Below the pieces are notes generated by a model, which ran no database searches, had not been told where the DNA came from, and was given only the letters and a program-made list of their open reading frames with translations. A program made the position numbers and the translations under genes. This document shows, one piece after another, positions 1 through 44,798 of a DNA stretch of 44,798 bases (position 1 is the first letter of the stretch; the number at the start of each line of letters is the position of its first letter). The stretch comes from Bacteroidales bacterium (lineage in GTDB: Bacteria > Bacteroidota > Bacteroidia > Bacteroidales > UBA7960). Location: NCBI GenBank assembly GCA_007130125.1, contig SLSZ01000135.1, positions 1 to 44,798 of the forward strand, written 5' to 3'.

Positions 1-432
1 AATGATTTCAAATGGCAATGTAAAGGTATTTACGGGCAGAATCTTACAGAGCATCTTTTACTTGGAGGTTATGCAGTAAGAACAAAAGATCCGGAAAATG
101 GCATAGAAACATACACGCCAACAAACCATGCTTTTTTTTGGGGAAATGTAGTTTATGGCAAGAATATCAGGTTCGGTTTCTTTGGAGGTTATGCAAAAAA
201 TTTAGGAACTTCTCATAATAATACAGGAGTATACTTTTCAAGGGGTGAAAACATTGATTACCTCTACCGTATTGCTCCCTCTGTTTCTTTTGTTTCAAAT
301 ACAGTAAAAATTTCAACAGAACTTGAATATACTGTTGCTGCATATGGGGAGCCGGATATTAGTGGCAAAATAAAAAACAGTGAGGAAGTAATTAACATTA
401 GGGGGCTTTTAACAATATTTTACTTTTTTTAA
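1..432 (+). CDS. C-terminal part of a probable outer-membrane/beta-barrel protein (5' truncated by window edge)
   Basis: Frame +1 is open from base 1 (NDFKWQCKGIYGQNLTEHLLLGGYAVRTKDPENG...INIRGLLTIFYFF*) to TAA at 430-432; alternating hydrophobic/aromatic strands and terminal Phe. No start codon in window, so absent from the ORF track. Confidence 0.65.
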   Translation, partial: NDFKWQCKGIYGQNLTEHLLLGGYAVRTKDPENGIETYTPTNHAFFWGNVVYGKNIRFGFFGGYAKNLGTSHNNTGVYFSRGENIDYLYRIAPSVSFVSNTVKISTELEYTVAAYGEPDISGKIKNSEEVINIRGLLTIFYFF

Positions 433-539
433 GAGTTTTATTTCTGATTCTTGACTAAAACAATCAGTTGAAGTTTTTTTGCTAAAAAGAAGCAGATATT
501 ATTTTCAGGTTTGCCCAACTGGTATAAAACACTTGAAGT

Positions 540-577
540 GTGTTCATATTCGAACACTGCTGTTCAGATGTGAACAG
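540..577. promoter_or_regulatory. Two tandem palindromes, GTGTTC-N6-GAACAC and CTGTTC-N6-GAACAG, phased 20 bp apart (putative double operator)
   Basis: 540-557 GTGTTCATATTCGAACAC and 560-577 CTGTTCAGATGTGAACAG; same core TGTTC-N6-GAACA with start-to-start distance 20 bp. Confidence 0.5.
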
Positions 578-1006
578 AAAAAATCTATTTTTGATTACCA
601 AACATTAACACATAAATCTAGTCAACATGTTTAGTTTTCTGACATTTAGGTTTCTGTGGTTTATGGTATATAAATTGTCGAATTATTTGCTAATTTATGC
701 ATTTTCTAATAAGTTTTGTTCTTAAAATAGTTTTTTTGTTGATTTAAGTATAATTGATTCCGAAATTTGTAAAAGTTATTAAAAATTTCTGATATTTGCG
801 AAGTTTTAATTCACCAAAAGATTATAATATAACAAGCAAGCGATTAAGTAAAGTTTTTAAATATTTCATCAACATAATATAAGAGATATTGAAAATAGTT
901 TAATAATAGTAAATATTGCCAGGATTTTTGACCATCATGGAAATATAATCTGGCATAAAATTAATATTACAGACAAATTGTATTGTCTCAGAACCATATT
1001 TTTAAT

Positions 1007-3709
1007 ATGAAAAGAGTTTTTGTTTTATTCGCAGGATTTTTCTTATCTTCTTTTTTTCCTTTTCAGCAGGCCTATTCGACCCAGGCAGGTCAGGTTATTG
1101 ATGATAAACTTACAATTGATCAAGTTGTAAAAATAATTGATGAAGAACATTCTTATAATGTTTTTTATCAGCCACAATGGTTTGATGATATTGAGTTTAG
1201 TACCACAATAACTGAATATTCTCTTCCTAATCTCCTTGAATCAATTGCCGTTGAGGCCGGATTAGATTTTGTTATTATTGATGAGGCTGTAATTTTTATT
1301 CCCACAGAGCAACAAATTGATGAAAGGCTCGCATATGATGAGGATATTTTTGTTATAGGTGATCCAAATCAATACGGCAGATTTTCAAGGGCTACTATTT
1401 CAGGCACGGTTATGGATGCTTCAACTGGCGAAACTTTGATCGGTGCTGTTATACTTGAGCCGGAAAGTAATACCGGTGTAACAACCGATGTAGATGGTGA
1501 GTTTGAGTTAGAGTTGCCTGTTGGACAGCACCGGTTAAATATATCTTATACCGGATATGAAGATAGAACTCAGGATGTAAGGCTTATAAGCGACGGAAAT
1601 GTTGACTTTGAGTTGTTTAGTGAAATTACTGTGTTAGATGAAGTTACTATTGTTGCACGGCGGGCAGAGGATAATGTATTGAGAACACAAATGAGTTTTG
1701 TGTCAATGGATTCAAAAACATTGCGTGAATTACCTTCTAGTTTTGGAGAACAAGACATTGTGAGAAGTATGACATTGTTACCGGGAATACAATCGGTCGG
1801 TGAATTTGGTACCGGGTTTAATGTCAGGGGAGGCAGTGCAGACCAAAACCTCATATTAGTGGAAAATGTACCGTTGTTTAACTCTTCGCATTTGTTTGGA
1901 TTGATATCACTTATTAATCCTGACATGGTTTCCAATGTCACTTTAATGAAAGCAGGTATCCCTGCTAAATATGGAGAAAGGGCTTCGTCTGTTATGGATA
2001 TTCGTCTTAATAGTGAATTAGATAGAGAAGAACCATCTGTCAGTGGTGGCTTGGGCCTTATTAATAGCCGCTTATTGTTTGAAACTCCAATTGTGAAAGA
2101 TAAAGCAACTTTTGCTTTTGGTGCAAGATCATCATATTCCGATTGGTTATTGCAACAAATACCGAATGAAGATCTTATGAACAGCTCGGCACGGTTTCAC
2201 GACTTTACCGCTCTTACTAATATTGCAATAGACCTTGATAATTATCTTACTGTTTTTGGATACTATAGTTATGATAAGTTTGGCTTCCTTGGAGAAAATA
2301 ATTTTGAATACAGCAATGCGTTAGCATCTCTTAGATGGAATCGTATTATCGGACGAACCCTATCAAGCACAATGACTTTAGGATGGAGTAATTACAATTA
2401 CCAGGTTAAGGAAGAGCCTGTTTTAAATCAATATGTGCATTCAAAAATGAAATCGGATATTGATTATAAAACCTTAAAGTATGTGTTTTCTTATCATCCA
2501 CACCACAACCATTCGGTAGAATTTGGTATTAATGCTATCAGGTATGGTATATCGCCGGGAGATCTTTACCCTGTGGGAGATATTTCGACCATTGAAAGAA
2601 AAACACTTGATAGTGAACAAGCTCTTGAGCTTTCAGCTTTTGTTAGTGATGATATCCTGATAGGTGCCAAAATGAGCCTCGAAGTTGGACTGAGATTTAC
2701 ACAGTACCTTCAACTTGGACCCGCATCAGTAGATATATATGAAGAGGATAAGCCAATGCATGAAGACAATGTTGCAGAAACAACTTCTTATGGTAGCAAT
2801 GAAATAGTATCTAGTTATAATGGACTGGAACCAAGGTTAGGTTTTAGGTATAAAACCGGTGAATCCAGCTCTGTGAAATTGAGCTATAACAGAATTAATC
2901 AATATATAAACCTTATTTCGAATACTTCGGTTATGTCCCCTACCGACCTGTGGAAGCTTAGTGATAAACATATAAAACCTTTAACCAGTGATCAGTATGC
3001 TTTGGGATATTTTAATAATTTCAGCAATAATACTATTGAAACTTCTGTTGAGGTTTATTACAGGGATTTTAAAAACTCCATTGAATATAAAAGCGGAGCT
3101 GAAATAGTAATGAATGATCGCCTTGAAACCGATGTTATTAATGCTAAAGGTTATGGATATGGACTAGAGCTGTTTATAAGAAAAAATGCGGGACGCTTAA
3201 CAGGATGGACAAGCTATACATACTCAAGATCAATGAGAAGATCACAGGAAGAATTTTTGGAAAATCAGATAAACCAAAACAATTTTTTCCCTTCAAATTA
3301 TGACAGACCTCACAACATGGTTGTGAATATGAATTACGATATTTCAAGAAGGTGGCGTTTTGGAGCCGTCTTTACATATAGTACAGGAAGGCCTGTGACA
3401 TTACCAGAACATATCTACCCATACGGTAATGATTATCTGGTTTATTATTCTGACAGGAACAAATACCGTTTGCCTGACTATCACAGATTAGACCTGTCGC
3501 TCACTTTAGGCGAAAATCTTAGAACGGACAGGCGAGGTAAAGGAACATGGACAATTTCTGTAATGAATGTTTATGGACGAAAAAATCCATACTCGGTCTT
3601 TTATAAGCGAGAAGCCAGTAGCGTGGATGAACCAAGGTCGTTTAATCTTTATCAGCTATATATAATCGGTAGACCTTTGCCTACTATTACTTATAATTAT
3701 AGGTTTTAG
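1007..3709 (+). CDS. TonB-dependent receptor with STN domain, carboxypeptidase-regulatory-like domain, plug and barrel
   Basis: ORF 983..3709; ATG at 1007 (MKRVFVLFAGFF signal peptide) preferred over TTG 983. STN-like segment (LTIDQVVKIIDEEHSYNVFYQ), ISGTVMDASTGETLIGAVI, plug GGSADQNLILVENVPLFNSSHLFG, C-terminal barrel ending aromatic (ITYNYRF). Confidence 0.9.
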   Translation: MKRVFVLFAGFFLSSFFPFQQAYSTQAGQVIDDKLTIDQVVKIIDEEHSYNVFYQPQWFDDIEFSTTITEYSLPNLLESIAVEAGLDFVIIDEAVIFIPTEQQIDERLAYDEDIFVIGDPNQYGRFSRATISGTVMDASTGETLIGAVILEPESNTGVTTDVDGEFELELPVGQHRLNISYTGYEDRTQDVRLISDGNVDFELFSEITVLDEVTIVARRAEDNVLRTQMSFVSMDSKTLRELPSSFGEQDIVRSMTLLPGIQSVGEFGTGFNVRGGSADQNLILVENVPLFNSSHLFGLISLINPDMVSNVTLMKAGIPAKYGERASSVMDIRLNSELDREEPSVSGGLGLINSRLLFETPIVKDKATFAFGARSSYSDWLLQQIPNEDLMNSSARFHDFTALTNIAIDLDNYLTVFGYYSYDKFGFLGENNFEYSNALASLRWNRIIGRTLSSTMTLGWSNYNYQVKEEPVLNQYVHSKMKSDIDYKTLKYVFSYHPHHNHSVEFGINAIRYGISPGDLYPVGDISTIERKTLDSEQALELSAFVSDDILIGAKMSLEVGLRFTQYLQLGPASVDIYEEDKPMHEDNVAETTSYGSNEIVSSYNGLEPRLGFRYKTGESSSVKLSYNRINQYINLISNTSVMSPTDLWKLSDKHIKPLTSDQYALGYFNNFSNNTIETSVEVYYRDFKNSIEYKSGAEIVMNDRLETDVINAKGYGYGLELFIRKNAGRLTGWTSYTYSRSMRRSQEEFLENQINQNNFFPSNYDRPHNMVVNMNYDISRRWRFGAVFTYSTGRPVTLPEHIYPYGNDYLVYYSDRNKYRLPDYHRLDLSLTLGENLRTDRRGKGTWTISVMNVYGRKNPYSVFYKREASSVDEPRSFNLYQLYIIGRPLPTITYNYRF

Positions 3710-3714
3710 ATAAT

Positions 3715-4839
3715 ATGGATAATTTTAAAATGAAAAAAAACCATAATATGAGATCAAGCATATTATTATTTATTGTTGCATCGGTTATTCTTTATGGGTG
3801 CATTGAAGTTTATGAGCCGGAAATTTCTGCTGATAATCAGCATTTTGTAGTAGAGGGGCTGCTTACAGATGAAGCAGGTCCGCATATTGTAAGACTATCA
3901 AGATCCAATACTTTCGGTGAAGAGATACGGCAAAATTATGTAGGACGTGCCAACGTACGTATAATTGACTCACAAAACAATGCCGTTGATCTGCGGGAAA
4001 TAAGATCCGGGTATTATGAAACACCCGAAGATTTTTCCGGAACAATCGGAGAAACTTATACTCTGCATATTGAAACAGTCGAAGGAGTTGTATATGAATC
4101 TGAGCCGCAGGAAATGGTTAAGCCCGTTAGCATTGATTCATTATATGGTGAATTTGGCCAGCAAACATTTTCTTTTGAATCGCCTGCTTCAGGCGATATA
4201 TACCAAAGAAGGGTGGAGGGAGTTAATATGTATTTTGACGTTTCTCGCGATGATGAGCAAATCCCAAAGTTTAGGTTTAATACGGTTTTAATGCTACAAT
4301 ACGAATGGGCGGTTGCCGTTGGGGGGGCTCCTATATATGATCTTTGCTGGGTAAAAAGAAGAATAGTAGATTTCTTGGAAGCTGATATTCCGCAAAATCT
4401 TAGCAAACCTGATATACGGCGCAACCGGATAGCATTTTTACCAATATCCGGAAGAAATATGAGATATATGGGCTTTCCCCAATATGGCAGGGACGACAGT
4501 ACAGCAATTTCCTATACACACCCCAGGATCGTTATCAAATCAATATATACCTTAAATGAAGAAGCTTATGAATTTCATTATGATAGAAATATGCAGCTAA
4601 GTGATGAGGGCAGCTTTTTTGATCCGATTTCACCACAGCTCTCTGGCAATATTTATAATGTGGATGATGAAAATGAAATAGTCTTTGGTTTCTTTGAAGT
4701 GTCGCCTGTGACAAAATCCACTATAAATGTGAGAATTGATGAAAATCAAAATATTATACAAATTGATACCCTCGATTGTTTGGAATACGTGCCAAATTCC
4801 GGATGTTTGACAGCCGAATTCCCGGAATGGTGGATTTAA
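3715..4839 (+). CDS. DUF4249-family lipoprotein
   Basis: Lipobox-like LYGCIEVYEPEI, 'VEGLLTDEAGPHIVRLSRSNTF' typical of DUF4249; directly downstream of the TonB receptor. Confidence 0.8.
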   Translation: MDNFKMKKNHNMRSSILLFIVASVILYGCIEVYEPEISADNQHFVVEGLLTDEAGPHIVRLSRSNTFGEEIRQNYVGRANVRIIDSQNNAVDLREIRSGYYETPEDFSGTIGETYTLHIETVEGVVYESEPQEMVKPVSIDSLYGEFGQQTFSFESPASGDIYQRRVEGVNMYFDVSRDDEQIPKFRFNTVLMLQYEWAVAVGGAPIYDLCWVKRRIVDFLEADIPQNLSKPDIRRNRIAFLPISGRNMRYMGFPQYGRDDSTAISYTHPRIVIKSIYTLNEEAYEFHYDRNMQLSDEGSFFDPISPQLSGNIYNVDDENEIVFGFFEVSPVTKSTINVRIDENQNIIQIDTLDCLEYVPNSGCLTAEFPEWWI

Positions 4840-4857
4840 CTATTAAATAATTGAATT

Positions 4858-7206
4858 ATGAGATTGCCTTTGAATGTTATTGTTATATCTGTTTTCCTTT
4901 TTATATGCGGAAACGAATGTTTATACGCAGAAGGAATGCATAAAGAGTTTTCTTTTACTGAAAATACATACATCCATACCGACCGTGATATCTATGTGGC
5001 CGGGGAAAACATGTATTATAAAGTATATCTTTTAAATAATAATAATAATAATGAGCCCGGCTTGAAAAGCGGGTTTATGTATATAGCATTAAGAAGTGAA
5101 AATGAGGTTGTCGAACGGGTAATTATGGAAATTGATCAAAAGTCCTATTCAGGTGGTTCAATCTACCTTGATGATACCTTGTCAACCGGCTATTATGAAC
5201 TTGTTGCGTATACGAACTGGATGAAAAATGCCGGGGAAGAGTATTATTTTAGAAAGCCTGTGCTTATAGTTAACCGGTTTGATCAACAACCGGAAAGCAT
5301 TCTTGCAGATATTAGCTTGCAGGAAGACCCGAAAGTAGAATTTATACCCGAAAGCAATAGTTTTGTTGAGGGACTGGATAATAAATTATTGATAAAAACA
5401 AAGGGAATTTTTGATTCTGACATGCGTGATGTTTTGATTTTAAATCAGGACAATGATACTATTACACAAACCACACTTAATGCTCATGGCTTTTCCACAT
5501 TTTCTTTAGTGCCTGATACAGCAACCAGCTATTTTGCTTCAATTGAAGGCATAGATGACTTGTTTCAGCTTCCAGAAGCACGAAGATTTGGTTCTGTTTT
5601 AAAAGTCGCTCAAAAGCAGAATGTTTTAAATATTGAAATTCTGGTAACTGAAGAGAGTCCTAAAATAGATTGGCTAAGAATAAATCACCAGGGTAATACT
5701 GTTTATGAAGAAAGAATTTATGAAAAACCCTTTGCTACCAGTATTAATACTGATCAAAAGAATATTCCTGAAGGACTTTTATCAATAGAAATTGGAGCAG
5801 GTGGATGGGGGAAAATAGCTGAAAGACTTTGGTTTAATACTCACTATGAAAAGGCAGGAGTGTCTGTAAAAACTGCCGCCGGGCAATATGGTAAAAGAGA
5901 AAGAATAGATCTAGATATAAACGGCTTTGACTTAGATGACGAATTTGCAACTCTCTCAGTTTCTGTGATAAAAAGGCATGCAAAAGAGAAACACAGTGTC
6001 GGGCTTGATGGATATCTGAGAGCATATGAACTAATGAAGCCGTTTGGATTAAACCTGCATGAAGCAACTGCTTTCTACGGTAAAATGAGCATTGAGAAGT
6101 TGAATGATTATCTAATAAAAAACCCTGAAACAGATAATAAAAACAATCCAGAAAGGCATAACTTCAATAGCATGTACTACATGGAAACAGACGAGCTGAT
6201 ATTGTCCGGAAGGGTTGTGGATAATACCACAAAAACCCCGGTTGAAGGTGCCAGGGTAATTCTTAACACTCCTGATTCGGTTATAAATCTATTGTATTCA
6301 AACTCCAATGAAGAAGGGTTGTTTCATTTTGTTCTTACTGATTTTTACCATGATAAGGAACTTTACTTTTTTTTGGATCCTAAATCCATTGATGAGAATG
6401 CTCAAATAGAACTCATAGATAAATTTACATTCGAGTCAATTTATAAACCGGAGCATTTTGCATCAGTAAGGCACAAGATAGACTTTATTAAAACTAGCCA
6501 GGATATTGTCAGGGTTAATAAAGCTTATGGGATTAATCATCTGGAAGAGAAAAACGCTGAAAAAACACACAGAGCTCATCCGCCTGTATTATTTTCAAAG
6601 GCAAATAACACGATTTATACAGAAAATTATGCACCCCTCGACAGTTTGCTTGAGATTACCCGGGAGCTTATACATCCATGGAGAGTAAGATATCGTAACC
6701 AGCAATATGTTTCAAGTATAGTTTGTGCGTCTTCTGGGAATCGATTGCAAGAGGAGCCTATATATTTTCTCGACGGAATCATTTTGACCGATATTAGCAA
6801 ACTGACACATTTAAATTCACAAACAATTGAAAAAATTCAGGTGCACAACTTCCAATGGGTTCATGGCGAGATTCTTTTTCCTGGAATAATTGGTGTTTTT
6901 TCAAAAACTCACGAGTATCTTGAAGCATTTGCTGATCGCACCAGATCAACTATGTTTAAAGAAACCCTGCGTGATCCGGTTAAACATAATCCTCCTGAAT
7001 ATAATCAAAATACTCTAGAGAAGAAACATGAACCGGATTTACGACAATTGTTGTTTTGGGATGCTGAGGTTATTATAGAAAAGGGAGAAAAAGAAACAAT
7101 TAGCTTCTTTTCCGGCGACCTGGGCGGTGAGTTTATTATTTCTGTACAAGGAGTTACTTCAGAAGGGACTCCGGTTAACATTAGTAAACCTATTATAATT
7201 AATTAG
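4858..7206 (+). CDS. MG2-like protein with a plug-like C-terminal segment but no barrel
   Basis: Signal peptide; MG2-like 'TYIHTDRDIYVAGENMYYKVYLLN'; 'LSGRVVDNTTKTPVEGARVIL' CarboxypepD_reg-like; 'PIYFLDGIILTDISKLTHLNSQTIEKIQVHN' plug-like. Confidence 0.65.
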   Translation: MRLPLNVIVISVFLFICGNECLYAEGMHKEFSFTENTYIHTDRDIYVAGENMYYKVYLLNNNNNNEPGLKSGFMYIALRSENEVVERVIMEIDQKSYSGGSIYLDDTLSTGYYELVAYTNWMKNAGEEYYFRKPVLIVNRFDQQPESILADISLQEDPKVEFIPESNSFVEGLDNKLLIKTKGIFDSDMRDVLILNQDNDTITQTTLNAHGFSTFSLVPDTATSYFASIEGIDDLFQLPEARRFGSVLKVAQKQNVLNIEILVTEESPKIDWLRINHQGNTVYEERIYEKPFATSINTDQKNIPEGLLSIEIGAGGWGKIAERLWFNTHYEKAGVSVKTAAGQYGKRERIDLDINGFDLDDEFATLSVSVIKRHAKEKHSVGLDGYLRAYELMKPFGLNLHEATAFYGKMSIEKLNDYLIKNPETDNKNNPERHNFNSMYYMETDELILSGRVVDNTTKTPVEGARVILNTPDSVINLLYSNSNEEGLFHFVLTDFYHDKELYFFLDPKSIDENAQIELIDKFTFESIYKPEHFASVRHKIDFIKTSQDIVRVNKAYGINHLEEKNAEKTHRAHPPVLFSKANNTIYTENYAPLDSLLEITRELIHPWRVRYRNQQYVSSIVCASSGNRLQEEPIYFLDGIILTDISKLTHLNSQTIEKIQVHNFQWVHGEILFPGIIGVFSKTHEYLEAFADRTRSTMFKETLRDPVKHNPPEYNQNTLEKKHEPDLRQLLFWDAEVIIEKGEKETISFFSGDLGGEFIISVQGVTSEGTPVNISKPIIIN

Positions 7207-7213
7207 TTTTATC

Positions 7214-7945
7214 ATGAAAAAACGTTTTGATATATTTTTGCTAAGTCTGTCATTTATATTAGTTGTTTGTCCTGCAGAGCTATCGGCACAGTTTGATAAA
7301 GATGATATTACATTGAAACGAGAACCAAAATTGTCCGGTGAAGTGTACTCTTTTACTATGCAGGCAGAGGGTAGCTATTATTTGAATAGGAATTGGAGTG
7401 ATGGCGATGTTTTGTTGGCAACAGGTGAAAAAGTTAAAAATGAACTTTTTAAATATAATGGTTTCCTGGATGAATTAGTTTGGTTGAACGCCAAAACTTA
7501 TCAACCTGTAAAAGTAGATAAAGAGATGGTTGAAGAATTTACTCTATATCTTCCCGGCGAAAGAAGGCCTTTTGTTTTTCAAAACATTACTATTGACATC
7601 GCTTTAAGCGCTGAAACTAAAAATATTTTTGCACACAGTTTATATGAAGGGGAAATTTCCCTTGTAGCACATCGTCGTATTATAAGAACCGGACAATCTT
7701 TAAGAAGTGGAGAAGGTACGTTGTATGCTGTAGCCAGGCTTAAACCCGAACCGGTTTTTTATATTGTAATGCCTGATAACAAAGCTTTTGAAGTTAGAAG
7801 GTTCAGTAGAAGGTCTTTATATCGAATATTTCCCGATCACCGGAGAGAATTAAGATCTGCTTTTCGTGATAGAGGATTAAGAATTCGTTCTGAAAATGAC
7901 CTGATACAAGCCGTTGATGTGGTTGATCAAGTTCTGTTTCAATAA
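7214..7945 (+). CDS. Secreted/exported hypothetical protein, fourth gene of the receptor operon
   Basis: N-terminal signal peptide (FDIFLLSLSFILVVCPAELSAQ), 7-bp gap from the previous gene; no family recognised. Confidence 0.65.
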   Translation: MKKRFDIFLLSLSFILVVCPAELSAQFDKDDITLKREPKLSGEVYSFTMQAEGSYYLNRNWSDGDVLLATGEKVKNELFKYNGFLDELVWLNAKTYQPVKVDKEMVEEFTLYLPGERRPFVFQNITIDIALSAETKNIFAHSLYEGEISLVAHRRIIRTGQSLRSGEGTLYAVARLKPEPVFYIVMPDNKAFEVRRFSRRSLYRIFPDHRRELRSAFRDRGLRIRSENDLIQAVDVVDQVLFQ

Positions 7946-8187
7946 TAGAAAGCCAAAACGGTTTGCTTACTATTATCCTTATTTAATCCATTTTATTATT
8001 ATTATGTATTTTTGTGTATAGAGCTGTTCATTGTTTATGATATTTCGGCTTTTGCTATACAATAGCTCTTCTTAATTACAAATGCCTGCGGTAAATGTAT
8101 TAGTTACTTCAAGATATTTTTACCTGCGGTTGATTTTTTAATCTCAAAAAAAACTATAACCAAATATTTAATCAAACCACGATAAAC

Positions 8188-9333
8188 ATGAAAAGGATTG
8201 CTATTTCTTCAATTTTACTACTAGCTTTAATTAATATCATTGGGCAAAACGCTGCTGAAAAATTGCGCTTGAGGGATTATGGAATTAATATAGGGGTTTT
8301 GGAAACCGGCCATTATAATTCAATTACCGATGTAAAAGGTGTAAAAGCAGGTCATGTAACCTTATATGAGGGCGACAGTGTTCGCACCGGCGTTACTGCT
8401 GTTTTGCCTCATGCTGAAAATCTTTTTCAATACAAAGTCCCTGCCGCTATTTATCTTGCCAACGGTTTTGGAAAGCTTACCGGGTACAGCCAGGTGGAAG
8501 AACTTGGGAATATTGAAACACCAATAATTTTGACAAATACATTGAGTGTTCCGGTAGCGGCAGATGCTTTAATCAGCCATGCTTTATCTTTACCGGGCAA
8601 CGAAGATGTGAGGAGCGTTAATCCTGTTGTTGGTGAGACCAACGATGGGTGGCTGAATGATATTCGCGGAAGACATGTTGAGGAGCATCATGTGCTTGGT
8701 GCAATAAAAAATGCCGGAGGTGGCAAGGTTGCAGAAGGCAATGTGGGTGCCGGTACAGGAACTATCAGCTTTGGGTTTAAAGGCGGCATTGGCACATCTT
8801 CCCGGGTTACACCCGCGGCGCATGGCGGATATACTGTTGGAGTGCTTGTTCAGTCAAACTTTGGCGGTGTATTAGAGATAAATGGCGCTCCCGTGGGTCA
8901 GGAACTGGAAAAGTTTATCTTTAGCACGGATATTCTTGATAGTGCTGACGGTTCTTGCATGATTATTGTTGCTACAGACGCCCCACTATGCGCAAGGAAT
9001 CTTAAAAGACTAGCCAAAAGGGCAATGCTGGGACTGGGAAAAACCGGAGGGATTTCATCTAATGGAAGTGGAGATTATGTTATTGCATTTTCTGTTGCAG
9101 AAGATAATCTTATCGAATATCAGCACGAGTCAAAATATTATGATGCAAAAGTCTTAAGAAATGAAAATACCTCCGCACTGTTTTTGGCAGTAAATGAAGC
9201 CACCGAAGAAGCTATAATTAATTCTCTTTTTGCTGCGGAAACTATGACAGGCAGAAACAATCATAAAATTGAAGCATTACCCGTTAAAAAGGTATTGGAG
9301 ATACTTGAAAAGTATAATAAAATAAAAAATTGA
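8188..9333 (+). CDS. P1 family peptidase (DmpA/BapA-type aminopeptidase)
   Basis: Signal peptide; 'NSITDVKGVKAGHVTL', 'NPVVGETNDGWLNDIRG', 'GAGTGTISFGFKGGIGTSSR', 'SSNGSGDYVIAFS' P1/S58 family motifs. Confidence 0.9.
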   Translation: MKRIAISSILLLALINIIGQNAAEKLRLRDYGINIGVLETGHYNSITDVKGVKAGHVTLYEGDSVRTGVTAVLPHAENLFQYKVPAAIYLANGFGKLTGYSQVEELGNIETPIILTNTLSVPVAADALISHALSLPGNEDVRSVNPVVGETNDGWLNDIRGRHVEEHHVLGAIKNAGGGKVAEGNVGAGTGTISFGFKGGIGTSSRVTPAAHGGYTVGVLVQSNFGGVLEINGAPVGQELEKFIFSTDILDSADGSCMIIVATDAPLCARNLKRLAKRAMLGLGKTGGISSNGSGDYVIAFSVAEDNLIEYQHESKYYDAKVLRNENTSALFLAVNEATEEAIINSLFAAETMTGRNNHKIEALPVKKVLEILEKYNKIKN

Positions 9334-9384
9334 AAATATTAATACCTTATTAACTTATTAGTCTGTTTATAAAATAATTCAGCT

Positions 9385-9392
9385 TATTTTTG
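9385..9392 (+). promoter_or_regulatory. Bacteroidetes -7-like element TATTTTTG
   Basis: Matches TAnnTTTG; it overlaps the alternative ORF start (9390), supporting ATG at 9423 as the real start. No clear -33 TTTG. Confidence 0.35.
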
Positions 9393-9422
9393 CAAAATAA
9401 TAAAACAAAAATCTCCCACCTA

Positions 9423-11000
9423 ATGGCAATACAAGAAAAAATAAAAGATAAAAGCACAGAGCATAAAGTAATTCTTCGTAATCTGACCAAAGAGGATTAT
9501 GATACGCTGATAAAATCAATGGATGAGGCTTATGGGGCAATTGATGCTGAAGTTTGGCAAAAGCGGGAGATAAACAGGCTTTTAAAGTTGTTTCCCGAAG
9601 GACAGATATGTATAGAGATAGATAATCAAGTGATAGCCGTTGCTTTATCAATTATTGTTAATTACAAAAAATTTGGTGATAATCATACTTATGCTAAGAT
9701 CACCGGAAATGAGACATTTAATACTCATGATCCTGATGGCGATGTTTTATATGGGATTGATGTTTTTGTTCATCCCGAATACCAGGGTATGCGTTTGGGT
9801 CGTCGACTGTATGATGCCCGCAAGGAATTATGCGAAAATCTTAATCTTAAAAGTATTGTTGCCGGCGGAAGAATACCTGGATATAAGGATTATGCTGATT
9901 CCCTGACGCCAAAACAGTATATCGAGAAAGTAAAAATGAAAGAGATACTTGACCCTATTCTTTCATTCCAGCTTTCCAATGACTTCCACGTTAAGAAGAT
10001 TTTAAGGAACTATCTGCCTTACGATAATGAGTCGAAGACTTATGCTACATTATTGGAGTGGAATAATATATATTATGAAGAAAAAGAAGAGCTTATCGGT
10101 GGGAGGCAGGCCGTGGTGAGGATTGGATTGGCACAATGGCAGATGCGCAGTGTTTCTTCTTTCGAGGCGCTGCTTGAGCAAGTGGAGTTTTTTGTTGACT
10201 CTGTCAGCTCATACCAGTCCGACTTTTTGTTATTGCCTGAGTATTTTAATGCACCTCTGATGGCTGAATTTAATCACCTATCAGAAGCCGAAGCATTGCG
10301 GGGATTAGCCGAATACACCGAACCATTGAGAGAAAAGTTCGTAGAGTTTGCTATTTCATACAACATAAATATAATACTTGGCAGTTTGCCAATTTGTGAA
10401 GAAGATAAGCTGTATAATGTTTCTTATTTATGCAGGCGTGATGGCACATGGGATAATCAATATAAAATTCATCCTACACCTGATGAGGTTTCCAGCTTTG
10501 GTATGCGTGGAGGGAACGCTTTAAAGGTTTTTGAAACCGATGCCGGAAAAATAGGAATACTTATCTGCTATGATGTTGAATTTCCGGAACTTTCCAGAAT
10601 ATTAGCCGATAATGGCATGGATATACTTTTTGTGCCGTTCCTTACAGATACCCAAAATGGGTTCAACAGGGTGAGAATTTGTTCTCAAGCCAGGGCAATA
10701 GAAAATGAATGTTATGTGGTAATAGCCGGATCGGTTGGAAACCTGCCCAGGGTTAAAAATATGCGTATTCAGTTTGCACAGTCAGCAGTTTTTTCACCTT
10801 CAGATTTTGCTTTTCCTAATAATGCAATTGTTGCTGAAACCACACCAAACACTGAAATGACACTGCTGGCTGATGTTGACCTTGACTTACTTAAAGAATT
10901 GCATAATATGGGAAGTGTAAGAAACCTTAAAGACCGACGCACTGACCTGTATTCACTTAAATGGAAAAAGAGCCAGGCATTGGCAAAAAACAATAAATAA
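9423..11000 (+). CDS. GNAT N-acetyltransferase / carbon-nitrogen hydrolase (nitrilase superfamily) fusion
   Basis: GNAT part 'VHPEYQGMRLGRRLYDARKELC'; nitrilase part with Glu (LLPEYFN), Lys (YKIHPTPDE), Cys (GILICYDVEFPE). ORF track start 9390; ATG 9423 preferred. Confidence 0.9.
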   Translation: MAIQEKIKDKSTEHKVILRNLTKEDYDTLIKSMDEAYGAIDAEVWQKREINRLLKLFPEGQICIEIDNQVIAVALSIIVNYKKFGDNHTYAKITGNETFNTHDPDGDVLYGIDVFVHPEYQGMRLGRRLYDARKELCENLNLKSIVAGGRIPGYKDYADSLTPKQYIEKVKMKEILDPILSFQLSNDFHVKKILRNYLPYDNESKTYATLLEWNNIYYEEKEELIGGRQAVVRIGLAQWQMRSVSSFEALLEQVEFFVDSVSSYQSDFLLLPEYFNAPLMAEFNHLSEAEALRGLAEYTEPLREKFVEFAISYNINIILGSLPICEEDKLYNVSYLCRRDGTWDNQYKIHPTPDEVSSFGMRGGNALKVFETDAGKIGILICYDVEFPELSRILADNGMDILFVPFLTDTQNGFNRVRICSQARAIENECYVVIAGSVGNLPRVKNMRIQFAQSAVFSPSDFAFPNNAIVAETTPNTEMTLLADVDLDLLKELHNMGSVRNLKDRRTDLYSLKWKKSQALAKNNK

Positions 11001-11016
11001 TTTTTAAGTTTTCTGT

Positions 11017-11859
11017 ATGCAAAATATAAAATTCCCGGCAATAGTCATGCTGCTTTCTCTCATTTGTTTGAATACATTGTCTGCCTTTGAACCCAACCAG
11101 AAGGACCTGTTGGATAATGAAAAGGTTAAAATTCGTAATATATACTATAAAGTTGACCAGGGTGTTTCAGCAGGCAGATTGCTGGATCAGAAAATGTCAA
11201 ACCTTCATTATACCGGATTCGGTGGTGTATTGAATTTTGGTAGAAGGGCAGTGACACCAAACTACATCGCCGAGTGGAACTTTCTAAGAGTAAATTTTAA
11301 TTATTTGAACCCGGGGCATGGTGCAACAGATGTTTATCAACCTACAGTGGGGTTAAGGTATTTGCACTTACGCAATTTGAACGAACTGGGAGTATTTCAG
11401 GTTCATGCCGGGTTGCAGGCCAACTTATTTGCAGATGTTCGTATTGCATCCAGGCTGGGAAATTCATTTTTGTATGCTGATATTATAAGCGAAGTAAGGC
11501 CCCAGGCTAAGTTTTCCACAAGCTTTCATCTGCTGCGACAGTGGAATTTTGATTTTTCTATTGCTGTTTCATTGATAGGTGTTGGCTATAGATTCCCTGA
11601 ATATGGTACCAGCTTTATGTTGTCTGAAGATGGCGGAGCTGCTTTTAGTTTTAGTGAAGTGCATATTCTGAAACCCTCAAATTTTGGCCATTTTACCACA
11701 GGCATATTTTTGAGTGAATCTTTTGGAGATGTACTAAATCCAAACCGGTTCAGAATAGGTTATGTATGGGATTACTACTCAATGAAAGGGAATCATGAAT
11801 TAAATGTTAATAATGCTGTACATCAACTGGTTTTGGAATTTTACTTTAAAGTAAACTGA
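11017..11859 (+). CDS. Putative secreted/outer-membrane beta-barrel hypothetical protein
   Basis: Signal peptide, alternating beta-strand pattern, C-terminal VLEFYFKVN. Confidence 0.6.
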   Translation: MQNIKFPAIVMLLSLICLNTLSAFEPNQKDLLDNEKVKIRNIYYKVDQGVSAGRLLDQKMSNLHYTGFGGVLNFGRRAVTPNYIAEWNFLRVNFNYLNPGHGATDVYQPTVGLRYLHLRNLNELGVFQVHAGLQANLFADVRIASRLGNSFLYADIISEVRPQAKFSTSFHLLRQWNFDFSIAVSLIGVGYRFPEYGTSFMLSEDGGAAFSFSEVHILKPSNFGHFTTGIFLSESFGDVLNPNRFRIGYVWDYYSMKGNHELNVNNAVHQLVLEFYFKVN

Positions 11860-11902
11860 TTATATGAAATGACAAAACATTAAAAAAATTAAAGTCTGTC
11901 AT

Positions 11903-12937
11903 ATGCCAACAGGAAACTATTTTAGGATTAAAACAAAAAACATTATTGCAATTATAGTCATATTGATTTTTGTTTGTTCATGTGAAAAAATATTCATGGA
12001 GCCTGATGCAAAATCCGATCCGGAAAGTATATTCGAAGAGATATGGACCTTTGCTGACCGTCATTATTCGTTTTTTGAATATAAGGATGTTGACTGGGAT
12101 GAAGTTTATCTAAGATACAGGCCTGAAGTTCACCAAGATATGGGTGATATTGAATTGTTTGATCTTTGTGCAGACATGCTATATGAACTTAAAGATGGCC
12201 ATGTTAACCTTTTGAGCTCATTCGACCGTTCAAGGAACTGGGAGTGGTATTTAAACAGCCCGGAGAACTTTTATTATTCAATAATAGAAAGGCATTATTT
12301 TGATGGCAGACAAAGATATATCGGTCCATTGCAGTATTTAAACATGGGTGACATTGTTTATGTTTACTATGGAAGTTTTGCAAATACAATCAGCAAAAGT
12401 GATTTGGATATTTTAATTTCCAATCTTAAAGGTAAAAAGGGATTAATATTTGATGTCAGGAATAACGGTGGTGGTGATCCTGAAAATGCCAGAAAACTGG
12501 CAGGTCGTTTTACCAACTCCACCAGTTATGCCGGTGATAACTGGATAAAAACCGGCCCGGGTCATGATGATTTTCGTACGCAGAGGGTGAATATTGAACC
12601 CTACGATGGCGAGCGATATACAGGTAAAGTTGTATTGCTTACAAATCGCAAGAGTTATAGTGCAACAACTTATTTTGCTCAATATATGAGGGCTTTAAAC
12701 AATGTCACACTGGTAGGTGATACTACGGGTGGCGGCGGCGGGTTGCCTGCATTCAGGGATTTGCCCAACGGCTGGCTTCTCAGGGTTTCCAGCTCACGCT
12801 TCTATGCTCATGACGGGTTAAATATTGAAAGTGGAATACCGCCCGATATTCAAATTGATATTAATGAAGAAGAAGCATTCGCTCACGGTGTTGATTCTAT
12901 TATCGAAAAAGCTATTGAGGTTATTATGGAGGAATAG
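11903..12937 (+). CDS. S41 family (tail-specific protease-like) lipoprotein peptidase
   Basis: Lipobox FVCSCEK; 'LKGKKGLIFDVRNNGGG', 'VVLLTNRKSYSATTYFAQYM' (catalytic Ser region), 'LVGDTTGGGGGLP'. Confidence 0.85.
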   Translation: MPTGNYFRIKTKNIIAIIVILIFVCSCEKIFMEPDAKSDPESIFEEIWTFADRHYSFFEYKDVDWDEVYLRYRPEVHQDMGDIELFDLCADMLYELKDGHVNLLSSFDRSRNWEWYLNSPENFYYSIIERHYFDGRQRYIGPLQYLNMGDIVYVYYGSFANTISKSDLDILISNLKGKKGLIFDVRNNGGGDPENARKLAGRFTNSTSYAGDNWIKTGPGHDDFRTQRVNIEPYDGERYTGKVVLLTNRKSYSATTYFAQYMRALNNVTLVGDTTGGGGGLPAFRDLPNGWLLRVSSSRFYAHDGLNIESGIPPDIQIDINEEEAFAHGVDSIIEKAIEVIMEE

Positions 12938-12955
12938 CCTTTATTAAATTTAAAT

Positions 12956-12994
12956 AAAAAAGAGGGCAGTAGTATTTATATTGCCCTCTTTTTT
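12956..12994. terminator. Bidirectional intrinsic terminator between convergent genes
   Basis: AAAAAAGAGGGCA (12956-12968) / TGCCCTCTTTTTT (12982-12994), perfect 13-bp arms, 13-nt loop, A-tract/T-tract flanks. Confidence 0.9.
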
Positions 12995-13023
12995 TAATAA
13001 ACCTGTTCTAGAATAGTGTTAAT

Positions 13024-14724
13024 TTATTCAGATTCAACATCCATTGTTTCTTCTTCTCTTCTTGCATCGTCAACACTATCCAACACATAAGTGTCTTCAG
13101 AAAGTTCATCAGCTTTCTCTTCCTGTTCAATGACTTGCTGTGTTGCAGGTTTGTCATTGCCTTCCTCATAATATATAGGGCCTTCAATACCTAATGGTAT
13201 TCCAAGCCATACCCACAATATAAACTTAGGTATCCTTGCTATCATAAAGGCTATGGCATACGGTATCATCATTGAGATGAGCGTACCAATACCTGCTGTC
13301 TTGTCATACTTTTGAACAAACACTATTACCAGTGGGAAGTATGGCAACAGGGGTGTGAGAATGTTTGAATAAGAGTCACCTATACGGTATGCAGCCTGTG
13401 TTAGCTCAGGTGAATAACCCATAAGCATTAGCATCGGCACAAAAATAGGCGCGAGTAATGCCCACTTTGCTGAAGCACTTCCCATAATTAGGTTAACAAA
13501 TGAAGAGACAATAATGAATGCTATCAGCAAGGGTATTCCCGTAAAGCCAATTGCCGTGAGGCCTTCAGAGCCTTTCACGGCAAGTATACTTCCCAGGTTG
13601 GACCAGTTGAAATAAGCTACAAATTGCGCTGCAACAAATGCTATTACAATATATAAACCCATTGTTGACATCGACTTTGCAGTCATCTCAGATACATCTT
13701 TATCACTTTTGATAGTTTTAGCAATAAGGCCGTAAACCAAACCTGCTATAAAGAATATTATAAGCATTATTGGTACAATAGAGTCGTAAAACGGCCTGAA
13801 ACTATTTTTGCCTAAGTTTTCATCAAAAGCCCCACGTAATAGTCCATCAGAAGGAACTACGGCAATAGCAACGAGAATAAGGACAAATACTATTGATGCA
13901 ACTGACCATTTCAGAGCTTTACGCTCCAATGGAGTAATTTCATTTGATGCTTCATCTGCAAGTGATTTTCCTTCCGGCCTGTAATCACCAAGTCGTGGCA
14001 CAACGATTTTTTCAGTAACCCATGTTCCGGCAATACCAACCAGCGGCACGGCAGCGGCCATTACAAAATAGTTTGAAAGCGGGTTAACCGTGTAATCGGG
14101 GTTAATAATGTTTGATGCAGGTTCAGTAAAAGCAGCCAGCATAGGATCTAAGCCTGTAGGCAGCACATTGGCACCAAAGCCTCCCGAAACACCCGCAAAC
14201 GCAGCAGCAATTCCGGCAACAGGGTGCCTCCCCATACCCAAAAACAGAGTTGCTCCTATTGGAATCAGTATAACATAGCCGGCATCTACAGCTACAGAGC
14301 TAAGCATACCGCCAACAACTATTGAAAAAGTAACCAACTGTTTTGGTACTTTAGATATAAAGAGCTTAAGTGCAACGTTTATCATTCCGGTATGTTCTGC
14401 AACTCCAATACCAAGCATTACAACCAGCACCAGCCCAAGGGGCGGGAATGTTGCAAAAACCTCTACCATCTCAGTGAAAACCCGCTGAAGGCCATCTTTG
14501 GTGAGCAGGTTCTCAACTACAATATATTCTGCAGAAACACCTGTGTCGCCACCTGTGCCGGGCCTTAACACACTTACTCCGCTGAATATCCATGATAACA
14601 ATAACACAACTCCCATCAAAATAGCAAACAAAGTTACAGGCTGCGGTAACTTATTGCCGATAACCTCTATCTTGTCCAGTATTTTCTTAAAAGTACCATT
14701 ACTTTTTGTTTTATCGTTCGTCAT
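13024..14724 (-). CDS. AbgT family transporter
   Basis: Multiple TM helices; 'NKLPQPVTLFAILMGVVLLLSWI', 'EMVEVFATFPPLGLVLVVMLGIGVAEHTGMI', 'MGSASAKWALLAPIFVPMLMLMGYSPELTQAAYRIGDSYSN' typical of AbgT. Confidence 0.93.
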   Translation of the reverse strand: MTNDKTKSNGTFKKILDKIEVIGNKLPQPVTLFAILMGVVLLLSWIFSGVSVLRPGTGGDTGVSAEYIVVENLLTKDGLQRVFTEMVEVFATFPPLGLVLVVMLGIGVAEHTGMINVALKLFISKVPKQLVTFSIVVGGMLSSVAVDAGYVILIPIGATLFLGMGRHPVAGIAAAFAGVSGGFGANVLPTGLDPMLAAFTEPASNIINPDYTVNPLSNYFVMAAAVPLVGIAGTWVTEKIVVPRLGDYRPEGKSLADEASNEITPLERKALKWSVASIVFVLILVAIAVVPSDGLLRGAFDENLGKNSFRPFYDSIVPIMLIIFFIAGLVYGLIAKTIKSDKDVSEMTAKSMSTMGLYIVIAFVAAQFVAYFNWSNLGSILAVKGSEGLTAIGFTGIPLLIAFIIVSSFVNLIMGSASAKWALLAPIFVPMLMLMGYSPELTQAAYRIGDSYSNILTPLLPYFPLVIVFVQKYDKTAGIGTLISMMIPYAIAFMIARIPKFILWVWLGIPLGIEGPIYYEEGNDKPATQQVIEQEEKADELSEDTYVLDSVDDARREEETMDVESE

Positions 14725-15082
14725 AAGAATACTATTTTACAGTTATTTATTTTTATTAAACTTGAAAATTCATTTTTATGAAAAAGATCATAAAGCCCAA
14801 AATAAATGGCTTTTTAAATAATATTGGAAATCTTGGTTATTTTTATAAAAACCTAATAAAAAGTCAAAGGGTTTTAAAATAATTCGCCAAAAATAAGTTT
14901 AATAACCTATACTGCAAAAAAAAATTATCACAATTACAGAATTTAACATAGATAAAGTGTTCGCCGGCATGTTGTTTTCCTTTATTGTAAGCTTTTTCAA
15001 GGAGGTTAAAGCCAAATAAATATTTTTGAAATAAAAGGGTGCAATATTGATTTTGTGGTTGATGTGAGGATAAAATTTCCCG

Positions 15083-17155
15083 TCATCTTATAATATGGAC
15101 TACACCATGCATGCTACGTTCAACACCCAAACGTTCGTAAGTGAGCACATAATAATATACTCCATCCGGGGCACCGTTACCATCCCACCAGTTATCGTAA
15201 TAATCGGAATGTTCGAACACCTTTTTTCCCCACCTGTTGTAGATGATTATATGTGCCCTGTCGTAGTGTTCAAGGTTGATAATTTCAAAGTAGTCATTTA
15301 TTCCATCAAAGTTTGGAGTAAAAACATTTGGTATTTCGAGTTCGCAGTTCTGCTCTGTAATTTCTTTTTCTATATATGCTGTACACCCAATAATTGTATC
15401 AGTGATTGCAACAGTATACATTCCTGTTTCTTTTGCCATTATGGTATCATGTGTTCTGTTGGGTTGAATGATGTCGTTTATCTCCCATTGGTAAATCCAG
15501 TTGTAATCGTCGTCATTTACCGGATGAACGGTAAGCAGGGTAGAATCACCTTCGCAAAACGGCAACTCCAGCTCTGATATAATTTCTGCGTTTGGAATTG
15601 GCAAAATATTCACAGTTACTATGGTATCATAGGTGCAATTAAAATTGTCAGTCACTTCAAATTTAAATTCATATTCACCCTCTTCATCTTTTGAAGCCAG
15701 GGCAGGGTTTCCTTCCAAAGGATTTCCGTTATCGTACCATGTTTGACTAACTATTTCGGGTGTAAAAATAAGCGAATCGGGGTATATATCATTATTGAAC
15801 AACAGGCTCCAACCCGACATGTAGCCATTTTCCCCGGGGGTGTTGTCGGTAACGGTAAGTGTCCAGGCGCCATTTAGCGGGCATCCGCCAAGGTTATCCG
15901 GTGATTCATAAAAAGTATATGAGCCTTCAGGAAGATAGGTGGCCGGATAAAAGTTTCCAAATTGGTCATAATATTCATGGCTTTCCGGTGTTGTTTCACT
16001 CATTAGTCCGTATTCTGCTATTTCGGAAAGTGTGAAACAATACTCATACCCAACCCCGGGAGCATCAATATGGTCAACTGCTACCGGTTCTCCAAGGTTT
16101 GCAGGAGAATCTTCTTCGCTATCATAATCTTTTATAATTACATCGGATCCATCGGGACATTGCAGTTCAAATCTTAATTGCCTGTAATCTACGTGGTCAA
16201 TAATGAGGCAAATACGGCCAAAATCATCCCCACTTTCCAGGATAGCATCATCTTCAAATACATCAAAATTCAGACTTGATGTATAGGATTCGGTTGTGCC
16301 ATCAGGTATAGGCACAGTATCATGTACGGAGGTAGGAAAGCCTGTCCATGTAGTAGTATTTACAACACCTCCGAGAGTAAAAATTTCTTCGGCGCACACT
16401 GTGTCCAGACCCGGCTTAGTGCCTGCAAAATTTGGGATTGTGCCCACTTGTACGGTCTCATATACTTCTTTCTCACAATCATTAACCGGATCATATACGT
16501 TGATCCTGAATGGGTTTGCACCGGGATCATCAAATATATAATCAAGCGTTGGTCCTGTATGTGTCTGGCCATCATAAAACCACTCATATTGCAGTTGCGC
16601 AGGGTCGAAGTCAATATTATCAGACATATAATATCCTTCGGCAATGAGTGTAGTTGCTCCTGTACCGGGGCAAAGCTTCATTGTTTCAAAGTTGGTTGTT
16701 ACGTCAACTGTGAATAACTCACAAAGTGAATAGCATGCAATTTCAGCCCACCATCCATATCCGTGGTCAGAGGGAGAAGAAGTAAAACGAAAGTGAAGTG
16801 TGTCAGATGAAGGCCAAAGAACTTCACCGGTCAACTCATTTTCTGTGGCTTCAAATAAAAGGGGGGCATCATTGTTCTCACCATCATAAACATATAGATA
16901 ATCACCCGGCCCAAGGTCAAAAAAATCAAATTTCATGGAAAAGTAAGGCTTGTTCTCATCAGAACTATAAAATGTAACCGAGAAATCTTCTTCCGAACCA
17001 TATTGCGTGATAGTATCGCCGCCACTGTCAACAAATGCACCTGAACAAGCAGGTATCATTTGACCGTCGTGTAGATCGATAGGGTATGTAATTTGAGAAT
17101 ATGCTCCTCCGCAACTCAACAATAAAAGCAAAAACAGGGTAATAGAGCGTGTCAT
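15083..17155 (-). CDS. T9SS/gliding-motility-associated C-terminal (CHU_C) protein with CUB-like and P-domain-like regions
   Basis: C-terminus 'ELEIPNVFTPNFDGINDYFEIINLEHYDRAHIIIYNRWGKKVFEH...DGVYYYVLTYERLG...HGVVHIIR' (CHU_C); CUB-like N-terminal region; P-domain-like 'GGCPLNGAWTLTVTDNTPGENGYMSGWSLLFN'. Confidence 0.9.
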   Translation of the reverse strand: MTRSITLFLLLLLSCGGAYSQITYPIDLHDGQMIPACSGAFVDSGGDTITQYGSEEDFSVTFYSSDENKPYFSMKFDFFDLGPGDYLYVYDGENNDAPLLFEATENELTGEVLWPSSDTLHFRFTSSPSDHGYGWWAEIACYSLCELFTVDVTTNFETMKLCPGTGATTLIAEGYYMSDNIDFDPAQLQYEWFYDGQTHTGPTLDYIFDDPGANPFRINVYDPVNDCEKEVYETVQVGTIPNFAGTKPGLDTVCAEEIFTLGGVVNTTTWTGFPTSVHDTVPIPDGTTESYTSSLNFDVFEDDAILESGDDFGRICLIIDHVDYRQLRFELQCPDGSDVIIKDYDSEEDSPANLGEPVAVDHIDAPGVGYEYCFTLSEIAEYGLMSETTPESHEYYDQFGNFYPATYLPEGSYTFYESPDNLGGCPLNGAWTLTVTDNTPGENGYMSGWSLLFNNDIYPDSLIFTPEIVSQTWYDNGNPLEGNPALASKDEEGEYEFKFEVTDNFNCTYDTIVTVNILPIPNAEIISELELPFCEGDSTLLTVHPVNDDDYNWIYQWEINDIIQPNRTHDTIMAKETGMYTVAITDTIIGCTAYIEKEITEQNCELEIPNVFTPNFDGINDYFEIINLEHYDRAHIIIYNRWGKKVFEHSDYYDNWWDGNGAPDGVYYYVLTYERLGVERSMHGVVHIIR

Positions 17156-17297
17156 ACAGGTTTTAGTTCAAATTAATTAGTCATATAACTAAAAATACGT
17201 TAAAAGTTAAGGTTTATTTTGTCAAATAAGAAAAAAGCACAATAATAAAAGTTCAAAATATCAGCCTAAAATAGCTAATCACATAAATATAAACTTG

Positions 17298-17615
17298 TTA
17301 AAGTTTTAATGACTTCTTTAGATTTTCATTTATTAATAACATATCATTTTTATCCACAGATCCAAGTTTGCCTATTACAAGGTCTTTATCAATAGTAGCA
17401 AATTTGTTTAATCTTATTAGTGAAGTTTTTTTAAGTCCATTATTATTAGAAGGTTGAATAATAACATCATAGTCGGTTTGCCACTTTAGTTGAGTGGTTA
17501 TAAAAGAAACGGTTATATCATTTTCAGCACTGATTAAGATTAACGCCGGCCTGTTTCTATTGCCTAAAAGATCTGTAAATGGAAAGGGAATTAATACAAT
17601 GTCTCCTTTTTTCAT
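17298..17615 (-). CDS. PemK/MazF-like toxin
   Basis: 'MKKGDIVLIPFPFTDLLGNRNRPALIL' PemK/MazF N-terminus; overlaps upstream small gene by 4 bp. Confidence 0.8.
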   Translation of the reverse strand: MKKGDIVLIPFPFTDLLGNRNRPALILISAENDITVSFITTQLKWQTDYDVIIQPSNNNGLKKTSLIRLNKFATIDKDLVIGKLGSVDKNDMLLINENLKKSLKL

Positions 17616-17839
17616 CTATACCTTTCTTTAACATCATTTACAGTATATATATCTTCTTCCTCATTAAGGTAATCAAAGGTTTTTGACTCATAAGATAGCT
17701 TTTGCATACCTTCTTGAATAATTTTATCATCTATTTTACTTAAAAGAAATTCAGCAAAGTTGTTAACTTCTTCGATTTTTTTATCGGGCAATTGCATGAT
17801 TTTGCTAATCGTACTTTTTATTAAAACTTCTCTGTTCAT
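17612..17839 (-). CDS. Putative antitoxin (DUF2281-like) of the PemK-type module
   Basis: 75 aa; 'ISKIMQLPDKKIEEVNNFAEFLLSK' DUF2281-like; 4-bp ATGA overlap with the toxin gene. Confidence 0.7.
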   Translation of the reverse strand: MNREVLIKSTISKIMQLPDKKIEEVNNFAEFLLSKIDDKIIQEGMQKLSYESKTFDYLNEEEDIYTVNDVKERYR

Positions 17840-17874
17840 AATTATCTTTTTATCAAAAATACAAAAATAACATA

Positions 17875-18450
17875 TTACTTCAAACTCCGTCCAATCTGAT
17901 ATGCATCACCTACCTTTTTGCCTATTTTCCGGTACTCCCTGGCTCCGCCTATGTATATCAAGGGATTCATAGCTTCAATATCGAAAGAGCCATACTTGCC
18001 GGAGTCCTTTAATTTGTCGGTATCCATGTATACTTCTAATATTTCCCCTATAAAATGGTTTGTAGTACCTACTATTGAAGAATCAACAAGTTTACATTCA
18101 AAGTTCAGAGGGCACTCTTTGATAATAGGAGAGGGGATGTACTTTGATTCTATTTTGGTAAATCCGGTTTTTTCGAATTTATCAACTTCTTTTCCTGATG
18201 TTATGCCACAAAAATCGGCTTCAACCATTTTGTCGACACTGGCAATATTAACTGTGAAATTTTTGTTTTTTAATATCTCATTTCCCGAATACCCTTTGGT
18301 TCCAATAGAAACACCAAGTGTTGGCGGCGAACTGGTAAGCAAAGTTACCCAGGCAATGGTTACAATGTTTGCCTTTTCCATAGTTCCTGTCACTACCAGG
18401 CTGGTGGGCATGGGGAATAATATTTTTTGTGGTCCGAATGAGGTTTTCAT
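17875..18450 (-). CDS. Flavin reductase family protein
   Basis: 'PTSLVVTGTMEKANIVTIAWVTLLTSSPPTLGVSIG', 'FTVNIAS' typical of the DIM6/NTAB flavin reductase family. Confidence 0.85.
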   Translation of the reverse strand: MKTSFGPQKILFPMPTSLVVTGTMEKANIVTIAWVTLLTSSPPTLGVSIGTKGYSGNEILKNKNFTVNIASVDKMVEADFCGITSGKEVDKFEKTGFTKIESKYIPSPIIKECPLNFECKLVDSSIVGTTNHFIGEILEVYMDTDKLKDSGKYGSFDIEAMNPLIYIGGAREYRKIGKKVGDAYQIGRSLK

Positions 18451-18669
18451 AGTAAATGCTTTTTTTGGTTACACATAAGTTAACAAAGCGAAAGTTACAA
18501 AATATTTGACTTATTTGAAAAAGTCAGTTAGAAATATAATATAAAGGTGAAGGCGATTTTATTATTGTGCATATATCAGGCGTTTATTAACTTTACTACA
18601 ACACTTAACTACTCTTAAGTTTGAAAATGATATTACATAACAATACAAAAATAATTCAACAATTAAGCA

Positions 18670-18677
18670 TATTTTTG
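18670..18677 (+). promoter_or_regulatory. Bacteroidetes -7-like element TATTTTTG upstream of the DUF5686 gene
   Basis: TAnnTTTG match in an AT-rich intergenic region 82 bp upstream of ATG 18759. Confidence 0.35.
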
Positions 18678-18758
18678 CACTAAGGCTTAATTTTTGATAA
18701 ACAGATAATAAAAATTTTCCCGGGCATTAATTAAATTATAGTTGATATTCAATTTAAC

Positions 18759-21251
18759 ATGATAAGGCTGAGGTATAATTTCATTTTCATTTTTCTGATT
18801 TTTTTATTCTCTTTTGACTTGCAAGCCCAGGTTACAAGGATTAGGGGGACTGTTACAGATTCTCATACTCAAGAACCGCTGCCTTTTGTAAATATTTCTT
18901 TAAAGAATACCGGTGTAGGAACAATAACCGACAAGGATGGTAATTTTTTTATCGAAACCCGTATTGAAGCCGATACGATAGTGGTTTCTTTTGTGGGTTA
19001 TAAAAAGCAAAAAAAAGCCATACAAAAATATCATTACCAGGAAATAAAGTTCGAACTCGAGCCTGACATGTATTACCTTGCAGAGGTTGTAATAAAACCT
19101 GGTGAAAACCCTGCTCATCCTATATTCAGAAATATTTTAGACAACAAGCACTTACACAATCCCGAAAGATTTGATACCTACAATTATGAAATTTATAACA
19201 AAATAGAAATAGGGGTTGATAATGTTGATGATAGACTGAAAAACAATCCGTTGCTGAGAGATTTTAGGTTCATTTTTGATTATGTTGATACATCGGCGAT
19301 TACAGGTAAGGTTTTCCTGCCCTTTTTAATAACCGAAAGCTTGTCGGATTACTATTACCGCCGTTCGCCCCGGCTTGAACGTGAAATAATAAAAGCAGCA
19401 AGCACATCAGGGATAGAAAATATCAGCGTTTCGGAACTTACAGGTCAGAGCTATCAAAAGATTAACATCTATGAAAATTTTGTAAGGGTTTTTGAACCGG
19501 GTTTTGTAAGCCCGATATCAGATTACGGACTGTTTTATTACAACTACCACCTTCTTGACAGTGGATATGTTGATAATAAGTATTGCTATCATATTTCATT
19601 TGTACCAAGAAGGCGACAAGACAGGACTTTCAGTGGTGATTTTTGGGTTAATGACACAACATTTGCAATCAAAAAAATCACAATGCGCCTGGCCGAAGAT
19701 GTTAATTTTAACTTCATAAACGATTTTGTTGCTGAGTTTGAGTATGCTCAGTTGGAAGATTCATCATGGTTTATGAAGCAGGAGCGGCTGTTTTTTGATT
19801 TTAACCTCGAACAACAACTGACAGGTTTTTATGTCAATAAAACTGCTCAATATGACAACATAGTTGTTAATGAACCAATACCGGAAGATGTTTTGAAGCT
19901 TCGTGACAAGATAGTAATAGACTCTGATGCAATAAAAAAGGACCGGGAGTTTTGGGATGAAAACCGCCCTTTACCACTTACCACCCAGGATGAGAATATT
20001 TATAAGATGGTTGACTCGGTTCAGGCAGTGCCGATATATCAGACTTATGAAAAGCTAGTAAGTATGTTTGTGATGGATCACTATGAGATTGGGTTGTTTG
20101 AGATAGGTCCATATTTCCGGATATTTAGTTTTAATGAAATTGAAGGCAACCGCTTGCGTCTAGGAGGTCGTACAAGCAACAATTTTAGCACCGATCTTAT
20201 GATCAGCGGATATGGAGCTTATGGAGAAAAAGACAGAAGGTTTAAATATGGAGGCGGTATTTTGTATTTGTTTGATAACAACCCAAGGTTTGCAGTGTTT
20301 GCCGATTACAAAAATGATATAGAACAACTTGGCCAAAGCCAATTGGCATTAACTGATGATAACCTCTTCAAGTCGTTGCTTCAGCGTAATCCAAACTACC
20401 AACTTACAATGGTACAAGAGGCTAATGTTGGTGTTGAAAAAGAATGGTTTCAGGGCTTTAACAGTATATTGACTTTTACTCACCGGCGTATAGAGCCTAA
20501 TGAATATGTGCCATTCAGAAAAACTCTTACAGGAGTGGATAATATCATAGATGAAGAGGATTCTCAAACAACAGAAATGGGTGATCTTAAGACTACGGAA
20601 ATATCTTTGAATCTAAGGCTAACGAGAGAAGAGAAAATTCTCAGGGGAGAGTTTGAGAGAATGAGTTTGGGAACAACAAAGCCGGTGTTGAACCTATATT
20701 TCACTGTGGGATTACAGGATATTTTTAAAAGTCAGTTTGATTATGCCAAAGCGAGTTTTAACCTGGAACACAGAGTTCCGGTAAGCCCTTTCGGGTATTT
20801 CAGGTATATAGTTGATGGAGGATGGATATTTGGATCGGTGCCGTATCCACTATTGGAATTACATCCGGGGAATGAAACTTACATATTTTACAGGCACGCT
20901 TTCAACATGATGAACTATTATGAGTTTGCCAGCGATAAGTATTTGAGTGTTTACCTGGCGCACCATTTCCAGGGCTTTTTCCTAAACCGTATACCACTTG
21001 TGCGCCGGCTTCAGCTACGTGAAGTAGTATCGGTAAAGGGTTTGATAGGCAGTCTCGATGATTCACACCGGCAGGTGATGGATTTTCCTGATGGGCTGCA
21101 TAGCCTTACAAAACCATATATTGAAGTGAGTGCCGGTATTGAGAATATATTTAAAGTGATAAGACTGGATGCTGTGTGGAGATTAAGTTACCTGGACCAT
21201 GAAAATATCGAGAGCTTTGGGCTGAGAACAACTGTACAATTTACGTTTTGA
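18759..21251 (+). CDS. DUF5686 / carboxypeptidase-like regulatory domain outer-membrane protein
   Basis: Signal peptide; 'RIRGTVTDSHTQEPLPFVNISLKNTGVGTITDKDGNFFI'; long beta-rich C-terminal region; architecture of Bacteroidetes DUF5686 proteins. Confidence 0.85.
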   Translation: MIRLRYNFIFIFLIFLFSFDLQAQVTRIRGTVTDSHTQEPLPFVNISLKNTGVGTITDKDGNFFIETRIEADTIVVSFVGYKKQKKAIQKYHYQEIKFELEPDMYYLAEVVIKPGENPAHPIFRNILDNKHLHNPERFDTYNYEIYNKIEIGVDNVDDRLKNNPLLRDFRFIFDYVDTSAITGKVFLPFLITESLSDYYYRRSPRLEREIIKAASTSGIENISVSELTGQSYQKINIYENFVRVFEPGFVSPISDYGLFYYNYHLLDSGYVDNKYCYHISFVPRRRQDRTFSGDFWVNDTTFAIKKITMRLAEDVNFNFINDFVAEFEYAQLEDSSWFMKQERLFFDFNLEQQLTGFYVNKTAQYDNIVVNEPIPEDVLKLRDKIVIDSDAIKKDREFWDENRPLPLTTQDENIYKMVDSVQAVPIYQTYEKLVSMFVMDHYEIGLFEIGPYFRIFSFNEIEGNRLRLGGRTSNNFSTDLMISGYGAYGEKDRRFKYGGGILYLFDNNPRFAVFADYKNDIEQLGQSQLALTDDNLFKSLLQRNPNYQLTMVQEANVGVEKEWFQGFNSILTFTHRRIEPNEYVPFRKTLTGVDNIIDEEDSQTTEMGDLKTTEISLNLRLTREEKILRGEFERMSLGTTKPVLNLYFTVGLQDIFKSQFDYAKASFNLEHRVPVSPFGYFRYIVDGGWIFGSVPYPLLELHPGNETYIFYRHAFNMMNYYEFASDKYLSVYLAHHFQGFFLNRIPLVRRLQLREVVSVKGLIGSLDDSHRQVMDFPDGLHSLTKPYIEVSAGIENIFKVIRLDAVWRLSYLDHENIESFGLRTTVQFTF

Positions 21252-21369
21252 TTTTATAGGGTTGTGTTTATATATTTATAGGCTTATAGGTTGATAGTGA
21301 TGAGGCGTATTTAGTCGTGTAGTCGTTGATTTGATAGAGTCATAGGCAACTGATTACCGATTACTGACT

Positions 21370-21396
21370 ACTCGTCACCCGTCACTCGTCACCCGT
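21370..21396. repeat. Short direct repeat ACTCGTCACCCGT x2
   Basis: ACTCGTCACCCGT at 21370-21382 and 21384-21396. Confidence 0.8.
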
Positions 21397-21434
21397 TACG
21401 ATATTGATAGAAATCAGTACTTTAAATAAATTTT

Positions 21435-22349
21435 ATGCAGATGAAGCGAATACTAATCATATACTACACCCAATCCGGCCAATTGAAACAAATTTCCGAC
21501 TCTGTGGCCGGGCCATTGATGTCGGAAAATGACATTGTCGTGGATTACTATCGTATTAAGCCGGTAGAAGATTACCCTTTCCCGTGGCCATCGGATGAGT
21601 TTTTTGACTGTATGCCCGAGTCGGTGGAGAAGGTGCCCGTAGAACTTGATTTGTCAGATTTTCCTGCAAACAATAATTATGACCTTGTAATATTGTCTTA
21701 CCAGGTTTGGTACCTTTCGCCGGCAATTCCTGTCACTTCGTTTTTAAAGAGTGATGTTGCCAAAGAGTTCCTTAACGGGAAAAAAGTTGTCACACTGCTG
21801 GGTGTGCGAAACATGTGGGTAGTGGCACAGGAGTACGTTAAAGAAAAGCTTATACAAAATCATGCAAAGGTGGTAGGTAATATTGTATTATCAGATAAGT
21901 CGCATAACCTGGTATCAGTCTTGACAATTATAAAGTGGCTTATGGGAGGTAATAAGGGGCCTTACAGTTTTCTTCCCGAGGCCGGTGTATCTGAAAAAGA
22001 CATCAGAAATGCTGCAGTTTTTGCCCGGCCAATAAAGCAAGCTCTAAAAAACAATGATTACGGCAGTTTACAAAAAGAGCTGGTAGCTTTGGACGGTGTT
22101 AGAGTTAAGTACCATCTGATGCAAATGGAGAAAAATGCTTTCAGGATATTCAGGATATGGGCAAAGCTAATCCGCAAAAAAGGCGAAGCAAAAAACAAAA
22201 AACGGCTGGTACGCGTAAGGTTATTTAAGTATTACCTGTTGTTTGTGATCTTTGTATTGTCACCTGTAGCGTCGTTGGTGTTTCATGTTAAAAGGTTTGT
22301 GATGTTTAAGAGGGCGAAGAAGCAACTAAATTATTATATGGGATATTAG
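21435..22349 (+). CDS. darA: Flavodoxin-like, dialkylresorcinol condensing enzyme (DarA)-like protein
   Basis: 'MKRILIIYYTQSGQLKQISDSVAGPL' flavodoxin-like N-terminus as in the DarA-type proteins of Bacteroidetes flexirubin loci; located near a DarB-type KAS. Confidence 0.65.
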   Translation: MQMKRILIIYYTQSGQLKQISDSVAGPLMSENDIVVDYYRIKPVEDYPFPWPSDEFFDCMPESVEKVPVELDLSDFPANNNYDLVILSYQVWYLSPAIPVTSFLKSDVAKEFLNGKKVVTLLGVRNMWVVAQEYVKEKLIQNHAKVVGNIVLSDKSHNLVSVLTIIKWLMGGNKGPYSFLPEAGVSEKDIRNAAVFARPIKQALKNNDYGSLQKELVALDGVRVKYHLMQMEKNAFRIFRIWAKLIRKKGEAKNKKRLVRVRLFKYYLLFVIFVLSPVASLVFHVKRFVMFKRAKKQLNYYMGY

Positions 22350-22429
22350 GATTAACCAGGATTATGAATTAAAATAAATCATACTTACAGCATAAAATCA
22401 AATATTCTTTCAGTTAAACAGGTGTTGTT

Positions 22430-23308
22430 TTATGGCACCGGATGTCCCTGTGATTCTTCTAGAATCCTGTACCATTGTTCAACACTCATTTTAACTTTTA
22501 AGGCCTCCATGGCCGATTTTATTCTTTCGGTTTTCATAGTTCCGATTATCGGGTAAACCTGTGAAGGATGTTTAAGTAACCAGGCAAGTGCAATTGCATC
22601 AACATTAAAACCTCCCAGCTCATCACCTATTTTTGTCAACATTTCACGTACCCTGACTGTTTGTTCATCCTTATCTATGAATAATCTTCCACCTGCCAGG
22701 GGAGACCAGGCTAATGGCATTATTTGTTTCTGTATGCATTGATCTAAAGTTCCGTCAAAAAGTGGTTGAGGATGCAAAGCTGAAAATTCAATTTGATTTG
22801 TCACTAATGGGGTGTTCATACAAGCCCTCATCATGTTAACCTGGGATGTTGTAAAGTTCGAAACACCAAAGTTTAACACCTTACCATCTTTTTTTAATTG
22901 TTGAAATGTGTTATCAATCTCATATGGGTCAATTAACTGATCCGGCCTGTGTATAAGTAGAATATCCAAGTAGTCAGTGCCAAGATCAGTAAGTGTTTGG
23001 TTAACTGATTCAATGATGTGTTTGTTTGTAGTATTATAAGATTTGATTTTCGGGTTTGCGTTGGGCTTGCTTTTAAGTACAATGCCTGCCTTGCTGATTA
23101 TTTTGAACTTTTTTCGTAATGTTTTGTCGGTTTTAAATGCTCTGCCCAGCCACTTTTGGCTGTTATAATTGCCGTATATATCAGCCTCATCAAGAGTATT
23201 TATACCAGCGTCAAAGGCTGTGTTGAGTATTTGGGTAATTTCTGCGGCCGGAATATCTTGAATTCGTAAAAAGCCTAGCACTACCCTTGAAATATCAGTT
23301 TTAAACAT
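22430..23308 (-). CDS. Aldo/keto reductase family oxidoreductase
   Basis: 'LDEADIYGNYNSQKWLGRAF' (Tyr), 'KFKIISKAGI' (Lys), 'YLDILLIHRPDQL' (His), 'LAWLLKHPSQVYPIIGTMKTERI'. Confidence 0.92.
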   Translation of the reverse strand: MFKTDISRVVLGFLRIQDIPAAEITQILNTAFDAGINTLDEADIYGNYNSQKWLGRAFKTDKTLRKKFKIISKAGIVLKSKPNANPKIKSYNTTNKHIIESVNQTLTDLGTDYLDILLIHRPDQLIDPYEIDNTFQQLKKDGKVLNFGVSNFTTSQVNMMRACMNTPLVTNQIEFSALHPQPLFDGTLDQCIQKQIMPLAWSPLAGGRLFIDKDEQTVRVREMLTKIGDELGGFNVDAIALAWLLKHPSQVYPIIGTMKTERIKSAMEALKVKMSVEQWYRILEESQGHPVP

Positions 23309-23395
23309 GCTTGTAAATTTTTTTCTCTAAAGTAGTTGATTTTTTTAAAAAATAGACATATTTTCTTCTGTTTATCAGCGAGCTTCAACTTATGA

Positions 23396-23427
23396 TTGCA
23401 CAATTCAAATTATTTCTTTTTCTTTGC
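23396..23427 (+). promoter_or_regulatory. Candidate promoter: TTG (23396-23398) - 20 bp - TTTCTTTGC (23419-23427)
   Basis: Near-match to the Bacteroidetes -33 TTTG / -7 TAnnTTTG pattern in the spacer before the first core pigment gene. Confidence 0.35.
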
Positions 23428-23465
23428 ATTTTTTAAATAATACTTTTTATTCTACTAACCGAAAG

Positions 23466-24617
23466 ATGTCAGACATAAATAACAGAGCAGTTTATATTAC
23501 CCGGTTATCAAAATTTTTGCCGAATGATCCTGTAATGAATGATGAGATGGAGGATTTTATAGGTCAGATCAAGGGACAGAAATCACGTTCAAAAAGTATT
23601 ATACTTAGAAGCAATGGCATAAAAAGCCGGTATTATGCACTTGACAAAAACGGTAAGTCAACCCACACAAACTATGAGCTTACTTATGAGGCTATAAAAG
23701 GTTTGATTGGTAACGGTTTTACTTTAAAAGATATTGATTTGTTATCATGTGGCACTACATCGCCCGATCAGATGCTTCCTTCACATGCCTCAATGGTACA
23801 GGGCAAATTGGGTTGCAATTCTATAGAAGTAATTTCACCTGCCGGCTCGTGCAATTCCGGTATGCTGGCATTGAAATACGGTTATCTCTCGGTATTGGCT
23901 GGCATGTCAAAAAATGCGGTATGTTCAGGATCAGAAAAGATATCCACCTGGATACAATCCAAAAATTTCGGCGAAGAGGCCGAACGGCTTGAACAGCTTG
24001 GTAAAAACCCATATCTCGCTTTTGAGAAAGAGTTCCTGAGATGGATGCTTTCTGATGGAGCTGCTGCGGTGCTGTTGCAGAAAGAACCAAACCTGGATGA
24101 GTTATCTCTTAAGATAGACTGGATTGAGATCAAATCGTATGCTAATGAAGCAGATACCTGCATGTGTGCCGGTGCGGTGCAAAAAGAAAACGGTGAATTG
24201 ATACCATGGCGTGATCTTTCCCAGCAAGAGCAAATGAATAGTTCGGTGTTTACCTTAAGGCAGGATACACGGATCCTTGAAAAAAACATTACAAGGTTCG
24301 GGGCAAAATTTTTGGTTGAAGTATCTGAAAAACATAGTTTCAATCCCTCAGAGACAGACTATTTTTTGCCACACATGTCATCAGAGTTCTTTCGTAAGAT
24401 AATACAGAAAGATTCGCTGGATCATGGAGTAGAAATACCCGAAGAAAAGTGGTTCACCAATCTTCATAAAGTTGGTAATGTCGGCTCTGCCTCTGCCTTC
24501 CTTATGCTTGAAGAGCTTTATAATAGCGGAAAATTAAAAGCCGGTGAAAAGATCCTAATCATGGTACCCGAAAGTGCCAGGTTTTCATATGCATATATGC
24601 ATTTAACTGTTGTGTAA
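23466..24617 (+). CDS. darB: StlD/DarB family beta-ketosynthase (KAS III-like)
   Basis: 'SPAGSCNSGMLALKYG' nucleophile region, 'YFLPHMSSEFF' His, 'VGNVGSASAFLMLEEL' C-terminal motif; ATG 23466 preferred to TTG 23424. Confidence 0.85.
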   Translation: MSDINNRAVYITRLSKFLPNDPVMNDEMEDFIGQIKGQKSRSKSIILRSNGIKSRYYALDKNGKSTHTNYELTYEAIKGLIGNGFTLKDIDLLSCGTTSPDQMLPSHASMVQGKLGCNSIEVISPAGSCNSGMLALKYGYLSVLAGMSKNAVCSGSEKISTWIQSKNFGEEAERLEQLGKNPYLAFEKEFLRWMLSDGAAAVLLQKEPNLDELSLKIDWIEIKSYANEADTCMCAGAVQKENGELIPWRDLSQQEQMNSSVFTLRQDTRILEKNITRFGAKFLVEVSEKHSFNPSETDYFLPHMSSEFFRKIIQKDSLDHGVEIPEEKWFTNLHKVGNVGSASAFLMLEELYNSGKLKAGEKILIMVPESARFSYAYMHLTVV

Positions 24618-24619
24618 TT

Positions 24620-25021
24620 ATGAAAAAGAAAGAGGTTCCTCAAGACGATGCCAACTTGCTTGAAGGCAAAACCCGTGAACTGCAATATGCAGTTGATGAA
24701 AAAGGAAACTATACTATTGTAAAAAGTGTTGGATGGGAACCGAAAAATATTGTGCTGCAACAAACCTGGGAGGAGATAAACGAAAAACTGGAGCAGGTGA
24801 GAGAACAGGTGAAAGCCGGCAAATATAGTCCGCTGTATTATCACATGAAAAAACACCTTTTAACCAAAAGGATGTTGGCAAAATATGCCGGAATTAGTGT
24901 TTTTAAAGTGTGGTTTCATCTGAAGCCGAAAAGTTATGCGAAGCTCAGCAAAGAGAATATAGAAAAATATAAAAAAGCTCTGAATTTGAAGCCGGAGGAG
25001 GATTTGGGGAATGTTGATTAG
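24620..25021 (+). CDS. Small conserved protein of flexirubin-type loci (unknown function)
   Basis: 133 aa, 2-bp gap after darB; charged, 'LLTKRMLAKYAGISVFKVWFHLKPKSYAKLSKENIEKYKKAL'. Confidence 0.7.
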   Translation: MKKKEVPQDDANLLEGKTRELQYAVDEKGNYTIVKSVGWEPKNIVLQQTWEEINEKLEQVREQVKAGKYSPLYYHMKKHLLTKRMLAKYAGISVFKVWFHLKPKSYAKLSKENIEKYKKALNLKPEEDLGNVD

Positions 25022-25026
25022 ATAAT

Positions 25027-25059
25027 GGGCATAGGGCATGGGGCATAAAGCATAGGGCA
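25027..25059. repeat. GGGCATA/GGGCATG short direct repeats
   Basis: GGGCATAGGGCATGGGGCATAAAGCATAGGGCA. Confidence 0.8.
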
Positions 25060-25211
25060 ATTAGCGCTGAGTACGGAGAGGGAGAGAACTGAGAGTGTGA
25101 GAGATTAAAGTTTGGTTTTTGGGATTTTGAATTTATTTTGAACTTGGGATTTTATTTTGGGATTTTCTTTTGGTTGCTTTTTGCTTATATTAAATTGAGG
25201 TTCTTACAGAA

Positions 25212-26228
25212 ATGAAGATAGATTACCAACATAAAATGGCAGCTCATTGCGAGAACGGTGCCATAATGAGCCTTTTAAACCACCATGGCATTAAGCTAAG
25301 TGAAGCTATGATCTTTGGTATAGGTTCGGGAATATATTTTTCTCATATACCAATTATTAAGCTTAACGGATTGCCTTTGACTTCATTCAGGCCATGGCCG
25401 GGAGCGATTTTTAAAAGGGCTTCAAAAGCATTGGGCATTGATGTTGAAGTGAAAAAGTTTCGGAATCCTGAAAAGGCAATGGTTGCACTTGATGATAATC
25501 TTGAAAGGGGAATACCAACAGGCATGGTTGTTGGAGTGTTTTACCTGGATTATTTTCCGGCTCCTTACAGATTTCATTTTAATGCGCATAATATAATAGG
25601 CGTAGGCAAAGAGAACGGGAATTATATTATTAGCGATCCAATTATGGAGTCGTTTGAACATCTTTCTTATGATAGTTTGAAGAAAGTGCGTTTCGCACAG
25701 GGGCTGCAAGCACCAAGAGGAAAAATGTATTACATAAAAAACCTGCCAAATGAAATTAATATTAAGGTAGCAATTATAAAAGGCCTAAAGCGTACGGTAA
25801 GGGAGATGGTGATTCTTCCCGGGCCGGTTATAGGTGCAAGGGGAATAAAATACTTGTCAAAAAAAGTAAGAAAATACCCAAAAAGATATTCACCCAGGGA
25901 GGCATCAAAGCGGTTAGGTCAGATTGTTCGAATGCAGGAGGAGATTGGTACGGGAGGGGCAGGATTTAGATTTTTGTTTGCTGCTTTTCTGCAAGAAGCA
26001 TCTGAGATCCTTGAAAATAAAAGGCTGAATGAGCTGTCGGCCAGTATGACCGAAATTGGAGATATGTGGCGTGACTTTGCAGTACATGCCGGAAGGATCA
26101 TAAAAGAAAGAAATGAAGTTGAGACCTATGATAGTATAGCGAATTTGTTGCTGGATATTTCAGCAAAGGAAAATATAGTATATAAGGAGCTGGCAAAAGT
26201 GGTGAAAGAGGAGAGTTTGAAGGCGTAG
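25212..26228 (+). CDS. BtrH N-terminal domain protein (cysteine-peptidase-fold acyltransferase-like)
   Basis: 'KMAAHCENGAIMSLLNHHG' (Cys), 'FHFNAHNIIGVG' (His), 'YIISDPIMES' (Asp) arrangement of BtrH_N proteins. Confidence 0.8.
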   Translation: MKIDYQHKMAAHCENGAIMSLLNHHGIKLSEAMIFGIGSGIYFSHIPIIKLNGLPLTSFRPWPGAIFKRASKALGIDVEVKKFRNPEKAMVALDDNLERGIPTGMVVGVFYLDYFPAPYRFHFNAHNIIGVGKENGNYIISDPIMESFEHLSYDSLKKVRFAQGLQAPRGKMYYIKNLPNEINIKVAIIKGLKRTVREMVILPGPVIGARGIKYLSKKVRKYPKRYSPREASKRLGQIVRMQEEIGTGGAGFRFLFAAFLQEASEILENKRLNELSASMTEIGDMWRDFAVHAGRIIKERNEVETYDSIANLLLDISAKENIVYKELAKVVKEESLKA

Positions 26229-26351
26229 GATTGTGAGCACTGAGAGGTAATTGGTCAGAGGTAATCAGTAATCGGCAACCATCAACTCAACGACTAAACA
26301 ACTCAACCTATCAATCAATCAACCAAAAAAACGTTGGTAATAAATAAATTT

Positions 26352-27107
26352 ATGGAAAATAACGTTTTAATAGAGATCAACAATTTAAGTAAAACTTATC
26401 TTAAAGGCAGGGACCCTGCGCTTGATAAGCTTAATCTTGATATTTACAACGGGGAGATCTTTGGTTTGCTGGGTCCGAATGGAGCAGGAAAAACAACTAC
26501 AATTTCAATATTGTGTAATTTGATCAAGTCCACCGAAGGTAGTTGCAGTATAAAAGGCTTTGACGTTCACAAAGAATTTAGGTTTGTAAAACCTTTCATT
26601 GGAGTAGTTTCACAGGATATTGCTTTATACCAGCTGCTAACGCCATATGAAAACCTTGTATATTTTGGCAGCATGTTTGACCTGCCAAAAAAAGAATTAA
26701 AGGAAAGAATTGATTACTTCCTTGAGAAAATGGGGCTATACAAGGTAAAAAATGAAAAGATTAAGCATTTTTCGGGAGGTATGAAGCGCCGGGTAAACCT
26801 TATTGCCGGCATTTTGCATGATCCCAGGCTTGTATTTCTTGATGAACCTACAGTAGGAATAGATGTGCAATCAAGAATGGTTATACTTGACTATTTGAAT
26901 GAGCTCAATAAGGAGGGAGTTACTTTGCTGTACTCATCACATATGCTGGATGAGGCAGAAAAACTTTGTACGAGGATTGCAATAATTGATTATGGTAAAC
27001 TGCTGACTGTCGGAACACCGGAAGAACTTATAACTGAATACAACAGCAATTGCAAAAACCTTGAAGATGTGTTCCTGCATCTGACCGGAAGACATGTGAG
27101 GGATTAA
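26352..27107 (+). CDS. ABC transporter ATP-binding protein
   Basis: Walker A GPNGAGKTT, signature HFSGGMKRR, Walker B LVFLDEPT; ATG 26352 (MENNVLIEI) preferred over upstream 26334. Confidence 0.95.
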   Translation: MENNVLIEINNLSKTYLKGRDPALDKLNLDIYNGEIFGLLGPNGAGKTTTISILCNLIKSTEGSCSIKGFDVHKEFRFVKPFIGVVSQDIALYQLLTPYENLVYFGSMFDLPKKELKERIDYFLEKMGLYKVKNEKIKHFSGGMKRRVNLIAGILHDPRLVFLDEPTVGIDVQSRMVILDYLNELNKEGVTLLYSSHMLDEAEKLCTRIAIIDYGKLLTVGTPEELITEYNSNCKNLEDVFLHLTGRHVRD

Positions 27108-27185
27108 TTTTTTTGAAATTTTGATTTGCATATTCAACATATATATCATTTTTAGATTTTTTAACAGTGGAGCGTAATTAATAAA

Positions 27186-28460
27186 ATGAGAAAACTTCTT
27201 GCATCAATACAAAAAGAGTATCGTATACTGATTCGCGATTTTGAGGGTCTGGCGCTTATGTTTGTCATGCCCCTGGTTTTAGTGTTTGTAATTACCATTC
27301 TGCAGGAAAAGACATACCAGACCATCAATGAAACCAGGGTACCTGTTGTATTGATCGACAATGATATGGACTCTGTTGGAACAGCATTCACGCATGGAGT
27401 AAAGAGCAACGGCTTTTTTGAGGTTACAGTTATTCAGAATGCTGATTCGGCGGAAATGGCAAAAGCTCGTGATGATGTTGCAAGTGGTAAATATCAAATG
27501 GGGATTATAGTTCCTGAAGGTACTACTAAATCAATCAGAAACCGGGTAGTTGCATTAGTGCAGGAGCAGGTGCCGGCTATGATGAATGTGGATACTACAG
27601 GTTTGAAAAAGTCCGTTCAGGTTGACTTGTTCTTTGATCCTATTACTAAAGACTCTTTCAGAAGTATTATCAAAAGCAACTTAAGGGAATTCAGCTCAAA
27701 GATAGAAACGCGTATTGTGTTTATTACTTATAGCAGAATAATAGATGCTATGATGAATCAATCAACATATTTGCAATATCCTGAAGAGGCGGTTATAGAG
27801 TTTGATGAAAGTTATATTTGCGAGTTTGGGCAGCAGGATGCTCCCAGCTCAGTTCAGCATAACGTACCTGCATGGACATTGTTTGCAATGTTTTTTATTT
27901 GTATACCTTTGGCCGGAAATATTATAAAAGAGCGTTATGACGGTTGCCTTGACAGGCTCAAAACCATGCCTGTTTCCTATTTGACGGTAACATTCAGTAA
28001 GCTTCTGATGTTTCTCGTAGTTACTATGATGCAGGCAGCAGTTATAGTAATGGTCGGCATTTGGGTTATTCCGCTGGCAGATGTTCAACCACTGCAGTTG
28101 GGAAGCAATATTGCAGGTTTTGTTTTTATGACAGTCTCTGCCGGTCTGGCTGCTACCGGCTATGGTATAATGATCGGTACAATTGCAAAATCATATATGC
28201 AGGCATCAACATTCGGTGCTGTTTCAACAGTGATATTGGCTGCTTTGGGAGGTGTATGGATCCCATTATACGTTATGAGCCCGGCAATGAGGCAAATCAG
28301 CCAACTATCCCCTATGAACTGGGGTATACAGGGATATTATGAGTATTTCCTGAGAGATGCTGCATTTGTAAATATTTTTCCATATGCATTCAAACTTCTA
28401 TTGTTTTTTGTTGTTTGCCTTTTAGTTGCATATTTTTATAAAAAGTATCAAAAAGTATAG
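27186..28460 (+). CDS. ABC-2 type transporter permease
   Basis: N-terminal TM, long extracytoplasmic region, five or six C-terminal TM helices; 'NIIKERYDGCLDRLKTMPVSYLTVTFSKLLMF'. Confidence 0.9.
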   Translation: MRKLLASIQKEYRILIRDFEGLALMFVMPLVLVFVITILQEKTYQTINETRVPVVLIDNDMDSVGTAFTHGVKSNGFFEVTVIQNADSAEMAKARDDVASGKYQMGIIVPEGTTKSIRNRVVALVQEQVPAMMNVDTTGLKKSVQVDLFFDPITKDSFRSIIKSNLREFSSKIETRIVFITYSRIIDAMMNQSTYLQYPEEAVIEFDESYICEFGQQDAPSSVQHNVPAWTLFAMFFICIPLAGNIIKERYDGCLDRLKTMPVSYLTVTFSKLLMFLVVTMMQAAVIVMVGIWVIPLADVQPLQLGSNIAGFVFMTVSAGLAATGYGIMIGTIAKSYMQASTFGAVSTVILAALGGVWIPLYVMSPAMRQISQLSPMNWGIQGYYEYFLRDAAFVNIFPYAFKLLLFFVVCLLVAYFYKKYQKV

Positions 28461-28462
28461 AT

Positions 28463-28891
28463 TTGACAAAAAAAAAACAACTTATTAACAGAACAGAGAT
28501 TGTAGTCAGGTTCAGCGAAGTTGACTCGATGGGAATTGTTTGGCATGGCCATTATATAAAATTCTTTGAAGACGGAAGGGAAGCTTTCGGCAAGGAACAT
28601 AATATCGGGTATTTGGATATTTATGATAAAGGGTATTTAGCGCCTGTAGTAAAAGTCAATTGCGACTTTAAGCGGTATGTTAAATATGGTGATGCAATTA
28701 TTGTTGAGACTGAGTTCATAAATACAAAAGCAGCTAAAATTGTTTTTAAATTCAAGATCTTTAACAAAAGAAACGACGAGTTAGTTGCCGAGGGAGAAAG
28801 CATACAGGTGTTTACAATGCCTAATGGAGAGCTGGTGCTTACTAATCCCCCGTTTTTTGAAGCATGGAAAAAGGAAAAAGGATTTGTGTGA
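28463..28891 (+). CDS. Acyl-CoA/ACP thioesterase (4HBT hotdog family)
   Basis: 'VRFSEVDSMGIVWHGHYIKFFEDGREAFGKE' 4HBT motif with Asp; stop overlaps start of next gene (TGATG). Confidence 0.88.
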   Translation: MTKKKQLINRTEIVVRFSEVDSMGIVWHGHYIKFFEDGREAFGKEHNIGYLDIYDKGYLAPVVKVNCDFKRYVKYGDAIIVETEFINTKAAKIVFKFKIFNKRNDELVAEGESIQVFTMPNGELVLTNPPFFEAWKKEKGFV

Positions 28892-30015
28892 TGAGCAAAA
28901 GAGTAGACATAGTATCAGATCATTTGATTTCTGCTTTGGGTAGCGGTTCAGAAGAAAATTTCAACAAACTGCTGAATAATCGGACAGGCATTACTATGCA
29001 TAATAACGGCAAGTATTCCGATAACATGTTGCCTTTAGGCTCAATTAACGATGAGTGGCTTTCTCAATGGGCTTATAATAATGAACTACCTGAAGGTTTC
29101 ACACGATTTGAAAAGCTTTCTATCTTGTCAATCTCTGAAGCTTTAAAAGACACTTCAATTGATATTTCTTCAGAAGACACGTTGCTGGTTCTTTCGACTA
29201 CAAAGGGAAATGTTGATTTGATAGAGTATCCTGAAATGCATAACAAGCTTGATCTGTGGTATTCGGCCCATCAGATCGCCGGTTATTTTAAAGCCAAAAA
29301 CCGCCCGAGGCTTATATCCAATGCTTGTATTTCAGGTGTTGTAGCTCTTATGTATGCCCAATGGCAGCTTAAGGAAGGCAGATATAAACACGCTGTTGTT
29401 GTGGGTGCTGATACGTTATCAAAGTTTGTTGTCAGCGGTTTTGAATCTTTCATGTCACTTAGCTCTGAAATATGTAAGCCCTTTGATAAAAACCGCGATG
29501 GTTTGACAATTGGCGAAGCAGCAGCAACCATGGTATTAAGTACCCAGGAAAAAGGGAAAGTAAGTATAGTTAAAGGAGCAACGGCAAATGATGCTAATCA
29601 TATAAGTGGTCCGTCGCGCACAGGCGAAGGACTTTTCCAGGCTATAAAACATACACTCGATAATGAAGACATTCAAATAGACTTCATTTCAGCTCACGGC
29701 ACAGCAACACCCTACAATGACGATATGGAGTCGATAGCAATTACCAGAAGCGGATTGAACAATGTGCCCGTAAACGGATTTAAAGGTTATGTCGGGCATA
29801 CCCTCGGTGCTGCCGGAATAGTGGAGGTAATTTACTCATTGTGGTCAATGTATCACAATAAGATAATAAAGACTTTTGGATATAATGAGTTTGGTGTTGT
29901 TGAAAAAGTTAATATAATAGATAGAAATATCACAAAAGAACTGAATAATGTTTTAAAAACCGCATCCGGCTTTGGAGGATGCAATTCAGCCTTATTACTC
30001 AAGAAAAATGGATAA
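28891..30015 (+). CDS. Beta-ketoacyl-ACP synthase
   Basis: Cys in 'NACISGVVALMY', His in 'SAHGTATPYNDDMES', His in 'GYVGHTLGAAGIVE'. ATG 28891 in TGATG overlap preferred over the ORF-track start. Confidence 0.88.
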   Translation: MSKRVDIVSDHLISALGSGSEENFNKLLNNRTGITMHNNGKYSDNMLPLGSINDEWLSQWAYNNELPEGFTRFEKLSILSISEALKDTSIDISSEDTLLVLSTTKGNVDLIEYPEMHNKLDLWYSAHQIAGYFKAKNRPRLISNACISGVVALMYAQWQLKEGRYKHAVVVGADTLSKFVVSGFESFMSLSSEICKPFDKNRDGLTIGEAAATMVLSTQEKGKVSIVKGATANDANHISGPSRTGEGLFQAIKHTLDNEDIQIDFISAHGTATPYNDDMESIAITRSGLNNVPVNGFKGYVGHTLGAAGIVEVIYSLWSMYHNKIIKTFGYNEFGVVEKVNIIDRNITKELNNVLKTASGFGGCNSALLLKKNG

Positions 30016-30616
30016 TTGGAGTATTATAAACAGTGTGGAAATAAACAATGGCAAAGTGTTTGCCAATGGCCGGCTTGTACATGACACTGAAAATGATTTT
30101 ACACTAGCTTCAAAAGAGCTGTACAAAAAATATAGTAAAGCTTATATCAAGTTTTTTAAGATGGATGCCCTTTCGAAGCTTGGCTTTCTCACAGCCGAAA
30201 TACTTTTGAAGGATTTTAACCTTGAAAACATTGACATGAATGAAATAGCACTGGTTGTTGGAAATTCTAATGCAACAAAGGATACGGATTTGAAGTATTT
30301 GCAAACAATGAGGGAGCAACCAAGCCCGGCCGTATTTGTCTACACACTGCCTAATATTTTGGTTGGGGAAATATGTATCCGGCATGGGTTCAAAGGACAA
30401 AATGTTTTTTATATTAGTGGGAAATTTGATGAGGAAGAGTTGTATGAAAACATTGAATTGCTTATAAATAACAGCACTACTGATTATGTGATAGGCGGAT
30501 GGGTTGACTTTATAAACCCAAATGATTATAAATCCATACTTTACTTAATTGGTAAAGATTCAAAAAGTAGTAAATTTGCAATAAATAATTTAAAACGGTT
30601 AAATAATATTAAATGA
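30008..30616 (+). CDS. Truncated, Cys-less beta-ketoacyl-synthase-like protein
   Basis: ATG overlaps the KAS stop (ATGGATAA 30008-30015). 'PSPAVFVYTLPNILVGEICIRHGFKGQNVFYISGKFDEEELYENIELLIN' parallels KAS/CLF 'TPTTFIQSTHNTLAGKIAIDYKCTGANFTYAHKTISFESALLEAILLI'; the C-terminal half is absent. Confidence 0.65.
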   Translation: MDNWSIINSVEINNGKVFANGRLVHDTENDFTLASKELYKKYSKAYIKFFKMDALSKLGFLTAEILLKDFNLENIDMNEIALVVGNSNATKDTDLKYLQTMREQPSPAVFVYTLPNILVGEICIRHGFKGQNVFYISGKFDEEELYENIELLINNSTTDYVIGGWVDFINPNDYKSILYLIGKDSKSSKFAINNLKRLNNIK

Positions 30617-30692
30617 TAAATTTGGAGTTTATTAAGCTAATTGGTAAAACCAAATATTTTATTACTGTAATTTTCAAATAAAACCAATAATA

Positions 30693-30947
30693 ATGGACAG
30701 CTTGATCAGGCAATTAAAAGAACAAATAATTGATCATTTGAATCTTGAGGGACTCAGCCCGGATGATATAAACGAGAAGGAACCACTTTTTGGTGAGGGT
30801 TTGGGGTTAGATTCTATAGATGCACTTGAGTTAACTCTCTTGCTCGAGAGAGGATATGGCATCAAACTTGAAAACCCACAAGAAGGCAAGAAGATCTTTC
30901 AATCAGTTGAAACAATGGCGGAGTATATTCAGCATAACAAAAAATAA
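30693..30947 (+). CDS. Acyl carrier protein (phosphopantetheine-binding)
   Basis: 'LFGEGLGLDSIDALELTLLLERGYGIKL' with modifiable Ser. Confidence 0.93.
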   Translation: MDSLIRQLKEQIIDHLNLEGLSPDDINEKEPLFGEGLGLDSIDALELTLLLERGYGIKLENPQEGKKIFQSVETMAEYIQHNKK

Positions 30948-30967
30948 CCCCGAAAATTCATCATCTA

Positions 30968-32152
30968 ATGGGAAATCGCGTGTTTGTTACTGGAATGGGA
31001 ATTATATCAGCAATTGGTAATAATTTAGAAGAAAACTACAACTCATTGCTGAATAAGGAGCATGGTATCAGTAAACTGGATATTCTTGAAACTGTGCATA
31101 AGGATGAAATTGTTTGCGGGGAAATTAAGTTAACTAACGAGGAGTTACTCCAAAGGCTTAAATTACCTGAAAATACAACTTACCCACGGACTACGATATT
31201 GGCTATACATGCTGCCAAAGAAGCATATAATGATGCCGGCCTGGCAAATGGCGATACAGCAAAAACCGGTGTGATACTTGGAACCACCGTTGGCGGAATG
31301 GATAAAAGTGAAAGATATTACAGGCACCCGGAAGAAAATACCGATTTTATTAATACTCATAATTGTGGGTATACAACTGAAAAAGTTGCCGACTCTCTTA
31401 ACCTACAGGATTTTGTTACAACCCTTAGCACTGCATGCAGTAGTGGAGCTAATGCTATTATGCTTGGAGCAAGGCTTATAAAAAACGGGATTGTTGACCG
31501 TGCTATTGTCGGTGGTACCGACTCTCTGTCGAGGTTTACAATAAATGGCTTTAAAACGCTTTTCCTGCTGGATCCAAATCCTTGTTCTCCTTTTGATAAG
31601 GACCGCAAAGGGCTTAACCTGGGTGAAGGGGCCGGCATTTTGGTTCTTGAGAGTGAAAAGCTGTGCAATGAAAAGAAGAAGTACTGCGAGATTAGTGGAT
31701 ATGCTAATAATAATGATGCTTATCATCAAACCGCGACTTCATCCGAAGCAAAAGGACCATTCCTGTCAATGAAAAATGCAATCGAAGTTGGTAAACTTAA
31801 AGCTAAAGATATAGACTATATCAATGTGCATGGAACGGGTACTGATAATAACGATTTTACTGAAGGGATCGCTATGGAAAAATTGTTTGGAGAACATGTT
31901 CCGCCTTTCAGTTCTACAAAATCTTATACCGGCCATACCCTGGGGGCAGCAGGCGCCCTGGAAGCCATATATTCAATACTTTCCATTGAATATAATGTGA
32001 TTTTTCCAAACCTTAATTTTAAACAACGAATATCTGAACTATCGATCTCGCCGGCAACTGTTGTGATTGATAATGCGGGTATTAAGAATGTAATGTCAAA
32101 CTCATTTGGCTTTGGCGGAAACGAAACCACGTTAATTTTTTCAAAGGAATAA
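30968..32152 (+). CDS. Beta-ketoacyl-ACP synthase II-like
   Basis: 'LSTACSSGANAIMLGARLI' (Cys), 'NVHGTGTDNND' (His), 'SYTGHTLGAAGALEA' (His). Confidence 0.93.
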   Translation: MGNRVFVTGMGIISAIGNNLEENYNSLLNKEHGISKLDILETVHKDEIVCGEIKLTNEELLQRLKLPENTTYPRTTILAIHAAKEAYNDAGLANGDTAKTGVILGTTVGGMDKSERYYRHPEENTDFINTHNCGYTTEKVADSLNLQDFVTTLSTACSSGANAIMLGARLIKNGIVDRAIVGGTDSLSRFTINGFKTLFLLDPNPCSPFDKDRKGLNLGEGAGILVLESEKLCNEKKKYCEISGYANNNDAYHQTATSSEAKGPFLSMKNAIEVGKLKAKDIDYINVHGTGTDNNDFTEGIAMEKLFGEHVPPFSSTKSYTGHTLGAAGALEAIYSILSIEYNVIFPNLNFKQRISELSISPATVVIDNAGIKNVMSNSFGFGGNETTLIFSKE

Positions 32153-32154
32153 AT

Positions 32155-33213
32155 ATGGCTATTTATATAAACGGAGCACAGGCAATTTCACCACAAAATA
32201 CTTTTTTAAGTCCTGAAATACCAAAGGACCTTATAAAGTATGATGGTATGATGCAAAATGTTTTGCCTGACTTCAAAAACTATTTCAATCCTATTGAAAT
32301 GCGGCGAATGAGCAGGATAATTAAATGTAGCTCTGCTGCTGCCGCAGAGTGTATTAATGAAGCTGAGATTGACACACTCAATGCCATTGCCGTTGGTACA
32401 GGCTTGGGATGCCTTGAAGATACCGAGAAGTTCCTTAATAAAATGATCGATACTAACGAAGGTATGCTTACTCCAACTACATTCATACAATCAACACACA
32501 ATACACTCGCCGGAAAAATTGCCATAGATTATAAGTGTACCGGAGCAAATTTTACATATGCACACAAAACGATCTCCTTTGAGTCTGCCTTGCTTGAAGC
32601 TATATTGTTAATAAAAGAAGGTAATAAAAATATTCTGGTAGGCGGTGTTGATGAAATAACTCCTGAGAATTACAATCTGAGGAAACACATTGATCATTGG
32701 AAAGAGGAACCCTACAATAACTTAGATGTATGTAACTCCAACACCCCGGGCACTGTGGCCGGCGAGGGGGCTGCGTATTTTATGATTTCGGCGGACAAAA
32801 CAAAAAACACTTATGCCGAAATTAAAATGGTGGAACTTTATCACAGATCCAATGGCATTTCGGCATTATCTAAAAACTTGAATAACAGATTGCAAGATGC
32901 CGGTTTGTCATTTGATGATATTGATCTGGTTTTATTTGGATATAACGGCGACAGTATCAGTGATACTTACTATCACCAGGTAAAAGATATGATATTTGAT
33001 AACCATGTTCATGGTTATTATAAGCATTACTGCGGGGAATATGATACATCCGCCTCTTTTGGTGTGTGGATGGCAACAAGGATCATCAAGCAAAACGATG
33101 TTCCGGAAAATGTTATTCTGGGAAAAAGAAAAAAAGATAAAATAAATAATGTTTTGTTGTATAACCAGGAAAACAACAAAAACCACTCTTTTATAGTTTT
33201 ATCCGCATGTTGA
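32155..33213 (+). CDS. KAS-like chain-length factor (Cys nucleophile lost)
   Basis: KAS fold; 'ANFTYAHKTISFESALLEA' replaces the Cys-containing loop; directly follows an active KAS as in KS-alpha/KS-beta pairs. Confidence 0.8.
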   Translation: MAIYINGAQAISPQNTFLSPEIPKDLIKYDGMMQNVLPDFKNYFNPIEMRRMSRIIKCSSAAAAECINEAEIDTLNAIAVGTGLGCLEDTEKFLNKMIDTNEGMLTPTTFIQSTHNTLAGKIAIDYKCTGANFTYAHKTISFESALLEAILLIKEGNKNILVGGVDEITPENYNLRKHIDHWKEEPYNNLDVCNSNTPGTVAGEGAAYFMISADKTKNTYAEIKMVELYHRSNGISALSKNLNNRLQDAGLSFDDIDLVLFGYNGDSISDTYYHQVKDMIFDNHVHGYYKHYCGEYDTSASFGVWMATRIIKQNDVPENVILGKRKKDKINNVLLYNQENNKNHSFIVLSAC

Positions 33214-33974
33214 CTTATCGTCATATTAGAATAGCCTTTATTTTAATATCCTGTATGTTGATTGCCGGGAATTTTATGTCATATATCCCAATTGCTTGCT
33301 TTTTCATTACACTGGCATTGTTTTTGTCAATATTATTTATCGGTTCTGCTTTTATCTGTAGCCAGTTTTATACTAAAGTTATTTGCCGTGACATAAGGGC
33401 ACGTAACAAAAATGTTTTCATAACATTTGATGATAGCCCTGATAAAACAGAAACACCTTTGGTCCTTGAAGTATTAAAAAAACACGATATAAAAGCAACT
33501 TTTTTTATAATTGGGGAAAAGGCTGAAGAGAATATTGAATTGGTTAAAGAAATTGCCGGGCAAGGGCATGTTTTAGGTAATCATTCATACAGCCATAAAA
33601 ATTATTTTCCCTTAAGAAGTACTAAAAAAATAATTAAAGAAATTAAAAAAACAGACAATTTAATAAATAGTGTCAGGCTATCCGAAAGAATTGTTTTCAG
33701 GCCGCCATTCGGGGTAACCAACCCCTCAATAGCAAAAGCAATAAAAAGGCTTAAAGTTTATACAATAGGATGGAGTCTTAAATCGTTTGATACCGTGACT
33801 AAAAAGAGAGAAAGGGTGCTGAAAAGATTGATAAACAGAACGAGGCCAGGCGATATCGTTCTTTTGCATGATCCGGTCAAAAATATTCATATTGTTTTGG
33901 ATAAGTACATTGAGTTTTTAAAAAAAAATAATTATAACTTTGAAACAGTAGATAAATTGCTGAGTAACGAGTGA
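33207..33974 (+). CDS. Polysaccharide deacetylase (CE4/NodB-like) membrane protein
   Basis: TM N-terminus; 'FITFDDSPDKTETPLVLEVLKKHDIKATFFIIGEKAEE', 'LGNHSYSHKNY', 'FRPPFGVTN'. Confidence 0.9.
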   Translation: MLTYRHIRIAFILISCMLIAGNFMSYIPIACFFITLALFLSILFIGSAFICSQFYTKVICRDIRARNKNVFITFDDSPDKTETPLVLEVLKKHDIKATFFIIGEKAEENIELVKEIAGQGHVLGNHSYSHKNYFPLRSTKKIIKEIKKTDNLINSVRLSERIVFRPPFGVTNPSIAKAIKRLKVYTIGWSLKSFDTVTKKRERVLKRLINRTRPGDIVLLHDPVKNIHIVLDKYIEFLKKNNYNFETVDKLLSNE

Positions 33975-34037
33975 CGAGAAATAATTGCTAAATTCCCGCA
34001 CTAGTTACAAGCTAACAACCACTTAACAAACCGATCT

Positions 34038-34664
34038 ATGAAGACATTTTTTGCATTATTAATTTGCTTCCTGTATGTTACTGCTTATAGCCAGTCTGAT
34101 TTCAGACCGGTAAGTGATATCGAGACTGTCGGCAGTAAACTTGACAACATGGCTAAAAGCCTTAATACAATACAAAGTGATTTTCACCAGGAAAAGTATA
34201 TGGACTTCCTGGATGTTACTCTTGAATCCAAAGGAAAGTTCTGGTTTCAGAAAGAAAACTCGCTTCGCTGGCAATATACCGAGCCATACAATTATATTGT
34301 AATAGTTAATGATGGCGTTGTGCAAATAAGTGATGACGGCAGAAATCAGGAATTTCAGGTTAAAGGTAATAAGATATTTGAGCAGGTTAATAATATAATT
34401 GTTGCTTCCATGAGTGGTGATGTAATTGATAATGATGATTTTGATGTTAAGCTATTTGAAAACGATGAGTACTTCCTTGTTAAGCTAAAACCTTTAAAAA
34501 AGGATATTTCTAAGGTTATTCATGAAATGGAAATGTATTTTGATAAATCATCATTGCATATCTCCAAAATAATAATGAACGAGCCTAACAACGACTATAC
34601 TTTGATAAGATATACAAACCGGAAAATCAATGAGCCGATTCCCTCGTCAGTTTTTAGCCTTTAG
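34038..34664 (+). CDS. LolA-like outer-membrane lipoprotein carrier
   Basis: Signal peptide; 'MAKSLNTIQSDFHQEKYMDFLDVTLESKGKFWFQKENSLRWQYTEPYNYIVIVNDG'. Confidence 0.87.
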   Translation: MKTFFALLICFLYVTAYSQSDFRPVSDIETVGSKLDNMAKSLNTIQSDFHQEKYMDFLDVTLESKGKFWFQKENSLRWQYTEPYNYIVIVNDGVVQISDDGRNQEFQVKGNKIFEQVNNIIVASMSGDVIDNDDFDVKLFENDEYFLVKLKPLKKDISKVIHEMEMYFDKSSLHISKIIMNEPNNDYTLIRYTNRKINEPIPSSVFSL

Positions 34665-35250
34665 TATCATTTCTTTTTTGCTTTTCTCTTGCCAAACACA
34701 TAAACTTATTTGGGAAGAAGAACAACCCGGCCCTGGTATATCTGCACCACTGCAATTAGAGAAAGGCGACAGGGCTATGTACAAAGCAAACTTAGAAGTG
34801 TTCAGGAACAATCTAAGCGGTGTGTTTGTTATTCTAAACGCTGACAGCCTCTATAAAGTTGGATTTGTCTCTGAAATGGGAGTGAAGTTTTTTGACATGA
34901 AAATAGATGAGGATGGCTATGAAGTTGTTTACTGTATGGAGGCAATTAACAGAAAACCCTTGTTGAACAGTATTGCAAGAAGTTTGCAATACATCCTCGA
35001 AGACCCGGGAAAACATGATGGAAGCTTTTATGCTACAAAAAGCAATGATACAATTTATAAGCTTGCAGACAATGATGGCTGGAAACGAAAATATTTTGTT
35101 GAAAGCGGCAGGGTTAAAAGAATTGAAGCAAAGAAGCTGATACGCAACAGAGTTTTTCTCAATGCCGGCTATAATAATAAAAACCAACCTGAAAATATTA
35201 TATTTTTGCAAAGAGGGATAAGGATGAGAATAGAAATGAATAAACTTTAA
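34630..35250 (+). CDS. Putative lipoprotein, possible analogue of the DUF3261/LolB-like gene of aryl polyene loci
   Basis: Lipobox LLFSCQTH; overlaps lolA-like gene; LolB analogy is positional only. Confidence 0.6.
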   Translation: MSRFPRQFLAFSIISFLLFSCQTHKLIWEEEQPGPGISAPLQLEKGDRAMYKANLEVFRNNLSGVFVILNADSLYKVGFVSEMGVKFFDMKIDEDGYEVVYCMEAINRKPLLNSIARSLQYILEDPGKHDGSFYATKSNDTIYKLADNDGWKRKYFVESGRVKRIEAKKLIRNRVFLNAGYNNKNQPENIIFLQRGIRMRIEMNKL

Positions 35251-35309
35251 AAAGAAGCTGACAGTTGACAACAGGCAGTTGGCAAATTGCTGTAATATAT
35301 TAAATACAA

Positions 35310-35684
35310 ATGTTGAAAAGTGATTTTTATAAAATATTAAATAAAGAGCATACTGAAGGAGAGATTGTTTATAAAATAAAATTAAACCCGTCTCATCCGG
35401 TTTACGTGGGACATTTCCCTGATGTACCTGTAACTCCTGGTGTATGCCAGGTTGCTATTGTAAAAGAATGTCTTGAAGATGCCCTGAATAAGACGTTGTT
35501 TTTGAAAAACTCAAAAGATATTAAGTTTGCCGGACTGAACAACCCCGTGGAGAAGGATGAGTTAATAATAAAAATATCTTATGGCTTGCTGGAAGACGGT
35601 TTATATAAAATCAACGCAACAATAATTGATGACCAGGAAAATACGGTTTTAAAATTGAGAGGTGAATTTGGTGACCAGTTATAA
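35310..35684 (+). CDS. FabA/FabZ-like hotdog (3-hydroxyacyl-ACP dehydratase family) protein
   Basis: 'HPVYVGHFPDVPVTPGVCQVAIVKE' hotdog dehydratase signature. Confidence 0.8.
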   Translation: MLKSDFYKILNKEHTEGEIVYKIKLNPSHPVYVGHFPDVPVTPGVCQVAIVKECLEDALNKTLFLKNSKDIKFAGLNNPVEKDELIIKISYGLLEDGLYKINATIIDDQENTVLKLRGEFGDQL

Positions 35685-36834
35685 ACTTCAACAAAAATTT
35701 GATTCTCTTAAGTGTTGTGTCATTATACCTACCTATAATAATGAATCAACATTGCCGGGTGTAATAAAAGGTGTTTTGAAATTTACATCCAATGTAATTG
35801 TTGTAAATGATGGTTCCACGGATTCAACTAATGAAATAGTTTCAGGATTTCCCCAGGTAACCTATGTTTCTCATAATAAGAACAGGGGTAAAGGTATAGC
35901 TTTGCGTACAGGGTTTTCTGAAGCTATTAAAATGGGATATGATTATGCTATTACCATTGATTCTGACGGACAACATATGCCCGGAGATATTCCGAAATTT
36001 ATTGATGCCCTGGAGAAAAACCCTGGTGCTTTGATTGTAGGAGCACGTAATATGGATCAAAAAAGCGTACCTGCAAAAAGTTCTTTCGGGCATAAGTTCA
36101 GCAACTTCTGGTATTACGTGGAAACCGGAATAAAACTCCCTGATACTCAAACAGGTTACAGGCTCTACCCCGTAAAGAAACTCAGCAATATGCGCTTTTA
36201 TACCGAAAAATTTGAGTTTGAGATAGAGGTGCTTGTCAGGGCAACATGGAAGGGTGTGCCGGTTAATTATGTACCTGTGGATGTATATTATGCACCGAAA
36301 AACGAACGTGTATCTCACTTCAGGCCTGTCAGGGATTTTGCAAGAGTCTCACTGCTGAATACCTGGTTGGTTATTTTAGCTATTTTCTATTATCGCCCTC
36401 TTTTTGTATGGAGAGATATTAGAAAAAAAGGATTTGCTGAGGTTATTGGCAGAAATGAAAGCAACCACAAGCTGGCTGCTGCTATTGGTTTTGGCGTGAT
36501 GATGGGTATAGTGCCAATATGGGGCTACCAAACTGTAACAGCCTTGTTTCTGGCACATCTGCTAAGGTTGAACAAACTGATTGTGTTCTGGTCATGCAAC
36601 ATCAGCTTGCCACCAGTTATGCCTTTCATTTTGTATTTAAGCTTTAAAACAGGTGAACTTTTTGTCGCAAACCCTATTGTGCTTTCGTTTAACCCCGACT
36701 TATCAGTACAATCATTTACTATCGGGCTTAAACAGTACATTATTGGTGCTATCATATTTGCAATAGTTGCTGCCGCGGCAGCTTTTGTTATTTCTTTTTT
36801 ATTGCTTTCTTTGCGGAAGATTATAAAGAGATAA
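35662..36834 (+). CDS. GT2 glycosyltransferase fused to DUF2062
   Basis: 'CVIIPTYNNESTLPGVIKGVL', 'VVNDGSTDST', 'AITIDSDGQHMPGDI'; C-terminal 'AAAIGFGVMMGIVPIWGYQTVTALFLAHLLRLNKLIVF' DUF2062. Confidence 0.9.
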   Translation: MNLVTSYKLQQKFDSLKCCVIIPTYNNESTLPGVIKGVLKFTSNVIVVNDGSTDSTNEIVSGFPQVTYVSHNKNRGKGIALRTGFSEAIKMGYDYAITIDSDGQHMPGDIPKFIDALEKNPGALIVGARNMDQKSVPAKSSFGHKFSNFWYYVETGIKLPDTQTGYRLYPVKKLSNMRFYTEKFEFEIEVLVRATWKGVPVNYVPVDVYYAPKNERVSHFRPVRDFARVSLLNTWLVILAIFYYRPLFVWRDIRKKGFAEVIGRNESNHKLAAAIGFGVMMGIVPIWGYQTVTALFLAHLLRLNKLIVFWSCNISLPPVMPFILYLSFKTGELFVANPIVLSFNPDLSVQSFTIGLKQYIIGAIIFAIVAAAAAFVISFLLLSLRKIIKR

Positions 36835-36912
36835 ATAATTAATGATCAACGGAACATTTTCTTTATTTTAAAATTTGTACGAGGCTATAGATGGCAATAT
36901 CCCACATGTATT

Positions 36913-39900
36913 TTGTTTATGGCTTTTAAAATTTGGAAATTAATGAGTAAGCTTTTTGTTGCAATATACACTTTCATTCGAAGGTTCAGAGTTATATTTC
37001 TTCTGGCAGTGATTGCTTTTGCTGTGTTTGCAACATTTAACATCAGGAATATTACATTATTCGATGATTTTAGTGCTGTTTTTCCCCAGAGTGACAAAAT
37101 TGAAATTTATAACGAAGTAATATCAAACTCGACAATCCTCGAACAGATAGTATTTAATGTTTACCAGAAGGATACCTTGCAGGAAGCTGATCCGGCACAA
37201 TTAACATCTGTTGCTGCTCAACTTGCCGACAGCATTGATTATTACCTTAAGCCTGATTATGTGAGGTCAATTACATCGGGTGTCGATGATCAACTATTCT
37301 TTGAAGCCTTTGAATTGTTTTATCAGTACCTGCCTTTTTATCTTGATAGTGCTGATTATCGAATGCTTGATAGTCTTATTACCTATGAAGGTATTGAAGC
37401 CAAGCTTGAAGAGAACCTGAGATCATTGATGTCACCAGTGTCAGTTGTTACACGTGATTTTTTACTACAGGATCCATTACATATTGTTTTGCCTAAGCTT
37501 GAAGTTTTGAAAGATGTCCAATTGGAGGAAGGGCTTGAGTTATACAATAACTACCTGGTTACTGAAGATAAACGTAATGCTTTATTCTTTGTGCTACCCC
37601 ATGATACGCACAGTACAGCGGAAAACGAATATTTTGTCAATGAGTTGGAAAGGATTACCGGCAATTTTGAAAAGACTTACCCTGACATAAAAATCAGCTT
37701 TTACGGTTCAGTGCCGGTTGCAATTGCCAATACCCGGCAGATAAAGGATGATATTAAGCTTACAGTGTCAATAGCCTTAGTACTGCTGGTTTTCTTAATG
37801 CTTTTCTTTTTCCAGCGGATTCAGAACATTTTGCTGATTTTTTTCCCTGCCGCTGTCGGAGGTGTTTTAGCATTGTTCTTTTTTGCTGTATTTAAACCTG
37901 AAATATCGGCTTTGTCACTTGCAATAGGTTCAGTGCTGCTGGGAATCACCATTGACTTTTCTTTACATTTCCTTACACACCATAAGCACTCCGGCTCATC
38001 AAAAAAGACACTTAAAGCTATATCCGAGCCTGTTTTAATGAGTGGTTTTACAACAACAACAGCTTTCTTATGCCTGTTATTTATTACATCACCGGCTTTG
38101 CAAGACCTTGGTATATTTGCATCAGTTGCCGTTATGGGGGCAGCATTAGGTGCGTTGGTTTTTTTGCCACATATGGTAAATGATAAAAAGGTGCCAGGTA
38201 AAAAGCTTTATCGCCACACTATAATTGAGAAAGCTGCTGCTTTTGAACTGCATGCAGTTAAACCCCTGGTAATTGCCATATTGCTTATATCTGCATTTTT
38301 GTTGTATTTTGCACAATATACAAGCTTTGAAGAAGATCTGGAAAAGTCGGGTTACCTTTCGGAAGAGCTGGCTGAAGCTGATGAAAGGTTGAAAAAGATC
38401 TCCGATATAACCGAAACGACAATATATGTCATAGCTGAAGGAGAAACACTGGATGAATGCCTCCAGCATAACAGGGAGATCGTTAATGAGCTGCAACACC
38501 TGCAAAGTGAAAGTGTTTTCGAATCTTATTATTCAGTATCACGAATTATTCCTTCAGAAAAATTACAACAAGAAAAAATTGAGAAGTGGAATGACTTTTG
38601 GACAGATGAGAAGATTAGTAAAGCTAAATCTATTATGCGTGAAGCAGGAGGAAAGCTTCATTTCAACGAAAAAGCCTACCGGGGATTTTTCCGGATGATA
38701 GAAAAGGATTATGAAATTTTACCGCCGCACACTATTGCTAAAAAGCTGGGGCTTATAACTGAGAACTTTATCATTCACACACCAAGCCGTGTGATGGTTG
38801 CAAATCTGATAAAAGCCGATACTGACGAAATATCGGATGCTATTAAAGAGCATCTGGCCAAAAAAGAAAATACTCTCGTATTTGATAAAAAATCATTAGC
38901 TGAAAGTCTTTTTGATATTCTTAAACATGATTTCAACAGATTTATAGCGGCTTCTCTCGTAGTAGTTTTTTTGATTATACTGATATTTTTCGGCAGGATC
39001 GAACTGGCAATAATTACTTTCCTGCCGATGGCGCTAAGCTGGGGTTGGACTATCGGTATAATGGGCTTATTTGATATTAAGTTCAATATTTTTAATGTCG
39101 TTATTTCGGCATTTATTTTTGGGTTGGGGGTTGATTATTCAATATTTATTTCAAAAGGATTATTACAAAAGCATAAGTTTGGGGCTGACAATATCATTTC
39201 CTATAAAAGCTCAATATTATTGTCATGCCTCAGTACATTGATAGGGGTTGGTGTTTTGATATTTGCAAAACATCCTGCATTAAAATCAATAGCATTACTT
39301 TCTCTTATAGGTATAAGTTCCGTTGTGTTAATTGCATTTACATTACAACCGTTTTTGTTTGATAAAGCTTTTTATTATAAGGGTAAGCCACGTAAGAATC
39401 CGGTGAATCTTTATCAGTTTATGGTATCATCATTGGGTTTCTTTTCTTTTGGTGTAGTTGCCCTGTTTTTATCTGCATTAGTGCCGTTTTTTAAGGTATT
39501 CCCGGCAAAAAAAGTAAGGAAGAGGGCAGCTTATAAACGGCTGATATGCTCGGCTTGCAAGGTTATTATTTCAATTTCATGGTTTTATAGCCCCAAGAGA
39601 TCGTTCGAACTTGATAAAAGCACTTTTGACAAATCGTCAATTATAATATCCAACCACCAGTCTGTAATGGACTTGTTGTTATATCTGTCACTTTCGCCAA
39701 AAATAGTCATGCTTGTAAAAGATTGGGTCTGGAACAATTTTTATTTCGGGCGGGTTGTCAGATATGCCGGCTTTATCAATGTTGAAGAAGAATATAAAGA
39801 GACGTTACCTGCCCTGCAAAAAGCGCTTGATGATGGTAATTCAATACTGATTTTTCCCGAGGGTACAAGGACAAGAACGGGTAAGATCAGGAGATTTCAT

Positions 39901-40797
39901 AAAGGAGCTTTTTACTTTGCCGAACAGCTAAAAGCTGATATTACCGCAATACTTCTGCACGGTTATTATGAAGTGCTTCCGGCAGGTACTTTTATACTTG
40001 ATCCCTATCCTGTAAATGTTCGTCTGCTTGGAAGGTTTAGGTATGATGAGCTTGGAGACAATTACTCTGTGAGAGCAAAAGCAATGTGCAGGCTCTATCG
40101 TAAAGAATATAGAAAGTTGTTTGAAACGGAAAGGAGGACATTTTTCTACAAAACTGAACTCATTAACAAGTACAAGTTTAAAGGCCCTGTTATTGAATAT
40201 TATGTTAAAATAAAGCTTAGACTGGAAAATAATTACGAACTGTATGATGAAATTATACCGCGCAGCGCAAAAATCTTTGATGCCGGTTGTGGATATGGAA
40301 TGCTCACAAATATGCTGTCGCTCACAGGAAAGGATCGATATATCAAAGGAGTTGATTATGATAGAGAAAAAATAGAATTTGCTAAGAATACAGTATCTTT
40401 TGATCAGAAAAATATTGATTTTGAATGTGTTGATATTGCAGAATATGAGCCTGAATATTATGATGTTTTTATACTATTCGATGTGCTGCATTACATACCT
40501 GAAAGCTCGCAAAAAGCAGTTATTGAAAAATTTATTGCAAAGCTTAACCAGTCCGGCATGATCATTATTAGGGAAGGGAATAAAGACATCAAAAGCAAAC
40601 ATTTTATGACACGCGTCTCCGAGTTTTTCTCCACTGGTCTGGGATTTAACAAAGCAAAAGCCAAGCTTTCGTTTATTTCCGGTTCACTTTTGAAAAAAAT
40701 AGCAGATGAAAATAACATGTCTTTTGAGGTCATTGCATCCGAAAAAAGAACATCGAATCAGGTATTTGTTTTTAAAAAAAATAATCAAAAAAATTGA
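36913..40797 (+). CDS. Trifunctional MMPL/RND exporter - lysophospholipid-type acyltransferase - class I SAM methyltransferase
   Basis: 1294 aa: two RND-like TM bundles (IALVLLVFLMLFFFQRI..., LVVVFLIILIFFGRI...); 'NHQSVMDLLLYL' (HX4D) and 'IFPEGTRTRTGKIRRF'; 'IFDAGCGYGMLTNMLSL' methyltransferase motif I. Confidence 0.92.
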   Translation: MFMAFKIWKLMSKLFVAIYTFIRRFRVIFLLAVIAFAVFATFNIRNITLFDDFSAVFPQSDKIEIYNEVISNSTILEQIVFNVYQKDTLQEADPAQLTSVAAQLADSIDYYLKPDYVRSITSGVDDQLFFEAFELFYQYLPFYLDSADYRMLDSLITYEGIEAKLEENLRSLMSPVSVVTRDFLLQDPLHIVLPKLEVLKDVQLEEGLELYNNYLVTEDKRNALFFVLPHDTHSTAENEYFVNELERITGNFEKTYPDIKISFYGSVPVAIANTRQIKDDIKLTVSIALVLLVFLMLFFFQRIQNILLIFFPAAVGGVLALFFFAVFKPEISALSLAIGSVLLGITIDFSLHFLTHHKHSGSSKKTLKAISEPVLMSGFTTTTAFLCLLFITSPALQDLGIFASVAVMGAALGALVFLPHMVNDKKVPGKKLYRHTIIEKAAAFELHAVKPLVIAILLISAFLLYFAQYTSFEEDLEKSGYLSEELAEADERLKKISDITETTIYVIAEGETLDECLQHNREIVNELQHLQSESVFESYYSVSRIIPSEKLQQEKIEKWNDFWTDEKISKAKSIMREAGGKLHFNEKAYRGFFRMIEKDYEILPPHTIAKKLGLITENFIIHTPSRVMVANLIKADTDEISDAIKEHLAKKENTLVFDKKSLAESLFDILKHDFNRFIAASLVVVFLIILIFFGRIELAIITFLPMALSWGWTIGIMGLFDIKFNIFNVVISAFIFGLGVDYSIFISKGLLQKHKFGADNIISYKSSILLSCLSTLIGVGVLIFAKHPALKSIALLSLIGISSVVLIAFTLQPFLFDKAFYYKGKPRKNPVNLYQFMVSSLGFFSFGVVALFLSALVPFFKVFPAKKVRKRAAYKRLICSACKVIISISWFYSPKRSFELDKSTFDKSSIIISNHQSVMDLLLYLSLSPKIVMLVKDWVWNNFYFGRVVRYAGFINVEEEYKETLPALQKALDDGNSILIFPEGTRTRTGKIRRFHKGAFYFAEQLKADITAILLHGYYEVLPAGTFILDPYPVNVRLLGRFRYDELGDNYSVRAKAMCRLYRKEYRKLFETERRTFFYKTELINKYKFKGPVIEYYVKIKLRLENNYELYDEIIPRSAKIFDAGCGYGMLTNMLSLTGKDRYIKGVDYDREKIEFAKNTVSFDQKNIDFECVDIAEYEPEYYDVFILFDVLHYIPESSQKAVIEKFIAKLNQSGMIIIREGNKDIKSKHFMTRVSEFFSTGLGFNKAKAKLSFISGSLLKKIADENNMSFEVIASEKRTSNQVFVFKKNNQKN

Positions 40798-40841
40798 AAA
40801 TACACTTGTGTTAAGTTGCCTGTTTTTAATCAGTACAATAC

Positions 40842-42338
40842 ATGAAAAAATATGACATAGTAGTTATCGGTGCAGGCCTGGGAGGTTTGATCACATCAAC
40901 TATTCTTTCTCGTGAAGGCTATTCTGTGTGCGTTTTAGAAAAAGGCGTGCAGATCGGTGGAGCAATCCAGTCTTTTTCACGTGATAATGTTACTTTCGAT
41001 GTTGGTGCGCATTATGTAGGAGGGCTTGAACAAGGGCAAAACCTTAACCAAATATTGCGTTTCCTAAATGTTAAGGATAAGCTGAAACTCAAAAAGCTTG
41101 ACGTTGATGCCTATGATAAAATAACTTTTCTGGATCAAAATAAAGAATACCCACATTCACAGGGATTTGAAAATTTTAAAGAAAACCTTTTGGAATTTTT
41201 CCCTGCAGAAAAAAAAGCTGTTGACAAATATATTGAAACGGTAATAAACCTTGTTAATGATTTTCCTCTATTTAAGTTGAGTGAAGGAGAATACTCATTG
41301 TTTTCTTCAAAACATCAAAATATATCGGTGGGAAATTATTTGGATTCAATTACTGAAGATGAGAACTTAAAAAATGTTTTGGCAGGAAACAATTTGCTGT
41401 ATGCAGGGGAGCAATATTCTACTCAATTATCTGTACAAGGACTGATTCACTATTCTTATCTTGAAAGTGCTTACCGCTTTGTAGGAGGAACATCAAAGCT
41501 TGCTCATGCCCTGGCTGACGAAATAACTGCGAATGGCGGTGAGATACTTGTTAAGTCGGAAGTAAAAAGGTTTGAATTAGAAAATGGCAAGATTGATAGT
41601 GTTGTTGTCAATGAAGGGGAAAAGGTGTTAGGTAAACATTTCATTTCGAACATGCACCCAACGCGTACCTTTGAAATGATTGATGAACAGGAGGTAAGAA
41701 AATCATATTACAGGCGAATTGTTAATCTTGAAAACACAATATCGGTGTTTTCTGTTTATGGCATTTTAAAACCTAATAGCTTTCCATTTCTGAACTCAAA
41801 TCATTACATCTTTAGAGAAAATAATGTTTGGGGTGTTGATAATTATGATAAACAGCAATGGCCTAGCATGAGCATGTTCCTTACGCAGCCTGTTCCCGGA
41901 AATGATAGATACGCAAAGGGGTTCACTGCTTTAGCCTATATGAAGTTTGATGAAGTTATGAAATGGAAAAATACTGTAGTCGGTAGTCGTGGTGATGATT
42001 ATTATGAGTTTAAAAAATTAAAGGCCCAGAAAGTATTGGATCTGGTTGAAAAAAAGTTTCCCGGTTTACGTGACTCTATAAGCAATGTATACAGCTCCTC
42101 ACCCTTGACATACCGTGATTATACAGGCACTGTTGATGGTTCTCTCTACGGAGTTGTCAGGAATGTTGATAGTCACATGGAAAACCTTGTGCTTCCTGAT
42201 ACTAAGATCCCAAATCTTTTGTTTACAGGACAAAATACTACCATGCATGGTGTTATTGGTGTGGCAATAGGTTCATTGCTCGTATGCTCCAAGTTTTTAG
42301 GAATGAAGTACCTGGTGGATAATATTAATAAAGCCTGA
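40842..42338 (+). CDS. NAD(P)/FAD-dependent oxidoreductase (CrtI/phytoene-desaturase-like)
   Basis: 'YDIVVIGAGLGGLITSTILSREGYSVCVLEKGVQIGGAIQSF' dinucleotide-binding motif; C-terminal 'NLLFTGQNTTMHGVIGVAIGSLLVC'. Confidence 0.92.
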   Translation: MKKYDIVVIGAGLGGLITSTILSREGYSVCVLEKGVQIGGAIQSFSRDNVTFDVGAHYVGGLEQGQNLNQILRFLNVKDKLKLKKLDVDAYDKITFLDQNKEYPHSQGFENFKENLLEFFPAEKKAVDKYIETVINLVNDFPLFKLSEGEYSLFSSKHQNISVGNYLDSITEDENLKNVLAGNNLLYAGEQYSTQLSVQGLIHYSYLESAYRFVGGTSKLAHALADEITANGGEILVKSEVKRFELENGKIDSVVVNEGEKVLGKHFISNMHPTRTFEMIDEQEVRKSYYRRIVNLENTISVFSVYGILKPNSFPFLNSNHYIFRENNVWGVDNYDKQQWPSMSMFLTQPVPGNDRYAKGFTALAYMKFDEVMKWKNTVVGSRGDDYYEFKKLKAQKVLDLVEKKFPGLRDSISNVYSSSPLTYRDYTGTVDGSLYGVVRNVDSHMENLVLPDTKIPNLLFTGQNTTMHGVIGVAIGSLLVCSKFLGMKYLVDNINKA

Positions 42339-42361
42339 GGTTTTCTTCAAATATCTCTATA

Positions 42362-43120
42362 TTGATTTTGATAAATAATTTTAAAAATTCTTGTCACAAA
42401 AATCCTGTTAAAAACGACTGTATAATAAAAGCATCTGTTTTGGGAAAATTCGAAGATATATACAACGAAAACTATAATACCATGCTTGGTGTTGCGCGCA
42501 AAATGATAGGCAATGGTTATGATGCCGGCGATATAATACACGATGTTTTTATTGATTTCTTCGAAAAATGTGATGAGAGGACAACAGTTGTGAAATATCC
42601 TAAAAGCTGGTTATATCGTGTTACTTTGAACAAGTGTGTTGATAGGTTAAGAAAAAGTAAAAACCATAAAGATATCGAGGATGTTCATGGTAAAACAGAC
42701 GAGAATGACCAGACGGAAATTTCAGAGAAAAAGGCTATTGTCAGCCTGGCACTGTCAAAACTAAAAACAAATGAAAGAGAATTGGCAGTTCTGTATAGTG
42801 AGGGGTTATCTTATAAAGAAATTGCCGGAATTGCCGGCATAAAACTTTCTTCAGTGGGAAAAATGCTGTCGCGCACATTAAAAAAAATTGAGCAGGTACT
42901 ATGCCTTTCGCAAAACCCCTGGGAAGAAGACATCCTCCTATTGTTGCAAATGTTGGTGACGAACTTGTTGTGGCTATTCCTGAAACAGGGGAAATACTCA
43001 TCTATGACCTGGATGGAAAACTTCTGTCAAAACAGAACATTGACTGGGCAAAAGATTATGTTTCAGTGGAGGAACAGAAAGAGATTCAGCGCAATGCTAT
43101 TGAGAGGTACCGTAATATAA
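42362..43120 (+). pseudogene. ECF sigma-70 factor whose 3' end reads out of frame into a beta-propeller remnant
   Basis: Sigma region 2 (YNTMLGVARKMIGNGYDAGDIIHDVFIDFFEKCD) and region 4 (LKTNERELAVLYSEGLSYKEIAGIAGIKLSSVGKMLSRTLKKIEQVL) up to ~42900; the following ~73 codons are the shifted frame of the 42901..43506 ORF. Confidence 0.6.
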
Positions 43121-43506
43121 AGGAACCGCGTTTTGTGGAATGGGCATCCCCGGAAGAAAACCGTGCCGCACGTGATTATCTTGTGCGGGAGATGGAAAAA
43201 GACCTTGAAAAAATAAGCAAGCCAATACGTATGCCGTTTTTTTCAACCCTTATCCAAGACTCCGATGACAACCTGCTGTTTTTTGAGTTTCCAAAAGAAG
43301 AAGGAGCTAATAAGTTCAATGTATGGGTTTACCAGGATGGCGGGCAATTTGTAGCACAAAGCAGCTTCCATGTTGAAGGGTATGAGCTTGAAATTAAAAA
43401 CTCTAAAATGGCGTTTCATGATGGGTATTTGTATGCGCTGGTAAAGAAAAAAGGAGCTGAAGGCGTACCGCTAAGGGTAATGAGGTTTGAACTTAAAGGA
43501 CAATAA
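42901..43506 (+). pseudogene. C-terminal fragment of a 6-bladed beta-propeller-type protein (N-terminus missing)
   Basis: 'IVANVGDELVVAIPETGEILIYDLDGKLLSK', 'FNVWVYQDGGQFV', 'MAFHDGYLYALVKK' blade-like repeats; no signal peptide; in-frame TGA at 42889-42891 just upstream. Confidence 0.55.
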
Positions 43507-43554
43507 TGCCGGGATGTTAGAATATCTAAAATAAAACTCATCAGACTTTTCTTT

Positions 43555-43610
43555 AGGTGCAGAGCAACGTGACATAAAATCATCTTTTAATATCACGGTG
43601 CTCTGCACCT
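43555..43610. repeat. Inverted REP pair (BIME-like) with 18-bp arms
   Basis: AGGTGCAGAGCAACGTGA (43555-43572) vs TCACGGTGCTCTGCACCT (43593-43610): 17/18 complementary. Confidence 0.85.
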
Positions 43611-43828
43611 TTTGTTTAGCGAAGGTTGCATATTTGGCTGCAAATATCACGGTGCTCTGCACCTTTTATTTAGTAGGGAGAGCATTTTTGGCTACTTACA
43701 AATATTACGGTGCTCTGCACCTATTAGTTAACGGCGGCTGCATCTTTAGCTACAAATGTTGCTATGCTATGCACCTTTTAGTTAATGGCAGCTGCATCTT
43801 TGGCTGCAAATACTTGGTGTTCTGCATC
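43597..43828. repeat. Left tandem array of ~54-bp REP units (GGTGCTCTGCACC ...)
   Basis: Palindrome at 43597, 43651, 43709, degenerate at ~43763 and 43816; spacings 54, 58, 54, 53; inter-palindrome sequence also conserved (GGCTGCATnTTTGGCTGCAAATnTTnC). Confidence 0.92.
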
Positions 43829-43905
43829 TCTTATTTAGCCACGTATGGTCATTCAGCGAACGTTTTTACTCCTATCGTTATTAAAATTGTAACAAACCTT
43901 TCTTA

Positions 43906-43972
43906 GGTGCAGCGCACCGGCTATATTTATAACATTGAATGTTAATAAAGACTATCTAAGGTGCAGCGCACC
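43906..43972. repeat. Two oppositely oriented REP copies GGTGCAGCGCACC, 54 bp apart, just upstream of the RAYT
   Basis: GGTGCAGCGCACC at 43906-43918 and 43960-43972; the AGGTGCAGCGCACCGTGACATAA context resembles 43555-43577. Confidence 0.9.
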
Positions 43973-43997
43973 GTGACATAAGTCATAGCATTTTATT

Positions 43998-44005
43998 TAT
44001 ATTTG
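43998..44005 (+). promoter_or_regulatory. Bacteroidetes -7-like element TATATTTG upstream of the RAYT
   Basis: Perfect TAnnTTTG, 30 bp before ATG 44036. Confidence 0.45.
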
Positions 44006-44035
44006 CATAGTTATTAACCCAAAAAACCTTTAACC

Positions 44036-44494
44036 ATGGCAAACACCTACACACAATTTTACGCTCATCTTATATTTTCTCCAAAAAACAGACAAGCCTT
44101 AATTAAAAAGGCCTGGAAAGACGATTTAGAGAAATATATTACAGGAATAGTTCAACAAAATGGCCATAAATTGCTTTCTATAGGCAGCATGCCTGACCAT
44201 ATTCACATCTTTATTGGATATAATGTAAATCAGCTAATTCCAGAGTTAGTTGAGAAAATAAAAACATCAAGTAATGCCTGGATAAAGAATAATAATCTTT
44301 CAAAGAGCAAATTTGAATGGCAGCGTGGCTATGGTGCTTTTTCGCATTCAAGATCCAATATAGACAGTGTAGTTAAATATGTTTTGAATCAGGAGCAGCA
44401 TCACAAGAAAATGACTTTCAAAGAAGAATATTTAGAAATTCTTAAAAAGAATGATGTTGATTATGAAGATAGATACCTTTTTGAATTTTTTTGA
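44036..44494 (+). mobile_element. Y1 (HUH) transposase, IS200/IS605-like; RAYT candidate
   Basis: 'MANTYTQFYAHLIFSPKNRQALI', HUH motif 'MPDHIHIFIGY', catalytic Tyr region 'SNIDSVVKYVLNQEQHHKKMTFKEEYLEILKKNDVDYEDRYLFEFF'. Confidence 0.93.
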
Positions 44495-44538
44495 GGTCAT
44501 AGGGGTTTTTATTAATATAATTGTACTAAAAATGTTGC

Positions 44539-44659
44539 GGTGCTCTGCACCTATTAATTAGCTACGGCTGCATGTTTGGCTACATATGTTGCGGTGCTCT
44601 GCACCTATTACTTAGAGGAGGCTGCATATTTGGCTGCAAATGTTACGGTGCTCTGCACC
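44539..44659. repeat. Right tandem array of 54-bp REP units
   Basis: GGTGCTCTGCACC at 44539, 44593, 44647 (spacing 54, 54), same inter-palindrome sequence as the left array. Confidence 0.92.
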
Positions 44660-44705
44660 TTTTTTTTGATTTTTTACAGGGTTTTGATTTTTATATTTGG
44701 GATTT

Positions 44706-44739
44706 ACCCTGTTAAATGTAATTTTGTATTTAACAGGGT
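44706..44739. repeat. Perfect 12-bp inverted repeat
   Basis: ACCCTGTTAAAT (44706-44717) / ATTTAACAGGGT (44728-44739), 10-nt loop. Confidence 0.9.
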
Positions 44740-44798
44740 GAATTTTGAACTTTGAAGTCTGAACTTTGGATTTTTAATTACTTATTTAGCCCCATGTA

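Follow-up and report, generated by a model that had tools for sequence, protein, structure and literature searches.

The locus and its palindromes

The window analysed here is a whole contig (G000:C249, 44.8 kb) within a 2.8-Mb draft genome. It carries a Y1/HUH transposase-like gene surrounded by copies of a short palindrome, GGTGC-N3-GCACC. The features of this region are the following:

43555..43610, no strand: inverted doublet of two palindromes forming one 56-nt hairpin, REPIN-like (by fold and inverted repeat)
43556..43568, plus: degenerate REP-like palindrome GGTGC-AGA-GCAAC, absent from the list of the preliminary description
43597..43609, minus: REP-like palindrome, outer left array (54-nt unit), exact stem
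43651..43663, minus: REP-like palindrome, outer left array, exact stem
43709..43721, minus: REP-like palindrome, outer left array, exact stem
43763..43775, minus: degenerate array unit, TATGCTATGCACC
43816..43828, minus: degenerate array unit, GGTGTTCTGCATC
43906..43918, plus: gene-proximal REP-like palindrome, loop AGC, exact stem
43960..43972, plus: gene-proximal REP-like palindrome, loop AGC, exact stem, 63 nt before the ATG
44036..44494, plus: Y1/HUH transposase-like gene, 152 aa, TnpA-Y1 subclass 1.2 type
44539..44551, minus: REP-like palindrome, downstream array, loop AGA in REP orientation, exact stem
44593..44605, minus: REP-like palindrome, downstream array, exact stem
44647..44659, minus: REP-like palindrome, downstream array, exact stem; followed by T8 and thus also terminator-like

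All eight palindromes with an exact stem lie inside 1.1 kb and none occurs elsewhere in the window, as compared to a mean of 0.01 expected from 100 dinucleotide shuffles. The preliminary description, made from the sequence alone, was therefore right in placing the Y1 gene between arrays of this palindrome. Three further copies, at about 43556, 43763 and 43816, are degenerate. On each side of the gene the palindromes are arrayed, with two to three or more copies per side; the outer left and right arrays have a 54-nt unit with one spacing of 58, and several of the units are identical at the stem. Since the window is the whole contig, the right-hand array may have been shortened by the assembly.

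A lone 5-bp hairpin is weak (about -4.5 kcal/mol). The doublet formed by the copies at 43556 and 43597 (inverted repeat I1, 88%) is predicted to fold as DNA into a near-perfect hairpin of -21.9 kcal/mol (z -10.3). Comparison with Rfam yielded only sub-threshold matches to miRNA families on long inverted repeats, which we read as chance.

Orientation and loops of the palindromes

Because the stem reads alike on both strands, the orientation of each palindrome was taken from its flanks. In the window, strands were called from the flanking context A-GGTGC...GCACC-G-N-A-A/Y-AT. For the homologous loci described below, an unsupervised two-orientation model was built from 279 copies at 59 loci, giving the consensus A-GGTGC-AG(C/A)-GCACC-G-N-AA-T-ATTTgta. 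The copies at 43556, 43906 and 43960 lie on the plus strand, and every TCT copy, on either side of the gene, lies on the minus strand. Thus, the flanking context confirms that the two copies directly 5' of the gene are inverted with respect to the arrays.

The preliminary description had also assigned a loop of their own to these two copies (AGC, as against TCT in the arrays) and had suggested that it may mark the recognised or ancestral substrate. Read in one common orientation, the gene-proximal copies have AGC and all others AGA, so that a one-base difference stands, and the contrast between TCT and AGC is largely an effect of strand. Across the 59 loci, AGC and AGA are both common upstream as well as downstream of the gene. 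The loop therefore does not mark a special substrate, and it was rejected as a functional marker. At the 5' foot of the palindrome only the A at position -1 is conserved (0.87), and a GTAG foot was absent from the GGTGC copies examined.

The Y1 protein

The 152-aa protein matches Y1_Tnp of Pfam (2e-26) and passes the IS200 model of NCBIfam (65.9 bits, cut-off 55); with the RAYT model REP_Tyr_transpos it reaches only 22.5 bits, far under the cut-off of 80. Its HUH motif is His55-Ile-His57 (DHIH), Trp95-Gln96 form the WQ motif, and the catalytic Tyr115 is found in YVLNQEQHH. The tyrosine motif is thus Y-x3-Q-x2-HH (Y115-VLNQ), as opposed to YxxNP in RAYTs. In alignments with homologues, H55, H57, W95, Q96, Y115, Q119 and H123 are invariant or nearly so, and the reading frame of the window gene is intact, with all conserved catalytic residues present. 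For the predicted fold (AlphaFold, pLDDT 88) ISDra2 TnpA is the top match in the PDB (Foldseek 3e-9). Overall, profile and fold searches return the TnpA proteins of ISDra2 and IS608 first and E. coli TnpA-REP (4er8) much lower. On the tyrosine motif, the REP_Tyr_transpos score and the missing GTAG foot, a classical RAYT was rejected.

As judged from its sequence, the motifs of the protein are those of TnpA-Y1 subclass 1.2 (DH[IV]H, WQ and Y---Q--HH in ~148 aa), and its IS200 model match and fold are also those of the IS200/IS605 enzymes of subclass 1.1. Subclass 1.2 was described by Quentin et al. (2018, PMC6006769) as proteins of ~150 aa with DH[IV]H, WQ, Y---Q--HH and a C-terminal extension, present in low copy number, mainly in Bacteroidetes and Cyanobacteria, and generally without the typical end structures of IS200. 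In that work the group has neither insertion-sequence properties nor partner repeats, and the table entry for REP is "no". In its own genome the window protein has five homologues besides itself, which are only 35-52% identical to it, and no near-identical second copy of the gene was found there. Low copy number, divergent paralogues and the lack of IS-like behaviour thus agree with subclass 1.2.

Palindromes at homologous loci

Homologous loci were drawn from relatives, from the order and from named genomes by searches with the single window protein, and are without cyanobacterial members of subclass 1.2. The 179 loci include some reached by two routes (165 after removal of identical proteins). 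Exact 5-bp stems were required in the palindrome searches, so that imperfect or longer stems are missed. A GC-rich 5-bp stem was repeated at least twice within 600 nt of the gene at 159 of the 179 loci. Palindromes numbered 6.35 per locus near the gene on average, as compared to 0.49 after dinucleotide shuffling and 1.24 in the adjoining outer 600 nt. Where enough flank was available, repeated stems were present near the gene at 129/140 loci and at a distance of 600-1200 nt at 12/140. Arrays reach 9-14 copies; at L049 / L112 there are ten extra GGTGC palindromes 600-1200 nt from the gene, besides ten close ones.

The palindromes around the gene are an inverted pair: the closest upstream copy lies on the plus strand at 48 of 52 loci and the closest downstream copy on the minus strand at 41 of 43. 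The layout of a REPtron, a single gene between inverted cognate palindromes, is thus present. From the reading of the locus as a RAYT REPtron, the own palindrome family and the inverted layout can be kept, both being conserved in homologues, whereas membership among the classical RAYTs (model, motif, GTAG) cannot.

The other five homologues of the own genome each have palindrome families of their own nearby, of the CACCCC/CACCTC, GCCGC and CCTGAAAGG types. These genes (L011, L012, L013, L014 and L015) are of the subclass 1.2 type and differ in the palindromes at their flanks; in L013-L015, which are more distant, the units are longer and composite, e.g. GCCCTGAAAGGGC + CACCGGTTATCCGGTGG, in repeats of roughly 100 nt.

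Stem, protein and shared tail

The stem changes with the protein. From about 62% identity to the window protein upwards, homologues almost all have GGTGC (some GCTGC, GGCGC or GCGGC), those at 55-60% mostly GTCCC, ATCCC or GCTCC, and those of lower identity further stems, e.g. ACCCC, GCCGC or TGCCC. Of the locus pairs with less than 55% protein identity, 2-10% have identical stems; among those at 60-75% the share is 60-84%. The correlation between stem and protein relatedness (Mantel r 0.51, pairs below 80% identity) exceeds the permutation maximum of 0.15, and the tree requires 52 stem changes as compared to 69-75 in 200 shuffles. Stem and enzyme are inherited together; this covariation is partly expected from the common descent of neighbouring DNA and is not by itself proof of recognition.

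Furthermore, a tail model was trained on GGTGC copies only and then applied to other stems. The 457 palindromes with 48 other stems score 1.23 on average and share the 3' tail G-N-AATATTTGTA; shuffling of the flanks lowers the score to -4.46 (-3.81 in the best of 50 shuffles). For these stems the tail model alone recovers the inverted layout (53:16 upstream, 13:53 downstream). As the model trained on GGTGC fits 48 other stems, the stem varies between lineages and the 3' tail is constant.

The association with the transposase phylogeny, the one tail common to unrelated stems, the arrays of 9-14 copies and the upstream copies pointing the opposite way argue against transcription terminators or RNA-stability hairpins under selection, next to which the gene would merely lie, as the sole explanation; although 12 terminator-like matches were obtained (1.0 expected) and a T8 run follows the last copy (44647), we consider this explanation very improbable, and a role in termination could be a by-product.

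Dispersal in the own genome and in relatives

The preliminary description had called for an enrichment of the palindrome throughout the genome. The outcome is mixed, with minimal dispersal in the own genome and dispersed copies in relatives. Outside the window the own genome has exact palindromes at one place only, an intergenic gap on C218 where a looser pattern gives two copies 54 nt apart, and no dispersed REPIN-like doublets were seen in it. Among 16 named genomes, the 15 with a gene of the GGTGC clade contain 373 exact copies (7-52 each), as compared to 12 for a reversed control pattern; the sixteenth, Arcicella (GCTTC stem), was included as a contrast and had no GGTGC copies in the exact-pattern search. 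Among 295 genomes sampled across the order, 101 were without copies; the eleven whose gene has 62% identity or more (the own genome included) had 3-23.

In genome G123 there are 75 copies, most of which form inverted doublets with a spacing of about 130 nt and additional hairpins inside. In 13 aligned doublets conservation fades roughly 10-15 nt outside the outer hairpins, and the flanks are unrelated on each side in 68 of 78 site pairs. In these doublets (L223-L236) the outer GGTGC hairpins enclose at least two inner ones (GCGGC-TCT-GCCGC, GCAGC-AGA-GCTGC), and at L256:9996-10243 the inner unit is repeated several times. One gene of G123 (L064) is flanked by GGTGC copies and adjoined by a 69%-identical gene fragment. 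Another type of doublet, with 52-nt spacing, occurs in G296.

The dispersed doublets of relatives do not contain the gene. In G179 (68 copies), G296 (27), G103 (16), G246 (12) and G125 no GGTGC-flanked gene was detected, with 10-68 copies per genome. The preliminary description had held that the same arrays in genomes lacking any Y1 gene would refute its reading, and G103, G246 and G125, which carry copies and have no homologue at E 1e-12, come close to this case. For the copies in G179, G296, G103 and G246, gene loss that left orphans, gaps in the assembly or a palindrome of unrelated origin may be the explanation.

Comparisons of the two Labilibaculum genomes (G330/G331) and of G123/G224 gave no clean empty site at base level; in one intergenic comparison of G224/G123 (about 54 versus 692 nt) the sequences are too diverged to place ends. 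At the Labilibaculum site shared by the two species (L260, L262) both have GGTGC arrays in differing arrangement, which suggests array turnover.

Since only one other genomic locus was found, the system may be dead, weak or local in the host of the window; overall it looks local and possibly quiet there.

A probable REP-like partnership of a subclass 1.2 enzyme

The arrays, their inverted orientation, their enrichment around homologues, the covariation of stem and protein, the shared tail and the dispersed doublets in relatives probably reflect a REP/RAYT-like system, whose IS200-type enzyme would bind, nick and mobilise the palindromes. The enzyme would be a single-copy Y1 HUH nuclease of subclass 1.2 that recognises its own hairpins with a 5-bp stem on single-stranded DNA, the family in question being A-GGTGC-AGM-GCACC-G-N-AATATTTGTA. 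In this proposal, the stem would serve as a lineage-specific address read by the enzyme, and the site nicked by Tyr115 would lie in, or coincide with, the constant AT-rich 3' tail, by analogy to IS608/ISDra2 and TnpA-REP. Nicking of the hairpin by Tyr115 together with the HUH pair is likewise modelled on IS608, ISDra2 and TnpA-REP (PMC8266576). Local tandem arrays would then arise as the hairpins are nicked and rejoined at replication forks; in some hosts this would also disperse them as inverted doublets, the gene itself remaining single-copy between its inverted pair. Points against this reading are the single further locus in the own genome, the copies of G179 and G296, where no gene with GGTGC flanks was detected, and the low stability of a lone 5-bp hairpin.

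An ordinary insertion sequence of the IS200/IS605 type, whose end hairpins have been tandemly duplicated and whose gene and hairpins move as one element, is an unlikely alternative in our view. Sequence and fold are indeed closest to the TnpA proteins of ISDra2 and IS608, and one inverted hairpin type per side would fit LE/RE-like ends. However, the gene is single-copy, its paralogues are divergent and each has a different hairpin, several arrayed copies are present per side, and the dispersed doublets of relatives do not contain the gene. The system resembles IS200/IS605 (IS608, ISDra2; subclass 1.1) in fold, in sequence and, by analogy, in the recognition of hairpins on single-stranded DNA. 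It differs in that the window gene is not multicopy, in having arrays instead of single end hairpins and in showing no sign of gene and ends moving as a unit; for the window gene no set of near-identical element copies, each with a single hairpin at either end, was found.

About equally improbable is a decayed relic, i.e. arrays left by an ancestral active enzyme and a pair that persists in this host in an inactive state. Such a relic would agree with the one other locus in the own genome and with the degenerate units at 43763 and 43816, but not with the intact 152-aa frame, the conservation of every catalytic residue and the identity of several array units at the stem.

Returning to the REP/RAYT-like reading, its closest counterparts include the REPtrons of the class 2 RAYT / TnpA-REP proteins in E. 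coli, Stenotrophomonas and Marinomonas (PMC2817692, PMC8266576). In both, a single-copy Y1 gene lies between inverted copies of its own palindrome, there are several enzyme-repeat pairs per genome, and the repeats are dispersed in some hosts. Unlike in these REPtrons, the protein is IS200-like (Y-x3-Q, not YxxNP), and the palindrome has no GTAG foot, a short 5-bp stem and a 3-nt loop. The conserved unpaired element, which in E. coli-type REPs is the 5' GTAG guiding cleavage, is here the AT-rich tail 3' of the stem. The fixed-spacing, dispersed inverted doublets of G123 and the 56-nt doublet hairpin of the window are reminiscent of REPINs (Bertels and Rainey 2011, PMC3116915), but the enzyme class and the repeat anatomy are different, and there are extra internal hairpins (GCGGC/GCAGC). 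Subclass 2.6, for which 'atypical secondary structures' were reported in Bacteroidetes (PMC6006769), has the same type of host and non-GTAG hairpins; in contrast to the window protein, its members are class 2 proteins with YIH[QN]NP and NH[LIV]H motifs.

As compared to published members of subclass 1.2, the length, the motifs, the C-terminal extension and the low copy number are the same, and repeated palindromes are found at most of the loci examined. A REP/RAYT-like pairing is thus encountered in a protein subclass recorded as being without REPs, and it appears that the published statement is incomplete rather than that the window protein is misfiled. In the open-access literature we found no later report of repeats for subclass 1.2; one in a subscription journal is possible. 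On balance, though with somewhat less confidence than for the window system itself, we favour a so far unlisted and widespread partnership in Bacteroidota, in which subclass 1.2 Y1 enzymes each have a private 5-bp stem and share the 3' tail, the enzyme clade predicting the stem.

If this is true, nature would provide a series for reading how Y1 enzymes recognise hairpins, with dozens of diverged enzyme-stem pairs and a constant tail, and the part of the hairpin that is read could be tested via stem swaps between two natural systems. A cognate hairpin family for most members of subclass 1.2 would supply a testable substrate, the relation between REPs and transposases would then also include the superfamily's IS200 branch, and there would be an explanation for a class of short palindromic arrays seen in genomes of Bacteroidota.

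Further features of the window

At the end of the contig (44702-44743) there is a separate 16-nt inverted repeat, ATTTACCCTGTTAAAT / ATTTAACAGGGTGAAT, which is unrelated to the GGTGC family. At 42362-43506, a frame for an ECF-type sigma factor overlaps by about 220 nt with a 201-aa frame, the latter without a Pfam match. Positions 36913-40797 encode a 1294-aa fusion of MMPL, acyltransferase and methyltransferase parts, adjoined by an amino-oxidase-like gene; we take this region to resemble an aryl polyene or flexirubin-type cluster.
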